Assembly (NCBI GenBank): GCA_028286345.1
Contig: JAQBRT010000001.1
Coordinates: 434,001 to 498,000, forward strand
Source: Candidatus Saccharimonadota bacterium
GTDB taxonomy: Bacteria; Patescibacteriota; Saccharimonadia; Saccharimonadales; UBA4665
DNA length: 64,000 nucleotides
Direction: 5' to 3'
This document shows, in pieces, positions 1 to 64,000 of the stretch. The notes below the pieces were generated by a model that worked only from the letters and a program-made list of their open reading frames with translations, did not search any database and was not told the DNA's origin. Made by a program: the position numbers and the translations under genes. The stretch's first letter is position 1, and every line of letters begins with the position of its first letter.

Positions 1-2192
<2,192 letters not shown>

Positions 2193-2193
<1 letters not shown>

Positions 2194-2654
2194 TGCCGCA
2201 CATTCACGAACTCTACGACTTCGTTAACTCTGTTTACATTGTTCACGACAACAAAGTATTGCTGGTCAACCATCCGCGTTACGGACTCTGGATTCCGATT
2301 GGTGGCCATATTGAACTTGATGAGCACCCAGACCAAACACTGGTGCGAGAAGTGGCCGAAGAAACCGGTTTAACCGTACGTTTTCTTGGTGAAAAACCTG
2401 ATGTACCGTCACGGCTCGGTAATTTTATGACAACCCCCCACTACATGCATGCCCACGATGCCAATGCGCCGCATCGGCACATCGCACTAGTATATTTTGC
2501 AGTCACGGACAGTAACGCCTTCGTCCTTTCTGATGAACACACGGCAGCCGCTTGGGTGAGCGAAGCCGAACTAACCTCAGAAATGTATCACTTGACCGAA
2601 GATGTTGTATTCTTATCCCGAAAAGCACTAAAAGCTGCCAAACTTGACAAGTAG
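2193..2654 (+). CDS. NUDIX hydrolase
   Basis: A 153-residue NUDIX-fold hydrolase that would cleave a nucleoside diphosphate linked to another group; the substrate is unknown. The complete NUDIX box begins at GGHIELDEHPDQTLVREV with REVAEETG following, so the metal-binding glutamates are present. The start ATG overlaps the upstream stop (TAATG). Its last codons carry a TTGACA element that appears to be the -35 of a downstream small-RNA promoter. Confidence 0.93.
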
Positions 2655-2671
2655 GGCATAATTGTTATGCT
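2644..2671 (+). promoter_or_regulatory. Sigma70-type promoter for candidate ncRNA
   Basis: TTGACA (2644-2649), 16-base spacer, TATGCT (2666-2671). The -35 lies in the end of the NUDIX gene. The expected start near 2678 falls just before a strong inverted repeat. Confidence 0.6.
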
Positions 2672-2677
2672 TAAGGT

Positions 2678-2794
2678 AGCTCGTGCGCACTAGCGGCGCT
2701 TGCAAAAATAAAAATATCCAAAATAAAAAAGGCTCCCGCCGCTCGGGTGGGCGCGCACGAAACCTATAAGGCCAGGACACTCCTGGCTTTATAG
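2678..2794 (+). ncRNA. Candidate structured small RNA, unknown family
   Basis: The stretch has no convincing reading frame. Stem A pairs TCGTGCGC (2681-2688) with GCGCACGA (2753-2760). Stem B pairs AGCGGCG (2692-2698) with CGCCGCT (2737-2743). Between them lies a loop of about 38 bases that is almost all adenine and thymine. A 14-bp hairpin follows (2764-2777 with 2781-2794, one G-U pair, CAC loop), then a T-rich tail, which looks like a terminator. With the promoter upstream this fits an independent RNA of about 115 bases. It does not match SRP RNA, tmRNA or RNase P as I know them. Confidence 0.5.
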
Positions 2795-2818
2795 TTATTA
2801 ACAGATTACACTTAGGCT

Positions 2819-3748
2819 ATGGTCAAGTATTATTACAAGAGTATCCGGGCGGATAAAATAGCCGAAACTACCGACCTGCAAAAAGGAACTTGGGTTCATG
2901 CCGAGGCTCCCACAGACGAAGAATTACATGCCCTTGCCAAGCAATTCAAATTGGAGCTAGGTAACCTAGAAGACGCCCGCGACCTAGACGAAATGCCACG
3001 GCTGGACCGTGATGGCGGCCACACCTACATCTATGTGCGCTACGCGTTCCGTGATTCTAAGGGCGGTTTATCTACTGCGCCGCTACTGATTATTTTTAGT
3101 GGCGAATACGTCATTACCATTAGCCAGGCGCATCTGCCAGCGCTCGACTTCTTGGTCCGCGGCCGCACCAAGTTTGCTACCACCCAGCGTGCCAAATTGG
3201 TGCTGCTGATTTTGTCGCACATCAGCGACCAGTACGACATGTACATTAACGGCACCTCGCGCCAAATTAAAGGCATCCGTGCCCGCCTGCGCGGCAATGG
3301 CATCAGCAACAAAGACCTGCTAGACTTTGTAACAATCGAAGACGACCTCAACGAATTCCAGTCCTCGCTGCAGCCAACCAACGCCACGCTGCGCCGGCTG
3401 CTGGTAGGCAAGCAGCTGCCGCTGTTTGAAGAAGACCATGATATTGTCGAAGACCTGCTGCTCAACAACGAACAGTCCATCGAAGCTATCCGCTCCAACC
3501 TGCGATCGGTCACCAACATCCGCGATGCCTACTCGGCCATTAGCAGTAACAACCTAAACCAGACCATTACGCTGCTCACCCTAGCAACGATTTTGGTGGC
3601 GCTGCCCAATGTGTTCTTTGGTATGTACGGCATGAACGTGCAGCTGCCGTTCCAGCACCGCAGCTGGGCATTTGAGGCCCTAATTGCCATAAATGCGACG
3701 CTGATTGTTAGTATCATTGTGTTTGTCCGCAAGAAGCGCTTGATCTAA
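2819..3748 (+). CDS. corA: CorA-family divalent cation channel/transporter
   Basis: Pentameric inner-membrane channel for Mg2+ (or Co2+/Ni2+). The protein has 309 residues: a soluble alpha/beta and long-helix N-terminal region, then two C-terminal membrane helices. The signature YGMN sits right after the first helix (about residues 268-271), and the tail ends in basic RKKRLI, as in the family. A -10 box TACACT (2807-2812) ends six bases before the ATG and no Shine-Dalgarno is seen, so the mRNA is probably leaderless. Confidence 0.95.
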   Translation: MVKYYYKSIRADKIAETTDLQKGTWVHAEAPTDEELHALAKQFKLELGNLEDARDLDEMPRLDRDGGHTYIYVRYAFRDSKGGLSTAPLLIIFSGEYVITISQAHLPALDFLVRGRTKFATTQRAKLVLLILSHISDQYDMYINGTSRQIKGIRARLRGNGISNKDLLDFVTIEDDLNEFQSSLQPTNATLRRLLVGKQLPLFEEDHDIVEDLLLNNEQSIEAIRSNLRSVTNIRDAYSAISSNNLNQTITLLTLATILVALPNVFFGMYGMNVQLPFQHRSWAFEALIAINATLIVSIIVFVRKKRLI

Positions 3749-3774
3749 GGCTTTTCAGGAACGCCCTTATCTGT

Positions 3775-3780
3775 TAAGAT
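3775..3780 (+). promoter_or_regulatory. Extended -10 promoter of tRNA-Ala
   Basis: TG-T-TAAGAT reads as an extended -10 element thirteen bases before the mature tRNA 5' end. No clear -35 is seen. Confidence 0.5.
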
Positions 3781-3792
3781 TATTTGGACTTT

Positions 3793-3869
3793 GGGGCATT
3801 AGCTCATTTGGCTAGAGCGCTTCCATGGCATGGAAGAGGTGATCGGTTCGAATCCGATATGCTCCACCA
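3793..3869 (+). tRNA. tRNA-Ala (anticodon GGC)
   Basis: Full cloverleaf: acceptor GGGGCAT/ATGCTCC, D-loop with GG, anticodon stem CTTCC/GGAAG around loop ATGGCAT (anticodon GGC), T-loop TTCGAAT, discriminator A and encoded CCA. A terminator follows at once, so it is a single-tRNA unit. Confidence 0.97.
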
Positions 3870-3874
3870 TAAAC

Positions 3875-3898
3875 AGCTCATCGCAAGATGGGCTTTTT
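3875..3898 (+). terminator. Intrinsic terminator after tRNA-Ala
   Basis: AGCTCATC pairs with GATGGGCT across a GCAA tetraloop (one G-U pair), followed by a T run. Confidence 0.8.
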
Positions 3899-3947
3899 AT
3901 TTACCACTGGGCGGCATACAATACAGGTATAACTTATCGGAGGCGTC

Positions 3948-4712
3948 ATGTCAGGTTTTGCAGTATTTCTACTAATTGTCATCTTCTTTATCATTGTTAC
4001 CGGTGCCCGGATTATTAACCAGTACGAGCGAGGCGTAGTCTTTCGCCTGGGCCGTGTCCGTGGGGCAGTCAAAGAGCCAGGCTTCCGGGTGATTATTCCG
4101 ATTGTTGACCAGATGCGCAAAGTGTCCCTCAGGATTGTGACGCTGCCAATTGAGTCACAGCAAATCATCACCAAAGACAATGTCTCCATTAGCGTTTCGG
4201 CCGTGGCGTACTACCAAGTCATTGATCCAACCAGGTCTATCGTCGAAATCGAAAACGTTGTGTCGGCTATTTACCAGATTGCCCAAACCACTGTCCGTAA
4301 CATTGTTGGCCAGAGCGCCCTCGATGACGTTTTGAGCCAAACCGCCGCCATCAACGACAAGATTAAAGCCATTCTCGATGTCCAAACCGAGAAGTGGGGT
4401 ATTAATGTAAGCACCGTCGAACTCAAGGACATCCAATTGCCAGACACTATGCAGCGTGCCATGAGCAAGCAAGCCGAAGCTGAGCGTGAAAAGCGCGCCA
4501 AGATCATTGCTGCCGAAGGTGAAGCCCTCAGTGCCGCCAAACTAGGCGAAGCCGCCGACATCATTGCCGCCCATCCAATTGCATTGCAACTCCGTAACCT
4601 CCAGGTCCTCAATGACATTGCCGTAGAGAAGAACAGCACCATCGTCTTCCCGGCACAGTTCATGGACACCGTCAGTAGCGTCAAAGACTTTATGGCCAAA
4701 GAACAAAAATAA
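3948..4712 (+). CDS. SPFH/band-7 membrane protein (stomatin/slipin-like)
   Basis: A 254-residue prohibitin-homology protein that would form membrane-associated oligomeric scaffolds. It has an N-terminal membrane helix (about residues 4-20), then the SPFH domain ([33 protein letters not shown]-like [13 protein letters not shown]), then a helical region rich in Ala and Glu ([18 protein letters not shown]). A clear GGAGG lies just before the ATG. The stop overlaps the start of the next gene (TAATG), so it is co-transcribed with the transporter. Slipins often pair with NfeD proteins, which are not seen here. Confidence 0.93.
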
Positions 4713-5407
4713 TGCCAGGCCAAGAGGGAATCAGTAACGCAAAGTTGAACTGGCTACGGGCTGCCGTGCTCGGGGCCAACGACGGTGTCGTGTCGGTTTC
4801 CAGCATTATTGTTGGTGTGGCTGGAGCAACCAATAACCGCGGTACAATCTTTACCGCCGGCCTTGCCGGACTGGTTGCCGGCGCCATGTCGATGGCCGTT
4901 GGCGAATATGTTTCGGTTTCCAGCCAAAGCGACACAGAAAAAGCCTATATAAAAGCCGAAAAGAAGCGTCTGGCCGCCAATCCTGAAGAAGAGTTCGACG
5001 AGCTTGTCGATATGTACACCACCAAAGGCATGAGCGCCAAAACTGCCCATTTGGTAGCCACGGAACTCACCGAGCACGATGTCATCAAAGCCCACCTGGA
5101 AGTGGAGTTTGGTATTGACGAAAACGACCTGAACAACCCAAGCCAAGCCGCCCTGGCTTCGATGCTGTCCTTTACCATTGGCGCTCTGGTGCCACTTTTG
5201 GCAGTACTTAGCACCAGTGGCCATATAAGTCGGCTCGTCGTTACTGCGGTGGCCGTCCTGATTGCCCTGTGTATTACCGGCTATGCCAGTGCCACCGTTG
5301 GTGGTGCCTCACGCCGCCGGGCGATTATCCGGGTCGTATTGGGCGGAGCACTGGCCATGGTGATCACCTACGCTATTGGCCGCGCTTTCGGCACGGTTAT
5401 TCAATAG
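4712..5407 (+). CDS. VIT1/CCC1-family Fe2+/Mn2+ transporter
   Basis: A 231-residue membrane protein of the vacuolar-iron-transporter family, which moves Fe2+ or Mn2+ out of the cytosol. Motifs include LGANDGVVS at the N-terminus and AGAMSMAVGEYVSVSSQ in the second helix. A cytosolic, acidic helical segment (about residues 80-140, with PEEEFDEL) corresponds to the metal-binding domain. Three further membrane helices follow. It overlaps the slipin gene by one base. Confidence 0.92.
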   Translation: MPGQEGISNAKLNWLRAAVLGANDGVVSVSSIIVGVAGATNNRGTIFTAGLAGLVAGAMSMAVGEYVSVSSQSDTEKAYIKAEKKRLAANPEEEFDELVDMYTTKGMSAKTAHLVATELTEHDVIKAHLEVEFGIDENDLNNPSQAALASMLSFTIGALVPLLAVLSTSGHISRLVVTAVAVLIALCITGYASATVGGASRRRAIIRVVLGGALAMVITYAIGRAFGTVIQ

Positions 5408-5436
5408 TTGATTAAAAGCGTTCTAATCTGTAAAAT
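5408..5436 (+). promoter_or_regulatory. Promoter of tRNA-Phe
   Basis: TTGATT (5408-5413), 17-base spacer, TAAAAT (5431-5436), 22 bases before the tRNA 5' end. Confidence 0.7.
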
Positions 5437-5458
5437 AGCATGAGTCCAACACGACTAT

Positions 5459-5534
5459 GGCTCTTTAGCTCAGTTGGTAGAGCAGCGGCCTGAAGAGCCG
5501 CGTGTCCCCAGTTCGAGCCTGGGAGGAGCCACCA
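5459..5534 (+). tRNA. tRNA-Phe (anticodon GAA)
   Basis: Acceptor GGCTCTT/AGGAGCC, anticodon stem GCGGC/GCCGC around CTGAAGA (anticodon GAA), normal GG in the D-loop and TTCGAGC in the T-loop, discriminator A, encoded CCA. Confidence 0.97.
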
Positions 5535-5546
5535 GATTGATTTTCT

Positions 5547-5575
5547 AAAATAGCGCCAACTGGGCGCTATTTTTA
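5547..5575 (+). terminator. Intrinsic terminator after tRNA-Phe
   Basis: AAAATAGCGCC pairs with GGCGCTATTTT over a five-base loop and runs into T-rich sequence. Its AT-rich flanks could also serve the convergent gene. Confidence 0.8.
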
Positions 5576-5589
5576 ATATATACGAGCTG

Positions 5590-6204
5590 CTATAAAGCAG
5601 ATTGTTGTGTGACCAGTGTTTGCAACCGGTCAATACGGCTGTTATCCTCTGGTGTCATCTTGAATTTGTCGAGCCAGCTAATCATATAGGCAAGATCAAG
5701 TGGCTTACGGCCCGACTTAACAACGGCATCAATATCTATCCAGTCTTTTGGTCTGTCAAACACGGCCTTACAAACGATTAAATCTTCTATGGAAAGCACG
5801 GGTATTACAGTATCGCCGAAGGGTTCGTGCGAAACACGTTGAGCCATTGATTCGTGGAAGTCAGTATTTGCGAAGAAAAGATCAATGTAGGTAGTTGTCC
5901 AGAGAGAGCGGGCTTGGCCACTCGCTACTATTTCTCGTCGGACACGTTCTTCATCGGGCAAGCCGTATAGCTGGCGAAGTGCGCCAAGCGCACCTTCTTG
6001 GTCGGCAGGGCTGAGAAAAATATTTACGTCAATATCTGATGTTGCGCGTGGTTCACGGTGATAATTCATGGCAATGGCGCCGCCAAATGCGTAGGGCAAC
6101 TGCGATTCTTGAAAGGCCGCATTTATAGCAGCTACTTTATGAGCCCACGATAGCTCTTCGCTTTGCTCAGCGGGTGGGATAGTAGGGAAAATTTCGTCTA
6201 CCAT
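5590..6204 (-). CDS. Nucleotidyltransferase-fold protein, putative toxin of a two-gene module
   Basis: A 204-residue protein with the polymerase-beta-type nucleotidyltransferase core: GGAIAMNYHREPRATSDIDV supplies the GG and Asp-x-Asp residues, and a later YIDLFF offers a third acidic residue. The layout resembles AbiEii-like and MNT-like transferases that modify tRNA or proteins in toxin-antitoxin systems. It lies five bases after an 81-residue partner gene in the same direction. The toxin role is inference; target and reaction are unknown. Confidence 0.85.
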   Translation of the reverse strand: MVDEIFPTIPPAEQSEELSWAHKVAAINAAFQESQLPYAFGGAIAMNYHREPRATSDIDVNIFLSPADQEGALGALRQLYGLPDEERVRREIVASGQARSLWTTTYIDLFFANTDFHESMAQRVSHEPFGDTVIPVLSIEDLIVCKAVFDRPKDWIDIDAVVKSGRKPLDLAYMISWLDKFKMTPEDNSRIDRLQTLVTQQSAL

Positions 6205-6209
6205 AAGGT

Positions 6210-6455
6210 CTAGGCACTTTTACTTATAGGAGGAAAGCCAGGGAAACGCTCATTTGGGTCTTTGCCAATGCCGGTGATTTTGATCATACTAGTGGCGTAA
6301 TCGGAGAGTTCTATCATTGCCTTGGCGTGTTCAGCAGGGCTGGCGGCACGCCAAAAATCAACGACTTCCTGATCACGCTCAATCATTGGCCCCACGAAAC
6401 GAGCCAAACGTTCAGCATTTGTTAGGCTAGATGTCGATGGTATGCGTTCGCCCAT
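6210..6455 (-). CDS. Small protein paired with the nucleotidyltransferase (putative antitoxin)
   Basis: An 81-residue, mostly helical protein (FWRAASPAEHAKAMIELSDY) ending in a Pro/Gly-rich tail (DPNERFPGFPP). It is the first gene of a two-gene unit with the nucleotidyltransferase. From memory, proteins of this pattern commonly accompany such transferases in Actinobacteria; no DNA-binding motif is obvious. A GATAAT box (6462-6467, minus strand) ends six bases before the ATG, so the unit is probably leaderless. Confidence 0.8.
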   Translation of the reverse strand: MGERIPSTSSLTNAERLARFVGPMIERDQEVVDFWRAASPAEHAKAMIELSDYATSMIKITGIGKDPNERFPGFPPISKSA

Positions 6456-6555
6456 ATGTTTATTATCTCACTTTTTACACTAGATACAAGTGCTATAAAC
6501 ATACTCATTAAATAAAACCAATCTGTAGGCATATTACGTAATTGAGCCGCAAAGC

Positions 6556-6584
6556 TTGTTTATAATGGAATAGTTCGTTATAAT
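6556..6584 (+). promoter_or_regulatory. Promoter of tRNA-Gly
   Basis: TTGTTT (6556-6561), 17-base spacer, TATAAT (6579-6584). A second TATAAT overlaps the -35 (6561-6566). Confidence 0.7.
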
Positions 6585-6597
6585 CTTCATCTGTTAC

Positions 6598-6674
6598 GCG
6601 GGTCTAGCTCAGTTGTTTAGAGCGCGTCCTTGCCAAGGACGAGGCCAGGGGTTAGAGTCCCCTGACCCGCACCA
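6598..6674 (+). tRNA. tRNA-Gly (anticodon GCC) with altered D-loop/T-loop contact
   Basis: Acceptor GCGGGTC/GACCCGC, anticodon stem CGTCC/GGACG around TTGCCAA (anticodon GCC), discriminator A, encoded CCA. The D-loop reads AGTTGTTTA, so position 19 is T instead of G. The T-loop reads TTAGAGT, so position 56 is A instead of C. The two changes preserve a Watson-Crick pair (U19-A56 for G19-C56), which argues for a functional tRNA and not a decayed one. Confidence 0.93.
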
Positions 6675-6687
6675 AAATGACATCTAG

Positions 6688-6714
6688 AAAAGCTCCCATC
6701 AAGGGAGCTTTTTG
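6688..6714 (+). terminator. Intrinsic terminator after tRNA-Gly
   Basis: AAAAGCTCCC pairs with GGGAGCTTTT over a short ATCAA loop, followed by more T. Confidence 0.85.
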
Positions 6715-6864
6715 TTTATTGATCGGGCCGGCGGTTTCAACTTACGTCCCGTGAAGTAGACCTCACGAGACAAAATGTTCTGTATTCTTGATTGAAATGA
6801 TGGTTACAACCTTCGGTTATTTCTGCATAAGAGCCTAAATCGATTGAGAATAAAAGCTTAAAAA
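6715..6864. other. Intergenic stretch between tRNA-Gly and the two-gene module
   Basis: No reading frame or clear RNA structure. AT content rises here relative to the region left of it, consistent with the start of an accessory segment. Confidence 0.4.
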
Positions 6865-7680
6865 CTAACGTAGATACTTCTCAAAGCGATTTTGGAATAA
6901 CTTATAACGTCTTGCGTCCGTATTTTCCATAAGGTCGGTAAGTATCTTGAGACAGCCCGTATAGTAGGCGTAGGACGTGCTCATTGCTTTCTGAATTTCT
7001 ACTGGATCGCCACCAATATCCCACGTATATTCATCATCTTTTTCCTTCACAACCGAAACAACCGTACGAGCGTCTTGATGTGTGTAATTTGATAAGTATC
7101 TATACACAAGATCGTAGTTCTTTAATACCGTATTGCCGTCTTCTGCTGCTGGCTTGTAATGGTCTATTAGCTGACACTTTTCCCTTAGGTTTAAAGGGTT
7201 TTTGCCATATAAATCTCGCTTTGGGTTGCTTGGATCTAGAACACCTTTAATTGTTGGTAGTGGATTTTTCTTTGTGATTTCCGTGGCTAACATAGTTGCT
7301 TCAACCAAGATCTTATCTAAGTTCGCTTGCTTTATTTGCTTGTCCGCAAAAAGCCACTTAGCAACTTTCATACGATCATACTCGGAGATGACGTATAAAT
7401 AGCTAGACCAAGTATTATCATCTGTACAGGTCATTAAGCACATATTTATCCAAGTTTCTTGAAGTGCTCTAGTTTGTAGGTGTGCTGTCGCTGGTTGCGA
7501 TTTTGGCTTACACACCAAAGTGACAACGCCGTCAAAGTGAGCTTGAGCGTGTGTAAAGTAGGCCATTGTGAGAACCTGTTTATCAGTCATTTGGTTTGGC
7601 TTGAAATGATTATTTTGCATGTACTCAAAGCCATACTTTGAGACATCTTTCATGAGTCGCACAGCATTCTTTACGTCCAT
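6865..7680 (-). CDS. Helical protein of unknown function (DUF5677-like)
   Basis: A 271-residue, helix-rich, soluble protein. The spacing of an RALQETWIN segment in the middle and a later RYLSNYTHQDART recalls DUF5677, a family of unknown function; this match is from memory and weak. It starts three bases after the stop of the 612-residue membrane protein, so the pair is one operon and probably acts together. Codon use is more AT-rich than in the housekeeping genes nearby, in line with acquisition by transfer. Confidence 0.88.
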   Translation of the reverse strand: MDVKNAVRLMKDVSKYGFEYMQNNHFKPNQMTDKQVLTMAYFTHAQAHFDGVVTLVCKPKSQPATAHLQTRALQETWINMCLMTCTDDNTWSSYLYVISEYDRMKVAKWLFADKQIKQANLDKILVEATMLATEITKKNPLPTIKGVLDPSNPKRDLYGKNPLNLREKCQLIDHYKPAAEDGNTVLKNYDLVYRYLSNYTHQDARTVVSVVKEKDDEYTWDIGGDPVEIQKAMSTSYAYYTGCLKILTDLMENTDARRYKLFQNRFEKYLR

Positions 7681-7683
7681 AAA

Positions 7684-9522
7684 CTAACCGTTCTCACTGT
7701 AAATTGTTTTTATTTTTTCTAACTTCCTAATGATTGATTCTAGCCGTAACTTTTCTCTTTCTTCAAGCTCTGTATCCAAAGCATTTTGGGCAGTCTGAAT
7801 TAGTTCATCAAGATTCCAAAAGCTTCTAAAATACTGATGGTATCTCGCTGCAAATAACTTAATAGCATTTTCTATTTGTTGGTTTTGTTCTGCAGCAAAA
7901 TTCTGCATTCGTACATTCTCGTCGTCTTGCCATTCGGCTGTAGACACCCTACCCATAAGCCCAAACCGTCTGAAGTTCTTGTACTGGGTGTCAATAATGA
8001 GCTGGCTATCGGTAGTATGTTGAGCGTCGTACAAGAACCAATACAGCTCCGCAATGGTTATTGGATCGGCATCTCCAAAGATTAATTCAATAGCAGAATC
8101 AATATTGATCAAGCTATCTTGATCTTGAACATTACCAAGCTTCTTGAACAGCCATTCTTTAAACACATTCTCCACGACAAAGCTAACATTATATTTTCCC
8201 TCGTATAGATTATCTGAGGTTACTTGCCAGTGTTTATGCTCTGTAAAGTACGAATCAAAGTGATATGTATCTATCTTGGCGTCAAACAGTGCGTCAAAAA
8301 ATTCATTTAAGAAATAGTTCAAAACTACACTTGATCTAAAGCGATCCCTATTACCAAGCATTAGTAGGTCACTATCTTCAAGGTAGGCGTCCATTGCTTC
8401 AAGAAGCGCCCAAATACGATTATCATTCATTGAGTCTGATATAAGTCGTCTATTCGTGTTTTCTAATGCGTGCTTGGCTCTCCAAAGTATCTCTGTATTA
8501 TTTGTCACCATTGCTCTGCGATCATCAACTATTTTACTCACAGCAGAGTAGATTAATAAAAATCTCTTCGTGTAGGCTAAATAAAAACGCCAGCTGTCTA
8601 AATTCCTGCGATCATAGTACTTATCATAGATCTCTAGCCTTATTGAAAGGTCTCCATACATATCTTTCTTCTTTGCTTTTAGGATTCCTTCGACACCTTC
8701 AAAAAACTCCTCGTGCAATAACTCCTCATAGCCTTCAGGTATCCGCTTTTCCAGTACTGCCTGCCAAGCGTCTCTTGCGTTGAGATATCGGATAAGGTGG
8801 ACTATTCTTGCAAACCTATATGAGCCACCCAGATAGCTTCGATCATCACGCTTATCATCAGGAGCGTTAGGGTCTTGTGGGTCAAAGAACGAAGGGTCGG
8901 CGGCAAGGTCGCTTAACCATAGGTATATCCGACAATAAATGCCCAGTATAAATGCAAATGCGGCTATTAGTACTGGCGATAGCAGCACCTTTAAGGCAGC
9001 GTCTCCGTACGTATAGTTTGGCGTGATACTGATTAGAATTATTAATAGGCAGGACAACATTAAGCCTCTTAGCTTAACTACATCACGAATGATTGCCATT
9101 CTTGCAAGCGACCAACCACGAGTATCGTCGCCAAGTAACACCAGCCCAGCAGATAGAAGAATAGTCAGGAGTACGATCAGGATAGTTAAGGCATGCTCTG
9201 TGAAATTAATGTAAGAGAAGGAGCTAATAAAACTGCTGGGTACAAAGTACAGCCCAATATAAAGCACAGCTAATAGAAGTACGTAGCCCATGAAGGTTGT
9301 TCTTGGCTTTAATAGTTTAACGCCGTAATAGTGGTCAAAGAGGAACCGATAGGCCTTTTCCTTTACCAAAAGAACTTTTTTCTTGGTAGCTGCAACTACC
9401 TTTTTAAAGCTTTCTTTTAAAGAACGTTCTTTTGTTAGAAACGCTTTGGCTTTTGAGAAGTGCTTTTCGTAAGCTTTCCGTATCTTGTCAGTAGATTTTT
9501 TACTCTTATTCGTCTTCGCCAT
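7684..9522 (-). CDS. Large membrane protein of unknown function, first gene of a two-gene module
   Basis: A 612-residue protein not matched to any family I know. A very basic N-terminus (residues 1-60, Lys-rich, probably coiled) precedes four predicted membrane helices at about 76-96, 108-130, 151-168 and 178-198. About 410 helical cytosolic residues follow, ending in a charged coiled-coil-like tail (ALDTELEEREKLRLES). No nuclease, NTPase or hydrolase motif is visible. The following gene begins three bases downstream. The GC content is low for this window. Confidence 0.9.
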   Translation of the reverse strand: MAKTNKSKKSTDKIRKAYEKHFSKAKAFLTKERSLKESFKKVVAATKKKVLLVKEKAYRFLFDHYYGVKLLKPRTTFMGYVLLLAVLYIGLYFVPSSFISSFSYINFTEHALTILIVLLTILLSAGLVLLGDDTRGWSLARMAIIRDVVKLRGLMLSCLLIILISITPNYTYGDAALKVLLSPVLIAAFAFILGIYCRIYLWLSDLAADPSFFDPQDPNAPDDKRDDRSYLGGSYRFARIVHLIRYLNARDAWQAVLEKRIPEGYEELLHEEFFEGVEGILKAKKKDMYGDLSIRLEIYDKYYDRRNLDSWRFYLAYTKRFLLIYSAVSKIVDDRRAMVTNNTEILWRAKHALENTNRRLISDSMNDNRIWALLEAMDAYLEDSDLLMLGNRDRFRSSVVLNYFLNEFFDALFDAKIDTYHFDSYFTEHKHWQVTSDNLYEGKYNVSFVVENVFKEWLFKKLGNVQDQDSLINIDSAIELIFGDADPITIAELYWFLYDAQHTTDSQLIIDTQYKNFRRFGLMGRVSTAEWQDDENVRMQNFAAEQNQQIENAIKLFAARYHQYFRSFWNLDELIQTAQNALDTELEEREKLRLESIIRKLEKIKTIYSENG

Positions 9523-9879
9523 AAATTCCGGTCTATCAACAAGTACTTACATCTATAAAATAGCATCTTTAACCACATTTATTCCAGACGTTCCAGTTAC
9601 TTATCTGTTAATACGGTTTTAACTTCAGCAATAATGCTGCACCAAATGGGGATTTATGGACGCTTCGGCGTCCTTTTGCTTCCAAACTATATTCAGAGCC
9701 CTAATCACTCGCTCTGGCTACTTGCATACAGATGATAAGAAGAACAAAAAAACTGCAGATTTTATGCTGTCTTATTCCCATAATGGTAAAAATGATAGGA
9801 AAGCTATGCGCATAGTGTTGCAATAACGAGTGAGTTCATAAATAATACGGTTAAGATAACTAGGGAGCGAGGACACATT
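9523..9879. other. Gene-free interval with a possible short RNA
   Basis: A 357-base gap between divergent genes. It holds a candidate RNA (9615-9677), the repeat TGCTGCACCAA (9635-9645), and near its right end TAAGAT and a purine-rich GGGAGCGAGG before the next start. Nothing else is recognisable. Confidence 0.5.
9615..9677 (+). ncRNA. Candidate short RNA with terminator
   Basis: A TG-T-TAATAC element (9606-9614) resembles the extended -10 used by tRNA genes here. It is followed by hairpin CAGCA-ATAA-TGCTG (9626-9639) and a textbook terminator, GGACGC-TTCG-GCGTCC-TTTT (9658-9677). The layout matches promoter, tRNA 3' end and terminator with the tRNA body missing, so it may be a remnant and not a functional RNA. 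Confidence 0.35.
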
Positions 9880-10620
9880 ATGTCAAAGAGACTGTCAAAT
9901 AATGGCTTCGGCATTGTCGAGATATTGGTGGCCATAGCGCTGGTTGCTGTTATCGGCCTTGGGGGTTACTTCGTCTGGCGCAAGCACGAGGATAAAAAGG
10001 TTGATAGTACTAATACCCAAACATCCACAACAGCGCAAACAAAAAAGGTAGACACAACTACAAACAACCCTTATGCTAGCTGGAAAACTTACACATCGAC
10101 AGTCGGCAACCTTACTTTTAAATATCCTTCGACTTGGAGTATCGAGGGATGGGTGAATGATAGTCCCGTTGCAACATCTGCAATTAGTGGCAAAGAAACC
10201 TCACTTTCAATATCTGCGCCCTCTAATACCGCCAACCCTGAAAACGGTCGTGTTGGAGTGAGTATCAATTTCACAACCCCTAACAGTACATTCGTTAATA
10301 GTAAGAATCCACTTGATGGCATCGGCACAACAACTACGCTCCAAAATGGCATTAAAATATGGACGAACGATAAAGCTACCGACCCAAATACAGTCGACCC
10401 AGATGCTGGCAACCCCACTTGTGCTGTGACAAAAATTTTAGGGAAAGGTGATAAGAGCTACTACTATGGCTACCCACTGAATAACGGACTGTATTTAGAA
10501 ATAAGCACAAGTTATTGTGAGGGGCAAAGATCCACAACAAGCCTTACCTACTCAGCCCAAGTAAATAGTCAAGAGCGTAAGGACGGAATTAGTATGATTT
10601 CATCAATAAAGTTCAACTAG
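9880..10620 (+). CDS. Pilin-like membrane-anchored protein
   Basis: A 246-residue protein whose N-terminus looks like a type IV prepilin: short basic leader, then G-FGIVEILVAIALVAVIG with Glu at position 5 after the likely cleavage glycine, then a Ser/Thr-rich linker (about residues 35-65). The remainder is a beta-rich extracellular domain beginning near TVGNLTFKYPSTW, with cysteines at CAVTK and SYCEGQ that may pair. A strong purine-rich ribosome site precedes the ATG. No prepilin peptidase or pilus ATPase is in the window. It lies 41 bases before the CHAP-lectin gene in the same direction. Confidence 0.85.
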   Translation: MSKRLSNNGFGIVEILVAIALVAVIGLGGYFVWRKHEDKKVDSTNTQTSTTAQTKKVDTTTNNPYASWKTYTSTVGNLTFKYPSTWSIEGWVNDSPVATSAISGKETSLSISAPSNTANPENGRVGVSINFTTPNSTFVNSKNPLDGIGTTTTLQNGIKIWTNDKATDPNTVDPDAGNPTCAVTKILGKGDKSYYYGYPLNNGLYLEISTSYCEGQRSTTSLTYSAQVNSQERKDGISMISSIKFN

Positions 10621-10661
10621 ATTAAATAACCGCTTGGTGGGAGGCAATCGGAAGGAAAATT

Positions 10662-12398
10662 ATGAGCCTTGAGCCTGCCCCACAGACCGCAGAACTGCAA
10701 ACAGACCCGAATTTACTTGAACGATTTAGAACTACAACACTAGAATTACGTACTAAACTTGGAAGGATAGCCGTAACGGGGCTATTAGTTTTGGGCGCAA
10801 CCGCTACCGCTGAGACCTTTGATGCAGCACCTGCACATGCTGATACGACGACCTATTCTGACCTTGGATATCCTTGGCACTTAAACAATGATGACTCACT
10901 TGCTCCTTGTAAGTTTGGTAATGATAGGGTGAACAACCCTACTTGTGCTAGCGACCCAACCCACCCGTATGCCGACCCATATTACTGGGGTGTGTTTGAT
11001 GCCAGTAACGTATTCCATCAGTACCGCGAAAGCGGTGGTTACGAATACCGTAACTGTACTGATTATGTAGCCTGGAAACTTGAATCGTTAGGTGTAGCCG
11101 CAAGTGCCGTTAATGGTCTTGGAAATGGCGGTCAGTGGTACAATAATGCCCCTAGCGCTAAAAAGTCTCTTACCCCAAAAGCTGGCGATGCAGCTGTATC
11201 AACAAATGGCTCATTTGGCCACGTAGCATTTGTTGAATCAGTAAACTCAGTAGACCCAAATAATGCTGGCAATGACAACATAACGATATCTGAGTACAAC
11301 TATGACTATCACGGTGATGGTGATACTCGAACAGGTACCGCTTCAGTAATGGGCTTTAGCGAATATGTGGATTTTGGAGTAACCCCGACTGGGAGCAGCG
11401 GTACGACAACCAACAGTAAACCGGCTGCCTTATCTCGCACTTCAAGCAATATAGATGCATTCTATCGTGATACTAGTGCACACCTTGAGAATATCGGTTG
11501 GAATTCTTCTACAGGATGGGGTGCTGCAGTAGCCATTGCGGGTAGTAATGTGTCCAGTAATCCAGCCGCCGTAACGAGGTCGTCATCCAACATGGACGTT
11601 TTTTACCGTGACACCAGCAATAACCTTGAAAACGTTGGCTGGAACTCATCAACGGGTTGGAGTGCGGCTAGCACCAAAGTAAGTGGCGGTGTAGTCACGG
11701 GCGACCCAACGGTAATTGATCGTACGAGCGATAGTATGGATGTCTTCTATAGAAGTAATAGTGGGAATTTAATGAACATAGGCTGGACTGCAACGGGGGG
11801 TTGGGGTACACCTCAAACTCGTGTTAGTAATGGCAGCGTTGCGGGTAGTCCTGCCGCAGTAGCACGCACCTCAGGTAATATGGACGTCTTTTATCGTGAT
11901 ACGAGTAATAATCTTGTTGATATAGGCTGGGATGCGAGCACTGGATGGAGTTCACCAGTTGTACGTTCTAGTGGAAATGCAACGGGAGACTTCTCGGCAA
12001 TCTCGCGTACCTCGGGTAATATGGACGTGTTTTTTAATACCACAAGTGGTGCATTGGCCGATGCCAACTGGGATGTCAATGTTGGCTGGAATGTAGGTAC
12101 GCCTGCAACAAGCGGTGTATATGGTAGTCCTGCCGCAGTAGCACGCACCTCAGGTAATATGGACGTCTTTTACCAAGACTCCAGCAACCATTTAGTAAAC
12201 ATTGGCTGGAATTCTACGACGGGTTGGGGTTCACCAGTAATTCGAGCCTATAATATTGGAGATAACCCTGTAGTTACTGCCCGAACCTCAGGCAATATGG
12301 ACGTTTTCTTTAGGGGTAACAGTGGAAACTTCCTCAATGAAGGCTGGGATGTAAATGTCGGCTGGACACAGACTGGACTAGGTGGAAGCGTAGGCTAA
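10662..12398 (+). CDS. Secreted CHAP-domain peptidoglycan hydrolase with seven-bladed PLL-like propeller
   Basis: A 578-residue exported protein. A hydrophobic stretch (about 37-50) ends in AHA before D, a likely signal-peptidase site after an unusually long N-region. The CHAP domain (about 65-245) has Cys132 in YRNCTDYVAW and His187 in GSFGHVAFV, with ISEYNYD supplying the third residue; such enzymes are amidases or endopeptidases on peptidoglycan. From about residue 253 come exactly seven repeats of roughly 46 residues, each with an R-T-S-x-N-M-D-V-F-Y core and a G-W-N-x-x-x-G-W turn, the pattern of PLL-type beta-propeller lectins. A GGAAGGA ribosome site precedes the start. Confidence 0.9.
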   Translation: MSLEPAPQTAELQTDPNLLERFRTTTLELRTKLGRIAVTGLLVLGATATAETFDAAPAHADTTTYSDLGYPWHLNNDDSLAPCKFGNDRVNNPTCASDPTHPYADPYYWGVFDASNVFHQYRESGGYEYRNCTDYVAWKLESLGVAASAVNGLGNGGQWYNNAPSAKKSLTPKAGDAAVSTNGSFGHVAFVESVNSVDPNNAGNDNITISEYNYDYHGDGDTRTGTASVMGFSEYVDFGVTPTGSSGTTTNSKPAALSRTSSNIDAFYRDTSAHLENIGWNSSTGWGAAVAIAGSNVSSNPAAVTRSSSNMDVFYRDTSNNLENVGWNSSTGWSAASTKVSGGVVTGDPTVIDRTSDSMDVFYRSNSGNLMNIGWTATGGWGTPQTRVSNGSVAGSPAAVARTSGNMDVFYRDTSNNLVDIGWDASTGWSSPVVRSSGNATGDFSAISRTSGNMDVFFNTTSGALADANWDVNVGWNVGTPATSGVYGSPAAVARTSGNMDVFYQDSSNHLVNIGWNSTTGWGSPVIRAYNIGDNPVVTARTSGNMDVFFRGNSGNFLNEGWDVNVGWTQTGLGGSVG

Positions 12399-12820
12399 AA
12401 GAGTGGTTTACGCAATCTGATGAAAAATTTGCCGAATAAAATTTATAACCCATCAATACACACCACAGTATCAACTTATTTCAATCTTAAAATTATTGGG
12501 AGAGCTGTTTGATATTGAACGCGAAGTTCGTGAGCTAATGACAGCTCCATTAGGTGGGGCGCTGATCCTGCGGGTCTTGATTGGTCATCAACAGGCGCAT
12601 CCGCTTGGAGGCTTACAGACTTTGCCTATGAATTAATCGCATTTATTGAGGACTCACCAGAAGAGCTGCAGAAGAACTCATCACTCAATTGCCACAAGCG
12701 CACTCCTAGTCATAGAATTAAGGTTTCAACCTAAATCGTGCTCATCTGATATATGTTCTAGCACCTCTGAGAATAGGTAAACTTTTAGCGCAGTGCTGCA
12801 CCAATCATAACCACCAGCCC
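12399..12820. other. Gene-poor interval containing a decayed coding remnant
   Basis: A 422-base gap after the CHAP-lectin gene. Its centre holds a frameshifted coding remnant (listed separately). Near the right end is TGCTGCACCAA (12794-12804), identical to 9635-9645. No promoter or RNA gene is evident. Confidence 0.5.
12445..12735 (+). pseudogene. Frameshifted remnant of an unidentified gene
   Basis: One frame reads a protein-like segment with LLGELFDIEREVREL and then runs out of sense. Around 12545-12560 a second frame takes over with GADPAGLDWSSTGASAW and DFAYELIAFIEDSPEEL before a stop near 12735. Neither half has a start codon and ribosome site. Together they look like one helical protein broken by an indel. 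The family is not recognised; ends are approximate. Confidence 0.4.
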
Positions 12821-13366
12821 TCACCTCTTCCGAGATCGACTTTTCTGCTGCTTGGTTAGGTCTTGGTGTACTCCCACTAAGAGTAGCCAGACTCCAGAGA
12901 TTAGGAAGGGAACATTGAGTATTATGGCGGCCGCGGCTATATACAATCCCATGATGTGGCCCAGGGTAAGGATGAGGGCGCCAATTATTTCAACTGCGTA
13001 GCAGGAAGCCCCTATGGTTATGCGCGTATAGTTAAGACCCACAGTGCTACCCTGTTGTTTTAGGGATTGCAGGTAACCATGTACGTAAATGGTCGCGGCG
13101 GTACTCGATACAATCAGCAGTTCAGCTCCAACCGCCAGATGGTTTTGCCCTCCCATGATCGCAAATGCACAAGCCATAAAGATAGCAGCAAGCCCCGCGA
13201 GTGTGCCTATGGCACGGTTTCTATGGGTTACGTCTTGGGTAATAATGTCTAGGTTAAGTGACATCGATACAAATACTAACCCGGTTAAGGCCGCCGAAGC
13301 CGTACCAACCAATTGGAAAAAGCCACTCCAAATTTCTGGTCTATAGATATCTGTTGCCATCATCAT
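12821..13366 (-). CDS. Integral membrane protein of unknown function
   Basis: A 181-residue protein with four to five predicted membrane helices and a basic C-terminal tail (TKQQKSRSRKR). The N-terminal WSGFFQLVGTASAALTGLVF is a pattern I have seen in small uncharacterised membrane proteins of many bacteria; no function is assigned. Three tandem ATG codons begin the frame. A TAAAAT box on the minus strand ends six bases before the first of them, so it is probably leaderless. Confidence 0.85.
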   Translation of the reverse strand: MMMATDIYRPEIWSGFFQLVGTASAALTGLVFVSMSLNLDIITQDVTHRNRAIGTLAGLAAIFMACAFAIMGGQNHLAVGAELLIVSSTAATIYVHGYLQSLKQQGSTVGLNYTRITIGASCYAVEIIGALILTLGHIMGLYIAAAAIILNVPFLISGVWLLLVGVHQDLTKQQKSRSRKR

Positions 13367-13421
13367 GCTCTTATTTTAACAAAAATGGTCGTAGCTATGC
13401 GGAAAGGCTATACTTTTAAGT

Positions 13422-14021
13422 ATGAGTAAAGTAACTTGCGGCGTATCGGTGTCATTGGACGGATTTATAGCCGGGCACAATATGACCTTAGAGAATCCTT
13501 TTGGCACCATATCACCAATGCTGTTGAACAGCTGGCAGTTCAACGAACCTGAAAAAAACAAAGCCGAGCGGGAAGCACTGGTGAGCGCCGGTGCTTTTAT
13601 CATGGGCCGGAATATGTTTGGCCCAAAGGATCTACAGTCAGATCCCAGCTGGATAGGCTGGTGGGATGACAATCCGCCATATCATGCACCGGTATTCGTC
13701 TTGTCCCACACTGAGCATGAGCCAATAGTTTTAAAAGGTGGCACAACATTCTACTTTGTGACGGACGGCATCGAGTCGGCTATGAAGCAGGCAAAGGAAG
13801 CCGCCGGTACAAAAGATGTGGCGATTGCCGGTGGCGCTAATGTTATCAATCAATATCTTGCAGCCGGCCTGATTGATGAACTCTGGCTTCATATAGGGCC
13901 AGTAACAGTAGGCAGCGGCCAGCGGCTATTCAAAGATACTCCGGGTATCAAACTTAAGCCGCTCGAAGTACGAACGACCGATCTGGTGACACACATCAAA
14001 TATGCTATCCAGCACGACTAA
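13422..14021 (+). CDS. RibD C-terminal/dihydrofolate-reductase-like protein
   Basis: A 199-residue NADPH-dependent reductase-fold protein of the RibD-C/DHFR family. Motifs: SLDGFIAG near the start, GAFIMGRNMF, and DVAIAGGANVINQYLAAGLIDELWLH typical of the RibD C-terminal domain. Stand-alone members are common and their substrate is generally unknown; a riboflavin role is not supported here, since no rib gene is nearby. TATACT (13409-13414) ends seven bases before the ATG, suggesting a leaderless mRNA. Confidence 0.92.
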   Translation: MSKVTCGVSVSLDGFIAGHNMTLENPFGTISPMLLNSWQFNEPEKNKAEREALVSAGAFIMGRNMFGPKDLQSDPSWIGWWDDNPPYHAPVFVLSHTEHEPIVLKGGTTFYFVTDGIESAMKQAKEAAGTKDVAIAGGANVINQYLAAGLIDELWLHIGPVTVGSGQRLFKDTPGIKLKPLEVRTTDLVTHIKYAIQHD

Positions 14022-14145
14022 CTCGTAGTAGACAATAAGTTCATAGGGATTACCGGCGCTTATAACGCGTCAACAGGCTACACATGTGAATAGCTCTCGC
14101 AAGGGGGGTTTACAATAAGTACTTAATCAATTATCATTCAACTGT

Positions 14146-14469
14146 ATGGTTGAATCAAATGCACAGTTAGATTCATTGTTTGCGGCTCTGTCTGATAGCA
14201 CGAGGCGCAGTATTTTGTCGCGCGTAGTCGAATTCGAAATGAGTATCAGCGAGATAGCAGTACATTACAAATTAACATTTGCAGCAATTTCAAAACACAT
14301 ACAGGTGCTAGAAAAAGCAAACTTGGTTACCAAGCGTAGGCGCGGTAAGGAGCAAGTTGTAATCGTAGTGCCGAGCACGCTCAATGTGGCTCGCGAGCAA
14401 ATCGAACGGTACGCCCGTATGTGGGATGAGAGATTTAACAATTTAGAAACGTTACTAAAGGAGAAATAA
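14146..14469 (+). CDS. ArsR-family winged-helix transcriptional regulator
   Basis: A 107-residue regulator with the winged helix at about residues 10-75: LFAALSDSTRRSIL, the recognition-helix region SEIAVHYKLTFAAISKHIQVL, and a wing containing RRRGKEQ. No metal-binding cysteines are visible, so it is not a metal sensor of the classical kind. The AHSA1-like gene begins two bases downstream, a very common pairing, and it probably controls that unit. Confidence 0.95.
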   Translation: MVESNAQLDSLFAALSDSTRRSILSRVVEFEMSISEIAVHYKLTFAAISKHIQVLEKANLVTKRRRGKEQVVIVVPSTLNVAREQIERYARMWDERFNNLETLLKEK

Positions 14470-14470
14470 T

Positions 14471-14977
14471 ATGAGCAAATCAATATTTACCGTATTGGAC
14501 GACAATAAATCACTGGTCGTTAAGCGAACATTTAGTGCGCCAAAAGAGTCAATTTGGGCAGCATATACTGAGGCTGATAAGCTAGCAAAATGGTGGGGCC
14601 CAAAAGGCTGGGAGACTGAAGTTAAAGAAATGGATTTTCGTGTTGGCGGACCCTGGTTTTATGCAATGACCTGCAAGGACGAAGCACAAGGTGATTGGTT
14701 CGGAAAAAGTAGTTGCGGAAAAGGCGTCTATGATGCCATTAAACCACAAGATTCATTCAGCTATACGGACTACTTTACTGATGAAGACGGAACGATAACT
14801 CCTGGAATGCCAACCTCACGAACTACTATCGAATTAATGCAGGACAACGGCGAGACAACGATTACAAGTACCTCAGAGTTTGAGAGCGTCGAAGCGCTTA
14901 AACAAGTTCTTGATATGGGCATGCAAGAAGGCTTTGACCAGACTTGGGATAATTTGGAAATCTTCTTAAATAGCTAG
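14471..14977 (+). CDS. SRPBCC/AHSA1-like protein
   Basis: A 168-residue START/SRPBCC-fold protein similar to the Aha1 C-terminal domain. Typical features: VVKRTFSAPKESIWAAYTEA, KLAKWWGPKGWE, and a C-terminal helix QGFDQT-like (MQEGFDQTWDNLEIFL). The fold binds hydrophobic ligands; the ligand here is unknown. Translation is probably coupled to the upstream ArsR gene, whose stop lies one base before this start. Confidence 0.95.
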   Translation: MSKSIFTVLDDNKSLVVKRTFSAPKESIWAAYTEADKLAKWWGPKGWETEVKEMDFRVGGPWFYAMTCKDEAQGDWFGKSSCGKGVYDAIKPQDSFSYTDYFTDEDGTITPGMPTSRTTIELMQDNGETTITSTSEFESVEALKQVLDMGMQEGFDQTWDNLEIFLNS

Positions 14978-15085
14978 CGCAAGCCTTAGTAAGCCCAATG
15001 TAATTGCCCCCGTATTAATTGATTTTTTCAAATAGTATTTAGACTCTAAAATCTCATATTTGTATGTAAAACAGATGAGAGACTA

Positions 15086-15167
15086 TATAATAATCAGTGA
15101 TGTGATGGCCGAGAACAGGCCATAGCTCGCAAGGCTATGAACGGTAAGGTAGTGTCTACCTCACATC
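15086..15167 (+). promoter_or_regulatory. Promoter and structured multi-branched 5' leader
   Basis: TATAAT (15086-15091) puts the transcript start at about 15098. A closing stem begins there, GATGTGA (15099-15105) with TCACATC (15161-15167). Inside are three perfect hairpins: ATGGCC/GGCCAT (15105-15123), ATAGC/GCTAT (15122-15138) and AGGTAG/CTACCT (15147-15161). Some outer pairs compete. This looks like a riboswitch or other cis-acting RNA, or a small RNA; no known class was recognised. Confidence 0.5.
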
Positions 15168-15178
15168 TCCAAATACGT

Positions 15179-16159
15179 ATGACAGTACAAGACTACATCC
15201 AGGCCAAACTTGAAGAACTGAAACAGCCAGTTAATTTAGAGAAGCCAAAAGGCACGGAACAACTAGTAGAGGCTATATATAAGGCTTTACTGTCCAAAAA
15301 ATTCCGTAAGTATTCGGCTAACGAAGACCTACAAAAACACATCATGAATGCTATTCGCATAAATGTTGAGAAGAACGAGCCAATTAATATAACTTTCCTG
15401 CACGGTGCCTACAAGTTATGGCGGCTTGAGGAAACGCCAGAGGCTGACTGGGCGGAGCTATTCTCCCTCATGTATTACTCAAATTGGGTTAAGCCGATTT
15501 GCGAGATCTATGAGCCGGGAGTATGGTTTGACTTTTTTGTGGACGACCTAATTATTCCGAAGCTCGACAATATTGATTTAGCCGACGTCACGGCGTACAT
15601 GGACAGCTACCAATCACTGATTGATTTTCTCAAGCAGTATCAACCCAGTAACTTAAAGATGACTATCACGACTGTTGGTGGGCAATTTGAATCGCCCCAA
15701 GCTTTCGACGAGTCAGTGCAAAGCAACCTTGAAAAGCTGACAGCCGAAACACCAGGTGGCTTGCCAGAGCTAACAGAAAGCCAAGCCGCGATGGTGGAAC
15801 TAAATACTAAGGCCACTGACGAACAGCTGAAAGACCCTAAATGGCGTGAAAAGGTATATCACCTACACAATGCCTATATGGCAACAAAGGCGGAGCCAGG
15901 CTATCACAAGAACCGTCCTGAAAAAATCATGGCGTTTACGCAACCTCTACCATCTGGCACAACTATTTCTGTAGGCTCTACGAAGAGTTCAGTCATGAAG
16001 TTTTGGGTTGGTGTAGGGGTTTTACAACCTAAAGACGGTAGCTTTAGTCAGGTTATTCTTTCTCTCGGGCAGCTCGAGAAAGCCGATTTTAGTTACGATT
16101 ACATACGCATCGAAGGTCTAAATGGCAAAAACTTTAACCGAATACGGGTTATGAAATGA
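15179..16159 (+). CDS. Protein of unknown function behind a structured leader
   Basis: A soluble protein of 326 residues from the ATG at 15179 (MTVQDYIQAKLEELKQ). An in-frame ATG at 15137 lies inside a leader hairpin and is less likely to be the start; an in-frame GTG at 15152 is also possible. No Shine-Dalgarno is clear. A segment CEIYEPGVWFDFFVDDLI is faintly like isocyanide synthases, but catalytic context is lacking and I do not assign it. The stop overlaps the hydrolase start (ATGA), implying a two-gene operon. Confidence 0.8.
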   Translation: MTVQDYIQAKLEELKQPVNLEKPKGTEQLVEAIYKALLSKKFRKYSANEDLQKHIMNAIRINVEKNEPINITFLHGAYKLWRLEETPEADWAELFSLMYYSNWVKPICEIYEPGVWFDFFVDDLIIPKLDNIDLADVTAYMDSYQSLIDFLKQYQPSNLKMTITTVGGQFESPQAFDESVQSNLEKLTAETPGGLPELTESQAAMVELNTKATDEQLKDPKWREKVYHLHNAYMATKAEPGYHKNRPEKIMAFTQPLPSGTTISVGSTKSSVMKFWVGVGVLQPKDGSFSQVILSLGQLEKADFSYDYIRIEGLNGKNFNRIRVMK

Positions 16160-16710
16160 AAACCGCTCTACTCTTACATGGCACCGGGGGCAGCAATACC
16201 GATTACTTTTGGTTTGCGGATACCAAGAAGTTCCTTGAAGACCACGGCTACTACGTCTGGTGGCCCCTACTACCGCACACTGAAAAACCAAACCTGCAAG
16301 ACACATGTGACTTTATTAAAAACCAGCATCCCGACCTTGACGCAGAGACCATTATTATTGGTCATTCTTCGGCTGCACCGGCCATTTTGCATCTGCTAGA
16401 GGGTTGGGTGCCAGTTAAGCAGGTAGTACTGGTCGGTGGATTTTACCAGTCGCTTGATGACGATGGCTACTCGGATGCTATGTTGCCAGAGCAATTTTAT
16501 TGGGACACTATCAAAACCAAAGCCGACCAAATTATTATGATCAATTCCGATAATGACCCGTGGGGCGCTACGGACATCCAAGCCCGAACGCCGGCTGTCA
16601 AACTTGGCGCCACGCTAATTGTGCCAACTGGCCAAGGGCACATGGGCTCACTGACCTACGAGCAACCATACCGCGAATTCCCATTGTTAAAAACACTTTT
16701 GCTCGTTTAG
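16156..16710 (+). CDS. Serine alpha/beta-hydrolase, RBBP9/YdeN-like
   Basis: A 184-residue minimal alpha/beta hydrolase of the RBBP9/YdeN type. LLLHGTGGSNTDYFW forms the oxyanion region, GHSSAA carries the nucleophile Ser, SDNDPWG the acid, and GQGHMG the His, so the triad is complete. The substrate is unknown. Coupled translation with the upstream unknown gene suggests shared use. Confidence 0.92.
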   Translation: MKTALLLHGTGGSNTDYFWFADTKKFLEDHGYYVWWPLLPHTEKPNLQDTCDFIKNQHPDLDAETIIIGHSSAAPAILHLLEGWVPVKQVVLVGGFYQSLDDDGYSDAMLPEQFYWDTIKTKADQIIMINSDNDPWGATDIQARTPAVKLGATLIVPTGQGHMGSLTYEQPYREFPLLKTLLLV

Positions 16711-16818
16711 CCCCTGCTAGCGGCGCGATAAGCAAAAGCGCTATGAAATATCTAACATACATTTTAGGGCTGCCGGCCTATAGTACTTGGCTTATGCCAA
16801 AACTAAACAGGAGGGCCT

Positions 16819-17442
16819 ATGGTAGCCAAAAATAGTATTGAAAATGGACGCAGCATCGCACTCGCAGGTGCCCAAATAACACGTTGGGCAGGAGCTCGCA
16901 GCCTAGAAATGATGGGCCGTGGAGCCGGTTTAGGCTTTCGGATTGCTCATGTTGGGCTAGGCCACGCTGTGGAGCGCACCAAACAAGGCGTTAAAGACGC
17001 CGGTGAGCAGGCTGCCGCACTGCGCCGTCACAATAGCGACCTGGTCACTGACCGCGCCTGGGAAGAGTACCTTGGACACGTTGAGACTGCCAATGCCTCA
17101 CTGGCTTCAACTGGCATGAGTGAAGTTACCGCAACATACCTAAAGGCTAACCGCGGTGTAGCAACACTCAAATATGCTGACTTTTGTATTGCAAGCGGCC
17201 AGCCAGTAGACGTTGGGCTACGCACGACCATGATGACCCACCTAGTGGAAGGCGGCGTAAGTGACGAAGATTACAAGCGTGTAGAACAGCAGCTGCTGGT
17301 TATTAGCCCGGTTGGCGATGTGATCCAATCGGAGCTGGGCTTGCAGGAGTTTATTGAAAGCCGGGGCCAGGAACAAGCCTATGGCAGCGCCGCTGTTAAT
17401 GATATCTCCCAGCGAACACCGACCCAACGCTTGGTAACCTAG
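16819..17442 (+). CDS. Unknown alpha-helical protein
   Basis: A 207-residue, Ala-rich, mostly helical protein with no recognised domain, signal peptide or strong membrane helix. A good AGGAGG ribosome site precedes the ATG. The C-terminal part (SDEDYKRVEQQLLVISPVGD) is acidic-helical. It stands alone between the hydrolase and tRNA-Cys. Confidence 0.75.
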   Translation: MVAKNSIENGRSIALAGAQITRWAGARSLEMMGRGAGLGFRIAHVGLGHAVERTKQGVKDAGEQAAALRRHNSDLVTDRAWEEYLGHVETANASLASTGMSEVTATYLKANRGVATLKYADFCIASGQPVDVGLRTTMMTHLVEGGVSDEDYKRVEQQLLVISPVGDVIQSELGLQEFIESRGQEQAYGSAAVNDISQRTPTQRLVT

Positions 17443-17458
17443 CCATCTCGGGTATAAT
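17431..17458 (+). promoter_or_regulatory. Promoter of tRNA-Cys
   Basis: TTGGTA (17431-17436), 16-base spacer, TATAAT (17453-17458), overlapping the end of the upstream gene. Confidence 0.65.
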
Positions 17459-17473
17459 GAGAGGCGCTACTTT

Positions 17474-17547
17474 GGCGCCTTGGCGGAGTGGTTACGCAGG
17501 GGTCTGCAAAACCTCGTACACCGGTTCAATTCCGGTAGGCGCCTCCA
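17474..17547 (+). tRNA. tRNA-Cys (anticodon GCA)
   Basis: Acceptor GGCGCCT/AGGCGCC, anticodon stem GGGGT/ACCTC around CTGCAAA (anticodon GCA), T-loop TTCAATT, discriminator T as expected for Cys, encoded CCA. Confidence 0.96.
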
Positions 17548-17631
17548 GATTACTTCTCGGGGTCACCATTTTTGTCCGACCGATCAAAAAGTAATACATA
17601 TTTAAAGCAATTTTAAGAAAATAACAGACAT

Positions 17632-17650
17632 AAGGCCCCGCGGCCTTTTT
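17632..17650 (+). terminator. Intrinsic terminator
   Basis: AAGGCC-CCGC-GGCCTT followed by TTT, about 85 bases after tRNA-Cys. Confidence 0.6.
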
Positions 17651-17670
17651 AAATGACGGAGAAATAAATA

Positions 17671-18102
17671 GTGGGAAAATTGTTAGCAGGTGGAGTGATA
17701 GTAGATAACCGGGACCGTGTCATGCTGTGGCGGCGCAATACCGGTGACAAGAAACAGTGGGAGCTGCCAGGCAAAATCGTTGACTCCCACGAAACGCTAG
17801 AAGAAGCAGTAGTCGAAGGTATCGAAAAGCGCCTTGGCGTAGACGCTATATGGGTCGGCGAAATTGTCTGCACAGCCCGTTTTACAGATGGTGAGGATGA
17901 ATTTAAAGCCGAGTTGCTTTCGGCCAAAATCGTTGATGACGACCCGATTGCACCGCAAACGGCAGCCGTAGACCGCGTGGACTTTTTTGCATTTAATGCG
18001 CTCGAGGATTTGCAACGCCAGGGCAAACTCAGCCCCAGCGTTGAGCACCTGATGCATTTAGTGTACCGATACGATCTAACGCTTGGCGATTTTACGCCGT
18101 AA
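17671..18102 (+). CDS. NUDIX-fold protein with degenerate NUDIX box
   Basis: A 143-residue protein starting at GTG with GGAG upstream. The fold is clear (LLAGGVIVDNRDRVMLWRR, WELPGKIVDSHETLEEAV), but the stretch that should read REUxEExG reads EGIEKRLG. The Arg and two of the metal-binding glutamates are replaced, so normal NUDIX hydrolysis is unlikely; it may bind nucleotides without cleaving them. It sits alone between two tRNA genes. Confidence 0.85.
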   Translation: MGKLLAGGVIVDNRDRVMLWRRNTGDKKQWELPGKIVDSHETLEEAVVEGIEKRLGVDAIWVGEIVCTARFTDGEDEFKAELLSAKIVDDDPIAPQTAAVDRVDFFAFNALEDLQRQGKLSPSVEHLMHLVYRYDLTLGDFTP

Positions 18103-18162
18103 TATGGCTGGGCGAGAAAGGGCTTAAGTGGTAGAATTCCAGTTGAGCTTGATCTCATCAGC

Positions 18163-18249
18163 GCGCGGGTGGTGTAATTGGTAGCCACGAGGGACTTAAA
18201 ATCCCTTGCTCTAAAAAGCGTGCGGGTTCGATTCCCGCCCCGCGCACCA
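18163..18249 (+). tRNA. tRNA-Leu (anticodon TAA)
   Basis: Acceptor GCGCGGG/CCCGCGC, anticodon stem AGGGA/TCCCT around CTTAAAA (anticodon TAA), long variable arm (class II), T-loop TTCGATT, discriminator A, encoded CCA. A TAGAAT box at 18132-18137 is a possible -10. Confidence 0.96.
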
Positions 18250-18279
18250 CTAAAAAACTCCCGGCCGGGAGTTTTTTAG
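18250..18279 (+). terminator. Palindromic bidirectional terminator after tRNA-Leu
   Basis: A perfect 30-base palindrome: an A run, CTCCCGG/CCGGGAG stem, and a T run. Confidence 0.85.
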
Positions 18280-18368
18280 TTTCAGGCCTATCTTAGCTGA
18301 TCCGCTAACGCTTGTGTATAATCAGGGATAACAGATCAGTAAACGCCGTCAAAGGGGCGGCCACACTC

Positions 18369-19472
18369 ATGGACCCAAACAACCAACCGGCACCAACAAT
18401 CCCTGTAAACCCGGAGGTTACACCAACGGAAGATATCACTCCAGCACCAGTAGCCTTGCCACCAACCGGCCGCCGCCGGGTGAGCGTTAAGCTTAAAACC
18501 GCCCTGATCGCCCTTGGCGTAGTGCTGCTGATCGGTGCTGGCACTGCCGCAGCCTATGTTGGCGTGATTGTGCCCAACAAGCCCGAGAACGCTTTGATGA
18601 ACGCTGTTGTTAACAGTTTGCAAGCGCCGCAGACTAGTTTTAAGGGCAGTCTTGATATCTCGCAAACTAGCGGCTTGGCAGGAAAAGTTACGTTTAGCGG
18701 TTCGGCAGATGCATCGGCAAAAGCTTTTGCCCTTTCGTTGAGCCCAACAGTTTCCGGCGTCACGTTGCCGATCGAAGCACGTTATGTTGGTGGTAGCGCC
18801 TACCTCAAACTCGATGACCTCAGCCAGTTGGAAACGCTTGCTAAATCATACAGCCCGCAGCTTGGGCCTGTTGCCAAGACGCTGTCCACTCAACTTTCAG
18901 GTAAGTGGGTGGAGTTTGATAGCACACTTATTAAAGAGGCTAAACTCGACTGTGTACTTAATGCCGACTGGACAATTAGTAAAGCCGATACAGACGTCTT
19001 TAAAGATGCCTATGCCAAGAATAAATTTGCAACAATCGTCAGCTCAAGTAGCGACACTGTCGATGGCAAGAAAGTAGCCAAATACGAAGTCAGCATTGAT
19101 GATGACAAAGCGGCTGCCTTTGGAAACACCATAAGTAGTACGCCCATGATCAAAAAACTTTCCAGCTGTAACCCATCAACCAGCAAGGATGTTACCAAGG
19201 CCGTTGGTGACCACGATAAAACCCCGCTAACTATCTGGGTCGACAAGGGCAGCAAGCATGTCGTAAAGCTGGCTGCTAAATCAACCTCTAAAGATAAGAA
19301 GACTGGCACCGAGGGTTCAGTAGCAATTACGCTCGCCTACGACAAAGTTACCGTTACCGCCCCAACAGGCGCTGTTCCAGCCGTGCAGGTATATGCTCAG
19401 CTGCAGCAAGCCTTTGGCACTTCAGGCACTAATCCTCTTAGCTCACTCTTGGGCGGCTCTAGCTTGCAGTAG
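18369..19472 (+). CDS. Membrane-anchored extracytoplasmic protein, LppX/LolA-like guess
   Basis: 367 residues from ATG 18369 (MDPNNQPAPT). A longer frame from 18312 is excluded because TATAAT (18317-18322) lies inside it. A Pro-rich cytosolic tail, RRR, and one membrane helix (about residues 42-64) precede a beta-rich domain (SFKGSLDISQ, VTFSGSADASAKAF, WVEFDSTLIKEA) that recalls LppX/LprG or LolA-type lipid-binding folds. Two cysteines (LDCVLN and SSCNPS) may form a disulphide. The fold is inferred by pattern only. Confidence 0.82.
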   Translation: MDPNNQPAPTIPVNPEVTPTEDITPAPVALPPTGRRRVSVKLKTALIALGVVLLIGAGTAAAYVGVIVPNKPENALMNAVVNSLQAPQTSFKGSLDISQTSGLAGKVTFSGSADASAKAFALSLSPTVSGVTLPIEARYVGGSAYLKLDDLSQLETLAKSYSPQLGPVAKTLSTQLSGKWVEFDSTLIKEAKLDCVLNADWTISKADTDVFKDAYAKNKFATIVSSSSDTVDGKKVAKYEVSIDDDKAAAFGNTISSTPMIKKLSSCNPSTSKDVTKAVGDHDKTPLTIWVDKGSKHVVKLAAKSTSKDKKTGTEGSVAITLAYDKVTVTAPTGAVPAVQVYAQLQQAFGTSGTNPLSSLLGGSSLQ

Positions 19473-19486
19473 GATATACTTAAGGT

Positions 19487-20239
19487 GTGAATATCGTCGT
19501 CAATGACCTACTTGTTAACTACCGTCTCACTGGCACCGGTAAACTTGTTGTATTGCTGCACGGTTGGGGCGATAGCCTTAAGGGGCTGAGCGCATTGCAC
19601 GACGCGCTGTCGGAACACTACCAAGTTGTTGCGCTCGACCTGCCTGGTTTTGGCGCCACCCAGCCACCGGCCACTGTTTGGGACCTAGATAACTACGCCG
19701 GCTTTGTCCGGGACTTTTTAGCCAAATTGGATTTGCCGGCACCGTACGCGCTGGTCGGCCACAGCAACGGCGGAGCACTAGCCGTCCGGGCAATTAGTAC
19801 TGGCTGCGTCGAGCCATCAAAACTTGTTTTAGTGGCCGCTTCTGGCGTCCGCGATACAGATAAGGGCCGCCGCCTGATGCTCAAAGCAATTGCTAAAACC
19901 GGTAACGTTGCCACTATCTGGTTGCCCGAGCGCCACCGCCAAAAACTGCGAAAACAGTTGTATGGCGTGGCCGGCTCAGATCTAATGGTCGTAGAGCACC
20001 TTAAGGAAACTTTCAAAAAAACTGTCCGCCAAGATGTCCAAAAAGACGCTGCCCAGCTTAAACTGCCAACGCTTTTGGTATACGCTGCCGATGATAAAGC
20101 CGTACCACTGGCTTACGGCCAAAAGTTTCATAGCCTAATTGACGGCTCTAAAATGACCATAATTAAAGATGCGGAGCACTTTGTACATATAGACCAGCCA
20201 GCCCAAGTGACTGCTGCTATAGAGGAGTTTTTGGCGTGA
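19487..20239 (+). CDS. Alpha/beta hydrolase
   Basis: A 250-residue cytosolic alpha/beta-hydrolase with LLHGWGDSLKG (oxyanion), GHSNGG (nucleophile Ser), an Asp in YAADDKAVP and a His in DAEHFVHID, so the triad is complete. The substrate is unknown. It begins with GTG. TATACT (19475-19480) ends six bases upstream and no ribosome site is seen, so it is probably leaderless. It overlaps the MurF-like gene by four bases. Confidence 0.93.
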   Translation: MNIVVNDLLVNYRLTGTGKLVVLLHGWGDSLKGLSALHDALSEHYQVVALDLPGFGATQPPATVWDLDNYAGFVRDFLAKLDLPAPYALVGHSNGGALAVRAISTGCVEPSKLVLVAASGVRDTDKGRRLMLKAIAKTGNVATIWLPERHRQKLRKQLYGVAGSDLMVVEHLKETFKKTVRQDVQKDAAQLKLPTLLVYAADDKAVPLAYGQKFHSLIDGSKMTIIKDAEHFVHIDQPAQVTAAIEEFLA

Positions 20240-21675
20240 TCCGCGAAATCCTCAGCACCTACCGCCCGTTGTACGCCACCGTCCTGGTTTACATGCTACA
20301 AAATACCGAGTACCAAACCCGGCCATACATTGCCTGGCTGCACCGCACTAAAGACTTCTCGACAGTTATAAAGCGCCGTACACTCGACGAAACAAAGGTC
20401 GCAACCATGCTGCTGATGTACGTCAAACTTGGCATGCTGCTGCAAATCACTTTTAGCGTGGCACTGATTTACCTAGGGATCACCGGCTCGTTGGTTGGCG
20501 GCGTGGCCTACGGCATCACGCTATTGATTAGTTACCCGTTTGTCTGGGCTTACGCACTCGTATTGCCCTTGGTAGCTGGCCGCATTTTTATCATCGGTCC
20601 ACGTAACCGCAAAGCCATAGAAGAGTCACGCGCCATTTTTGCTGCCCACCCGGGCCTGCGCATCGCTGTTGCCGGCAGTTATGGCAAAACCAGCATGAAA
20701 GAATTGTTGCTAACCGTCCTGTCCGAGGGCCGCAGTGTTGCCGCCACACCCGCCAACCGCAACGTCAGCTCCAGCCACGCCTATTTTGCCCGCAAGCTCA
20801 CCGGCAACGAAGACATCCTGATCATCGAATACGGCGAAGGCGCCCCCGGCGACGTAGCCCGCATGGCGCAGATCACCCAGCCAACCCACGCCGTTATTAC
20901 CGGCCTGGCACCAGCCCACCTTGACCACTACAAAACCCTTGAAGCCGCCGGCGAAGACATATTCTCGGTTGCCTCAGCCGTGCCATCTGGCCAGGCCTAC
21001 GTTTACGGCGATTCACCAGCCAACAAACCATTTATCAAAAAGGGCTACAAAACCTACGACACAGACGGCGCCCTTGGTTGGAAGGTTTCTAAAGTTTCCG
21101 TAAAACTGGAGGGCGTAAGCTTTACGCTCACCAAAGGCAAGCAAAGCTTGGCTCTCAAATCTGGCCTAGTTGGCCGCCATCAAGTTGGCTTTTTGGCCTT
21201 TGTGGCAGCTTTTGCGCTCGAGCTGGGCCTCACTAAAGCCCAGGTTACAGCCGGCTTGGCCAAAACCCAGCCGTTCGAACACCGCATGCAACCCTACCAG
21301 CTCAACGGCGCCCACGTTATTGATGACACCTACAACGGCAACCTCGAAGGCATTCGCGCCGGCACTGCGCTATTACATGACCTCAAAGCCAGTCGCAAAA
21401 TCTACGTCACGCCCGGCCTCGTTGACCAAGGTAACCAAAAAGAGCCCGTCCACATCGAGGTCGGCAAGTTAATTGCCGCCGCCAAACCCGACGTGGTTGT
21501 TTTAATGCAAAACTCCGTCGCTGGCTTTATCCAAAACGGGCTAGAGCAGGGCGGCTTTAAGGGCGAACTGCGCATAGAAGAAAACCCCCTTGAGTTCTAC
21601 ACCAACCTCAGCCACATCGTCGCCCACGGCGACCTAGTCGTTATGCAGAACGACTGGACCGACAACTACGCCTAA
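20236..21675 (+). CDS. murF: Membrane-anchored MurF-like Mur ligase
   Basis: A 479-residue Mur ligase that would add a D-Ala-D-Ala-type dipeptide to UDP-MurNAc-peptide in peptidoglycan synthesis. Residues 1-125 are an unusual N-terminal extension with two to three membrane helices. The ligase follows: ATP loop AVAGSYGKTSMKELL, IIEYGEGAPGD, HLDHYKT, and DDTYNGN, the MurF-type signature. It starts at GTG overlapping the hydrolase stop. Its 3' end overlaps the convergent Dabb gene by four bases. Classical MurF lacks such an anchor. A nearby ddl supports the assignment. Confidence 0.88.
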   Translation: MIREILSTYRPLYATVLVYMLQNTEYQTRPYIAWLHRTKDFSTVIKRRTLDETKVATMLLMYVKLGMLLQITFSVALIYLGITGSLVGGVAYGITLLISYPFVWAYALVLPLVAGRIFIIGPRNRKAIEESRAIFAAHPGLRIAVAGSYGKTSMKELLLTVLSEGRSVAATPANRNVSSSHAYFARKLTGNEDILIIEYGEGAPGDVARMAQITQPTHAVITGLAPAHLDHYKTLEAAGEDIFSVASAVPSGQAYVYGDSPANKPFIKKGYKTYDTDGALGWKVSKVSVKLEGVSFTLTKGKQSLALKSGLVGRHQVGFLAFVAAFALELGLTKAQVTAGLAKTQPFEHRMQPYQLNGAHVIDDTYNGNLEGIRAGTALLHDLKASRKIYVTPGLVDQGNQKEPVHIEVGKLIAAAKPDVVVLMQNSVAGFIQNGLEQGGFKGELRIEENPLEFYTNLSHIVAHGDLVVMQNDWTDNYA

Positions 21676-21965
21676 ATAGTTTCAAGATCAACGCCGATGC
21701 CGCGATCTTCGATATCATCTATTAGTTTTGCAGCAATTACATGGTCGGGATGTGCACGATATGCCTCTAGGGCTGCTTGCGAGTCGCCTCTTACCAGAAT
21801 GACGTGGGTATAACCTTCACTGTAATTTGACGTATTCACGCCCGTAGATATTTCAACTATTCCTGGTACTTTCTCGGCTAAAGCCTCGATATCGGAAAGC
21901 GCCTTGTTGATTTGTTCAATGGTTGCCGAGGGCTTCCATCTGTAGAGTGCGATATGGATGTTCAC
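21672..21965 (-). CDS. Dabb (stress-responsive alpha/beta barrel) protein
   Basis: A 97-residue dimeric ferredoxin-like barrel protein of the Dabb family: HIALYRWKPSATIEQINKAL, VPGIVEISTGVN, YTHVILVRGDSQAALEAYRAHPDH. Function in bacteria is mostly unknown. It follows the DUF952 gene with a four-base overlap, so the two are co-transcribed. Confidence 0.92.
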   Translation of the reverse strand: MNIHIALYRWKPSATIEQINKALSDIEALAEKVPGIVEISTGVNTSNYSEGYTHVILVRGDSQAALEAYRAHPDHVIAAKLIDDIEDRGIGVDLETI

Positions 21966-22327
21966 GAAGTTTTTAGTTCCTCTGGCTCAATAAATTGGCC
22001 TGAAGCATCCTTTTCTAAAGGAAGAATTGCATAAGCGGCGTTGATATTGAGTGGTCCGTAAATGTGAGGGTAGAGGCCGGGGCGGCCGCTTAGTGATGCC
22101 TCAAACTTTACTTCTGACGTAACCTTGCTCTTATCAATCAAAACAAGAATTAAACCTGTCTTATCGGAAAAATGCCTGTTGGCTATGGTGATTGTTTGTT
22201 CGGGTATGGTGCAATGTATAAATCCAACCTCAGACAGAGTAGAATCAATGGTTGACTGAGTGTATTCGCCTGCTTGTAGTGCCTGCTTCCAAATGGAGTC
22301 AGTGGTAATAACTACGATTGTCTGCAT
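21962..22327 (-). CDS. DUF952-family protein
   Basis: A 121-residue DUF952 protein: GFIHCTIPEQTITIANRHF and PHIYGPLNINAAYAI are the characteristic blocks. The family resembles glutathione-transferase-associated domains and has no fixed role. It is the first gene of a pair with the Dabb gene. TATAGT on the minus strand ends six bases before the ATG, so it is probably leaderless. Confidence 0.92.
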   Translation of the reverse strand: MQTIVVITTDSIWKQALQAGEYTQSTIDSTLSEVGFIHCTIPEQTITIANRHFSDKTGLILVLIDKSKVTSEVKFEASLSGRPGLYPHIYGPLNINAAYAILPLEKDASGQFIEPEELKTS

Positions 22328-22379
22328 ATAATAACTATAGCAAAGTTAATTGTAGTGGTTAATTGCTATAATGAATGGC

Positions 22380-23543
22380 ATGGAAACTATTGCAGTTATA
22401 TTTGGCGGCCGCTCGGCAGAACATGACGTATCTGTTATAACGGCGCTGGCCAGCATTATTAAGCCCCTCGAACTAACCAAAAAGTACAAAGTTGAGGCCG
22501 TGTATATTGCCAAAGATGGCACTTGGTTCTGGGATGACCGGCTTAAAGACATCAAGCTCTTTACCTCTGGTGCTATCCAGGATTTTATACATAAAACTGC
22601 GCCCGCCAGTGTCCAATTTGATGGCGGTATGACCCTTATAAAAGCCAGTGGCATTGCCGGCCGCAAGCAACACCGCAAGATTAATGTTGTTTTCCCGGCC
22701 ATGCATGGCACCTATGGCGAAGACGGCGCCCTGATGGGCCTGCTCGACATGGCCGGCGTGGCCTATGTTGGTTGCGATGTGGCTGCTAGTGCTATTGCCA
22801 TGGACAAAACGCTTGCCAAGCAAGTAGCCTTGGCCAACAACGTGCCAGTTTCTAAGTTTTTGACTTTCACTAAAGCTGAACTGGAACGTGAACCCGGCAC
22901 GGCACTCAAAGACATTGCAGCCGTCCTTAAGTTCCCGCTATTTGTTAAGCCAGCCCACCTCGGGTCCAGCATCGGCATCAGCCGCGCTACCACCAAAACC
23001 GAATTGCGCAACGCCCTCGAAGTTGCCGCCCACTACGACAACAAGATTATCGTAGAAGAAGCCGTTGGCAACCTGATTGAAGTCACCCTGCCAATCATCG
23101 GCAACGACCGCCCACAGCCAGCCCTCCTAGAGCAACCAATGACCCACGCCGAAGACTTCTTTGATTTTGAAACCAAGTACATGCAAGGCGGCAAAAAAGG
23201 CAAAGGCTCCAGCGCTAAAGGCGCGCAAGGCTACAGCCAAATCCCGGCCAAACTACCCAAAGAACTATACGCCCGGGCTGAGCAAGTCGGCCTCGATGTC
23301 TACCGCGCCCTCGGTTGCAGTGGTATCGCCCGCGTTGACATGCTAATCGACAGCAAAACCTCCGAAGTGTTTTTTAACGAAGTAAATCCTTTACCCGGCG
23401 GCCTCTACGCCCACAACTGGGCCAAAGCCGGTGTCAGCTCCGTGGAGCTCGTATCGCGCCTGGTCGGCTACGCCAAAGAGCGCCATACCGCCCGCCAAGC
23501 CCTCAACACCAGCTTTAGCACCAACTACCTCCAACAGTTCTAG
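22380..23543 (+). CDS. ddl: D-alanine-D-alanine ligase
   Basis: ATP-grasp ligase making the D-Ala-D-Ala dipeptide for peptidoglycan; 387 residues from ATG 22380 (METIAVIFGGRSAEHD). An ATG nine bases earlier overlaps the -10 box TATAAT (22367-22372), so it is not the start. The chosen ATG is seven bases after that box, giving a leaderless mRNA. Visible: GGRSAEHDVS, HGTYGEDGALMGLLD, KPAHLGSSIGIS, and NEVNPLPGG at the metal site. It works with the MurF-like ligase upstream. Confidence 0.96.
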   Translation: METIAVIFGGRSAEHDVSVITALASIIKPLELTKKYKVEAVYIAKDGTWFWDDRLKDIKLFTSGAIQDFIHKTAPASVQFDGGMTLIKASGIAGRKQHRKINVVFPAMHGTYGEDGALMGLLDMAGVAYVGCDVAASAIAMDKTLAKQVALANNVPVSKFLTFTKAELEREPGTALKDIAAVLKFPLFVKPAHLGSSIGISRATTKTELRNALEVAAHYDNKIIVEEAVGNLIEVTLPIIGNDRPQPALLEQPMTHAEDFFDFETKYMQGGKKGKGSSAKGAQGYSQIPAKLPKELYARAEQVGLDVYRALGCSGIARVDMLIDSKTSEVFFNEVNPLPGGLYAHNWAKAGVSSVELVSRLVGYAKERHTARQALNTSFSTNYLQQF

Positions 23544-23582
23544 CAATTGACGTTAAACCGTAAAGATACTATTGTTTTTTTA

Positions 23583-23990
23583 ATGGCAATCGAAAAATTA
23601 GTCATACCCAACGGCATCCAGCTGCCAGAACCTGAAATCACTCCTGAGTGGGTCGATGAAATTATTGATCGGCACGACAGCGATATTGAGCCCGTAGCTC
23701 CCGGTCAGCATGAACTTGTACTCCAAGGCATGTCGATGCAGGGCACCCGTTTGGGCCTGACGGTCTTTTCCGGCGGCCGTGGCGTATTAGAAGCATTTCC
23801 CCAGGGGTCACATGTACCGGGCCAACGATTTGTACTCCCAAGTGACCTTCCTCGAGTCCCCATCATGGGCAAGCGCCTCGAAAACGAACAGTCCAAATAC
23901 CTATTTGGCATTATCCTCTGGCGCCCTAAAGACATTAGCGAACTCGGCCTCTGCACTTCTGCGGAGCTGCCCGCTTTGCAGACACTCTAG
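23583..23990 (+). CDS. Unknown small soluble protein
   Basis: 135 residues from ATG 23583 (MAIEKLVIPNG). No family recognised. It shows an acidic N-terminal part and a beta-rich C-terminal half (GLTVFSGGRGVLEAFPQG, YLFGIILWRPKDISEL). A TACTAT element lies ten bases before the ATG. It sits between ddl and a deaminase gene without overlap. Confidence 0.75.
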   Translation: MAIEKLVIPNGIQLPEPEITPEWVDEIIDRHDSDIEPVAPGQHELVLQGMSMQGTRLGLTVFSGGRGVLEAFPQGSHVPGQRFVLPSDLPRVPIMGKRLENEQSKYLFGIILWRPKDISELGLCTSAELPALQTL

Positions 23991-24037
23991 ATTTTAAGCG
24001 ATAACAATGTTATAATATTCTTCTTTGAGAAGTTATT

Positions 24038-24577
24038 ATGTCTGAACAATCTGCCTACGGCTACACCGAATCCGGCCTCTACATTCCCAATCCCGCCCAT
24101 ATGGCCCGCGCCATCGAGCTCGGCCACGCCTGCATCGAAACCGACGACCACCCCGTGGGCGCCATAGTTGTCAGCGCTACTGGCGAGATTCTTGGCGAAG
24201 GCAAAAACGAGGTCCACGCACGTCAAGACCCAACTGCACATGCGGAAAGAATAGCTATTGATGTTGCTGCGCAAAATGTAGGCCGTGCCGGCCTCAAAGA
24301 TGGAGTCTTGTTCACTTCGCATGAGTGTTGCCCGATGTGCTCCGGTGCGGTGGTCAACACGAAACTAGCCGGAGTTGTTTGCTCGACAGACGTTGATGAC
24401 ATTACTGACTTGCTAGCAAGGAGGCAAGACATGAAGTGGCGCTCAAATACTATGCGAATGGCAACGATTCTCAATGGTCGTCGTGAGTCAGGCATGCCAC
24501 AGCAATTTATGATCGGCTCTTTGCATTACCAGTCTGGTTTGGTACTACTTGAACGCACCATTGAACTAGCAGTATAG
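24038..24577 (+). CDS. CMP/dCMP-type zinc deaminase
   Basis: A 179-residue cytidine/deoxycytidylate-deaminase-fold enzyme. HAERIA supplies the zinc His and catalytic Glu; CCPMCSGA supplies the two zinc cysteines (the usual Pro before the first Cys is itself Cys). The substrate could be a base, nucleotide or tRNA adenosine; the extra N- and C-terminal parts make a plain TadA less certain. TATAAT lies near 24011 and a GAGAAG element precedes the start. Confidence 0.9.
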   Translation: MSEQSAYGYTESGLYIPNPAHMARAIELGHACIETDDHPVGAIVVSATGEILGEGKNEVHARQDPTAHAERIAIDVAAQNVGRAGLKDGVLFTSHECCPMCSGAVVNTKLAGVVCSTDVDDITDLLARRQDMKWRSNTMRMATILNGRRESGMPQQFMIGSLHYQSGLVLLERTIELAV

Positions 24578-24631
24578 CTCGCTCGCCCAAGGGGTGTAAA
24601 TAACCACCCGTATCTGTTACACTAACATCTG

Positions 24632-27043
24632 ATGCAACGCTATAACCCTAAAGAATTTGAGCAGAAGTGGCAGGATATCTGGGACGAAACCGGTGTCTAT
24701 ACTGCCGACTTAGCCAGCGACAAACCCAAGTATATTGCTATGAGCATGTTCAACTACCCTAGTGGTGCCGGAATTCATATTGGGCATGCCATGAATTACA
24801 CCATTAGTGACGTCAAGGCGCGCTACAAAAGGCAGCAAGGATACGAGAGTTACCATCCAATTGGTTGGGATGCTTTTGGTTTACCAGCAGAAAATTATGC
24901 TATCAAGGCCGGGGTAAGCCCGCAAGAGAGCATGGCTCAGATCATTCCAAGTTATCACAAACAGTATAAGGCTATGGGCTGGAGCAACGATTGGGAAAAA
25001 GAGATCGCCACGCATTTGCCGGAATACTACAAATGGACGCAGTGGATTTTCTGGAAAATGCATGAGCAGGGCCTGGCCTACCAGGATGCCCGCATGCAGT
25101 GGTGGTGCGAAAAAGACGCCACCGTCCTGGCCAACGAGCAGGTGATTGACGGCAAATGTTGGCGCCACGATGGCCCAGATGACCCGCTGGTCCAGAAAAA
25201 AGAAGTCAAACAGTGGTTCTTTAAGATCACCGAATACGCCGACGAACTACTCGAAGCCACTGATGCTCTAGACTGGACGGAATCCGTTAAACTGGCGCAG
25301 AAAAACTGGATTGGTAAGAGCCAGGGCGCCGAAATTGACTTTAAAATTGACGGCAGCGATGACCAGCTAACAGTCTTTACGACTCGACCAGACACGCTGT
25401 ACGGCGCCACCTTTATGGTTGTTGCGCCAGAGCACGAGCTACTCGACAGCATCACGACCGATGAACAACGCAATGAAGTTGAGGCATACAAAAAAGCCGC
25501 CCAGCTCAAATCCGAACTCGACCGCTTAGCCGAAAAAGAAAAGACCGGCGTCTTTACTGGCGCTTATGCCATTAACCCGGTTAACGGCCAGAAACTACCA
25601 ATCTGGACAGCCGACTACGTTTTGGTCGGCTACGGCACAGGTGCCATTATGGCCGTCCCGGCCCACGACGAGCGCGATGAAGAATTTGCTACAAAGTACG
25701 ACCTTTCTATCGTAAAAGTTATAGAAGGCGACAAACTTGTAAACTCCGGTGAGTTTGACGGACAAATTATTAAATTAGCTCAAGAAAACATCGTAAATAT
25801 GCTTGCAGACAAAGGCCACGCAACGCCCAAGACCAACTACAAAATGCGCGACTGGAGCGTCAGCCGCCAGCGTTATTGGGGCGCGCCAATTCCAATTATT
25901 AATTGCCCGGAACACGGTGCTGTGCGGGTGCCTGAAGCAGATTTGCCGGTTATTTTGCCGGAGCTCGATGACTTTCAGCCAAGTGGCGATGGCCGCAGCG
26001 CGCTAGCCCGGGCAACTGATTGGCTCAAGACAACTTGTCCTGAATGTGGCGGCCCAGCCGAGCGCGAAACTGACACCTTAGACACCTATATTTGCAGCAG
26101 CTGGTACATGTTCCGCTACTTTGACCCACGCAACCAGCAGCAAATTTTTGACCCAGAAATTGTTAACAAATGGGCACCAATCGACTTTTATAACGGTGGT
26201 GACCACGCCACGGCCCACTTGCTCTACGCCCGGTTTGTTACCAAATTTTTCCACAAACTTGGCATTATCAAACACACTGAGCCATTTAAGCAGATGCTCT
26301 ACAACGGTAAGGTTACCGCTAGCGATGGCAGCGCCTTTAGCAAATCTAAAGGCAATGGCATCGACCCGCTGGAGATCATCAATAGTGGTTACGGCGCCGA
26401 TGCACTAAGGACCTACCTGATGTTTGCCGCACCGCTGGAGTTTAGCGCCCGTTGGGACCCACAGGGTGTTCCGGGCACGCACCGTTTCCTCAACCGTTTG
26501 TGGACCTTAACCCAAGAATATCTAGAAGCGTCAGCCGGCGATACCACAAAAGAGCAAGATAAAGACCTCAAACGTGTAACGCACCAAACCATCAAGAAAA
26601 TGACCGAAGATTTGGAGCGTAATACCTACAACACGGCAATTGCTACCGCCATGGCAGCAGTTAATGACCTCTACAAGTTAAAAGCCCAGGCACTTGCCCA
26701 AAGCCCAGAATGGAAAGAGGCGCTCGAGGCGCTGATCGCCTGCGTTGCACCGTTTGCGCCGCACACTGCCGAAGAACTCTGGCACCAGCTTGGCCACAGC
26801 ACCAGCGTCCACAAAGACAGCTGGCCAACCTACAACGAAGAGTATTTAGTCCAAGACACCATTACTTTGGCCGTACAGGTTAATGGCAAGCTCCGCGGCG
26901 AAGTCCAGGTTGCAGCCGATGCCGATGAAGCCACCGCCGTTGCAGCCGCCAAGGCCAACCAAAAGGTTGCTGGCTACCTTGAGGGGCAGACAATCAGGAA
27001 AACGATTTACGTCCCTAATAAATTAGTCAGTTTTGTTGTCTAG
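24632..27043 (+). CDS. leuS: Leucyl-tRNA synthetase
   Basis: Charges tRNA-Leu, including the TAA tRNA at 18163. 803 residues, class Ia: HIGHAMNYT near residue 50, editing (CP1) domain with TTRPDTLYGATFMVVAPEH, FSKSKGNG (KMSKS-type loop) near residue 570, anticodon-binding helices and a C-terminal domain. A TG-T-TACACT extended -10 (24615-24623) ends eight bases before the ATG without a ribosome site, so it is probably leaderless. Its 3' end overlaps a small convergent gene by 21 bases. Confidence 0.97.
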   Translation: MQRYNPKEFEQKWQDIWDETGVYTADLASDKPKYIAMSMFNYPSGAGIHIGHAMNYTISDVKARYKRQQGYESYHPIGWDAFGLPAENYAIKAGVSPQESMAQIIPSYHKQYKAMGWSNDWEKEIATHLPEYYKWTQWIFWKMHEQGLAYQDARMQWWCEKDATVLANEQVIDGKCWRHDGPDDPLVQKKEVKQWFFKITEYADELLEATDALDWTESVKLAQKNWIGKSQGAEIDFKIDGSDDQLTVFTTRPDTLYGATFMVVAPEHELLDSITTDEQRNEVEAYKKAAQLKSELDRLAEKEKTGVFTGAYAINPVNGQKLPIWTADYVLVGYGTGAIMAVPAHDERDEEFATKYDLSIVKVIEGDKLVNSGEFDGQIIKLAQENIVNMLADKGHATPKTNYKMRDWSVSRQRYWGAPIPIINCPEHGAVRVPEADLPVILPELDDFQPSGDGRSALARATDWLKTTCPECGGPAERETDTLDTYICSSWYMFRYFDPRNQQQIFDPEIVNKWAPIDFYNGGDHATAHLLYARFVTKFFHKLGIIKHTEPFKQMLYNGKVTASDGSAFSKSKGNGIDPLEIINSGYGADALRTYLMFAAPLEFSARWDPQGVPGTHRFLNRLWTLTQEYLEASAGDTTKEQDKDLKRVTHQTIKKMTEDLERNTYNTAIATAMAAVNDLYKLKAQALAQSPEWKEALEALIACVAPFAPHTAEELWHQLGHSTSVHKDSWPTYNEEYLVQDTITLAVQVNGKLRGEVQVAADADEATAVAAAKANQKVAGYLEGQTIRKTIYVPNKLVSFVV

Positions 27044-27247
27044 CTCGGGCTGAGCCTCAAGGGGCTGGTGGGTATCATCGACTAAGCGGACGGATTCAAA
27101 CTGCCCATTATTGGCGATTGGCGGCGGCGTGCTAGGGTCACGTAAGGCAAGTGCCGGTAATTGCCGCGCAAAGGCTTCACGCAGTTCGTCAAAACGACTG
27201 ACTGTTCGAAACGTATCCTCGGCTGCAGAAATTCTCTTTGGTCTCAT
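27023..27247 (-). CDS. Small protein of unknown function
   Basis: A 74-residue charged, Pro-containing protein (MRPKRISAAEDTFRTVSRFD, then LPALALRDPSTPPP). No family recognised. TAAAAT on the minus strand (27254-27259) ends six bases before the ATG, matching the leaderless promoter layout used by well-supported genes here, which favours a real gene. It overlaps the end of leuS on the opposite strand. Confidence 0.65.
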   Translation of the reverse strand: MRPKRISAAEDTFRTVSRFDELREAFARQLPALALRDPSTPPPIANNGQFESVRLVDDTHQPLEAQPELDNKTD

Positions 27248-27291
27248 GGCTATATTTTACAATGACCAGGCAAGCGCGTCGAACAGGACGC

Positions 27292-27320
27292 TTGTTTTTA
27301 AGGTGTTAATGCGCTAAAAT
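27292..27320 (+). promoter_or_regulatory. Promoter of rpmF-nusB operon
   Basis: TTGTTT (27292-27297), 17-base spacer, TAAAAT (27315-27320). Confidence 0.65.
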
Positions 27321-27380
27321 AGAGCTAAATTCATTAACTAAAACTCTAGATTAGCTCTGGAAAGATAAGGATAAAGCCGC

Positions 27381-27530
27381 ATGGGTAAGCCTAAGAAACG
27401 AACCAGCCCTCGTCGCACCGGCACTCGCCGTAGCCACTTGGTACTCGAATTGGCACGCAAGGTGAACGCTAAATCACCTGTCAAGGTCCGTACTACTAAG
27501 CGCGAAACCGGCAAGGTTAAAGCCGCTTAA
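27381..27530 (+). CDS. rpmF: Ribosomal protein bL32, zinc-free form
   Basis: A 49-residue basic protein of the large ribosomal subunit. GKPKKRTSPRRTGTRRSH matches the bL32 N-terminus. The C-terminal half lacks the four cysteines of the zinc ribbon, and the protein is shorter than usual. AAGGA lies nine bases before the ATG. It is followed by nusB 35 bases later, probably in the same operon. Confidence 0.8.
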   Translation: MGKPKKRTSPRRTGTRRSHLVLELARKVNAKSPVKVRTTKRETGKVKAA

Positions 27531-27565
27531 ACTTCCCGGTAACGGGTTAACAGGAAATTAACAAT

Positions 27566-28051
27566 ATGGCATCGAATCGTCACCTCGGCCGCATCATCGC
27601 CCTGCAAACGCTCTACGAGCAGGAGTTTCGTCAGGAAGCAGGCGATGTTGATTTTGATGTTGTAGCAGTACTCGACCGCAACATTGCCCGCTACAAGGAC
27701 ATGGTCGATGACATTGAGTTCATCAAGAAGCTCGTTGCCGGCGTTAGCAAGCAATCAGCCGAGCTAGACATTAAATTGCAGCCAGTTGCACCCGAGTGGC
27801 CAATCGACCAAATTGCCCGCATGGACCGTTTGGTTCTGCGCATTGGCCTCTACGAACTAGAGAGCGAAGCCGATGTGCCACCAAAAGTCGTCATCAACGA
27901 AGCCGTTGAACTAGCCAAAAGCTTTGGTGGCGATAACTCATCAAAATTTGTAAACGGCGTGCTTGGCACCTTACTCCGCGCCCAAGAGGCGGCCGCAACC
28001 CCAGCAAAAGCTGCCGCAAAAACTACTAAACCAAAGAAGAAAGCAGCCTAA
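27566..28051 (+). CDS. nusB: Transcription antitermination factor NusB
   Basis: A 161-residue all-helical NusB, which binds boxA RNA with ribosomal protein S10 during rRNA transcription. SNRHLGRIIALQTLYEQEF and the C-terminal VVINEAVELAKSFGGDNSSK and FVNGVLGTLLR are characteristic. It carries a short Ala/Lys tail (about residues 143-161) beyond the usual end. The NUDIX gene follows within three bases. Confidence 0.95.
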   Translation: MASNRHLGRIIALQTLYEQEFRQEAGDVDFDVVAVLDRNIARYKDMVDDIEFIKKLVAGVSKQSAELDIKLQPVAPEWPIDQIARMDRLVLRIGLYELESEADVPPKVVINEAVELAKSFGGDNSSKFVNGVLGTLLRAQEAAATPAKAAAKTTKPKKKAA

Positions 28052-28054
28052 GAT

Positions 28055-28558
28055 ATGGCAATGAAACGACCAAAGCCACTTGAAGGCTTTAAGAAATTGG
28101 TTGGCAAGCGTAAGCCTGTCATCGACGAAGTCGTCCGCGAAACTACCTCAGGCGGCGTTGTTTTTCGCCGTAACGAAAAAGGCGGCCTAGAGATCCTCTT
28201 AATCCAAGACGCCAAGAACCGCTGGACGATTCCCAAAGGCCACGTCGAACCCGGCGAAGAACCAAAAGGCACTGCCGAGCGCGAAATCCGCGAAGAAACC
28301 GGCCTCCAGGAAATGCGTGTCCACAGCTGGCTCGGCAAAGTTAACTTCCGCTACCGCCGTGCCCACACCCTGGTGCTTATGACCATGCACATTTATCTGG
28401 TAGAAGGTAAAGGCAACACCGATGAGCTCAAGGGCGAAGACTGGCTCAACGACATCAAATGGCTGGCCGCCACCGACGCCGTAGATAAAATTGCCTACGA
28501 CGACATCGGCAAATTAATCCTTATAGGTATGAAAAAAATTAGGGACGGTAAACTGTAG
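28055..28558 (+). CDS. NUDIX hydrolase (Ap4A-hydrolase-like)
   Basis: A 167-residue NUDIX enzyme with an intact box: GHVEPGEEPKGTAEREIREE followed by TGL. SGGVVFRRNEKGGLEILLIQ and KNRWTIPKGH resemble diadenosine-polyphosphate hydrolases. It lies between nusB and rnc with 2-3 base gaps, so it is part of the same operon. Confidence 0.94.
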   Translation: MAMKRPKPLEGFKKLVGKRKPVIDEVVRETTSGGVVFRRNEKGGLEILLIQDAKNRWTIPKGHVEPGEEPKGTAEREIREETGLQEMRVHSWLGKVNFRYRRAHTLVLMTMHIYLVEGKGNTDELKGEDWLNDIKWLAATDAVDKIAYDDIGKLILIGMKKIRDGKL

Positions 28559-28560
28559 CC

Positions 28561-29262
28561 ATGGACATCTCGGCCTACGCGGCATTTGCAAAAGACAAAC
28601 TGGGCGTAACTTTTAACAACATTGAACTGTTACTAACGGCTTTCACCCACCGCTCCTACTTAAACGAGCACAAAAAGACCGTCACCGAGCACAACGAACG
28701 CCTTGAGTTCCTTGGTGACGCCGTCCTGGAGTTAGTTGTCACCGAATATCTGTATGGCAACTACCCAGATCCAGAAGGCATACTGACCAACTGGCGCAGC
28801 AGCCTAGTACGCACCGAAAGCATCAGTGCCGCCGCCTCTAAATATGACTTTGAACCCTTGCTGCGCCTCAGCCGCGGCGAAAAACGCGGCACCGACCGCG
28901 CCCGTGCCCAGATCCTGGCCAATGCTTTCGAAGCAGTTGTTGGCGCCATTTACATCGACCAAGGCTATGAAGCGGCCAAAACCTTTATCACCAGCAGCAT
29001 CCTCTCAACCTTTGACGGGATTTTAGAGAGCGGTTCATGGATGGACCCTAAGTCCCACCTCCAAGAACTTGCCCAGAGCCAGGACGGTTTTACGCCAGTT
29101 TACAAAGTAATCACCGAAGATGGCCCAGACCATGACAAGATCTTTACCGTCGGCGTCTACGTCAACGGTAAACTCCGCGGCAAAGGCACCGGCCCTAGCA
29201 AACAAGCCGGCCAGCAACAGGCCGCCCAAGCCGCCCTCGAGTACTACCACAATAGTAACTAA
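28561..29262 (+). CDS. rnc: Ribonuclease III
   Basis: Double-strand-specific endoribonuclease that matures rRNA precursors. 233 residues: catalytic domain with signature ERLEFLGDAVLEL (about 47-59) and the second acidic site in ANAFEAVVGAIYID; C-terminal dsRNA-binding domain with GKLRGKGTGPSKQAGQQQAA. Fourth gene of the rpmF-nusB-NUDIX-rnc operon. Confidence 0.97.
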   Translation: MDISAYAAFAKDKLGVTFNNIELLLTAFTHRSYLNEHKKTVTEHNERLEFLGDAVLELVVTEYLYGNYPDPEGILTNWRSSLVRTESISAAASKYDFEPLLRLSRGEKRGTDRARAQILANAFEAVVGAIYIDQGYEAAKTFITSSILSTFDGILESGSWMDPKSHLQELAQSQDGFTPVYKVITEDGPDHDKIFTVGVYVNGKLRGKGTGPSKQAGQQQAAQAALEYYHNSN

Positions 29263-29349
29263 TACAACACAAAGAAGTGATTGTTATTGACCAAAAGGGG
29301 GTGAGTTAGGATACTTAGGACATATTCTTAAAACAAATAGGAACCACTA

Positions 29350-30270
29350 ATGTTCAAAAAACTTGACCCTCGTGGCTTTGCCCACCACTTTGCAATCGCC
29401 CTACTCGTCGTAGGTATCATCACTGCCTTTACATTCCAAATGGTCGCTGGCCATGCCGACACAGCAAGCGCGTCGGGCGCCACAGCGCATATTAGCTGTG
29501 CTACAAATACGACTAACATCACCATCGTTTATAATTTCACCAACTCTCCCAATGGAGCGACAATTACGCGTGCCGGCCAACCCTGGCATAAATTTGCCGG
29601 ACCTTCAGGCAAGGCCACTATCCCTGGTGGTTCATATAAGTCAGGTACAGCTGTCAAATACGTTATTCAAGCCAGCAGCAAAATACAGAGTATTGTTTGT
29701 ACGACCAAGGGCAGCAGCACATCTGTTAGCGCCAAGGTCTATCCCAAGCCAGCTCGCGTCGTCATGAAAAATAACGCCGTTTGGAATACCGATGACTTCT
29801 TTGTGGGCGATATTGGTTCCCCAATGTTTACGCAAACTCAGTACGGCGCACTGAATAAAAAGCAGCAAAATGTTGTAGGTAGTGGCACTTTCCAGATTGT
29901 CGCGCCAGGCAATGCCGACCTCGCTGGCGGCCGCATCTACAATGCGAACGGCACCTACACTATGATTGACCTCAATAAGCAAGTTCCAGCCAACGATCCG
30001 GTTAAAATAGCCTGCGTTTGGGCTCAGGGCCAAGGTATAACGAGTGATAACCTTACCCAGGTGCAATGTAATGCCAAGCATGCCAGCCAAGTCAACTTTA
30101 AATTTGTTGATGCCGAACAGTGTGTCGCAGTATTTGGCAAAGGTTTTGTCTACAGCGGTACGGCTAAATTATGTGTTTCCCTTCAACTTCCTGCTTGTCC
30201 TGCTGGCTCAAAGGTAGTCGTTCGCAAAGTCCCTACTTTAACTAACCGCTACTACGCTTGCGTTAAATAG
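29350..30270 (+). CDS. Secreted or membrane-anchored protein of unknown function
   Basis: A 306-residue exported protein. The N-terminus has basic residues, then a hydrophobic helix (about 14-33, FAIALLVVGIITAFTFQMV), and AGHA before D, a possible cleavage site. The mature part is Thr/Ser-rich and beta-like (ISCATNTTNITIVYN) with eight or so cysteines, several near the C-terminus (CPAGSKVVVRK, YYACVK), suggesting disulphides. No family recognised. It stands alone before rpsP. Confidence 0.85.
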   Translation: MFKKLDPRGFAHHFAIALLVVGIITAFTFQMVAGHADTASASGATAHISCATNTTNITIVYNFTNSPNGATITRAGQPWHKFAGPSGKATIPGGSYKSGTAVKYVIQASSKIQSIVCTTKGSSTSVSAKVYPKPARVVMKNNAVWNTDDFFVGDIGSPMFTQTQYGALNKKQQNVVGSGTFQIVAPGNADLAGGRIYNANGTYTMIDLNKQVPANDPVKIACVWAQGQGITSDNLTQVQCNAKHASQVNFKFVDAEQCVAVFGKGFVYSGTAKLCVSLQLPACPAGSKVVVRKVPTLTNRYYACVK

Positions 30271-30287
30271 GCTCTCCTCGGCCATAG

Positions 30288-30316
30288 TTGACAACAGGGG
30301 TGTTTATCTGTAAAAT
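30288..30316 (+). promoter_or_regulatory. Promoter of rpsP
   Basis: TTGACA (30288-30293), 17-base spacer, TAAAAT (30311-30316); the best match to consensus in the window. The leader to rpsP is about 55 bases. Confidence 0.75.
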
Positions 30317-30378
30317 ACTACAGATTGTCTTTAGAAAACTATTAATCGCTTAAAGACGAAGAAAGAAGAGATTTAATA

Positions 30379-30798
30379 ATGTTAGTTATTCGCATGCAGC
30401 GTACCGGCCGTAAAGGCCACGCCATGTTCCGCGTAGTAGTCCAAGACTCACGCCGGACCCCAAGCAGCGGCAAAGTCGTCGCCGCCCTGGGAAGTTACGA
30501 CCCACACACCAAAGCTACGACCCTCGACAAGGAAAAAGCTGCTTTATTCATGGGCAATGGCGCCCAGCCATCAGCCCGCGTTATTCGCTTGCTCCAGTCT
30601 GAAGGCGTCAAACTCCCCGAGTGGGTCAAGGCTGCTCCAGCCAAGGAAAGCGCAACTCGCAATCCAGAAAAGCGCCGCAGCACCACGCCAGCCGCTCCAG
30701 TTGAAGAAGTACCTGTTGAAGAAGCAGTTGTTGAAGAAGTCGCTGTCGAAGCAACCGAAACTGCAGAAGCTCCAGAAACCACAGAAACCGAAGCCTAA
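30379..30798 (+). CDS. rpsP: Ribosomal protein bS16 with acidic C-terminal tail
   Basis: Small-subunit ribosomal protein. MLVIRMQRTGRKGHAMFRVV and GSYDPHTKATTLDKEKAA are typical bS16. After residue 95 it continues into a 40-residue Glu/Val/Thr/Pro tail (PVEEVPVEEAVVEE) not found in standard bS16 of about 80-90 residues. It precedes khpA, as in many bacteria (rpsP, khpA, rimM, trmD order); rimM is not seen here. Confidence 0.97.
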   Translation: MLVIRMQRTGRKGHAMFRVVVQDSRRTPSSGKVVAALGSYDPHTKATTLDKEKAALFMGNGAQPSARVIRLLQSEGVKLPEWVKAAPAKESATRNPEKRRSTTPAAPVEEVPVEEAVVEEVAVEATETAEAPETTETEA

Positions 30799-30875
30799 GC
30801 GTCGGATATCTTACATCCTGCCAAGCCGTTTTTGCTATAATTGAGAGATTCACGTAAGTACTAGGAGACTGCCAC

Positions 30876-31322
30876 ATGAGTAACATTGACCAGCAATTCA
30901 TCGAATACGTCGTTAAGTCCCTCGTTGGTAAACCAGAAGCAGTTATTGTAGAGCGCCGCATTGATGAAAAAGGCGTACTACTAGAACTGACTGTTGACCC
31001 AGAAGACCTGGGCCGCGTCATTGGCAAACGGGGCGCAACCGCACAAAGCCTACGTACTTTGCTGCGAGCCCTTGGTACCAAGAACGACGCCCGCTACAAC
31101 CTCAAGATTATCGATAATGGCGTTGGCGGCTACAGCAACTCTGATGATTCAGATGCGCCAGCTAAGCCAGCTCCAGCTCAAAAGGCCCAGCCAGACGATA
31201 CCCCAACCGACGATGTTGTTACTGAAGATGCCGCACCGGCACCCGAAGAAGTCGACGAAACTTCAGACCGCCTCAAGGCTGCCCGCGCCGAGCTGGCTGA
31301 CCTTGACGACCTCGACGTCTAA
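30876..31322 (+). CDS. khpA: KH-domain RNA-binding protein KhpA, extended
   Basis: An RNA chaperone-like KH protein of 148 residues, about twice the usual 75-80. The N-terminal 80 residues hold the KH fold with VIGKRGATAQSLRTLLRAL (GxxG loop GKRG). Residues 88-148 are a Pro/Ala/Asp/Glu tail ending LADLDDLDV. An extended -10 TGCTATAAT (30833-30841) and AGGAG precede it. Its last codons contain a TTGACG used by the downstream RNA promoter. Confidence 0.93.
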   Translation: MSNIDQQFIEYVVKSLVGKPEAVIVERRIDEKGVLLELTVDPEDLGRVIGKRGATAQSLRTLLRALGTKNDARYNLKIIDNGVGGYSNSDDSDAPAKPAPAQKAQPDDTPTDDVVTEDAAPAPEEVDETSDRLKAARAELADLDDLDV

Positions 31323-31332
31323 CGCGTATACT
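31303..31332 (+). promoter_or_regulatory. Promoter of candidate RNA downstream of khpA
   Basis: TTGACG (31303-31308), 18-base spacer, TATACT (31327-31332). Confidence 0.6.
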
Positions 31333-31338
31333 TACCAC

Positions 31339-31453
31339 TAGTCTTTAAGACGTATGTTTTAAAAGCCAAAACAAAAAGTTCTGCGAGCCATCGCATGCAA
31401 ATACGATGGGAGCTTTATGTGACAAAACGAACCTCTTCGGAGGTTCGTTTTGG
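31339..31453 (+). ncRNA. Candidate small RNA with strong terminator
   Basis: No convincing reading frame. After the promoter comes an A-rich stretch (AAAAGCCAAAACAAAAAG), a hairpin CCATCG/CGATGG (31388-31393 with 31404-31409), then a perfect 12-bp terminator stem, AAAACGAACCTC and GAGGTTCGTTTT around TTCG (31424-31451). The architecture (promoter in the tail of a coding gene, A-rich single strand, terminator) resembles the candidate at 2678. The hairpin could simply be a shared terminator for khpA and the convergent gene. Confidence 0.45.
31424..31453. terminator. Bidirectional intrinsic terminator
   Basis: AAAACGAACCTC-TTCG-GAGGTTCGTTTT; A and T runs on both sides allow termination in both directions. 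Confidence 0.85.
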
Positions 31454-31461
31454 TATATGGC

Positions 31462-31950
31462 TTAGGCTACGTCTAGGTCCTGTGGGCGGTGAAACACGTC
31501 GGCATCGTACCTATCCGGACGCCAGACAAAAAAGATATCCGGTGGTATACGGGCTGGCACCAAGCTGTTTGGTGCTTGTGAGGCGGGTGCGACTAGCACG
31601 TGCGGCAAAGCTAGGCGTGCAGCCTGGCGCGCGAACTGCAAGTAAGTGCCGTCTATAACGTGCATGGTCAGGTCTTCGCCGGTCGCTTTGACGTAATGAT
31701 GGTAGACGGGCTCAAGGCCATGTTTCCTTTGGGCAATATCTGTTGGGTCGCAGACGATGTGCTCAAATGATAAACCAGTACCGCCCATCTCTTGCTCCAG
31801 GGCAGACAGTGCTTTTTGCGCCCATAGCCGGCAGATTGGCTGAGCCCAGATTGGAGCGTTGGCCGAAACCATAAATGGCAACTCGGCTTCTATTTCGGTA
31901 TAGAGCGGCTCAAGTATTTCGCGTATTTGCCCGGTAGGTAGCTCCGACAT
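31462..31950 (-). CDS. Unknown soluble protein divergent from trmD
   Basis: A 162-residue protein with no recognised domain. It has a helical N-terminal half (EILEPLYTEIEAELPFM, WAQKALSALEQEMGG) and a beta-rich C-terminal half. TATCAT on the minus strand ends six bases before the ATG. Only 23 bases separate it from the trmD start on the other strand, so the two promoters overlap. Confidence 0.8.
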   Translation of the reverse strand: MSELPTGQIREILEPLYTEIEAELPFMVSANAPIWAQPICRLWAQKALSALEQEMGGTGLSFEHIVCDPTDIAQRKHGLEPVYHHYVKATGEDLTMHVIDGTYLQFARQAARLALPHVLVAPASQAPNSLVPARIPPDIFFVWRPDRYDADVFHRPQDLDVA

Positions 31951-31973
31951 AAAGTTATGATATAATCAAACAG

Positions 31974-32636
31974 ATGAAAATTCAAATTATTACCCTCTTT
32001 CCCGAAATGTTCACTGGCGTCCTAAACGCCAGTATGCTTTGGAAAGCCCAAGAACAGGGCGCCGTGCAATTTGAATTTATCGACCTACGCGACTTTGGTA
32101 TTGGCCCGCGCAAGCAGGTCGATGACACGCCCTACGGCGGCGGCGACGGCATGCTACTCAAGCCCGAGCCGCTAGTGGCTGCTATTGAACAGGCTAAAAA
32201 GAACGACCCAACCGCCAAAGTCTTGCTGCCTACGCCCCGCGGCAAGCAGTATAAGCAATCCGATGCCAAACGCTTTGCAGCGGCTGCGCCAGGCCAGGGC
32301 TTAATTATAATTTGCCCCCGCTACGAGGGTTATGACGAACGCGTCCTTAAATGGGTCGACGAAAGCTTTTACATTGGTAATTACGTCCTGACAGGTGGCG
32401 AGCTGCCAGCCATGATCTTTATCGACTCAGTGGTGCGCTTGCTGCCAGGAGTGCTAGGTGGCGAAAGTAGTGCCGAGATCGAATCTTTCCAGCAAGACGA
32501 CCACAACATTGAGTTTCCGCAGTATACCCGCCCAGAAGACTTTCGTGGTGACAAGGTGCCGGATGTGCTGCTCAGCGGCCATCACGCCGAGATTGAGGGC
32601 TGGCGAAAATCTCACAGCCTACCGCCAGCAGAATAA
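31974..32636 (+). CDS. trmD: tRNA (guanine-N1-)-methyltransferase TrmD
   Basis: Methylates G37 of tRNAs reading CNN codons, using SAM. 220 residues with the SPOUT knot: IITLFPEMFTGVL, DDTPYGGGDGMLLKPEPL, IICPRYEGYDERV, YVLTGGELPAMIFIDSVVRL, and the C-terminal PQYTRPEDFRG. TATAAT (31961-31966) ends seven bases before the ATG, so it is probably leaderless. Confidence 0.97.
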   Translation: MKIQIITLFPEMFTGVLNASMLWKAQEQGAVQFEFIDLRDFGIGPRKQVDDTPYGGGDGMLLKPEPLVAAIEQAKKNDPTAKVLLPTPRGKQYKQSDAKRFAAAAPGQGLIIICPRYEGYDERVLKWVDESFYIGNYVLTGGELPAMIFIDSVVRLLPGVLGGESSAEIESFQQDDHNIEFPQYTRPEDFRGDKVPDVLLSGHHAEIEGWRKSHSLPPAE

Positions 32637-32671
32637 GCTATACTATATAGGACATAAAATGAGGGTTTTCT

Positions 32672-33058
32672 ATGAAGTTATTTCCGTCTATCAAGCCAGT
32701 CTACGCCCATTGTGATCTTCCATGTGGAGTCTATGATCCGGCCCAAGCCAAAATTGAGGCCCAGAGCGTCAAAGCCATTATTGAAAAATATGAGGGCCTT
32801 GATGAGCACAATAAGATCAGGGCTATAATTATCAAAGAAGAGCGTGCCGAACTGGTCAAGCATCACTTGATGGTGCTTTGGGCCGACTACTTTAAGCCAG
32901 AACACTTAGAGAAATATCCTGACCTGCATGACATGTTCTGGAAGGCAATCAAACAAGCCGGTGAGTGCAAGCACCACTTAGAGGTAGCCGAAGCCGACAA
33001 ACTGCTTGAACAGATTGATGCCATCGCCGAAATCTTTTGGGCGACTAAGAAAGCCTGA
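32672..33058 (+). CDS. sodN: Nickel superoxide dismutase precursor
   Basis: Disproportionates superoxide with a nickel centre. 128 residues: a 12-residue propeptide (MKLFPSIKPVYA) and then the nickel hook HCDLPCGVYDP, in which His1, Cys2 and Cys6 of the mature chain bind nickel. The rest is the four-helix bundle (KAIIEKYEG, ELVKHHLMVLWADYF). A GAGGG site precedes the ATG; TATACT is at 32639-32644. The maturation peptidase gene follows 29 bases later. Confidence 0.95.
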   Translation: MKLFPSIKPVYAHCDLPCGVYDPAQAKIEAQSVKAIIEKYEGLDEHNKIRAIIIKEERAELVKHHLMVLWADYFKPEHLEKYPDLHDMFWKAIKQAGECKHHLEVAEADKLLEQIDAIAEIFWATKKA

Positions 33059-33087
33059 GAAAGTCCTAAGCAAGAGGAGGAATCTAA

Positions 33088-33378
33088 ATGCAACGTCCCC
33101 TATTACTCCGACGCGTCATCGGCAAAAGCATGGCGCCCAAGCTCCGTCCCGGGCAGCTTATTTTAGCTACGACTATTATTCGCAAACTAAAGCCGGGGCA
33201 GGTCATTATCTTAGAAAAGAATGACAAACAGCTCATTAAACGTATTGAGCGTATCGAACAAGATAAGCTATTTGTAATTGGCGACAACCCAGATGCCAGC
33301 ACCGACAGCCGTCATTTTGGTTGGCTAGAAAAGCGCTACGTTGTGGCCCGCGTCAAGTGGCCAAAGCTGGCTAAATAG
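33088..33378 (+). CDS. sodX: Ni-SOD maturation peptidase (SodX, S26 family)
   Basis: A 96-residue minimal signal-peptidase-like enzyme expected to remove the SodN propeptide and expose the N-terminal His. GKSMAPKLRPGQLIL carries the catalytic Ser; KQLIKRIERI carries the Lys; GDNPDASTDSRHFGWL is the S26 box. There is no membrane helix, which fits SodX and not LepB. AGAGGAGG lies just upstream. It ends one base before the convergent MFS gene. Confidence 0.93.
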   Translation: MQRPLLLRRVIGKSMAPKLRPGQLILATTIIRKLKPGQVIILEKNDKQLIKRIERIEQDKLFVIGDNPDASTDSRHFGWLEKRYVVARVKWPKLAK

Positions 33379-33379
33379 C

Positions 33380-34906
33380 CTAGAGGCCGTGGTCTGGTGG
33401 AGCTTCGCCAGGTGCTGAACCGCGGAGTGGCGCTTCTTTGAGTGCCAATGCGATTACAAAAGCTACGACGGCAAACGGAATGCCGACCAAGAAGACATCG
33501 TGGAAAGAGCTAGCAAAAGCATTGAGCACTGCATGGCGAACCGTGGCCGGTAGCTGGGCAATACCAGTAGCACTCTGCTTGAGGCTTTGGGCAGCCTGCT
33601 CCCCTGCGGCACCGTGGACATTTTGCATGATATGATGCGCTAAACGGTTGCTAAGGATGGCACCAAATATTGCAGCACCAAGTGAGCTACCAATGGTACG
33701 GAAAAATACTACTGAAGATGTGGCTGTACCGAGGTCTTTGCGGTCCACGGCATTCTGGACAGCCAGTGTTAGTACTGGCATGACTTGGCCAATGCCCAGT
33801 CCCAGTATGTACATCCAAATGCCAAGTTCAACCCGGCTGGTTGTAGCGGTAATGTGGCTAAACAGCCAAAAGGCTAGAGTTATGAAAACTGTGCCGCTAA
33901 TAGGGAACCACCGGTAGCGGCCAATCTTAGAAATGAGCCGGCCTGAGGTAAGCGAGGCGGTCATTAGCCCTACGATCAGAGGCAATAGCATTAGGCCTGA
34001 TTTGGTGGCCGAATCGCCGCGGACAATCTGCTGGTACTGTGGCAGGAAAATCAGCGCGCCAAACATGACGATGCCGACAACCAGGCTAAGCAAAGTGGTG
34101 ACCCGGAAGATATCATTCTTAAAAAGGCGCAGCGGCAAAATAGGCTCTGCGGCCTTGGTTTCGCGCCAAATAAATAGCAGGGCGGCAACTACTGCGGTAC
34201 TAAATAGGCCAATAATCTGGGCTGAACCCCAGGGGTAATCAACGCCACCCCAGACTGTGCCAAGCAGCAGGCTGACCACGCTAACGGCTAGCAGGCCCGC
34301 ACCGGCAAAGTCAATTTTGTGCGGGGTCTTCCGGACTGGTAAGTGCAAACGCGTGCCAATGGCAGCCAAAGCCAGGGCACCAAGTGGCAGGTTAATATAG
34401 AACACCCAGCGCCACGACAAATGGTCGGTAAACAGGCCACCAAGAAGTGGGCCAACGACACTGGAGGTAGCAAACACTGCACCAAAATAGCCTTGGTATT
34501 TACCGCGCTGCCGTGGCGGCACGATATCGCCGATGATGGCAAAGACTAGCGTCATCAACCCACCGGCGCCAATACCCTGGATGCCACGGAAAATAATCAG
34601 CTGGTTAATCGTCTGGCTCAGGCCACAGAGTGCCGAACCAACCAAGAAAATAATAATCGCACTCTGGAAAATCTTTTTACGGCCAAACATGTCGCTGATC
34701 TTGCCGTAAAGTGGCGTAGCGACAGCGCTAGCCAGCAGGTATGAGGTGGCAACCCACGAGTATTTACTGAGGCCATTAAGGTCACTGGCAATCCGCGGCA
34801 GGGCTGTACTAACAATTGTTTGGTCCAGGGCAGCTAGCAGCATGGCTAGCATCAGGGCGGTCACAACGACCATTATCTCGGCATGAGACCGATGTTCTTC
34901 AGGCAT
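33380..34906 (-). CDS. MFS multidrug exporter, DHA2 family
   Basis: A 508-residue proton-driven exporter with 14 predicted helices. N-terminal LLAALDQTIVSTALPRIASD and YGKISDMFGRKKIF, and GIGAGGLMTLVFAIIGDIVP (motif C region) mark the EmrB/QacA (DHA2) group. It likely exports hydrophobic or cationic compounds; the substrate is unknown. A good AAGGAGGG-type site lies upstream. No regulator is adjacent. Confidence 0.96.
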   Translation of the reverse strand: MPEEHRSHAEIMVVVTALMLAMLLAALDQTIVSTALPRIASDLNGLSKYSWVATSYLLASAVATPLYGKISDMFGRKKIFQSAIIIFLVGSALCGLSQTINQLIIFRGIQGIGAGGLMTLVFAIIGDIVPPRQRGKYQGYFGAVFATSSVVGPLLGGLFTDHLSWRWVFYINLPLGALALAAIGTRLHLPVRKTPHKIDFAGAGLLAVSVVSLLLGTVWGGVDYPWGSAQIIGLFSTAVVAALLFIWRETKAAEPILPLRLFKNDIFRVTTLLSLVVGIVMFGALIFLPQYQQIVRGDSATKSGLMLLPLIVGLMTASLTSGRLISKIGRYRWFPISGTVFITLAFWLFSHITATTSRVELGIWMYILGLGIGQVMPVLTLAVQNAVDRKDLGTATSSVVFFRTIGSSLGAAIFGAILSNRLAHHIMQNVHGAAGEQAAQSLKQSATGIAQLPATVRHAVLNAFASSFHDVFLVGIPFAVVAFVIALALKEAPLRGSAPGEAPPDHGL

Positions 34907-34932
34907 TATCCCTCCTTATGTAGGTGTGGTCT

Positions 34933-35322
34933 TTATAATTTGGTTTGAAGTTTTATTGTGGATTCGGAGCTAGCCTGCTGGCTGCTGCCTTTAACCGACT
35001 TTTGCACATTATCAGCGGCATTATTGCTTGATTGAGTCCCGCTTTTGGGGCTGCTCTGTGCTGTATCACTATTCAGGATGCTGGTGCTGGTTGACTGGGC
35101 CGTTAACTTATCGGCTTTTGGCGGAGTCACAACCTGTACCTTTTTAGCAGAGGTAGCCGCGCCATTGCTTTGCGTAGCACTGGTGGACCGACCAGGAGCC
35201 GGCCGATGGTACGCAGAGTACACACCCGAGAAAAGCAAACTAATGACCAAAGGAATGCCAACCATTAATCCACGGTTGGTGACGAGTGAGGCCCTTGAGT
35301 TAATTGATTTTCTTTGTTGCAT
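34933..35322 (-). CDS. Small membrane-anchored Ser/Thr-rich protein
   Basis: 129 residues from the ATG at 35322 (MQQRKSINSR); the frame is open to a TTG at 35388 but a TATACT promoter on the minus strand lies within that extension. One membrane helix (about residues 20-37, LMVGIPLVISLLFSGVY) is followed by a low-complexity Ser/Thr/Gln/Ala tail, probably extracellular. An AGGAGG lies rather far (16 bases) upstream. No family recognised. Confidence 0.65.
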   Translation of the reverse strand: MQQRKSINSRASLVTNRGLMVGIPLVISLLFSGVYSAYHRPAPGRSTSATQSNGAATSAKKVQVVTPPKADKLTAQSTSTSILNSDTAQSSPKSGTQSSNNAADNVQKSVKGSSQQASSESTIKLQTKL

Positions 35323-35398
35323 ACTGCCGCGAGCGGACCCTCCTGAAACAGAAATGATAGCTTTAAGTATACCATGTTTGTCGTACAATAAGCTGCAT

Positions 35399-35995
35399 AT
35401 GCGCCTTAAGATTCATCGTCGATACCGTGTACCTCTCAGCCTGTTATTGCTGGTTGCTTTGGTTGCAGGAGTGAGTATTATTTTGTCGTCACCGCAGCAC
35501 GGTACGCCGGCCAAAATCGACCGCATGGCAGCTAATAAACTGGCTCCGGTAAAGCCCAAACTAACAGCAGCGAGCACTGATGACCAGCAATACTTTAGCC
35601 TGCAGCTACCAGCTGGTTATACTATTCAAAGCCCAAGCGGCCCCAGCGGCACAGTCCTGTTTACCCAGACGGTCATTAAGGCCGGTGAGTTTGGCAGTTT
35701 GCTCATTAATATTGGCATCCAAAAATTGCCAGAGGGGGGCCTAGATGCCGACCCATCCTACCATCTCCGCAGTACCCAAACTGACCGCTACAAAATAAGC
35801 CAAACCAGCGCTGGCGGAGAGCCAATTACACTAGCCAATGATATACAGTCGGCAACGGCCGTGGCATTCTGGGTCCATGGGCCATATGAGGCGACGATTA
35901 GCGCTTCGCAGGGCATTGGCAATCCGGCTACCGACGACAACGCTACTGTAATTAAGGCGTTGCAAGCCGTCCTGTCTGGCTGGACGTGGAAATAG
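35399..35995 (+). CDS. Membrane-anchored extracytoplasmic protein
   Basis: 198 residues from ATG 35399 (MRLKIHRRYRVPLSLL). A basic start, one hydrophobic helix (about 12-31), then a beta-rich domain (YFSLQLPAGYTIQSPSGPSG, TVLFTQTVIKAGEFGSLLIN) of the PsbP/lipoprotein-like look common in this genome's surface proteins. A longer frame to 35045 runs antisense through the neighbour and is not used. TACAAT (35384-35389) ends nine bases before the ATG. First gene of the surface locus. Confidence 0.8.
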   Translation: MRLKIHRRYRVPLSLLLLVALVAGVSIILSSPQHGTPAKIDRMAANKLAPVKPKLTAASTDDQQYFSLQLPAGYTIQSPSGPSGTVLFTQTVIKAGEFGSLLINIGIQKLPEGGLDADPSYHLRSTQTDRYKISQTSAGGEPITLANDIQSATAVAFWVHGPYEATISASQGIGNPATDDNATVIKALQAVLSGWTWK

Positions 35996-36022
35996 TCGGC
36001 CGAAAATGCTACTGTTTGATTA

Positions 36023-37084
36023 ATGTGGAGCAAAATTTTGGCCGGGGCCTTGGTGTTTGCAACCCTCCCCGCAACCAGCACTTACCAATTGAATAGCTAC
36101 GGCTTTGGCAGTGGCAGTGCCTCTGGTGTGCACACGACGACCTATTCGTTAGAAGGCTCAACCGGCGACCTCAGCGGTGGCCGTAGTAGTACAGCGGCCT
36201 ATACTACCAAGCCTGGTTTTATCGAAAGCGCCCAGGCCCAAGTGCCACTGGTCAGCGCTTTTGATAATAACGGCGGCCAGTACTATAACAAACTGCACAT
36301 AACTATTAATGAAGCACAGGTCCCGGCACCACCCAGCGACACCGAATACCTTATCTCCGTAAGCACCGATAACTTTGCCTCCCCGGCCAATTACACCTAC
36401 CTGCAGCCCGACGGTACGCTATCGTCTACGCTCAACACCAGTGATTACCAAAGTTACACCACGCTTGGGGGTAGCAGCGGCACACTTATTATTGGCTTGT
36501 TAGCAAACACCACCTATTACGCCCGAGTGCGGGCAGTGCAGGGCAACTTTACCGAATCTTCATATAGCCCTACGGTCAGCATCACCACGGCTAACCCCAG
36601 CCTGACTTTTAACCTTATTACTAGCGACAATAGCCCTCCGCCTTACAGTATTGATTTTGGCACGCTCACTGCCGGTAGCATCACGCAGAGTAGCAACACA
36701 ATCGATACGACACTGTCGACTAACGGTGCAGTTGGCGGCGATATCTATATAGTTGCCCAAAACGGTGCGCTGGTAAGCAGCACATCCGGCGGCCGGATCG
36801 ATTCGGTGACTACTGACCTGACCAGTGCGTCGCATGGCTTTGGTGCCCAGAGTACCTTTATTGGCCAGACATCCGGCGGACCATTCAGTATTGCTTCGCC
36901 GTTTACTGTCAGTGGCACCAATGTGGCATTAATAGGTACGACTGCCCAGAGCCTGTATACCAGCAGCGCACCCATCACCGGTGGGCTTGGCAAACTACGC
37001 CTCAAAGCCAAGCCGTCTAATACCGATGTTGCGGCCACCGATTACCGCGAAGTCTTGACGTTCATTGCCGCCGGCAACTTTTAA
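36023..37084 (+). CDS. Secreted surface protein with FN3-like domain
   Basis: A 353-residue exported protein with a short signal peptide (ILAGALVFATLPATS). It contains a repeated Gly/Ser segment (YGFGSGSASG), an FN3-like module (about 85-190, ending TTYYARVRAVQGNFTESSYS), and a C-terminal beta domain ending DYREVLTFIAAGNF. That ending matches the C-termini of the next two proteins (DTLTIVAAGNY), pointing to a shared terminal module. TACTGT is a weak -10 seven bases before the ATG. Confidence 0.85.
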   Translation: MWSKILAGALVFATLPATSTYQLNSYGFGSGSASGVHTTTYSLEGSTGDLSGGRSSTAAYTTKPGFIESAQAQVPLVSAFDNNGGQYYNKLHITINEAQVPAPPSDTEYLISVSTDNFASPANYTYLQPDGTLSSTLNTSDYQSYTTLGGSSGTLIIGLLANTTYYARVRAVQGNFTESSYSPTVSITTANPSLTFNLITSDNSPPPYSIDFGTLTAGSITQSSNTIDTTLSTNGAVGGDIYIVAQNGALVSSTSGGRIDSVTTDLTSASHGFGAQSTFIGQTSGGPFSIASPFTVSGTNVALIGTTAQSLYTSSAPITGGLGKLRLKAKPSNTDVAATDYREVLTFIAAGNF

Positions 37085-37122
37085 CCAGTTGGCTGCCTGT
37101 GGATAACTTAAGCGAAAGCGTA

Positions 37123-37150
37123 TTGACATCGTCCCAGAGTAGGATATGAT
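37123..37150 (+). promoter_or_regulatory. Promoter of the surface-protein gene at 37199
   Basis: TTGACA (37123-37128), 16-base spacer, TATGAT (37145-37150). The leader of about 42 bases is A-rich. Confidence 0.65.
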
Positions 37151-37198
37151 GAGGACATAACCTTAAAATAAACAAAATATAAAAAGAGTAATAAGATA

Positions 37199-38266
37199 AT
37201 GATTAAAAATAAAAAATCCCTATTCGCTGCACTGTTGATTGTCTTTAGTTTAATGGCTCCTGAAGTTGCTAGTGCAACTCCACAACTTAACCAAGCTGGT
37301 ATTCGTCTCGGCCGCCTAGCCGAAAGCGCTTCTTCTGGTAATGACCTGTTTGTGAGCTTTAAGCTCAATACCACACCAACCAGCGTCTCTAAAATTACTA
37401 TAACGTTCCCAACCGGCTTTACGGTTGCAACCGCTTCGCCGTCAGTAGTCACTACTAACCGTCCAAACAGCCCTGCAACAACTGCCACACCTGGCACGCT
37501 GACAGCTGCTTCCACAGGTGGTGGTGCGGGATCAGGTGGTACGATTGTTGTTTCCGGCCTGACCTCTGGTAGCCTGAACAGCACCACTCTGTACGGCTTT
37601 ACTGTTGCCTCAGGTGTTATCACCAACCCAGCAACCCCAGGCCAGTACAACCCGACTGTTGAAAGTGACGACTCAGGTGGTACGCCAATCGATGTTACAA
37701 CTACTCCGACCTACATTTACGGCGCCTCGGCTAACCAAGACCAAATTGGGGTTACCGCATCCGTTGCACCGAACTTTACTTTCCAATTGAGTGCTAATGC
37801 CGATTCTGTTCCTCAGGTCGACTCCTCAACTGTTAAGACTTCTGGCGGCGTCACGATGACCGTAGCAACCGACTCCCCACTTGGCTACACAGCCTACGTT
37901 AAATCAGCCAACGCTTCGCTTAACTCGGCCACCAGCCCGGCTACTCCAATTGCCACCGGCACCTTTGACGGTACGCCTGACAGCTTTGTGGCTGGCTCAA
38001 CCAAGTACGGCTTTGTCCCATCAACAGGTACCGCTTGTAGCACTTGTACTGGTAGTATCAGCTATGACGCTGAATATGCTGGCCTTGATGCTGCCCACGC
38101 CGGTGCGTTCAACACCGCTGGCAACTTTGCCTCATTCGTCTCACGCAGTGGTTACACCAACTCCGATCAGATCAGCTTGAAAGAGCGTGTCACTGTTGCT
38201 AACACCGTTGGGTATGCTAATGACTACACCGACACCCTGACAATTGTTGCCGCTGGTAACTATTAG
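37199..38266 (+). CDS. Secreted beta-rich surface protein, paralogue A
   Basis: A 355-residue exported protein: signal peptide (KSLFAALLIVFSLMAPEVASA), then PQLNQAGIRLGRL shared with paralogue B. The first half resembles a jelly-roll or Ig-like domain (KITITFPTGFTVATASP), the second carries TYIYGASANQDQIGVTASVA, GYTAYVKSANASL and the end DYTDTLTIVAAGNY. The A-rich leader lacks a strong ribosome site. The protein is very low in charge and Thr/Ser/Gly-rich, as in coat or fibre subunits. Confidence 0.88.
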   Translation: MIKNKKSLFAALLIVFSLMAPEVASATPQLNQAGIRLGRLAESASSGNDLFVSFKLNTTPTSVSKITITFPTGFTVATASPSVVTTNRPNSPATTATPGTLTAASTGGGAGSGGTIVVSGLTSGSLNSTTLYGFTVASGVITNPATPGQYNPTVESDDSGGTPIDVTTTPTYIYGASANQDQIGVTASVAPNFTFQLSANADSVPQVDSSTVKTSGGVTMTVATDSPLGYTAYVKSANASLNSATSPATPIATGTFDGTPDSFVAGSTKYGFVPSTGTACSTCTGSISYDAEYAGLDAAHAGAFNTAGNFASFVSRSGYTNSDQISLKERVTVANTVGYANDYTDTLTIVAAGNY

Positions 38267-38296
38267 TAGATAATCTTGCAACGATTCTCTTGACTT

Positions 38297-38359
38297 AAGT
38301 CCTCACGGTCGTTTACCATAAGCTTGAACGCTGAAACGTAAACAAGCCAGTGAGGACTT
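38297..38359 (+). promoter_or_regulatory. Long inverted repeat enclosing the ribosome site of paralogue B
   Basis: AAGTCCTCAC (38297-38306) is the exact reverse complement of GTGAGGACTT (38350-38359), which contains the GTGAGG ribosome site before the GTG start at 38361. An inner pair GTTTAC/GTAAAC extends the fold. A TTGACT (38290-38295) abuts the left arm, so the repeat could act as RNA or as an operator. Confidence 0.5.
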
Positions 38360-38360
38360 T

Positions 38361-39440
38361 GTGATACAAAACAAAAAAGCGCTGATTTTTGCCGTTGCAC
38401 TAGTTGCAGTCCTGTTTCTGCCTGATGTCGCTAGTGCTGTACCCCAGTTAAACCAGGCCGGGCTTCGCTTTGGCCGACTTGGCATTAGCGCTGCCACCAA
38501 CAATGACCTACTGGTGACCGTTAAACTGCGCACTACGCCAACATCTGTCCGTAAGGTTAAGATAACTTTTCCGTCCGGTTTTAATATTACTACCGCTGGC
38601 CTGGCAGTTGCCGCTACGCCTTCAACTATTTTCCCGAGTACACCAGCTATAACCGGCTTGCCTGGCACACTGTCAATTGCCGGTACGACCAATGGATCAA
38701 ACCTCGGCGGTACAATTACCGTCACAACAACCTCGACTACACTCGATAGCAGTACGCTATACGGCTTTATTATCGCTTCGGGCAATATTACTAACCCGAG
38801 CAGTGCCGGGCAGTACTTGCTCTCTGTTGATAGCCAGGATGCTACCCCGACAACTATCGACAGTACCCCTGTCGCAACCTATATCTATGGCGCATCAGCC
38901 AACCAGGACCAAGTAACGGTCACTGCCTCGGTGGCACCGCTGTTTACGTTTACCCTCAGCGGCAACAACGATATAGTCCCGCAGGCCGATAAAAATACAG
39001 TCGTGACTTCGCCTGGTGTTACGCTAACTATCGCTACCAATGCGCCACTAGGCTACACTGCCTACGTTAAATCGGCCAATGCCGCCCTTGACTCTGCCAA
39101 TACCAGCGGAACCATACCAACCGGTACATTTAACGGTAGCCCGGACAGCGTGGTTGCCGGAACCAGTAGCTACACCTTTGTGCCCTCTAGCGGCACGGTT
39201 TGTGTTGGCGGCTGCAACGGTTCGAGCGTAATTACTTACGACGGCGAATATAACGGCATCACAGGCGCCAGTGGCGGTTCATTTAACGCTGCTGGCAGCT
39301 TTGCATCATTCGTCTCACGCAACGGCTTCACCGGCACAGACAACTTCTCACTCAAAGAGCGGGTGGCCGTATCGGCAGTCCAAGCAGCGGCTACCGACTA
39401 CACCGACACCCTGACAATTGTTGCCGCGGGCAATTATTAA
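38361..39440 (+). CDS. Secreted beta-rich surface protein, paralogue B
   Basis: A 359-residue protein alignable end to end with paralogue A: signal peptide, VPQLNQAGLRFGRL, TYIYGASANQDQVTVTASVA-type block, GYTAYVKSANAALDSA, and DYTDTLTIVAAGNY at the C-terminus. It starts at GTG. A small disulphide candidate is CVGGCNG. It follows paralogue A by 94 bases and is a tandem duplication that has diverged well. Confidence 0.9.
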   Translation: MIQNKKALIFAVALVAVLFLPDVASAVPQLNQAGLRFGRLGISAATNNDLLVTVKLRTTPTSVRKVKITFPSGFNITTAGLAVAATPSTIFPSTPAITGLPGTLSIAGTTNGSNLGGTITVTTTSTTLDSSTLYGFIIASGNITNPSSAGQYLLSVDSQDATPTTIDSTPVATYIYGASANQDQVTVTASVAPLFTFTLSGNNDIVPQADKNTVVTSPGVTLTIATNAPLGYTAYVKSANAALDSANTSGTIPTGTFNGSPDSVVAGTSSYTFVPSSGTVCVGGCNGSSVITYDGEYNGITGASGGSFNAAGSFASFVSRNGFTGTDNFSLKERVAVSAVQAAATDYTDTLTIVAAGNY

Positions 39441-39456
39441 GCTATACTAGTTGGCA

Positions 39457-40512
39457 ATGAAGGGGTTTTTCCACGTACTTGCGGCAGTGCTACTACTGAC
39501 CATTGGCATCCAGGCAGTATCGCTTCCGGCCGCTTCTGCCGCCCAAGAAGGTTTTAATATCCTAACCTCGCCACTGCCAATCAAGTTAACAACGGCACCT
39601 GGCAAAACCGTCAGCGCCGAATTACGCCTCAAAAACCAAAGCAACAGTAACGAAACAATCAAAGTGGGGTTGATGCGGTTTGGAGCCCAGGGCGACCTTG
39701 GACGCCCCAACCTATTTGACCTAACCCCTAAAGACACCTACGCCAACTGGGTTCATTTTAGCCCCAGCCAATTTGTTGCCGAGCCCGGGGTTTGGAAAAC
39801 CGTCAAGATGACCATTGATGTGCCATCTGACGCCTCACTTGGCTACTATATGGCCGTAACCTTTGGTCGGGCCGCCCAAGCCGGACAAGCAGATGCTACT
39901 AATGTTAAGGGCGCCGCCGCGACGCTGGTATTACTCGATGTCCATACCGGCAACGAGGTGCGCAAGCTGCAGCTGGTAGACTTTTCGAGCCAACACAAAC
40001 TCTACGAATACCTGCCAGCCAGCTTTAACATCCGGGTGCGTAACAGCGGTAATATCTACCTGGCACCAACCGGCAACATTTTTATCCAACGTGGCAGCAA
40101 GCCGGTGAGTACAATTGTCTTTAATGAGGCAGGGGGCAGCGTGCTGCCAAGCTCTAACCGGCAATTTAGCGTTGCCTGGAAGAGCGGTTTCCCGCTATTT
40201 ACCGATAAGGTCGTGAACGGCAAACCGGTGCTAGACAAAAAAGGCAATCCGGTCCAAGAGCTTAGGTGGAAGTTCTCAGACGCCGACAAGTTCCGGTTTG
40301 GCCATTACACCGCCAAACTACTCCTGGTCTACGATAACGGCCAGAATGATGTGCCGCTCGAATCGGAACTAAGTTTTTGGGTGCTGCCATGGAAAATCCT
40401 GCTGGTCCTATTTGTGATCTTCTTAGTGGTGGCTTACGGCATTTGGACACTTAGCCGCTCATTGCTCGGCAAAGCCAAAAGCGGCGCCCGGAAGATTCGC
40501 CGCCGTGACTAA
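39457..40512 (+). CDS. Membrane-anchored Ig-like surface protein (DUF916/PapD-like), first copy
   Basis: 351 residues from ATG 39457 (MKGFFHVLAAV). Signal peptide ending ASA, then a beta-sandwich of the kind in DUF916/WxL-interacting or pilus-chaperone-like proteins (PIKLTTAPGKTVSAELRLKN, then VPSDASLGYYMAVTF), a second Ig-like domain, and a C-terminal membrane helix (about 310-332) with a basic cytosolic tail (KSGARKIRRRD). TATACT (39443-39448) ends eight bases before the ATG: probably leaderless. It overlaps the next gene by eight bases. Confidence 0.88.
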   Translation: MKGFFHVLAAVLLLTIGIQAVSLPAASAAQEGFNILTSPLPIKLTTAPGKTVSAELRLKNQSNSNETIKVGLMRFGAQGDLGRPNLFDLTPKDTYANWVHFSPSQFVAEPGVWKTVKMTIDVPSDASLGYYMAVTFGRAAQAGQADATNVKGAAATLVLLDVHTGNEVRKLQLVDFSSQHKLYEYLPASFNIRVRNSGNIYLAPTGNIFIQRGSKPVSTIVFNEAGGSVLPSSNRQFSVAWKSGFPLFTDKVVNGKPVLDKKGNPVQELRWKFSDADKFRFGHYTAKLLLVYDNGQNDVPLESELSFWVLPWKILLVLFVIFLVVAYGIWTLSRSLLGKAKSGARKIRRRD

Positions 40513-41458
40513 GTTCGTGCGCTGGTTTAGTATCATTAGTTTTTTGGCTTTCCTAAGCTTTCCAAGTCACGCTTTGGCGGCCCAAAAAATACCAGTTGGG
40601 ATCACCCTTAGCCCGCTGCTACAGCAAATCCAGATCCAAGCTGGCGATGTGGCAAAAAGCTTTGACGTAACGGTGACCAACAATACGGGCACTGTTCAAG
40701 AAATCAGTTTGTCGGCCCGGGATTTTGGCTCGCTTAATGACACTGGCGGCCTGATTTTTGAAGGTGCCAAGAATAACTATTCGCAAAAGTATGGCCTGGC
40801 TTCTTGGCTGAGCGTTAGCCAGGATACGGTGGTACTTAACCCGCATGAATCAAAAACATTGTTGGCTTCTATAGAAAACCGCAGCTCATTACAGCCGGGC
40901 GGGCACTATGGCGCAGTTGTTGCTAGCGTTGGTAACTTAGATAGCCAATCACCGGACGCAGTAGTCATTAACCAGCAACTGGTGGCCTTGGTCTTGGTAA
41001 CCAAAGTTGGCGGCGAACACTACGATTTGCGTCTCAAGCAGGTTACTCATAACGGTAACTGGCTCCATTTGCCATCTACGGTGATATTGCGCTTTCAAAA
41101 CCCGGGCAACGTCCACGTTATCCCGCGTGGCCTGGTTGAGCTAAAAAGCCCGTCAGGAACCGTTATGGCCCGTGGTGTCATCAATGTTGATTCGGCTATT
41201 GTATTGCCAGAAAGTTTTAGGACCCTACCGGTCGATTTAACGCCTGTAGGAAAAGCTTTTCCGTGGCCTGGGCAGTACCATCTGAGCGTGCAGTACCGCT
41301 ATGACGGCCTCGATCGGTTTGCGGCAAAGAACATTGGTTTGCAGTTTGTTAACGCCGGCATGGGCGTATTATTAGTTGTGATTTTAGCGGCTGCTTTTTG
41401 GACCGTGAAACAGCGCGTGAAGAACCGTGAAAAACCTGCCGTAAAGTCCAACAAATAA
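40505..41458 (+). CDS. Membrane-anchored Ig-like surface protein (DUF916/PapD-like), second copy
   Basis: A 317-residue protein with the same plan as its upstream neighbour: signal peptide (IISFLAFLSFPSHALA), GITLSPLLQQIQIQAGDVAK, ASIENRSSLQPGGHYGAVVA, a second Ig-like domain (FQNPGNVHVIPRGLVELKSP), a C-terminal membrane helix (about 280-300) and a basic tail. GTG start within the upstream gene. Such pairs could hold secreted partners at the surface by analogy with WxL systems; that is inference. Confidence 0.88.
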   Translation: MTKFVRWFSIISFLAFLSFPSHALAAQKIPVGITLSPLLQQIQIQAGDVAKSFDVTVTNNTGTVQEISLSARDFGSLNDTGGLIFEGAKNNYSQKYGLASWLSVSQDTVVLNPHESKTLLASIENRSSLQPGGHYGAVVASVGNLDSQSPDAVVINQQLVALVLVTKVGGEHYDLRLKQVTHNGNWLHLPSTVILRFQNPGNVHVIPRGLVELKSPSGTVMARGVINVDSAIVLPESFRTLPVDLTPVGKAFPWPGQYHLSVQYRYDGLDRFAAKNIGLQFVNAGMGVLLVVILAAAFWTVKQRVKNREKPAVKSNK

Positions 41459-41546
41459 CAGAGACAAAAAGCTTGTGTTTAGTTGTGATTTTTGTTACGA
41501 TTTTAGTGGAAGTTTTAAAAATAAATATGTGAGGAAGTCTTCAGAC

Positions 41547-44500
41547 GTGAAGCGCCCCTGGAAAATAGCCAAAGTTTTGGTTGTTGCCGCCCTTGTAGCC
41601 GGTGTTTTTGGTATCGGCGTGCGCCCGCTTGTGGCCACAGCCGTAGCGCCAACCACCGTTCCAAACACTATTAGTTTCCAGGGAAAAATCGTTAATTTTA
41701 GTAACGGTACCAATGTTGCCGACGGCACCTATTCGGTTACGTTCCGGTTATACAGCGCCTTAAGCGGCGGGACGGCGGTGTGGGGCGAAACGCAGGCTAG
41801 CGTCACGGTGGCTGGTGGTGTCTTCCAGGTTAACCTTGGCAGTACCTGTTCGTTCTTTGTGACGCAGACTTGTAGTGGCATCAGCAACACGGCCATCGAC
41901 TTTAGCACCGGCCCATCGCTCTACCTGACAGTCCAGTTTGCTGCCGACTCCCAAGAAACCAGCCCGCGCATCCCTTTGCAGTCAGTGCCATTTGCCTTTA
42001 ACGCCGAGACAGCCAACAAGCTAGGTGGCCTGACAGCCAACCAATTTATCCAACAAGGCGGCAACACTTTTAGCGGTACAACTGCTGCCGACATCGGGAC
42101 GATTAATAACGGGTCACTTAACTTCCGCACCAATAATGGCATCAGGCTAACGGTGAGCACCACAGGCGACCTGCAGTTCGCCCTTGGCGGCGCCAGGACA
42201 ATCAATATTGCCCAAGAAACGGGCACCACAGTTGGCGACCAACTAACAATTGCTGCCGGGCAGGGCGGCTCAACTGGTGCCGTTGGGGGGATCTTGGCAC
42301 TTCAGGGTGGTAATGCATCCGGTGCTGGCAATACCAACGGCGGTAATGTAACCGTAGATGGCGGTGTAGCGACTGGTAGTGGTGCCCGCGGTACGATTGT
42401 TTTGCAGGGAACGAGCGGTGTAGTTAATATTGGTGCGGTAACTACACCAATTGCAGGTTTTAGCCTCGAGGCGGCTACCAGCCGTAATGGACCTGCCGGC
42501 ATTGCTGCGCACAACAGCAACACCGGCACACAGGCATTCACTGCCTTTTATGCGTACAGTGACAACGCTGGCGGTACCAATAACTATGGCCTGATTGGGG
42601 CAGCAGCAAGCACGTACTCAATCTTTCCCCTTCTGAGTAACCGGGCCTTTCTGCTGGCTGGCTCAAGCACGTCTGGTTTAGTCGTTGGTAGCGTGACAGG
42701 CACCAACCCAACTCTGTTTGTAAACGGCAACGCCGAAGCCGGCCGTTTTACAGCAGCTGGTAACCTCTCGCTCGGTAACACTAATGACACCTATAAACTC
42801 GATGTTACCGGTGATATTAACGCCTCAGCTAATATTCGCACCGCTGGAACGCAGCGCATCGACAGCTCGGGCAATATTGTTAACGCCGGCAACTGGACGT
42901 CTACGGCCGGCAGCACCTTTTTGACGACAGGCTCAAATGGCTTCATCTTCAAGCCAGGCACCAACAGCAGCACGGCGTTTCAAGTCCAGCGCAGCAACGG
43001 TGAGCCGCTCGTATCAGTTGATACGACAACAAGCAACTTGATTACTAACCCAGGATTTGAGGTGAATACTACTGGATGGGCAGCTCGCAACAGCTCAACA
43101 GTCACTCAAAATACCAACACGGCAAATACCTACAATGGTATAGCTAGCTTGCAGATTGCTACAGCAACGGGCACAGCAAACCAAGGTGCATCAACCAGCT
43201 CATTTACTTCAACAGTGGCGGCCGGTACTTACACTCTCAGCTTTTTCGCAAAATATTCAGGAACACTGCCATCCACATTTAGGGCAGGCTACAATCAGGG
43301 CGCCAGTGATGTTGTCTGTGGCCTTAGTGCTTCAGGCATAGTAACATCTGGTTTTGTACGTTTTAGCTGTACATTTACTACCACTGCCAACCTTGTCAGC
43401 CTTTTCATTGATGATGGTGCAACGGCTGTTACATCAACTCTTTATATCGATGCTGTTCAGTTGCAGACGGGTAGCAGCGCCACCCCATACACGATCGGTT
43501 CCATTCAGCTGAGAAGTGTTATAAGCAACCCATTGTCGCTCCAAGCCACTGGTGATTCAACCTCGGCTTTCCAGATCCAGAATACTGCAGGCACTAGCAA
43601 CCTATTCGTGGCCGATACGCTCAATGGCCGTATAGGAATTAATAAATCAGCACCAACGGTTGCCTTAGATGTTGCGGGCACCATCAATGCAACTGGTTAT
43701 TCGATAAATGGTACAGCTGGTAAAACCCTTACTTGTGCCGGCGGCCAGACGACTGCCATCACAGCAGTTTCCTCAGGCATAGTTACGGTTTCCAATGCTT
43801 GTACTGGTATTTCTGACAGCCGCGTTAAGGAAAATATCACAGAGCTAGACGATAGTGTGCTCGGCCAACTTCAACAAGTTGGGGCGGTGCACTTTAACTT
43901 TAAGTGCGAAGACCCTGACTTAACTGCCCAATTTGGCTTTGACTGTAGCCTTCAGACTGGTGTTATTGCCCAGCAGGTTGCCACAATTTTCCCAGACCTT
44001 GTTACCTTGCAAGAAGATGGCTACTATCACGTTAACTACCAAAACCTGGGAATCTATACGCTTAAAGGGGTACAGGAGTTAGCACAGCACCTGAGCGCCA
44101 ATGGCGATGCTAATCTTAATGTTGTTACCGCCAACAACCTCACGGTCAATGGTGACCTTACCGTTAATGGAACGTTGCACTACAGTGCCATTGATGCCTC
44201 AAATGGTAACTTTAGCAACGGCATTATTTCGCCTTCGTTGGTTTCCGACGGGGCTTTAACTATCGATTCTGGCACCTCTGGTGATGTGACTATTGACACC
44301 GGTGGTAATAGCGCCGCTGTCAACATCGGCACCACAAGCGCCTCGGCGGTGAGGGTTGGCCACACCGGTGGCACCACTAGTACCGAAGGCAATGTTGACT
44401 TTAGTTTTGCCGATAACGAAGGCTTTACTCTCAGCAACAAGGCCACAAACAGCGCTGCCCAAGATGCTGCGCTGCACATTGACAATGCTAATGCCAGCCA

Positions 44501-45119
44501 AAGGGTTACCACTGCCGTCAAAATTACCAATAGCGGTGGTGCCGGTTACGACACAATTATTAGTAGCCCGAACTTTACAGTCACCGGCGATGGCAATGTG
44601 ACTGCCGGGACTATCAGCAGCACCGGCAGTTTTGCCTTGTTTGACGCCACCCACAACCTGGTGGCCAGTATTGACCAGTCTGGCAATGCCAGCTTTGACG
44701 GTAATTTAACAGCTGCTAACTTGACGGCTAACGGTGGCCTGAGTGTTGGCGGTGACGCTAACTTTGCCGGCCTAAGCGCCTTCCAGAAGTTAGCAACATT
44801 CTTTGGCAAAGTTATCTTCCGCCAAGACGTCCGCTTCGATGCCCACATTACCGTTGCCAGCGACACTGCTGGCTATGCCCAACTCAAAACTGGCGAAACC
44901 ACAGTTCATGTTACATTTGTAACCCCTTACGAAACAACGCCAATCGTCACATCCAACATTACAAACGGCCAATTTGCACTGAGTAGCATAAATAATGTTA
45001 CAGCCACAGGCTTTGACGTTGTGCTCTCGGCACCAGCGCTGAGCGATACAATGTTTAGCTGGACAGCCCTCGGCGTAACCAGTCCGCAGACGGCAGCCAA
45101 TCTGCCGGCCAATCCATAA
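41547..45119 (+). CDS. Giant fibre-like surface protein with internal S74 chaperone domain
   Basis: 1190 residues from GTG 41547, chosen because GAGGAAG lies nine bases upstream; the frame is open further left to 41475. Signal peptide or anchor (KVLVVAALVAGVFGIGV), an N-terminal trimerising-type module (NTISFQGKIVNFSNGTNVAD), long Gly/Thr/Asn-rich beta-helix-like repeats, and a carbohydrate-binding-like domain near residue 500-650 (NPGFEVNTTGW). The S74 intramolecular chaperone spans about 756-845 (SDSRVKENITELDD; HVNYQNLGIYTLKGVQELAQ). About 345 residues follow it. Such domains promote trimer folding and self-cleave at the conserved Ser. Confidence 0.9.
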   Translation: MKRPWKIAKVLVVAALVAGVFGIGVRPLVATAVAPTTVPNTISFQGKIVNFSNGTNVADGTYSVTFRLYSALSGGTAVWGETQASVTVAGGVFQVNLGSTCSFFVTQTCSGISNTAIDFSTGPSLYLTVQFAADSQETSPRIPLQSVPFAFNAETANKLGGLTANQFIQQGGNTFSGTTAADIGTINNGSLNFRTNNGIRLTVSTTGDLQFALGGARTINIAQETGTTVGDQLTIAAGQGGSTGAVGGILALQGGNASGAGNTNGGNVTVDGGVATGSGARGTIVLQGTSGVVNIGAVTTPIAGFSLEAATSRNGPAGIAAHNSNTGTQAFTAFYAYSDNAGGTNNYGLIGAAASTYSIFPLLSNRAFLLAGSSTSGLVVGSVTGTNPTLFVNGNAEAGRFTAAGNLSLGNTNDTYKLDVTGDINASANIRTAGTQRIDSSGNIVNAGNWTSTAGSTFLTTGSNGFIFKPGTNSSTAFQVQRSNGEPLVSVDTTTSNLITNPGFEVNTTGWAARNSSTVTQNTNTANTYNGIASLQIATATGTANQGASTSSFTSTVAAGTYTLSFFAKYSGTLPSTFRAGYNQGASDVVCGLSASGIVTSGFVRFSCTFTTTANLVSLFIDDGATAVTSTLYIDAVQLQTGSSATPYTIGSIQLRSVISNPLSLQATGDSTSAFQIQNTAGTSNLFVADTLNGRIGINKSAPTVALDVAGTINATGYSINGTAGKTLTCAGGQTTAITAVSSGIVTVSNACTGISDSRVKENITELDDSVLGQLQQVGAVHFNFKCEDPDLTAQFGFDCSLQTGVIAQQVATIFPDLVTLQEDGYYHVNYQNLGIYTLKGVQELAQHLSANGDANLNVVTANNLTVNGDLTVNGTLHYSAIDASNGNFSNGIISPSLVSDGALTIDSGTSGDVTIDTGGNSAAVNIGTTSASAVRVGHTGGTTSTEGNVDFSFADNEGFTLSNKATNSAAQDAALHIDNANASQRVTTAVKITNSGGAGYDTIISSPNFTVTGDGNVTAGTISSTGSFALFDATHNLVASIDQSGNASFDGNLTAANLTANGGLSVGGDANFAGLSAFQKLATFFGKVIFRQDVRFDAHITVASDTAGYAQLKTGETTVHVTFVTPYETTPIVTSNITNGQFALSSINNVTATGFDVVLSAPALSDTMFSWTALGVTSPQTAANLPANP

Positions 45120-45167
45120 GCACCAAAGTCTGTTAGAATAGAGAAAACGAACGACTAAAGAGGGGTT

Positions 45168-45647
45168 ATGCAGTCGAGTACGACATCGGTGCGGACAATC
45201 ATGAAGCCGCCGGCCCAAAAACCGGAACCTAAAAAGCCCAGAAAAGAGCGGCCTCAACTTAAACAGTTTAAAAATGCTGTCACTAAACCGTCGCTACCAT
45301 GGGCGATTGTGGCCGTTGCCATAGTATTTAGCCTATTTATGTTTGTGCAGTACCGTGACGCCAAAACCAAGTTGCAACCTGCCGCCGCTACCAAAAAGCA
45401 AGTCACGTCGCTGGTTGGCAAGGTCGATAAACTGGCTGTCATCCCTAAGGATGAAACGCCACTGGTTATCACGGTCTCTCATGCTGCACAGGTGAATAAC
45501 CAAACCTTCTACCGTGATGCCCAAGACGGTGACAAAGTATTAGTTTTTAATAAGGCCAAGAAAGCCATACTGTACCGACCAAGTACTGACCAAATTGTTA
45601 ATATTGCGCCGGTTAACGTTGGCGCTAATACTACGCCAGTCCAGTAG
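45168..45647 (+). CDS. Membrane protein of the surface locus, unknown function
   Basis: A 159-residue protein with a Pro/Lys-rich cytosolic N-terminus, one membrane helix (about 45-61, AIVAVAIVFSLFMFVQY) and an extracellular domain containing FYRDAQDGDKVLVFNKAKKA and ILYRPSTDQIVNIAPVN. I have seen this pattern in other CPR genomes without a function. TG-T-TAGAAT (45131-45139) and AGAGGGG precede the ATG. The 3' end overlaps the convergent kinase gene by 17 bases. Confidence 0.85.
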   Translation: MQSSTTSVRTIMKPPAQKPEPKKPRKERPQLKQFKNAVTKPSLPWAIVAVAIVFSLFMFVQYRDAKTKLQPAAATKKQVTSLVGKVDKLAVIPKDETPLVITVSHAAQVNNQTFYRDAQDGDKVLVFNKAKKAILYRPSTDQIVNIAPVNVGANTTPVQ

Positions 45648-46392
45648 TTTTATCGCGTAGCGGCAACCGTAGAGTAAAGGTCGTGCCTTTACCAAAAGTA
45701 CTCTGGGCGCTTATAGTGCCAGCAAAATCATGGTCTATAAATTGCTTGACGATGGTTAGCCCAATGCCAAGGCCATGCCCGGCCCGGACTTTGGTGGTGT
45801 AGAATGGTTCAAAAATTTTGCTTAGTTCCTCGGGGCTCATGCCTAGCCCGTGGTCCATTACCGTCAGCACGATAGTTTGGCCATCAAGCGTAGCATCAAC
45901 TAACACGGTGCGGTTTTGGTGCTGCCCAGGCAAAGTTGCATATGAGTCGATAGCATTTTTAACCAGGTTGGCAACAGCTTGCTGAAACTTTACGGCGTCG
46001 CCAAAAAGGCGCTGGCTGGTTGTTATGCGAAAACGCAGGGCTACATTGTGGCGCCGGGCGTGCGGTTCTAGGATACGCCGCACTTGTTCGAGTTGGCTAC
46101 GTACTGAAAATAACCGCGGGTGGCTGGCGTGTTTAACCTGTTGCCGGGCGGCTTCAACGTAGCGCTGCAAAACCTGGATATTGCGGCGGGCATGCCTGAG
46201 GTTTTGGGGAGTACCGGCGCAGGCCGGATCAAGGTGTAGTATGGCGGCAGTTAGGGGGTTACTGATTTCATGTAGTAGGCTGGCACTCAGGCGCCCAATT
46301 TCGGCAAAACGCTGTAGTTCTTGGAGGTGGGCAACGGTTTGTTCGTCTAGGCCACTTGTCCGGTCAGAGGTTAGGATGAGCGGATTCTCCAT
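45631..46392 (-). CDS. Sensor histidine kinase, cytosolic
   Basis: A 253-residue kinase with no membrane helix or sensor domain. A short N-terminal helix precedes the dimerisation/phosphoacceptor helix SASLLHEISNPLTAAILHLD (His near residue 41), then N box (NLVKNAIDSY), DHGLGM (G1), and GHGLGIGLTIVKQFI (G2). It overlaps the OmpR-family regulator (TAATG) and would phosphorylate it. Confidence 0.95.
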   Translation of the reverse strand: MENPLILTSDRTSGLDEQTVAHLQELQRFAEIGRLSASLLHEISNPLTAAILHLDPACAGTPQNLRHARRNIQVLQRYVEAARQQVKHASHPRLFSVRSQLEQVRRILEPHARRHNVALRFRITTSQRLFGDAVKFQQAVANLVKNAIDSYATLPGQHQNRTVLVDATLDGQTIVLTVMDHGLGMSPEELSKIFEPFYTTKVRAGHGLGIGLTIVKQFIDHDFAGTISAQSTFGKGTTFTLRLPLRDKTTGLA

Positions 46393-47075
46393 TAGCGTTT
46401 CCCGGCACTATCAAAAATGTATCCCAGGCCGTGAACGGTTTGGATCAGGCGCTTATTGAATGGCTTATCAAATTTGTCACGCAGTAATTTCATATGCACA
46501 TCAATGGTGTTGCCCCATGGGCTCTCGGCTTGCTCCCAAGCGTACTGGCCAAGGCTGGCGCGGCTGACAATTTTACCGGAGTTTTGGATGAGGCACTCTA
46601 AGATGGCAAACTCTTTACGGCGCAGCGGGATGAGCTGACCGTCCCGCCTGACAGTGTGGCTGCTGCCATCAATGGTAACGCCACTGACGGTTAGGCGCTG
46701 GCCACCGTTAACTGGTTGGCGGTTACGGCGCTCAATGACACGCAGCCGGGCCTTGAGTTCGCCTAGGCTGAATGGCTTAGTAAGGTAGTCATCGGCGCCG
46801 GCATCGAGAAGTTTGATTTTGTGCAGGACTTGATTTTCGGCCGAGAGGATTAATATTGGGACGGTGCAGCCACGGTTGCGCAGTATTTCGCAGACGCGCA
46901 GGCCGGAAACATCTGGTAGGTTGAGGTCGAGTAAGATGCAGGTATAGTCGTTATCATCCGCCAGTTGGATGCCGCCGTGGCCGGTGTGGGCTACGTCTAC
47001 GTCGTAGTCAGTGCTTAGGGTAGTCTGCAGGGCATGGCCGATGCCGCGGTCATCATCAATTAACAGTAGTCGCAT
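46392..47075 (-). CDS. OmpR/PhoB-family response regulator
   Basis: A 227-residue regulator: receiver domain (DDDRGIG acidic pocket, phospho-Asp in CILLDLNLPDVSG, Lys in DDYLTKPFSLGEL) and a C-terminal winged helix (IPLRRKEFAILECLIQNSGK, VHMKLLRDKFDKP, VHGLGYIF). First gene of a unit with the kinase. Direct repeats TTCTTAA at 47127-47133 and 47137-47143 in the upstream gap may be its own binding site. Confidence 0.96.
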   Translation of the reverse strand: MRLLLIDDDRGIGHALQTTLSTDYDVDVAHTGHGGIQLADDNDYTCILLDLNLPDVSGLRVCEILRNRGCTVPILILSAENQVLHKIKLLDAGADDYLTKPFSLGELKARLRVIERRNRQPVNGGQRLTVSGVTIDGSSHTVRRDGQLIPLRRKEFAILECLIQNSGKIVSRASLGQYAWEQAESPWGNTIDVHMKLLRDKFDKPFNKRLIQTVHGLGYIFDSAGKR

Positions 47076-47126
47076 TGTTGTTTGTCCGTTTATTCATGCT
47101 CATAGTAACGGGGAAAAGTGAACTAT

Positions 47127-47143
47127 TTCTTAACTTTTCTTAA
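47127..47143. promoter_or_regulatory. Possible OmpR-type operator
   Basis: Two TTCTTAA copies ten bases apart in the divergent gap between the response regulator and the glycosyltransferase operon, close to the helical-turn spacing used by OmpR/PhoB proteins. Confidence 0.35.
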
Positions 47144-47244
47144 AAAGATTGCAATGGCGATTATATCATCGAAGTGTAAAAACATCTATAAGATTGTAAA
47201 ATAATTGTTTTAACGGCGGTGATTTGCTATACTTAAGCGAAATC

Positions 47245-48204
47245 ATGGCTAGCACCGTCACCCCTGAACTATCAATTATTGTCCCGGTTTATAACGAAGC
47301 CGCCGGTATTGAGGCGTTTCATTCATCGCTTGTTGCGGTAATCAAAGACTACAAAAATTATGAAATTGTCTATGTTAACGACGGCAGCAGCGACGATTCT
47401 TTGCAAAAACTGCAAGCCTTAGCCGGTCCAAGCCGGGCAGTACGGATAATCAGCTTATCGCGCAACTTTGGCAAGGAAATTGCCGTGACCGCCGGCATCC
47501 AACTAGCCCGCGGGCAGGCAATCATGACGCTAGACGCCGACGGCCAATATCCGGTAGAACTAATCCCCAAGTTTATTGAGCAGTGGGAGCAGGGCTCCCA
47601 AATAGTCATTGGCATGCGCCAGAGCAACCAAAAAGAGGGCTTTATTAAGCGCTATGGTTCCAAGCTCTTCCACTACCTTATTAATAAATATAGTGATGCA
47701 CATTTGGTTTATGGCTCTACCGACTACCGTTTAATAGACCGCGAAGTCCAGCAAGCGTTTATGCGCATGCCAGAGCGCAACCGTACAAACCGCGGTGTGA
47801 TTGATTGGCTCGGTTTTGAGCGCAGCTATGTACCGTTCCACGCCAAAGCCCGTGAGCATGGCGAAGCCGCCTATTCATTCAAGAAACTTTTTAAGTTAGC
47901 CATTGATAGCGTAATATCACTCAGCTCTTCGCCGCTTTATGCGGCTGCCTATATTGGCGCCGTGATCGTGCCGTTCTCGATTTTGCTGGGTATTTTTATG
48001 GCAATCGAAATGGCTATTGGTGACCCTCTGAACCTGAACATCACTGGTGGCGGCTTTGTTCTGGACCTGGAACTGCTTTTGATTGGCGTCTTGCTACTGT
48101 CGCAAGGTATAATTGGCTTATATTTGTCACACATACATGCCGAAACCCAAGGCCGGCCACTGTATGTGATTGACGAAACCAAGTCAATTCGTACCCATGG
48201 ATAA
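47245..48204 (+). CDS. Polyprenyl-phosphate glycosyltransferase (GT2, GtrB/DPM-like)
   Basis: 319 residues from ATG 47245 (MASTVTPELSIIVPVYNEA). Transfers a sugar from a nucleotide donor to polyprenyl phosphate at the inner leaflet. GT2 core: VYVNDGSSDDS, SLSRNFGKEIAVTAG, and the metal-binding MTLDADGQ; two C-terminal membrane helices (about 230-250 and 272-295). TATACT (47228-47233) ends eleven bases upstream, so the leader is only a few bases. The next gene overlaps by eight bases, and together they form the start of a glycan operon. Confidence 0.94.
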   Translation: MASTVTPELSIIVPVYNEAAGIEAFHSSLVAVIKDYKNYEIVYVNDGSSDDSLQKLQALAGPSRAVRIISLSRNFGKEIAVTAGIQLARGQAIMTLDADGQYPVELIPKFIEQWEQGSQIVIGMRQSNQKEGFIKRYGSKLFHYLINKYSDAHLVYGSTDYRLIDREVQQAFMRMPERNRTNRGVIDWLGFERSYVPFHAKAREHGEAAYSFKKLFKLAIDSVISLSSSPLYAAAYIGAVIVPFSILLGIFMAIEMAIGDPLNLNITGGGFVLDLELLLIGVLLLSQGIIGLYLSHIHAETQGRPLYVIDETKSIRTHG

Positions 48205-48592
48205 AATTACAGAACTTCTTAAACGTCCAGGCATGCGTTACCTACTTGTAGGTGGCAGTGTGTACTTATTTGAATTGGCGGTTATTGTCATTGCCCAACT
48301 CATGGGCGCCGGCCCGGTATTAGCGGTGGCTATTAGTTACACACTCGGCACGTTGGTGTCGTTTGGCCTGCAAAAACTAGTGACCTTTAGCGACAAGCGT
48401 ATGCATCACAAGATTGTTGTTCCGCAGCTCATCGCTACTATCGCCTTAGTGGTCTTTAACTTTTTGTTTACGCTACTGGTCGCCAAACTGCTGGCCAATG
48501 TTGTACCGGTAGTCGTTAGCCGGACCATCGCCCTAGGCATCTGCACAATCTGGAACTTCTACCTCTATAAGACCCGTATTTTTAACCAGTAG
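48197..48592 (+). CDS. GtrA-like flippase
   Basis: 131 residues from ATG 48197 (MDKITELLKRPG), overlapping the glycosyltransferase gene. Four membrane helices and the family start RYLLVGGSVYLFELAVI, with a typical end NFYLYKTRIF. GtrA proteins move polyprenyl-phosphate sugars to the outer leaflet, matching the upstream enzyme. Confidence 0.92.
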   Translation: MDKITELLKRPGMRYLLVGGSVYLFELAVIVIAQLMGAGPVLAVAISYTLGTLVSFGLQKLVTFSDKRMHHKIVVPQLIATIALVVFNFLFTLLVAKLLANVVPVVVSRTIALGICTIWNFYLYKTRIFNQ

Positions 48593-48600
48593 GCAAGGGC

Positions 48601-51153
48601 ATGAGCCGTTATTTTAGGATGCTTGCACTATACGGCGGAATGGCAATCGTCCTGTTATGGACGCTGTTGCGCTGCATTACCAATGGCGTAAACTTTGATG
48701 TTGTTGGCCAAATTGGCCTAGCCCAGCAATGGGCCCACGGGCAAATGGATGGCTCCCAGCTTGGGGCAACCAACTACCTACTTAAGGTTCCGGCCTACTT
48801 CCTAATAAACCAGTTCCAAGCGCTGCCACCGCTGTACCGTATAACACTACTGGCCATACTGTTTAACCTGCTGACATTCTTCTTGTTCTTCAAATTATAT
48901 GAAAAATTCCTTGAACTTTACGATGTCAAAGACCGCCGCTGGTTTTACCTGGCATTTATCTGGTTGGCGACCATTGCCGGCAACACTTTTTGGATTGATT
49001 ACGCCAACTCGCGCAACCTTGAGACCGCTGGTGGCTTATTCTTTGTCTACCTCGTACTGCGCTACCTAAAACACCCCCATTGGAAAAGCCTCCTTGGGAT
49101 GGGCTTGACTGGTGCCGTAGTGTTCTTTGCAGACCCCCTACAGTTTTACGTCTGCGGTATAGGCAGCTGTGTATTCATAGTTGGCCGCTTGCTACTACGC
49201 CATGCCAAGAGTGATGCTATTGCCGCCGCCCTAGTAACTGGGGTAACAGTCCTGGCCTACGACGGCGCAAAACTACTGACAATGTTTGCAAAAGCAGTCT
49301 TTCACACCTCAATGCTAGCAGCCCCATCGTCGCATCCCGGCCTGACAGTCCACTATGTATTGTCGATATTGGGCACCCTAGTCACCAGTACGCTGACAAT
49401 CTTTGATGCCAACTTCCTTAAAGGCGCCCATGGTCCGCTACTGCTCCGCGAGCTGTTGAATGCGGCGCTACTTGGCCTGGCAGCGTTGGTCTTGTTCCGC
49501 CATGCTTTCCGATGGCGTAAAGTTCCGGCCTACGGCTTGGCGCTGACGCTGATTGGCGTAAATTACCTAGTCTACATAGCCAGCGGCCAAGTTACACAGT
49601 GGCAGACTGCCCGCTACTTAGTCATGGTGCCGCTACTGGCTGTGCTGATGGTTAGCGTATTGGGCGAAAGTTTGGTGCCCGAAAAATTACGGCGGCGCGC
49701 GCAACCGTTGCTGTTGCTAGCGCTTGCCTGCAGCACTGTGCTGCTGCTGGGCGCACTAGCGCTGAACTGGTCGCAGCGCTACTCCAAAGATACGCATATT
49801 GCTACCACGCTTTCATTTATGCGCAAAGGTGGTTACCAGTATGCCCTAGCCTCGCGCGAGATGGGCATCACCGGCACTTATTTTAGTGATGGGGCAGCAA
49901 CTATTTTGCCTATGGGCTGCGACCAAAACCACACCCTGCAGCCAACCAACCTGTTTTTTGACAACGGCGGTTTTAAGGGTCTGTACAGCTACTCCAAAGA
50001 TGTGCCAATTCTGATTGGGCCGCAGGGTATAACATTCGGTGCAATTACCTGTAGCCAGGGTGATATTGTGGCCCAGTTTGGCGCGCCCAAGCGGCTGGCC
50101 ACGATTCCGGGAGTTGGCACTATTTTGGTCTATAATGCGGCAAGTTTACGCATCAAAGGTATTGATGATATCGTGGGGCACCCTCGCCGTCTGACAAAAG
50201 CCGAGCTGGTCGAGCCAACTTATACCCCGGCAACAACAATCAAGGAAATACCGCAACTGCCAGCGCTGAGCGGTTGTAGTGCCGGTACTATCGATACGGT
50301 GGTGGCCCATCCAGATGACGACATCTTATTTATGAATCCCCGCCTGGCAGCCCAACTACTAAACAGCTGTGTCCGGACTATATACGTAACGGCAGCCGAT
50401 GATGGCCGGCCGCCAAGTTACTGGCTCGGCCGCCAGCACGGCATAGAAGATGCATACGCATTAATGCTTGGTGCGGATAGTAACTGGACAGATGCGTATG
50501 TAACGGTTAATGGCCATCGGGTTGTGACACGCGAGCTTGCTGGCCACCCCAGTGTAAACCTTATGTTCTTACGCCTGCCAGATGGAAACGTCCACGGGCA
50601 GGGCTTTATAGAAACCGGCTCTAAGTCCCTCGAAAAACTATCCCATGGCGGCGATATGAAGGCAATTGACGGCTCAACCAGCTACACCTACCCAGATCTT
50701 GTAACTTTTATAAGCGACATTTTTCGCGCCGACAACCCTAAAGCCATCTATACGCACTTAGCCGACGGGCCATACAGCATTGGTGACCACAGCGACCACC
50801 GAGCCGTTGGTGCAATAACATTACTGGCCCGGTCAGTTGCTCAGTCTAATGCGGTAGTATCACAGTATGTTGGCTACCCAAGTGGCGGCATGGAGCCAAA
50901 TGTCTCAACCGCCCAAGCAGAGCAAAAGCGCCTCATCTTTAATGCCTACGCTGCCGATGATGGTGTTATCTGTGTTGCCCAGTCAGCCTGTTCGACCATG
51001 GGTACCTATGGCCGGTACTTTACTCGCAGTTATAGTTTTGAATACCCACCCTCAGCAGCCACTACCCCTACACCAGCACCGAAGAAAATCGTAAAAAGAC
51101 AGCACCCCAAAACACACAGCCCTATCGACTTACTCCAGCGCACCATAGAGTAA
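48601..51153 (+). CDS. GT-C-like membrane glycosyltransferase fused to PIG-L deacetylase
   Basis: 850 residues. Residues 1-390 hold about eleven membrane helices; the first external loop has NFDVVGQIGLAQQW, with the acidic residue typical of GT-C enzymes that use lipid-linked sugars. After a linker, a PIG-L/LmbE N-deacetylase domain (about 560-800) follows, with AHPDDDILFMNP (His570, Asp572-574; the family has AHPDDE) and GDHSDHRAVG (His730, Asp732, His733) as zinc site. The topology puts it outside the cell. A Pro/Lys-rich tail ends the protein. It would transfer and deacetylate sugars at the surface (inference). Confidence 0.88.
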   Translation: MSRYFRMLALYGGMAIVLLWTLLRCITNGVNFDVVGQIGLAQQWAHGQMDGSQLGATNYLLKVPAYFLINQFQALPPLYRITLLAILFNLLTFFLFFKLYEKFLELYDVKDRRWFYLAFIWLATIAGNTFWIDYANSRNLETAGGLFFVYLVLRYLKHPHWKSLLGMGLTGAVVFFADPLQFYVCGIGSCVFIVGRLLLRHAKSDAIAAALVTGVTVLAYDGAKLLTMFAKAVFHTSMLAAPSSHPGLTVHYVLSILGTLVTSTLTIFDANFLKGAHGPLLLRELLNAALLGLAALVLFRHAFRWRKVPAYGLALTLIGVNYLVYIASGQVTQWQTARYLVMVPLLAVLMVSVLGESLVPEKLRRRAQPLLLLALACSTVLLLGALALNWSQRYSKDTHIATTLSFMRKGGYQYALASREMGITGTYFSDGAATILPMGCDQNHTLQPTNLFFDNGGFKGLYSYSKDVPILIGPQGITFGAITCSQGDIVAQFGAPKRLATIPGVGTILVYNAASLRIKGIDDIVGHPRRLTKAELVEPTYTPATTIKEIPQLPALSGCSAGTIDTVVAHPDDDILFMNPRLAAQLLNSCVRTIYVTAADDGRPPSYWLGRQHGIEDAYALMLGADSNWTDAYVTVNGHRVVTRELAGHPSVNLMFLRLPDGNVHGQGFIETGSKSLEKLSHGGDMKAIDGSTSYTYPDLVTFISDIFRADNPKAIYTHLADGPYSIGDHSDHRAVGAITLLARSVAQSNAVVSQYVGYPSGGMEPNVSTAQAEQKRLIFNAYAADDGVICVAQSACSTMGTYGRYFTRSYSFEYPPSAATTPTPAPKKIVKRQHPKTHSPIDLLQRTIE

Positions 51154-51167
51154 CAATAGGTGCAGTT

Positions 51168-52121
51168 ATGAGCAGCTGGACGAACACGTTACAATATATA
51201 CAGATGCGCAAGAAATACTACGCTTTACTTGGTGTAATGGTAGCAACATACATCCTGCTCGTATTTTTAACTCCCGTTAATACGGCTGTGCTTGCCAAAT
51301 ATCACATTACGGTCCTGCAGCTCAGAATAATTGATGTCTTCTTGCTGCTGCCACTGATTGCAATTTATTACATAGCTTTTTATGGTTTTATAACCATGAA
51401 AGAGTACGTCAGCCATATTAAAGATGAACCCGATGGCAAGGGCTTTAACCTGCTCGCCAGTGGGCTGGCTGTGCTGGCTATTGGTATGGTCGTTAATTCC
51501 ATACTTAGCACTATCACCAGTGTTATGACTGTACACGACCTGCGCCTGGTACCGGCTGGCGTAATTGTAGGCAACTATATGTCGGTCATACTTGGTGCAG
51601 CCAGTTTTTATCTAATCTATAAGGGCTCGGTTGAACTAAAACAGCTGGTGCGCATCCGTCCAGGCGAAGGGAGCATGCAACTGGTATCAGTGGCTTTTGG
51701 GGCACTTGGCGCCGGTTTTGCCTACCTAGCTGTTACCAACCCTGACCGCAGTGCCGCTGCTACAGCCACTAGCCATGGCGTATTTTACTTGCCCAACTGG
51801 TTGATTTTAGTCAGTGTAGTACTGCCGTATCTGGCAATGTGGTATGCCGGCTTACTGGCGGCGCGAAATATTGGCCACTACCGCCGCAATATTAAGGGTG
51901 TTATTTACCGTTCATTGCTTAAAAACCTGGGCCTAGGCGTCTCTACGATTATTGTGGCGTCAGTATTGGGCCAGATGCTCAGCTTATTCCCGCGTAGTTT
52001 CCAGAACATGTCGCTAAGCTGGGTGTTAGCGGTAATTGCTGTACTGCTTGGCGTTATAGCCGCTGGCTTTGTGATGGTGGCAATTGGGGCCAAAAAGTTG
52101 CGCCAGCTCGAAGGAGTATAG
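51168..52121 (+). CDS. Polytopic membrane protein of unknown function
   Basis: A 317-residue protein with seven to eight predicted membrane helices and short charged loops (YVSHIKDEPDGKGF; RIRPGEG). No family recognised. It starts 14 bases after the GT-C/PIG-L gene in the same direction, so it is probably the last member of the glycan operon. Confidence 0.85.
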   Translation: MSSWTNTLQYIQMRKKYYALLGVMVATYILLVFLTPVNTAVLAKYHITVLQLRIIDVFLLLPLIAIYYIAFYGFITMKEYVSHIKDEPDGKGFNLLASGLAVLAIGMVVNSILSTITSVMTVHDLRLVPAGVIVGNYMSVILGAASFYLIYKGSVELKQLVRIRPGEGSMQLVSVAFGALGAGFAYLAVTNPDRSAAATATSHGVFYLPNWLILVSVVLPYLAMWYAGLLAARNIGHYRRNIKGVIYRSLLKNLGLGVSTIIVASVLGQMLSLFPRSFQNMSLSWVLAVIAVLLGVIAAGFVMVAIGAKKLRQLEGV

Positions 52122-52143
52122 CCGTAGCCGAGCAGTGCTTGCG

Positions 52144-53424
52144 CTAGCCGCGCTTTAGGCTAAACACGAAAGTGCTGCCTTCGCCTGGTACAGAATGCTC
52201 AAGGGCAATACTGCCACCAGATAATTCGACGATCATTTTTGAGATGTATAAGCCAAGGCCGGTGCCCTTGGTCATGTCGCGGGTCAGTGAACCGGAGGTA
52301 CTGCCCTGGTGGAACTTACTAAATATGGCCTGTTGGGCTTCCTGGCTCATGCCGCTGCCAGTGTCTACAACTGACGTATAAACCATTGACTCGTCGGCCC
52401 GGGTGCTAATAGTGATACTGCCGCTATTAGTAAACTTGGCGGCATTACCAACAAGGTTAATTAGCACCTGCTTGATGCGCATTTTGTCGGCTAGGACAGC
52501 CGGAGCCGCAGCTACCGAAGCATCAGCCACTAGCGTAACGCCTTTGTCGGCGCACAAATGTTCGAGTTCGCGGACTACCTCGGTAACAATATCGGCCAAT
52601 GCAAACTGCACTGGCTTCATGGCCATTTTGCGCTGTTCCATGGCGGCTGCATCTAAAAAGTCGTTCACAATACCAATCAGGCGGACGGCCGAGCCATGGA
52701 TGTCGTCTATCATCTCGGCCATACTGTCATCTTTGATGCTGTCGGCGTAGTATTTCTTGATAAGCGAAGCATTGCCGCGGATGGCGGTCAGTGGGGTGCG
52801 CAACTCGTGCGAGGCAATTGATAAGAATTCGTCCTTGGAGCGTTCTAGGGATTTTTCATCGGTGATGTCTTCAACCAGGATGACCACACCCAGGAGCTGC
52901 TGGTCTGCACTGCCCGGCTCGTTGAGAAGTGGGGCAAGGTACAGGCGCAGGACTTGCTTGCCAAAGTTTGTCTCTTCTACCTCGACCGGCTTGGCGCTTG
53001 CTAGGCACTGTTTGACAAGTTCATACAACGCTACATCTGGCTGGAATAAGTCGTTAACTTTTTCGATGGTCCAGCTTTCAACGGTTGATTTAAGGTTTTC
53101 GAGCGTAGTGACAGATGCGGCTTTTGCAGACAAGGTCCGGCGGACAGAATCATTAGTCAGCACGATTTCGCCGGAGGTATCACACATAATAAAACCTTTA
53201 TTGAGGCTATCAAGGAAAGAGTAAGCGCGTGAGGTAGAAGCAATTAGCTGTTCGGTACGCAGTGTGGCGGTAGCTTGGGCCTGTTTGGTGCCCTCTTCAA
53301 GCATTTTATAGGTGCTGCTGATTTGGGCTAGCAGGGGCAGTAGTTCTGGCGGCAACTCAACATTCTCACCAAGGGCTTGGTGCATTTGTTGCAACAGCAG
53401 TGCATGATAGCTATTTGGCTGCAT
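52144..53424 (-). CDS. PAS-domain sensor histidine kinase, cytosolic
   Basis: A 426-residue kinase without membrane helices. An N-terminal helical region, a PAS domain (about 70-185, FIMCDTSGEIVLTNDSVRRT), then FLSIASHELRTPLTAIRGN with the phosphoacceptor His near residue 212, and ATPase boxes NLVGNAAKFTNSG, VDTGSGMS and GTGLGLYISKMIVEL. Second gene after a receiver-only regulator, 21 bases away. Signal unknown. Confidence 0.95.
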   Translation of the reverse strand: MQPNSYHALLLQQMHQALGENVELPPELLPLLAQISSTYKMLEEGTKQAQATATLRTEQLIASTSRAYSFLDSLNKGFIMCDTSGEIVLTNDSVRRTLSAKAASVTTLENLKSTVESWTIEKVNDLFQPDVALYELVKQCLASAKPVEVEETNFGKQVLRLYLAPLLNEPGSADQQLLGVVILVEDITDEKSLERSKDEFLSIASHELRTPLTAIRGNASLIKKYYADSIKDDSMAEMIDDIHGSAVRLIGIVNDFLDAAAMEQRKMAMKPVQFALADIVTEVVRELEHLCADKGVTLVADASVAAAPAVLADKMRIKQVLINLVGNAAKFTNSGSITISTRADESMVYTSVVDTGSGMSQEAQQAIFSKFHQGSTSGSLTRDMTKGTGLGLYISKMIVELSGGSIALEHSVPGEGSTFVFSLKRG

Positions 53425-53445
53425 TATCCCACCCGTGAGCCCTGC

Positions 53446-53862
53446 TTAGAGCTGCTCGGACGTTTCGCCGTCTAGTGTTTCGGACTGCAGGATATCGCGG
53501 GCTAGGACGCCCTTAACGGCTTTGATGACATCATCTGGCTCAGTCTCACTTTTGATGAGGATTAGAGCGGCACCGGCTTCTACGGCACGCAGGGTAATGT
53601 CTGAATCGGAGACATTGGTCAGTACAATGACCGGGATGTTGTCAAAAGCACCAGCGCCCTTAAGTTTGCCCAAGAACTCAATGCCGTTCATGGTAGGCAT
53701 CATAATGTCGAGCAAAATGATATTTGGTTGGAAAACAGGTACGACCTCTAGAGCCGACAGGCCGTTATCGGCGGTTTGGACCTCAAAGTCCTCTAGCGTT
53801 AAGACCTTTTGATATAAACGGCTAATCGCCGGGTCATCTTCAACGAGCAGAACTTTAGTCAT
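53446..53862 (-). CDS. Single-domain response regulator
   Basis: A 138-residue CheY-like receiver without an output domain: VEDDPAISRLYQKV, phospho-Asp in ILLDIMMPTMNGIEFL, VLTNVSD, and a conserved-Lys position in LILIKSETEPDDV. It probably relays from the PAS kinase next to it. A strong AAGGAAGG site precedes the ATG. It is divergent from the Dop/PafA-like gene by 61 bases. Confidence 0.94.
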   Translation of the reverse strand: MTKVLLVEDDPAISRLYQKVLTLEDFEVQTADNGLSALEVVPVFQPNIILLDIMMPTMNGIEFLGKLKGAGAFDNIPVIVLTNVSDSDITLRAVEAGAALILIKSETEPDDVIKAVKGVLARDILQSETLDGETSEQL

Positions 53863-53923
53863 ATTGTTGTACCTTCCTTTACGCTCAGTATACCTCTGTT
53901 AGAACTCCTGTCAAGCAGCGGTT

Positions 53924-55495
53924 ATGGTTAGCACATATAGCGCTTTTGCTAATCACGCTCATGTGGGCTACCATGGTTTAGATATGTCTGTAGAAATAGT
54001 AAATGAAGAAATAAAAAGCGTTGGGTCACACCGTGTATTCCCATTGGCCTATGGCAATGAAGAAGAAACGGGCTTGATGGATACGGTCAGTGGCGTATGG
54101 GACGAGCCCTATTATTTTTGCGAAAACTTGTCGCGCTATATTCCTAAGGATATTATTCGCCATGTCGGTTACATGCCGACCCTCGACCAAAGGCCAAAAC
54201 GGGAGAACATTTGGACCGAGGGCGGTTTCCGTGTTTATCCGGGTGGTGTTGCAACGGGTGAGAATACCAACTTTGAACGGGCAACCCCAGAAGTCAAAAC
54301 ACTGGCTGATTTTGTACGCTATGTCCGCGGCAGTGAACTGCTGTCAGAAAAGATGATTGGCGCCTATGTCACTGATTGCTCAGCCCGCTTAGAGCGTCCA
54401 GTCCTGGCACGGCAGCACCGGCGCACCATCGACAGTCACCAGGATCGCAAAGCTTGTCACGATAACTTCGCTATTCCTCGCGGCTCACGCACTTCAGGCA
54501 CCAAGTTACCAAGCCAGGCGCTCGCCTACCTTAGCTATGCACCACTCATCGATGGTGCTGGTTTTGTTGATATCGACAGTGTCTTCTTATCCCAAAAAAT
54601 TGGTGGCCTTCACGAGGTTGAAGGCTATGGTTACTTTGGCCGGATGTACCGTTACTCGCATCACGAGGGCACGCCACGGCTTGAAGTCGGCTGTAAAGAC
54701 ATTAATATTTCCGATTACGCCGTTTGGATGCGCGCTGGTGTTATGGCCTTGGTAATGGGTATGGCCGGAACGGACCTGGTCACAAAACTACCTTCTGTTT
54801 CAGAGTTCAGGGCTATTCAGCAGGCCCAGGCAGTAAATCACTTAGGCTTACGGCTAGACGGCACAATCTCGGCATCCATGGAACAGGTCGCTGGTGTTGA
54901 TTTCCTGCACAAGCTGGCTGAATTGTCACTGACTGAATTGAGTTGGTACGTTGAGCAAATCCCTGACGAAATGGCAAAGGTGGCCACCGAGTTGTATTCG
55001 CTCGCTGATGACTTAAAGAAAGTTTTTGCAGGCACTGAAACGATTAGCCTGGTGGCGGACCGGCTCGACTGGGCAGCAAAGTTTGAACGCATACTCCGCG
55101 GCATCGACCGCGGTACAAATCAGGGCAAGCAGCGTAGCCTAACGGACGTAGTCAGCCGCTACCATGACCTAGACTACGATTACAAAGGTTATCACGCTGA
55201 AGATGGCGAACTTAAACCCATCATCAAGGGCTATGGTTACCGCCTGCGCGACAAAGGCAAATTCAAAGGAGAGAAGCCGGTATATATTGCAGAAACACTC
55301 ACAAACCCGCCTCGAGGAACCCGGGCGGCTGCCCGTACTGAGTTGATGCGCGGTTACCGCGTCAACACTATTGAATGGGATGAAGTGCAAGTAACTGACC
55401 TTGAGCACCTTGTAACCGTGAGCTTACCTAATGTACTCGATCAACTCGAAGAAGAAAATTACCATGAACTTCAGCGGCTCAAGCCGTTGAGCTAG
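53924..55495 (+). CDS. Dop/PafA-family enzyme (Pup ligase/deamidase-like)
   Basis: 523 residues of the glutamine-synthetase-related Pup ligase/deamidase family. Family landmarks in order: GNEEETG (GxExExG metal site), ERATPE (the TPE block), ACHDNFAIPR (GCHENY-like), YGYFGRMYRYSHHEGTPRLE then KDINISDYAVWMRAG, and VADRLDWAAKFERIL. The aspartate normally found between RxY and the TPE block is not evident: that stretch reads RVYPGGVATGENTNF. No Pup, proteasome or ring ATPase is in the window. The start is uncertain; ATG 53984 is an alternative. Confidence 0.85.
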   Translation: MVSTYSAFANHAHVGYHGLDMSVEIVNEEIKSVGSHRVFPLAYGNEEETGLMDTVSGVWDEPYYFCENLSRYIPKDIIRHVGYMPTLDQRPKRENIWTEGGFRVYPGGVATGENTNFERATPEVKTLADFVRYVRGSELLSEKMIGAYVTDCSARLERPVLARQHRRTIDSHQDRKACHDNFAIPRGSRTSGTKLPSQALAYLSYAPLIDGAGFVDIDSVFLSQKIGGLHEVEGYGYFGRMYRYSHHEGTPRLEVGCKDINISDYAVWMRAGVMALVMGMAGTDLVTKLPSVSEFRAIQQAQAVNHLGLRLDGTISASMEQVAGVDFLHKLAELSLTELSWYVEQIPDEMAKVATELYSLADDLKKVFAGTETISLVADRLDWAAKFERILRGIDRGTNQGKQRSLTDVVSRYHDLDYDYKGYHAEDGELKPIIKGYGYRLRDKGKFKGEKPVYIAETLTNPPRGTRAAARTELMRGYRVNTIEWDEVQVTDLEHLVTVSLPNVLDQLEEENYHELQRLKPLS

Positions 55496-55510
55496 GTGTA
55501 TACTAACGCC

Positions 55511-55891
55511 ATGAGCATAAAAAGCATTTCCGGATTCGTCCTCTATGTTAAAGACCTTGATAAGACCGCTGACTTTTACGGTGAGCTTGGCTTTCGCTTT
55601 GGCAAGCGAACCAACACCAGCATGACCAGCTACGTTAACTGGTTTTCGGTTGATTTTGTAGCTGTCGACCAAGAGGTCAAGCCCGGATTTGTGGAAGAAG
55701 CTAACGCCGAGCCAAAAGGCACAGGCATGTTTATAAACATCGCCGTCGAAAATGTCGATGATTTTTACACCGAACTGGTAGGCAAGGGCTTTAAGCCGTC
55801 CACCGAACCTACTACCCAACCATGGGGCCGCCGCGAATTTATCCAGCGCGACCCAGACGGTTACAAACTAGTCTTCTTTACTAAAAAATAA
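55511..55891 (+). CDS. Glyoxalase/VOC-family protein
   Basis: 126 residues from ATG 55511 (MSIKSISGFVLYVKDLDKTA). A two-module vicinal-oxygen-chelate fold: DFYGELGFRFGKR in the first half and FYTELVGKGFKP and RREFIQRDPDGYKLVFF in the second. Possible isomerase, dioxygenase or drug-binding role. TATACT (55499-55504) ends six bases before the ATG: probably leaderless. Confidence 0.92.
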   Translation: MSIKSISGFVLYVKDLDKTADFYGELGFRFGKRTNTSMTSYVNWFSVDFVAVDQEVKPGFVEEANAEPKGTGMFINIAVENVDDFYTELVGKGFKPSTEPTTQPWGRREFIQRDPDGYKLVFFTKK

Positions 55892-55978
55892 GTGCTTTAA
55901 GCATTCACTCAGTTTGGCTTCAGCTTTGCTTCATGCTTGTCTTTTACGATGGGAACATAACGTAAAGGGAGACAGGGA

Positions 55979-56146
55979 ATGAAACACCAAATCGCCGCAG
56001 AAGTTAATGTATTAAGCCGGGTCATCGACTTGCTCACCGAAAAATCAGTCAGCAGCCTAGTTGAGCACGACCGCTCATTTGCTGAGTTTGTAGAAGAACT
56101 CTGCATCAAAGTTGACGGCAAAGTCTCCAAGCTCCAAGAAGCCTAA
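55979..56146 (+). CDS. Small helical protein of unknown function
   Basis: A 55-residue frame (MKHQIAAEVNVLSRVIDLL) with purine-rich AAAGGGAGACAGGGA directly upstream. It is amphipathic and charged and ends KVSKLQEA. No family recognised. It lies 87 bases after the VOC gene. Too short for a firm call, but the ribosome site supports translation. Confidence 0.6.
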   Translation: MKHQIAAEVNVLSRVIDLLTEKSVSSLVEHDRSFAEFVEELCIKVDGKVSKLQEA

Positions 56147-56214
56147 ATGCTTAGGCCAACTTTTTGAAGATAGATGTGACCCTGAAGAAATACGAGCGTT
56201 ACTACTTATGCTAG

Positions 56215-56508
56215 CTAGTGACCGAGGAGTAGGCTGATGACGATAAATCGAACGAAAAGAATTGAGGATAGAACGAAATTGATAGTGAAGCCGCTATAAA
56301 CGAACCACGAGGCATGTTGCTTCTTCAAGAGCAGCGCAATGCCTAGGATAGCAATGATAGGTGACAAGCCGATCATTGGGATTAGAGAGTAGACGGCCAC
56401 TAATCCATCAAGTCCATGTACTACTGTGAAGATGATTGCTGATATGGCGAGTAAAAGTAGCTGAAGGATGAAAAGATACCTGACTGTGTCGTTAAGTGTT
56501 GGTTTCAT
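56215..56508 (-). CDS. Small membrane protein, three helices
   Basis: A 97-residue protein with three predicted helices (LFILQLLLLAISAIIFTVV; LIPMIGLSPIIAILGIALLL; FVLSSILFVRFIVISLLLG). No family recognised. A 30-base sequence upstream (56530-56559) recurs upstream of the neighbouring three-helix gene. Confidence 0.75.
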   Translation of the reverse strand: MKPTLNDTVRYLFILQLLLLAISAIIFTVVHGLDGLVAVYSLIPMIGLSPIIAILGIALLLKKQHASWFVYSGFTINFVLSSILFVRFIVISLLLGH

Positions 56509-56529
56509 AAAGTGAGTCTTTATATTTGG

Positions 56530-56559
56530 CTGCCCTTAGTAGACATACTTCGAACGCTT
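56530..56559. repeat. Upstream repeat, copy 1
   Basis: Contains ACATACTTCGAAC; 25 of 30 bases match copy 2 at 56923-56952. On the minus strand it sits 22-51 bases before the start at 56508, within the promoter region. Confidence 0.6.
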
Positions 56560-56561
56560 GA

Positions 56562-56891
56562 TCACACTAAGCAGCTAAGACCCATGCCTGGTTTTGTCCA
56601 GATTAAGAGGGTAGTGCCGTAAAAGGCTGCCGCAATACATACGACTATAGCTACAAACAATATTGGTATGGCCACAGATGCTTTGAGGCTAAGCCGTATC
56701 AGCATTTGCCAGACCAACAATATGAGTGTAATTGCAGTCAAAGGAATGGCGATAAAATATAATATATCTCCGCCGCCATTACAATCACTTGTAATAAAAA
56801 GGGCAGTCTGAATAACGATGGTAGCCAAAACCCAAAAAGGCCAACACCCTAGTTTTGACAGGACATGTATATGAGTGTTTGGTAATTGCAT
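56562..56891 (-). CDS. Small membrane protein, three helices
   Basis: A 109-residue protein with three predicted helices (FWVLATIVIQTALFI; YFIAIPLTAITLILLVWQML; AIPILFVAIVVCIAAAFYG). No family recognised. TATATT on the minus strand (56898-56903) ends six bases before the ATG, so it is probably leaderless. It shares an upstream repeat with the next small membrane gene. Confidence 0.75.
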   Translation of the reverse strand: MQLPNTHIHVLSKLGCWPFWVLATIVIQTALFITSDCNGGGDILYFIAIPLTAITLILLVWQMLIRLSLKASVAIPILFVAIVVCIAAAFYGTTLLIWTKPGMGLSCLV

Positions 56892-56922
56892 AATTACAAT
56901 ATAGCATGTCGCTTACGCTTGA

Positions 56923-56952
56923 CTGCACTTAGTGAACATACTTCGAACTTTT
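56923..56952. repeat. Upstream repeat, copy 2
   Basis: Second copy of the ACATACTTCGAAC-containing element; 32-61 bases before the start at 56891 on the minus strand. Confidence 0.6.
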
Positions 56953-57118
56953 ATTATCGTAGAATCTGGACGATATATTGGATATCGTATATGCCTTTAC
57001 TATCGATCTTTTGAGGGTCTAAAAAACGTATCCTAATGATGTAAATTCTGATGACTCTGGGGTCATACCTGCCATTTTGAACTCCTTAATATTATGTAAT
57101 GACACCTATAAATATCAA

Positions 57119-57149
57119 TAAAAAAGCACTGCTTTCGCAATGCTTTTTC
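57119..57149 (-). terminator. Intrinsic terminator after tRNA-Gln
   Basis: Minus strand: GCATTGC-GAAA-GCAGTGC (one G-U pair) followed by six T. Confidence 0.8.
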
Positions 57150-57151
57150 TT

Positions 57152-57225
57152 TGGCTGGGGATGAGGGATTCGAACCCCCGATGCAGGTACCAGAAACCTG
57201 AGCCTTACCACTTGGCCAATCCCCA
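57152..57225 (-). tRNA. tRNA-Gln (anticodon CTG)
   Basis: Minus strand: acceptor TGGGGAT/ATCCCCA, anticodon stem CAGGT/ACCTG around TTCTGGT (anticodon CTG), T-loop TTCGAAT, discriminator G, encoded CCA. Confidence 0.96.
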
Positions 57226-57293
57226 ACAGACTGGTACAGGGGAAAATTGTAGCAAATTACGGCAAAAAACACCAGAGGTGCTACTATTTTGAT

Positions 57294-57905
57294 ATGCGCC
57301 TTTCTACCTTTGCCCAAAAAGCCGATGAGCCAACTTTGCATGTTGTTTTAACGCTGGCCGTGGCGATTGGGTTGCAGCTTAGCCTTAGTAACACGCTGTC
57401 ATTTGGCGCCAAGTATACCGTAGCCGGGATAGAGGGGCTGCTGGTCATTGTTTTGCTGTTGCCATCGCTCGGCGATGCATTTAAACGGCTGATGGCCTTT
57501 ATTTTGATGGGGCTGGTTTGCACGGCCAATATCGTATCGCTGGTTTTGTTGGTAAATATATTGGTCAATGGTGGGGCAGTGGCCGGCAAGGACCTGCTTG
57601 TCTCGAGCGTTGCTATATACATCACTAATATCATCGTTTTTGGCATTGTGTATTGGGAGCTGGACAACAACACTGTGAACGTCCCAGACTTTAACTTTGC
57701 CCAGTTTGGCGATCCGCGCGAGAAAAGCTGGCGCCCAACATTTTTTGATTATCTCTACGTTTCTATCACCAACGGCACGGCCTTTAGTCCAACCGACACG
57801 CTGCCGCTGACGCACCGCGCCAAAGCCCTAATGACAATTCAGGCACTAGCAGCACTCATGACTGTGGTTTTGGTAACAGCCCGGGCAGTAAATATTTTGG
57901 GCTAA
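57294..57905 (+). CDS. Membrane protein, DUF1345/ion-channel-like
   Basis: A 203-residue protein with about five membrane helices. The C-terminal FFDYLYVSITNGTAFSPTDT, then THRAKALMTIQALAALMTVV, resembles DUF1345 and the pore region of two-helix potassium channels, but the TVGYG filter is replaced (TNGTAFS). Function unknown. TACTAT (57282-57287) ends six bases before the ATG. Confidence 0.85.
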   Translation: MRLSTFAQKADEPTLHVVLTLAVAIGLQLSLSNTLSFGAKYTVAGIEGLLVIVLLLPSLGDAFKRLMAFILMGLVCTANIVSLVLLVNILVNGGAVAGKDLLVSSVAIYITNIIVFGIVYWELDNNTVNVPDFNFAQFGDPREKSWRPTFFDYLYVSITNGTAFSPTDTLPLTHRAKALMTIQALAALMTVVLVTARAVNILG

Positions 57906-57917
57906 ACCCAAACGTGC

Positions 57918-57923
57918 TATACT
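57918..57923 (+). promoter_or_regulatory. -10 box of the metK transcript
   Basis: TATACT, placing the RNA start near 57930, about 28 bases before the riboswitch-like fold. Confidence 0.5.
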
Positions 57924-57957
57924 CGGTAGCATTAACAATTTAAATATACAGAGTGCA

Positions 57958-58046
57958 GCGAGAGATCTAGCTCCGTGACCTGCCAGCAGCCTGCGTTAGT
58001 AATAATGCAAGGTGCTCCATCTAGCCCGGCAAACCGGGGAAGATAT
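57958..58046 (+). promoter_or_regulatory. SAM-riboswitch-like aptamer upstream of metK
   Basis: The order of elements matches the SAM-I/SAM-IV clan: a P1-like pair (ATCT near 57965 with AGAT near 58041), GCCAGCAGCC in place of the usual GGCAACC core, a hairpin CCTGCGTTA/TAATGCAAGG, then GGTGCTCCATCTAGC, a CCCGG/CCGGG hairpin and GAAGATA. It differs from textbook SAM-I in the P2 region. Position directly before the SAM synthetase gene supports SAM feedback control. Class assignment is by eye. Confidence 0.72.
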
Positions 58047-58059
58047 GACATTTGTCCCT

Positions 58060-58092
58060 ATCCTTTCCTGCGAGCCAAGAAAGGATATTTTT
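58060..58092 (+). promoter_or_regulatory. Expression-platform hairpin of the metK leader
   Basis: ATCCTTTC (58060-58067) pairs with GAAAGGAT (58079-58086), followed by ATTTTT and then the metK ATG. The right arm contains the ribosome site AAAGGA, so the hairpin can both terminate transcription and hide the ribosome site. Confidence 0.65.
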
Positions 58093-59211
58093 ATGCCATT
58101 AGTAACCTATTTCACGAGCGAGTCGGTTTGTGCCGGCCACCCGGACAAAATCTGTGACGCTATTAGCGACGCCATCGTAGACGCCATTTTAGCGCAGGAC
58201 CCGCATGCCCGCGCTGGCGTTGAAACCGTAGCCGGAGCCAACAAGATTGCCTTGTTTGGCGAAATTAAAACCACTGCAGATATTAACTTCGAAAAAATCG
58301 CCCGCGAAAAAGTGAAGCAGCTTGGCTACACCGTACCAGCTTGGGGCTTTAGCCAAGAGTCGGAATTTAGTAACGACGTGCACCAACAGTCACCAGAAAT
58401 CGCCATGGGCGTTGACGCCGACGGTGCCGGTGACCAGGGGATGATGTTTGGTTTTGCCATCGACGAAACACCAGAGCTAATGCCACTGCCAATCGCAATC
58501 GCCCAGAGCCTAGCGCGCAAAATTGACGAGTGCCGAGAAGACGGTACATTAAAGTGGCTACGCCCAGACGGCAAAGCCCAAGTTACCGTACGTTATGAAG
58601 ACGGAAAGCCAGTCGGCATTGAAAAAGTCGTGGCCGCTGTGGCACACGATGAAGCAGAAACTGCCGAGACAGTACGTAAGGACGTCATCACCCATATCAT
58701 CAAGCCAGTCCTGGATTACTACAAGTTTGACCTGCCAGGCGACGAAGACATTGTTATTAACGGCACTGGGCTGTGGCACATTCCCGGCCCAGAATCAGAT
58801 GCTGGCCTCACTGGCCGTAAAATCGTGGTTGATACCTATGGTGGTTACGCCCGGGTTGGCGGCGGTGCTTTTAGCGGCAAGGACCCGTCCAAAGTCGACC
58901 GTTCTGGTGCTTACGCTGCCCGCTACATTGCCAAAAACATTGTGGCCGCCGGCCTGGCTACCAAGTGTGAAGTTGGCCTGGCCTACGTTATTGGCCAGCC
59001 AAGGCCACTGATGCAAACCATTGAAACATTTGGCACCGAAACCGTCAGCCAAGAAGAATTACACGCTTTTAAAGATAAGATCATCGACACTTCAGTAAAG
59101 GGCATTATTGAAGAGCTAGACCTGGCACGGCCAATTTATGGTGCAACTAGTGCCTATGGCCACTTTGGTAAGGCAGAACTTCCTTGGGAGCAACTTAAAA
59201 CGGTTGTATAA
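58093..59211 (+). CDS. metK: S-adenosylmethionine synthetase
   Basis: Makes SAM from methionine and ATP; SAM feeds TrmD and other methyltransferases. 372 residues from ATG 58093 (MPLVTYFTSESVCAGHPDKI), chosen by homology and the AAAGGA eight bases upstream; the frame is open further upstream but that part is the leader RNA. Landmarks: SVCAGHPDKICDAISDA, GADGAGDQG-like DADGAGDQGMMFGF, GRKIVVDTYGGYARVGGGAF, SGKDPSKVDRSGAYAARYIA. Confidence 0.97.
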   Translation: MPLVTYFTSESVCAGHPDKICDAISDAIVDAILAQDPHARAGVETVAGANKIALFGEIKTTADINFEKIAREKVKQLGYTVPAWGFSQESEFSNDVHQQSPEIAMGVDADGAGDQGMMFGFAIDETPELMPLPIAIAQSLARKIDECREDGTLKWLRPDGKAQVTVRYEDGKPVGIEKVVAAVAHDEAETAETVRKDVITHIIKPVLDYYKFDLPGDEDIVINGTGLWHIPGPESDAGLTGRKIVVDTYGGYARVGGGAFSGKDPSKVDRSGAYAARYIAKNIVAAGLATKCEVGLAYVIGQPRPLMQTIETFGTETVSQEELHAFKDKIIDTSVKGIIEELDLARPIYGATSAYGHFGKAELPWEQLKTVV

Positions 59212-59238
59212 TAGGGAAGTTAAACATAAGGAATAAAC

Positions 59239-59937
59239 ATGCGAACGTTCTTAAAGAAACTTTTAACTAGCGCGCCTAGCCTAGTACTGGCTGTCAATGT
59301 CCTCGCCATAGCCCCAGCCTACGCCCAGCACGGCGCCGATGATACAACTAGTGATAGCCACAGTAGCACCAGCACCGAAACCGAGATGCACACTGTGAGC
59401 AGCTCAGGCAAGCAGACCACCGTCGAAGACAATACGGCCCACAGCCAAGAGCTTAAGGACCAGGCCCAGACCAAAATTGACGAGCTACGCAAAGAAAAGA
59501 AGACCCAACTAACTGACGCCGAGCGCCAAAAGCGCTGTGAAGGCCGCAAAGTTGGCATCGAAAACCGCTTTGACAACATCGTTAACAAGTCACAGAACAT
59601 CCAAGACCGCATCACGGCTATTTACACCAAAGGCCAGGACTTTGTAACGGCTAACAACTTGCAGCCAACAGACTACGCTGCACTGACGGCTGCCGCTGAT
59701 GCTGCCAAGGCCAAGTCTGTAGACTCAATTGCCGCCCTTAAGGCTGCTACCCCAACTATCGACTGCACTAACAAAGATGTTGCCGCCGGTATCCAAAGCT
59801 TTAAAACCGCTGCCGAACAGACTAAGACCGACCTCAAAGCCTACCGTGACGCCGTAAAAGCTGTTTTTAAGGCAATCCACGCTGCTGCCGAAGCCGCCAA
59901 GCCAGCCGACACCACAACCACAGGGGGTAACCAATAA
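59239..59937 (+). CDS. Secreted helical protein of unknown function
   Basis: A 232-residue exported protein: signal peptide (SLVLAVNVLAIAPAYA before Q), a Ser/Thr-rich disordered stretch (about 30-70), then a charged, coiled-coil-like helical domain (LKDQAQTKIDELRKEKKTQL; NRFDNIVNKSQNIQDRITAI) with two cysteines. AAGGAATAA precedes the ATG. It overlaps the next gene by one base (TAATG). Confidence 0.85.
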   Translation: MRTFLKKLLTSAPSLVLAVNVLAIAPAYAQHGADDTTSDSHSSTSTETEMHTVSSSGKQTTVEDNTAHSQELKDQAQTKIDELRKEKKTQLTDAERQKRCEGRKVGIENRFDNIVNKSQNIQDRITAIYTKGQDFVTANNLQPTDYAALTAAADAAKAKSVDSIAALKAATPTIDCTNKDVAAGIQSFKTAAEQTKTDLKAYRDAVKAVFKAIHAAAEAAKPADTTTTGGNQ

Positions 59938-60209
59938 TGAAAAAGCTTTCTTCTGACCAAAACGGTATTGGCTTTGTGCTCGTACTGGTACTGCTGCTGG
60001 TTGTTGGCGTAGTTGGAGCTGTTGGCTACAGAGTAACCAGCAACAAATCCGCTTCAGTCACGGCCTCAACCGCTAAGGCTACAAGCGTCCCTGCCAAGTT
60101 AAAAACTAGCGCTGATGTAACTGCCGCTAGTAAATCGCTCGACAGCACCAATGTTGACAGCTCGGTTGATTCCAGCTCGCTCGACGGCGATCTCAATACC
60201 CTACTTTAG
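59937..60209 (+). CDS. Small pilin-like membrane protein
   Basis: A 90-residue protein: basic N-terminus, G-IGFVLVLVLLLVVGVVGAV hydrophobic helix resembling a prepilin N-terminus but without Glu5, then a Ser/Thr/Ala-rich extracellular tail ending in Asp/Leu residues. It overlaps the upstream gene by one base and abuts the next, forming a three-gene unit. Confidence 0.78.
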   Translation: MKKLSSDQNGIGFVLVLVLLLVVGVVGAVGYRVTSNKSASVTASTAKATSVPAKLKTSADVTAASKSLDSTNVDSSVDSSSLDGDLNTLL

Positions 60210-60887
60210 ATGTTTAAACGTTCGTACCGCTTAAGTACTACAGCATTGGCTGGCATTGCCGGCTTGCTGTATTGCTCGTGGCCGCTTGGCTACAGCCTCA
60301 ATCCGGCTGTAGCCCGCCGTGGCCTGGCCAGTGAGCTTGGCGGCACGAACCAGCCCTACGCCTGGGTATTTATCTTAGGCGATGTACTGTGCGGCGTGCT
60401 AATGATAGCGGTGGCCGCCCTGATCTGGCGCGGCCTGCTGGCACAAGCCCGCAAGCCACTGATTGCCATCTTGCTATGGACGATTATTGCCTTTGCCATC
60501 GGCACCATCGCCGATGCGCTACTGCCCCTAAAATGTTCACTGTCTACCCAGGCTTGCCCGAGCTTTCACCAAGACCACCTGTTATTGATCCATGGGCTTA
60601 TCAGCATTTTGGCGGCCAACTTCTTATTCCTAAGCCTGCTTATCTTGTGGTGGCGCGCCCGCCGGAGCCTAGTGTTGACCGGCCTGATGATTGGCTATGT
60701 AGCGTTTAGCGTTTTTTCGGTTATTGGCGTGGCTTTTCCAAACCAAGGTAACTGGGCACAACACTACTACCTAACGCTGTGCGGCGTGGTGCTGGCTTGT
60801 TTCCCCTGGGCTCTCTGGCAGTTTGCCATACACCCTAACCCGCAAAGAAGTCTACGTCCCGCAGTTCGTCCGGTAAAAATCCGTTAG
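60210..60887 (+). CDS. DUF998-like integral membrane protein
   Basis: A 225-residue protein with six predicted helices. GYSLNPAVARRGLASELGG in the first loop and cysteine-containing LPLKCSLSTQACPSFHQD in a later external loop resemble DUF998 proteins, whose function is unknown. It begins directly after the previous stop. The 3' end overlaps rarA on the opposite strand by 53 bases. Confidence 0.85.
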   Translation: MFKRSYRLSTTALAGIAGLLYCSWPLGYSLNPAVARRGLASELGGTNQPYAWVFILGDVLCGVLMIAVAALIWRGLLAQARKPLIAILLWTIIAFAIGTIADALLPLKCSLSTQACPSFHQDHLLLIHGLISILAANFLFLSLLILWWRARRSLVLTGLMIGYVAFSVFSVIGVAFPNQGNWAQHYYLTLCGVVLACFPWALWQFAIHPNPQRSLRPAVRPVKIR

Positions 60888-62022
60888 GGTGCTTAAAGTT
60901 AGCTTCCCATTTGGTACCTTTGCCATAGCCTAGGTCTTTCATAAGCTTGGTTGGCGCGTTCCTGAGGTGCAAGGGGACTGGTAGGTCTGGGTACTGCCGG
61001 GCACTTTCGAGGGCTTGGCCCATGGCATCGGCTACTTCCCGTGATTTAGGAGCTTTGGCCATCACCGTGGCGCAGTGGAACAGGTTGTACTGGGCTTCTG
61101 GCATGCCAATGCGCTCCACAGCCATAAAGGTGCTAACGGCCAGGTTGAGGGCTGCCGGTGCGGCAATGCCAATGTCTTCACTGGCAAAAATTACCATCCG
61201 TCGGGCCACAAACTTAGGGTCTTCGCCGGCTTGCAGCATCCGTGCCAGATAATACAGCGCAGCACTAGCATCACTGCCGCGCATAGATTTAATAAAGGCG
61301 CTGATGATGTTGTAGTGGCTCTCACCCTTTTTGTCATAGCCAGGCACACGGGTTTGGGCGGCTGTTTCTACTATCTCTTGGGTGATTGGCTTGCCTTGCG
61401 CCAGTTTAAGCGACAATTCCAGATTGCCGAGCGCCACCCGGGCATCACCGCCACTAAGTTCGGCCAGCAGGTCGATGCTTTTGACCGGTAGCTGTTTGGC
61501 GCTGAGCTTCTCTGTCTGGGCGGCCTTTTTGATAATCTTGACGATCTCGTCTTTGGTTAGCGGCTCCAGCACTAACACCCGGGACCGGCTGAGCAGGGGA
61601 TTAATGACTTCAAAGCTCGGGTTCTCAGTGGTAGCACCCACCAAAATGATCGTGCCATCCTCCACATGCGGCAAAAAGGCGTCCTGCTGAGCCTTATTAA
61701 AACGGTGGATCTCGTCCACAAACAAGATGGTCTGCATGCCAAGCCGCTGGTTCTGGTTAGCCCGCTCAATAACTTTTACAATATCGGCTTTACCGCTTGT
61801 AACAGCACTAAGCTCCACAAACTCGGCCCCCGTCTCTTTAGCAATAATCCGGGCCAGCGTAGTTTTACCGGTGCCCGGAGGACCCCAAAGGATCAGGCTT
61901 GTCGGCTGCTTTTTACTGATCATCTCATGAATGATCTTGCCGGCTGTGACCAGGTGCTCCTGGCCAACAACTTCGGTCAAAGATTCGGGGCGCAGTCGCT
62001 CCGCTAGGGGTCTCGTGTCCAT
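60835..62022 (-). CDS. rarA: Replication-associated recombination protein RarA (MgsA)
   Basis: A 395-residue AAA+ ATPase acting at stalled replication forks. [15 protein letters not shown] near the start, Walker [14 protein letters not shown] (about 48), Walker [12 protein letters not shown], sensor 1 [11 protein letters not shown], and the C-terminal tetramerisation domain ([20 protein letters not shown]). TATACT on the minus strand (62030-62035) ends seven bases before the ATG, so it is probably leaderless. Confidence 0.96.
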
Positions 62023-62047
62023 AACATAAAGTATAGACTAAATGATG

Positions 62048-62344
62048 CTAATAACTGACGGTATCAACGGTTTGTAGATCGGCGAGGGCCGACGTCATAG
62101 AATCATAGTCACTATCTGCATAACTTTGGGCATCTTCGATCTGTCGATTAGCATCTTCGATGTTGGAATTTGCCTCATCAATAGTATTTTTCAGGTTACT
62201 AACATCGCCTTGAAGTGACGATACTTCATCCTGTGCCTCAGTCTTTTCCTTGTTAGCCGTGCTCACGCTCGAATATAGACAAAGACAGGCAATCACCAGG
62301 ACTACAATCCAGCCTACATAAGATTCTTCTTTTCGCACTATCAA
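62048..62344 (-). CDS. Small membrane-anchored coiled-coil protein
   Basis: A 98-residue protein with one N-terminal membrane helix (about 10-29, GWIVVLVIACLCLYSSV) and a long coiled coil (TEAQDEVSSLQGDVSNLKNT). It follows the G5/DUF3761 gene by ten bases, in the same direction. No family recognised. Confidence 0.8.
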   Translation of the reverse strand: MIVRKEESYVGWIVVLVIACLCLYSSVSTANKEKTEAQDEVSSLQGDVSNLKNTIDEANSNIEDANRQIEDAQSYADSDYDSMTSALADLQTVDTVSY

Positions 62345-62354
62345 GCCCTATAAG

Positions 62355-62969
62355 TTAAAGCCATGTTGATACACCACCGTGATGAGAACATGTGCCTGAA
62401 CGCGATTGACTAAAGCTATATGTACCATCAACGCATCGGGCGGTTGCGCCAGCAGGTGCGCTACTGCTTTCGTACGGACTACAAACCGTGTTGCCGGCAG
62501 AGTTTACATATGTACCATTTGGACAAGATGGTTGGGCAGGTGCAACATAGGTACCAACGGTTGTAACTTGGGTAACTGGCGGTTGAGTTATGGCCTCGCT
62601 TTTAAGGACTTTGTTGGTTTGCTTGCCATCGGTGAGTGTCAGCTCATACGTCAGCGTTTTTACACCATTGACTCCTGCTGTGGTGATCTTTGTTGTGCCT
62701 TTTGCGGTAGCTGCATCTTCGACAGTTGTGCTTTCAAAAACAATGGGCTGTGCTTCAGTAACAGTTTTAGTCGTGATAACTGGTACGTGTTTTGCGGGCT
62801 TAGCCGATGTCTGCTTGATTTTTGCAGCAGCATCACTAGAGTTAGCTCCGGTATTTGAATTGAGATTTTGATTGTGGCCGCCTGCGCTGACTAAAACAAG
62901 AGTTCCAAAAACCAATAATGCGCGTTTAGCGAACGATAGTCCCTTAAACCATACAAAGGCTTTTTTCAT
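62355..62969 (-). CDS. Secreted G5-domain and DUF3761 protein
   Basis: A 204-residue exported protein: basic N-terminus and one hydrophobic segment (about 15-30), a G5 domain (about 70-140, VTEAQPIVFESTTVED to SEAITQPPVTQVTTVGT), a cysteine-containing linker (CPNGTYVNSAGNTVC), and a C-terminal DUF3761 module (RCVDGTYSFSQSRSGTCSHH then GGV). G5 domains bind glycans or peptidoglycan. Probably cell-wall-associated. Confidence 0.9.
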   Translation of the reverse strand: MKKAFVWFKGLSFAKRALLVFGTLVLVSAGGHNQNLNSNTGANSSDAAAKIKQTSAKPAKHVPVITTKTVTEAQPIVFESTTVEDAATAKGTTKITTAGVNGVKTLTYELTLTDGKQTNKVLKSEAITQPPVTQVTTVGTYVAPAQPSCPNGTYVNSAGNTVCSPYESSSAPAGATARCVDGTYSFSQSRSGTCSHHGGVSTWL

Positions 62970-63036
62970 GCTAACTGTGACTATAAGCTATTTTTAAGAA
63001 TAAGTTAAGATTTGATATTAGTTATAATGCTTAAGT

Positions 63037-63615
63037 ATGACCGCCCGCACCCACGACCTAGCCGCCATAACCGCCCTCGGCGTTGTCTTTATATTGCGCC
63101 CGTCAGCAACTATCACCCTTAGCACGGCCATCGTTGCTGTTTTGGCGAACCTGATAGGCGGCATCACCCCAGACATCGACCAGCCCACCGCTCCACTTTG
63201 GCGTAACCTGCCAATTGGCAAATATTTTGGACGGATGTTTGGAATGCTCAATGGCGGTCACCGCTTCCTAACGCACTCATTAGTAGGACTATACTTGTTC
63301 GGCCTGGCTGCGCACTGGTTCTTGCAGCTTGTGCACCCAATCACTGGCAGTGTTGACCTCGACCTTGTCTGGCGAGCCTTTATGCTCGGTATGTTATCGC
63401 ACCTAGTCATGGACACACTCACCAAAGAGGGTGTGCCGTGGCTGCTACCGATACCTATTAAGTTTGGTGTGCCGCCGCTCAAGCGCTTGCGGATTACGAC
63501 GGGCAAGGCAGGCGAGACTCTGCTGGTGTTCCCGGCGCTCATCCTATTCAACATCGCCTTTTACTTTGCGCACTACCACCAATTACTCAACATTTTGCAC
63601 CGTCACATAACGTAG
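63037..63615 (+). CDS. YdjM/DUF457-family membrane metal-dependent hydrolase
   Basis: A 192-residue membrane protein of the YdjM (LexA-binding) family: THDLAAITAL, GGITPDIDQP, GGHRFLTHSLVG, and SHLVMDTLTKEGVPWLLPIP hold the conserved His and Asp residues likely to bind metal in the membrane. TATAAT (63023-63028) ends eight bases before the ATG: probably leaderless. Confidence 0.94.
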   Translation: MTARTHDLAAITALGVVFILRPSATITLSTAIVAVLANLIGGITPDIDQPTAPLWRNLPIGKYFGRMFGMLNGGHRFLTHSLVGLYLFGLAAHWFLQLVHPITGSVDLDLVWRAFMLGMLSHLVMDTLTKEGVPWLLPIPIKFGVPPLKRLRITTGKAGETLLVFPALILFNIAFYFAHYHQLLNILHRHIT

Positions 63616-63705
63616 TTGGCAAGCGACTTCTTCTCGGAGACAGCCGTACTTTGCAATGCCGATCAGGTCTGACATAATTCAATCAGTAATCAAACAGAGG
63701 GTATT

Positions 63706-64000
63706 ATGGCTAAAGTGCAGCGACGGGTAGACTATTACAAGATCACAGCTCAAGATGGAGATAATGGGCTCTTTGGAGAAAAGCTCAAGGAAATTTGCGA
63801 AAACTTAACTCCCCAACAAAGAGAAATGGGAGTGCACAGCACAAGTTTAAATATTGAGATTATTGACTCAGATTCAGGTGATAATCTGATAAGAGGGTCT
63901 ATAAAGCAGATTCGAAGCGTAGCTCCTAGTAAGCGCAAAAAGGGAAAAATTGAAACACGACCCGTCGAGCTCGAGGCCGATGAGGGTATAGACGAAAAGA
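63706..64000 (+). CDS. Unknown protein, cut by the window end
   Basis: The frame starts at ATG 63706 (MAKVQRRVDYYKIT) after GAGGG and stays open to the last base, giving at least 98 residues. It is charged and soluble so far (GLFGEKLKEICENLTPQQRE; a basic RKKGK stretch). CATAAT near 63673 may be a -10. No family recognised from the part seen. Confidence 0.7.
   Translation, partial: MAKVQRRVDYYKITAQDGDNGLFGEKLKEICENLTPQQREMGVHSTSLNIEIIDSDSGDNLIRGSIKQIRSVAPSKRKKGKIETRPVELEADEGIDEK

Follow-up and report, generated by a model that had tools for sequence, protein, structure and literature searches.

Cultured Saccharibacteria are epibionts of Actinobacteria (PMC10633639, PMC12206443). A VCBS lectin-like envelope protein is essential in Southlakia (PMC10633639), and PilX2, a seven-bladed propeller minor pilin of Nanosynbacter lyticus, is required for normal host binding (PMC12206443); thus propeller-type proteins matter at the contact between Saccharibacteria and their hosts. 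The umbrella toxins of Streptomyces have exchangeable lectins, both propellers and bulb lectins, which bind teichuronic acid of the Streptomyces wall; at the C-terminal end of UmbA they direct an antibacterial particle to the wall glycans of Actinobacteria (PMC13274773). Seven-bladed propellers are also formed by the PLL/PHL lectins (PLL, PLL2-5 and PHL of Photorhabdus, BP39L and CV39L). The fucose pocket of PHL consists of two tryptophans (Trp199 and Trp214) and Thr194, and Arg186, Glu188 and Trp202 are among the residues of its galactose sites (PMC5584973). CHAP hydrolases include PcsB, ScrM, the SAOUHSC_02979-type amidases and the LysM-CHAP endolysins.

The locus described here lies in a 64,000-nucleotide stretch of DNA, hereafter the window, from a 0.90-Mb genome which is 98% complete. 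No 16S rRNA gene was found in the assembly, and its placement in the Saccharibacteria is through named relatives: genome search for the CHAP region gave relatives named Candidatus Saccharibacteria, including YM_S32_TM7_50_20 and GZL_HY_2_bin.140, which belong to the window's own family. The phylum is episymbiotic, in agreement with the original prediction of an organism likely to live on other cells.

From position 6900 to 16000 the G + C content is about 0.39-0.48, as against about 0.51 in most of the window, and this stretch, flanked by tRNA-Gly (6598) and tRNA-Cys (17474), may have been acquired. It contains the CHAP gene with its upstream neighbour, a DUF5677 protein, a 612-aa protein and a RibD_C-type gene. 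The 612-aa membrane protein (7684-9522, minus strand) is encoded upstream of the pilin-like gene described below, in divergent orientation, and has no match in Pfam or NCBIfam. An AbiEii-type nucleotidyltransferase (5590-6204, minus strand; Pfam 5.3e-8) is located between two tRNA genes. PADLOC detected no system.

An ORF with an ATG start at 10662-12398 (plus strand) encodes a protein of 578 aa. Residues 1-61 (10662-10844) were judged by eye to be signal-peptide-like, with a polar extension (about residues 1-35) followed by a hydrophobic stretch and an AHA cleavage-like site; a low-confidence helix covers residues 16-40 in the AlphaFold2 model. The CHAP domain (residues 124-213; 11031-11300) was detected by Pfam with an E value of 2.9e-16 and 60.1 bits, against a curated cut-off of 26. 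Its catalytic Cys, His and Glu/Asn are all retained: Cys132, His187 and Asn213 are invariant in 7- and 10-sequence alignments of distant relatives, and Glu211 is found in most. Judged from its sequence, the protein is probably an exported peptidoglycan hydrolase. Comparison of N-termini by eye, from presumed start codons, suggested a long polar stretch of about 24-36 residues ahead of the signal's hydrophobic segment in CHAP proteins with an upstream partner (P0001, L023, L107, L108 and L122), and a shorter one in L100 and L101, both without a partner.

The C-terminal region (residues 252-578; 11415-12395) is divided into seven repeats of about 47 residues each (252-298, 299-346, 347-394, 395-441, 442-487, 488-533 and 534-578), which in the DNA form seven in-register copies spaced 138-144 nt apart. 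The mean pairwise identity of the repeats is 54% over 36 columns, and every repeat has the same residue at eight positions (R, S, D, F, S, W, G and W). Pfam Fungal_lectin (PF07938) matched residues 356-569 with 35.6 bits, above the cut-off of 25.3. NCBIfam beta_propeller_lectin matched residues 264-567 with an E value of 5.7e-24, but its 84.8 bits are below the curated cut-off of 200, as are the 68 bits of the NCBIfam CV39L model below that of 350. The closest solved structures by sequence were PLL2 (6rfz, 3.8e-17), then PHL and PLL3. These matches and the repeat tiling bear out the predicted joining of a CHAP domain with exactly seven PLL/PHL-type repeats. Closure of the propeller was checked by structure prediction. 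The AlphaFold2 model, built from an alignment of ten sequences in which the propeller was covered by one other sequence besides the query, has a mean pLDDT of 63.6, with values mostly of 70-87 in blades 1-4 and lower in blades 5-7. When it was compared with the PDB by Foldseek, the best 23 matches were all PHL, PLL-PLL5 or BP39L, with E values down to 7e-17 and TM scores (target) of 0.77-0.83 over 327-354 columns. A closed seven-bladed propeller of the PLL/PHL type is therefore expected for the C-terminal half, at moderate model confidence.

The sugar sites of the known lectins have not been preserved. In a blade-by-blade alignment, the position of PHL Trp199 is occupied by Glu, Met, Val, Ala or Leu in the seven blades, and none of them has Trp at the position of Trp214. 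The galactose-site positions are also changed in every blade, to Asn or Ser at 186, Asp at 188, and Gly or Asn at 202. Fucose binding, as originally predicted, is therefore not to be assumed for this propeller. All seven blades have a Trp one column past PHL position 202, which leaves room for a repeated site of another kind. The propeller of L100 retains the second pocket Trp, indicating that the sugar sites vary even among close relatives.

Compared with the described systems, the window protein shares with the PLL/PHL lectins the seven W-type blades, the sequence and the predicted fold, but differs from them in its CHAP fusion, its replaced fucose- and galactose-site residues and its sub-threshold NCBIfam scores. 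With the CHAP hydrolases it shares the CHAP domain and its catalytic residues; however, PcsB has a coiled coil, the viral CHAP relatives have LysM, and no propeller is present on any that was found. An origin from a phage lysin was considered and is not supported, since the CHAP proteins from viral contigs were LysM-CHAP endolysins or of the tail type, all without a propeller. UmbA has a trypsin-like domain and acts within an UmbB/UmbC particle, whereas here the lectin-like part is joined directly to a putative peptidoglycan hydrolase, and no UmbB/UmbC-like product was found by Pfam or NCBIfam among the neighbouring genes in the window. Like PilX2 and PilY1, the locus has a Saccharibacterial seven-bladed propeller tied to pilin-type proteins (PMC12206443), but PilX2 carries RCC1-type repeats on the pilin itself and no hydrolase, while in the window the propeller and the pilin-like part are encoded as separate products. 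A Nocardia plasmid protein (NZ_CP109569, P0002; L063, 3989-5530) also pairs a PLL-type propeller with a papain-like cysteine hydrolase, but in it the seven-bladed propeller is followed by a C-terminal annotated papain-like protease, and it has no CHAP domain. No single record in the phage and plasmid collections combined CHAP with a PLL propeller, and in the collection of papers searched none mentioned a CHAP domain together with Saccharibacteria. Beyond these collections, for instance in Actinobacterial genomes, the pairing may also occur. The components were already known; what is new is their combination, the pattern of exchange and the partner gene.

Relatives were sought by genome-wide pattern scanning; the single protein as query gave none that was confirmed, and a 3-row alignment gave nine. 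The CHAP proteins of Saccharibacteria are of two kinds. The first is PcsB-like, with a coiled coil and CHAP, and adjoins FtsX in genomes G016 and G061; the window genome has one such copy (L002), separate from the CHAP-propeller gene, which is thus not the housekeeping one. The second, accessory kind occurs patchily and consists of a signal peptide, a CHAP domain and a variable C-terminal part. This part is a PLL-type propeller in the window protein, L023 and L100; FG-GAP-type propeller repeats in L060 and L062, and, as read from the repeats, in L107, L108, L119 and L123; B_lectin repeats in L027/L101 (1.6e-11); and other repeats or parts in L061, L121, L122 and L133. The L101 repeats also matched the model of the putidacin L1-family lectin-like bacteriocins (E 6.9e-57, under the cut-off). 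In the CHAP tree, the PLL-type protein L023 of genome G001 grouped with the FG-GAP-type L107 and L108 at 100/100, and the CHAP domains of L023 and L107 are 56% identical. As the C-terminal part in this clade is PLL in a single genome and FG-GAP in the other two, the binding domain has been exchanged while the CHAP domain stayed. The CHAP-propeller protein is a member of a modular Saccharibacterial set with a changing C-terminal domain.

PLL-type propellers are uncommon, with a match in 9 of 393 genomes of the order, and some are located on proteins other than CHAP. L100 (4995-6362) has just five near-identical PLL-type repeats, either because the array is shorter or because repeats were lost in assembly. 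In the YM_S32 genome of the same family (G004), L055 (3311-5365) is a PIG-L-type deacetylase whose C-terminal part matches the propeller query, a further case of an envelope-type enzyme that carries a propeller-like part. L022 (4114-5826) and L058 (2908-4632) are secreted, with an N-terminal domain of no assigned family that contains SGSEFQAGRIMDDGVFFNSN, plus PLL-type/DUF346 repeats; secreted L057 (2488-3912) has the same N-terminal domain joined to ChW repeats instead. These three suggest C-terminal exchange of the same kind on another N-terminal domain.

The reading we favour, which we hold to be about evenly balanced between right and wrong, is that of a secreted or surface hydrolase aimed by an exchangeable glycan-binding domain, working with a cognate membrane partner and used on the host wall. 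The protein would be exported from the Saccharibacterial cell, and its propeller would attach it, by as many as seven sites, to a repeated glycan on a cell surface, allowing the CHAP domain to cut the peptidoglycan beneath. The membrane-anchored partner might tether or present the enzyme at the cell surface or pilus, or shield the producer's own wall. Exchange of binding domains between lineages would fit an aim at differing host-wall glycans. The original suggestion that the propeller binds a glycan of a partner cell and the CHAP domain cuts its wall is a plausible one, and both the swapping of C-terminal domains and the recurrence of the partner gene speak in its favour. Counting against the favoured reading are the replacement of the known PLL/PHL sugar-site residues, the lack of a partner at about half of the related CHAP loci and the wide occurrence of the partner families, mostly away from CHAP genes; moreover, the propeller might tether the protein to the surface of the cell that made it.

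Of the alternatives, remodelling of the cell's own wall survives best, although we consider it unlikely. The peptidoglycan cut would be the producer's own, for example to give passage to pili or secretion machines, and the propeller would keep the enzyme on the producer's surface glycans. Autolysins are common among CHAP proteins, the neighbouring protein is pilin-like and membrane-anchored, and the window genome encodes a type IV pilus (T4P) processing peptidase. However, the PcsB-like protein encoded elsewhere in the genome is of the housekeeping kind, and a protein aimed at its own cell would be less expected to occur patchily and to differ among relatives in its C-terminal domain. This variation, together with the separate housekeeping CHAP, makes the host the likelier target.

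The pilin-like gene just upstream of the CHAP-propeller gene, as named in the original prediction, was located at 9880-10620 (plus strand) and encodes a membrane-anchored protein of 246 aa with an NGFGIVE prepilin-type start, a single N-terminal hydrophobic helix and a PsbP-like extracytoplasmic domain. It scored 17.4 bits with TIGR02532, above the cut-off of 16.3, and 20.1 bits (4.7e-4) with Pfam N_methyl, just below that of 21.2; PsbP_2 was found in four of the six members of its family (best 3.7e-10). Its structure prediction had a mean pLDDT of 32. The gap of 41 nt between the two genes (10621-10661, plus strand) contains a ribosome-binding-like stretch, GGAAGGA, and no terminator-like site. 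A same-strand membrane-anchored extracytoplasmic protein is encoded directly upstream in 7 of about 15 accessory CHAP loci, and is absent at L100 (the closest CHAP relative of the window protein), L101, L102, L062, L119 and L123. The pilin-like/PsbP-like family is found at this position in the window, at L023 of G001 and at L107 of G084, with gaps of 41, 52 and 48 nt, respectively, and the best genome-wide match of the window partner in both G001 and G084 is the neighbour of their CHAP gene. A second family, with one N-terminal helix, an IKEWG motif and two Cys, occupies the position at L108 and L122 (gaps of 43 and 32 nt) and at L133 and L121, where the start codons are uncertain; members are also found downstream of L060 and, in divergent orientation, beside L061. 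Profile likeness between the two families is confined to the N-terminal helix region. Members of both are common across the order, in 96 and 73 of 119 genomes, and mostly lie away from CHAP genes, which points to other roles as well. A partner upstream in 6 of about 14 further loci, against about 2% expected per locus, gives P of about 2e-7, where the 2% is our own generous estimate and the CHAP loci are partly dependent on one another. An incidental neighbourhood was considered and set aside, since the upstream gene is present at distant CHAP loci too.

This pairing of a propeller gene with a pilin-like gene would also fit a protein that is mainly an adhesin, in which a weak or structural CHAP domain binds the wall and the two products form a pilus-tip or surface adhesin like PilY1/PilX2. 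The role of the PilX2 propeller in normal host binding (PMC12206443) agrees with this, as do the prepilin-type Gly-Phe and Glu5 retained in the window partner. We nevertheless find an adhesin quite improbable, as the CHAP catalytic residues are retained; moreover, Glu5 is absent from the partners at L023, L107 and L108 and Gly-Phe from those at L122 and L133, which makes pilin processing a variable feature. Least probable is a secreted lectin-targeted lysin against rival bacteria with the upstream partner as its immunity protein, to which the recurrence of an adjacent membrane-anchored gene of varying sequence, binding domains exchangeable as in the umbrella toxins (PMC13274773) and the sub-threshold putidacin L1-family match of the L101 repeats would lend themselves, but the partner is missing from about half of the loci, its families are common without a CHAP neighbour, and it matches no recognised inhibitor family and has a structure prediction of very low pLDDT.

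Returning to the host-directed hydrolase, a wider and still doubtful extension would be that Saccharibacteria possess a family of lectin-aimed wall hydrolases, each with an adjacent membrane-anchored partner for self-protection or for display of the enzyme, and that exchange of the C-terminal glycan-binding domain sets the host range. The finding bears on how Saccharibacteria select and breach the walls of their actinobacterial hosts. With a wall hydrolase and an exchangeable glycan-binding domain in one gene, next to a recurrent partner gene, the system is directly testable, both as to which wall polymer the propeller binds and as to whether domain exchange tracks host range. If true, the targeting of wall hydrolases by episymbionts would be a second use, beside the umbrella toxins, of exchangeable propeller or bulb lectins on actinobacterial walls.

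Follow-up and report, generated by a model that had tools for sequence, protein, structure and literature searches.

Free amino sugars on bacterial surfaces alter surface charge and resistance to cationic peptides. The Arn pathway (ArnC, ArnD, ArnEF, ArnT), which places L-Ara4N on lipid A, includes a deacylation step, and this is carried out by ArnD, a separate cytosolic deformylase of a family other than PIG-L. ArnT uses the free-amine sugar on undecaprenyl phosphate as its substrate. Deacylation before transfer, inside the cell, is the order proposed both for L-Ara4N (ArnD) and for Francisella galactosamine. PIG-L enzymes that have been characterised, MshB and BshB among them, reside in the cytosol.

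Related multi-component systems are described as working in three steps: a C55-P-sugar is formed by a GT-A enzyme, presumably flipped by a GtrA protein, and used by a GT-C enzyme that transfers the sugar to a polymer outside the cell (PMC8035078, available part). For mycobacterial and corynebacterial galactosamine, a lipid-linked sugar is described as being flipped, deacetylated by unidentified factors and then transferred by Rv3779, and the deacetylase of this pathway in Corynebacteriales was stated to be unidentified in 2022 (PMC9671496, available part). In Pseudomonas aeruginosa, the three-gene operon GpgSDF adds GlcNAc and then deacetylates it, which yields glucosaminyl phosphatidylglycerol (PMC12713373, available part).

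The cassette analyzed here encodes a GT-A polyprenyl-phosphate transferase, a GtrA protein and a GT-C protein together, as multi-component transmembrane glycosylation systems do, and its GT-C domain is fused to a PIG-L domain. Each part alone is familiar; the joining of the parts and the predicted outside deacetylation step are unfamiliar. A GT-C/PIG-L fusion was not described in the titles and abstract openings of the open-access literature searched, a body of text from which subscription papers are mostly absent.

Gene Layout and Genome Context

The window, meaning the whole stretch of 64,000 nucleotides that was analyzed, carries GT2, GtrA and fusion genes in tandem on the + strand with gaps of few bases (Table 1). 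The GtrA reading frame starts 7 bases before the end of the GT2 stop, and for these two genes the ATG starts at 47245 and 48198 were preferred over the mechanically listed TTG starts at 47224 and 48170. The fusion gene is intact. The sequence-only reading had described a glycan operon ending in the fusion; the GT2-GtrA-fusion tandem stood, whereas the end of the range is occupied by a further open reading frame, which begins 15 bases after the fusion gene. Across the 15 stretches tested, this frame was without relatives at E 1e-4, and it matched no Pfam family; its membership of the cassette was unsupported.

Table 1. Positions of the cassette genes, the fusion domains and the triple fusions of related loci (window positions unless a locus is named).
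Feature	Position	Strand	Basis
GT2 (GT-A fold) polyprenyl-phosphate glycosyltransferase, 319 aa, two C-terminal membrane helices	47245..48204	+	PF00535
GtrA-family membrane protein, presumed flippase of lipid-linked sugar	48198..48592	+	PF04138, 54 bits
Fusion gene, 850 codons	48601..51153	+	
Fusion residues 1-410, GT-C membrane domain (11 membrane helices by our reading, N terminus inside)	48601..49830	+	AlphaFold, ArnT fold match
Fusion residues 411-512, alpha/beta domain at ArnT periplasmic-domain position, C440 and C484	49831..50136	+	Secondary structure, alignment
Fusion residues 553-816, extracytoplasmic PIG-L de-N-acetylase domain (predicted)	50257..51048	+	PF02585, fold, invariant motif residues
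317-aa open reading frame, eight hydrophobic segments, possibly co-transcribed	51168..52121	+	Open reading frame
Triple fusion GtrA-GT-C-PIG-L, 1009 aa	L088:4781-7807		
Triple fusion GtrA-GT-C-PIG-L, 1026 aa	L097:4727-7804		

The two upstream genes had been called a polyprenyl-phosphate glycosyltransferase and a GtrA-like flippase, and both family assignments were borne out. The GT2 protein matched PF00535 at 114 bits, and against solved structures it scored 222 bits with GtrB sll0501 of Synechocystis (5ekp) and 127 bits with ArnC. Its scores on the PgfS model (226 bits, cut-off 500) and on the PpgS model (46 bits, cut-off 370) were below threshold. These matches point to a polyprenyl-phosphate transferase and do not name the sugar. 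The GtrA match lay above its cut-off of 26.1. A Pfam scan of the seven proteins in the neighbourhood revealed no arn genes (ArnA, ArnB, ArnD).

The genome comprises 0.90 Mb in 3 contigs and is 98% complete. The carrier of the cassette is a tiny bacterium, probably with a parasitic lifestyle; the known hosts of Saccharibacteria belong to the Actinobacteria. A second, ordinary PIG-L gene is located elsewhere in this genome (109 bits, 239 aa, zero hydrophobic peaks). A second GtrA/GT2 cluster of the same genome, which contains no PIG-L, was found at L132:7543-12535 (C2 about 165.5-170.5 kb) and also encodes two large membrane proteins of 607 and 660 aa with 11 and 13 hydrophobic peaks, respectively. 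Within the window, positions 36023-45119 (+) hold a run of ~320-360-aa proteins, mostly with a hydrophobic N-terminal segment; Pfam matches were absent or weak in the four of five proteins scanned, and the last member, of 1214 aa, carries an S74 chaperone-of-endosialidase domain (42 bits). At 53924-55495 (+), a 523-aa protein matched Pup-ligase (PF03136) at 69 bits (cut-off 25), in what is a small genome.

Domains and Predicted Topology of the Fusion Protein

An AlphaFold model of the fusion was built on a 48-row alignment and gave a mean pLDDT of 86.2 and a pTM of 0.72 for the whole protein. The pLDDT fell under 50 in two places: residues 527-546, interpreted as a flexible linker, and residues 818-850. 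In VIA-align, residues 1-512 aligned to ArnT (5f15 26-568) with Z 21.1 over 432 residues at 4.6 A, in a range that extends into the ArnT periplasmic domain, and they also aligned to oligosaccharyltransferases and ALG12 (Z 21.8). The PIG-L part (residues 555-822) aligned to BC1534 (2ixd) with Z 15.9 over 195 residues at 4.5 A and to archaeal chitobiose deacetylase with Z 15.4-15.9. All these values exceed the level of about 13 at which VIA-align warns of chance matches between helical bundles. The best Foldseek E-values were modest (PglB 2.9e-5, ArnT 3.6e-4, LnmX 1.3e-3). Neither the fusion sequence nor the PIG-L profile matched a solved structure in sequence searches; the matches came from the fold searches. 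The proposal that one 850-residue protein joins a GT-C-like to a PIG-L domain was upheld by the two predicted folds.

In the model, helices 32-45 and 60-70 follow the first membrane helix, which is a GT-C-type first outer loop with juxtamembrane helices. The acidic D33 of this loop was present in 40 of 43 alignment rows, the other three having gaps there, and R138, N139, E141, D178, R338 and Y339 were found in 43/43 rows. Residues 1-560 had no Pfam match, GT-C families (PMT_2, YfhO and the like) included, and PMT_2 appeared weakly in one of the 48 aligned members (E 0.0057). Since no named GT-C sequence profile matches, the N-terminal domain is called GT-C by its fold only.

PIG-L was the only family that Pfam detected in the fusion (PF02585, 42 bits, cut-off 28.2, residues 567-741), and 40 of the 48 aligned members also matched it, the alignment including 40 rows with the PIG-L part. 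The motifs read AHPDDD (H570, D572, D573, D574) and DHSDH (H730, D732, H733); these seven residues were invariant in 40/40 PIG-L rows, in agreement with the AHPDDD and HSDH motifs named earlier. Relatives show HQDD, HEDD or HTDD where the window protein has HPDD. The metal and catalytic roles of the HPDD and HxxH motif residues are presumed to be those of MshB. Nothing in the sequence suggests a dead PIG-L enzyme, and a degenerate, binding-only domain is unlikely because the catalytic residues are invariant.

The hydropathy of the alignment displayed 12 peaks before residue 400. The peak at 256-274 was read as an external helix, leaving eleven membrane helices as had been counted before; since 12 is an even number, the parity rests on this reading. 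The mean positive charge alternates along the alignment with the N terminus (8.8 K+R) inside, and the charges would favour an N-in/C-out arrangement provided that peak 256-274 is external. D33, R138, N139, E141, D178, R338 and Y339 all lie on the face called outer, as a GT-C active site predicts. Exactly six cysteines occur in the soluble part of 35/35 fusions (440, 484, 559, 590, 791 and 797, each invariant), and C440 and C484 were found in 43/43 rows; this is what extracytoplasmic disulfides would look like. VKOR and DsbB were not found in the genome of the window, and one DsbA-like Thioredoxin_4 protein was detected (98 bits). A hydrophobic segment, signal or anchor, precedes PIG-L in 44 of 46 non-fused relatives (exceptions L112 and L115). 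The PIG-L protein of L053 has a short N-terminal anchor, and those of L024 and L029 likewise have a hydrophobic segment ahead of the domain. Four lines of prediction, namely charges, the outer-face position of the conserved polar residues, exported relatives and cysteines, agree that the PIG-L domain is outside, and the extracytoplasmic location is well supported by them.

Recurrence and Gene Neighbourhood among Relatives

A scan of GTDB returned 354 PIG-L-domain relatives, of which the best 80 were used, and the counts therefore lean to the closest ones. With "fused" meaning at least six hydrophobic segments ahead of PIG-L, these best 80 of 354 comprised 34 fused proteins, 44 with one or two hydrophobic segments and 2 with none (L112, whose 5′ end is cut off, and L115). 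The titles of 28 of the 34 fused records named Saccharibacteria, Saccharimonadales or Saccharimonas; three of the remaining ones read Patescibacteria group bacterium and three plain bacterium. Full-length relatives from other assemblies shared the fusion junction (L037, 850 aa, 49% identity; L038, 822 aa, 43%), which, going by their sequences, is more than chance. In L088 and L097 a GtrA domain was found at the start of the same chain by profile matches, and by Pfam for L088 (Table 1). Five loci (L039, L041, L042, L053 and L090) were split, with a separate one-anchor PIG-L gene and a GT-C gene within 3.5 kb in 5/5. GTCa paralogues that are not fused to PIG-L also occur, for example in L052 and L069.

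The fusion was matched partly or wholly in 13 of 40 related genomes. Across the order, the PIG-L profile matched in 53/392 genomes, and 44 of the 57 matched places lay in open frames of at least 750 codons, as judged by frame length. In the phylum sample it matched in 11/379 genomes; five matches were weak, at no more than 41 bits, and the six strong ones, own genome included, all came from the class of the window. An indel or assembly artefact as the source of the fusion was contradicted by the 34 fused loci in other records. Judged by the retrieved loci, the fusion is a lineage-wide design of Saccharibacteria and no one-off.

A tree built from 81 PIG-L domains placed the window protein with L037 and L038 (100/99), next to three split-type loci (96/90), and fused GTCb forms elsewhere. 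This placement indicated that a split or a second fusion occurred; the root was set at the midpoint and gives no order of the split and fused states. Thirty-five mostly actinobacterial non-fused proteins formed one supported group (99/98).

Within 3.5 kb of the 34 fused loci among the best 80 of 354, GT2 was found at 21, GtrA at 20 (two of them internal) and both at 16; the 18 loci where the two were not both found include L044, L093 and L107, which had neither nearby. Four fused loci (L049, L069, L073 and L089) have almost no upstream sequence because of a contig end. At the nearest relative, L037, GtrA adjoins and GT2 does not. At the 46 non-fused loci of the same set, GT2 was found at five, GtrA at five and both at four. 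The non-fused loci with partners were all in Saccharibacteria or one other bacterium, and partners were found at 0 of the 37 non-fused loci outside these groups. The association with GT2 and GtrA, as far as these neighbourhoods indicate, is with the systems of the Saccharibacterial lineage and is not universal.

All six scanned non-Saccharibacterial exported relatives matched PIG-L, and four of them carried DUF7402 and F5/8 type C domains. In Actinomycetota, the loci L057, L062, L064 and L086 code for exported members of this PIG-L subfamily in which DUF7402 and F5/8 type C domains are repeated. An outside PIG-L had been called unusual; fusion to a transferase deserves that description, but by the sequences retrieved exported PIG-L is common (44 of the 80 relatives).

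Proposed Pathway, Alternatives and Known Systems

By analogy with the systems described above, the cassette probably attaches HexNAc to an acceptor at the cell surface and frees the amine of this sugar. In the proposed pathway, GT2 would act inside the cell and transfer HexNAc, which may be GlcNAc or GalNAc, from a nucleotide to polyprenyl phosphate, and GtrA would aid the passage of the lipid-linked HexNAc across the membrane. Outside, the ArnT-like GT-C domain would pass the sugar to a putative surface acceptor, and the PIG-L domain, held on a flexible linker at the same outer side, would remove the acetyl group and leave a positively charged amino sugar. We consider this pathway as a whole reasonably probable. 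Sequence and prediction support the gene set, the integrity of the catalytic residues, the two folds, the recurrence of the fusion and the placement of its PIG-L domain outside; we infer the sugar, the acceptor and the use of one and the same sugar by both domains. Among candidate genes for the supply of UDP-HexNAc in the genome of the window, GlmU reached 22 bits at best, with no match above the cut-off, and a MurA-like gene scored 290 bits, below the cut-off of 392.7. No match to PF00884 (LtaS-type) was found in this genome, which makes an LtaS-made lipoteichoic acid an unlikely acceptor.

The order of transfer and deacetylation could also be reversed. In this variant, which has most of the evidence in common with the proposed pathway, PIG-L would act on the flipped polyprenyl-phosphate HexNAc and GT-C would then move the free amino sugar. 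The single GtrA-GT-C-PIG-L chains of L088 and L097 would suit the handling of a lipid-linked sugar, and ArnT, whose substrate bears a free amine, is among the closest folds; the same order was proposed for galactosamine on mycobacterial arabinogalactan (PMC9671496, available part). Against this, exported Actinomycetota relatives have no GT-C neighbour, and the DUF7402 and F5/8 type C domains noted above suggest that this PIG-L subfamily acts on polymers or glycoconjugates. Because of these sugar-binding-type domains, the exported relatives that lack GT-C probably act on finished glycans, and deacetylation after transfer is slightly favoured for that reason. Deacetylation of the donor is a serious but rather unlikely alternative.

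A more improbable arrangement is one anchor with two jobs, where GT-C decorates one polymer and PIG-L deacetylates another glycan nearby, for instance peptidoglycan or one of the host. The close PIG-L relatives that are independent exported proteins and the unfused GTCa paralogues would fit such a division, whereas the recurrence of the fused form beside GT2 and GtrA in many loci, and the proximity of the pairs in every split locus, suit one pathway. It is very improbable that the domain is an ordinary cytosolic PIG-L or that the fusion is false, produced by an indel or misassembly. The cytosolic location of MshB and BshB and the unclean parity of the hydropathy peaks speak for a cytosolic domain; the six cysteines, the exported relatives, the ArnT periplasmic-domain match and the membrane anchors of the PIG-L partners in split loci speak against it, and it was rejected as far as prediction allows. 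A false fusion conflicts with its presence in other records. The two outcomes that could have overturned the sequence-only reading, a PIG-L domain in the cytosol and an indel artefact, were thus both contradicted.

If the proposed pathway is correct, a positive surface may aid the adhesion of the epibiont to its host or its resistance to cationic peptides. Saccharibacteria have other bacteria as their habitat and are difficult to cultivate, and for their surface chemistry the cassette yields a specific prediction. The fusion would also be a ready-made two-step enzyme for the production of amino-sugar glycans. We tentatively suggest that Saccharibacteria may have evolved a compact, outside-facing assembly line for amino sugars that joins flippase, ArnT-like transferase and PIG-L, with as many as all three in one chain; this would be an extracytoplasmic, convergent counterpart of Arn and a possible model for the deacetylase of the galactosamine pathway in Actinobacteria. 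A PIG-L fused to a transferase suggests to which enzyme family such a deacetylase may belong, where it may act and how its gene may be arranged.

Compared with the PIG-L/LmbE proteins (MshB, BshB, LnmX and archaeal chitobiose deacetylase), the fusion has the PF02585 profile, the fold and the metal-binding/catalytic motif in common; the solved chains are single-domain enzymes, whereas the window PIG-L is predicted to be tethered outside on GT-C. With the Arn pathway the cassette shares an ArnC-like GT2 and, in the fusion, the ArnT fold with its periplasmic domain; the Arn flippase differs in type from GtrA.

CsbB-GtcA-YfhO, GtlA-GtcA-GtlB and GacI-GacK-GacL resemble the cassette in combining GT-A, flippase and GT-C for glycosylation outside the cell, and the Gac flippase is of the Wzx type instead of GtrA (PMC8035078, available part). 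The words 'deacetyl' and 'PIG-L' occur 0 times in the available text of PMC8035078, while in the cassette a deacetylase is fused to GT-C. GpgSDF shares with the proposed cassette the addition of GlcNAc followed by deacetylation, a flippase gene and a change of membrane charge, and it differs in its separate proteins, its phosphatidylglycerol acceptor and its deacetylase (COG3233), which is predicted to be cytoplasmic (PMC12713373, available part). Likened by description, the arabinogalactan galactosamine route (PpgS, Rv3779) is similar in its polyprenyl-phosphate GalNAc, flipping, outside deacetylation and membrane transferase; its deacetylase and flippase are given as unidentified (PMC9671496, available part), and the cassette holds candidates for both.
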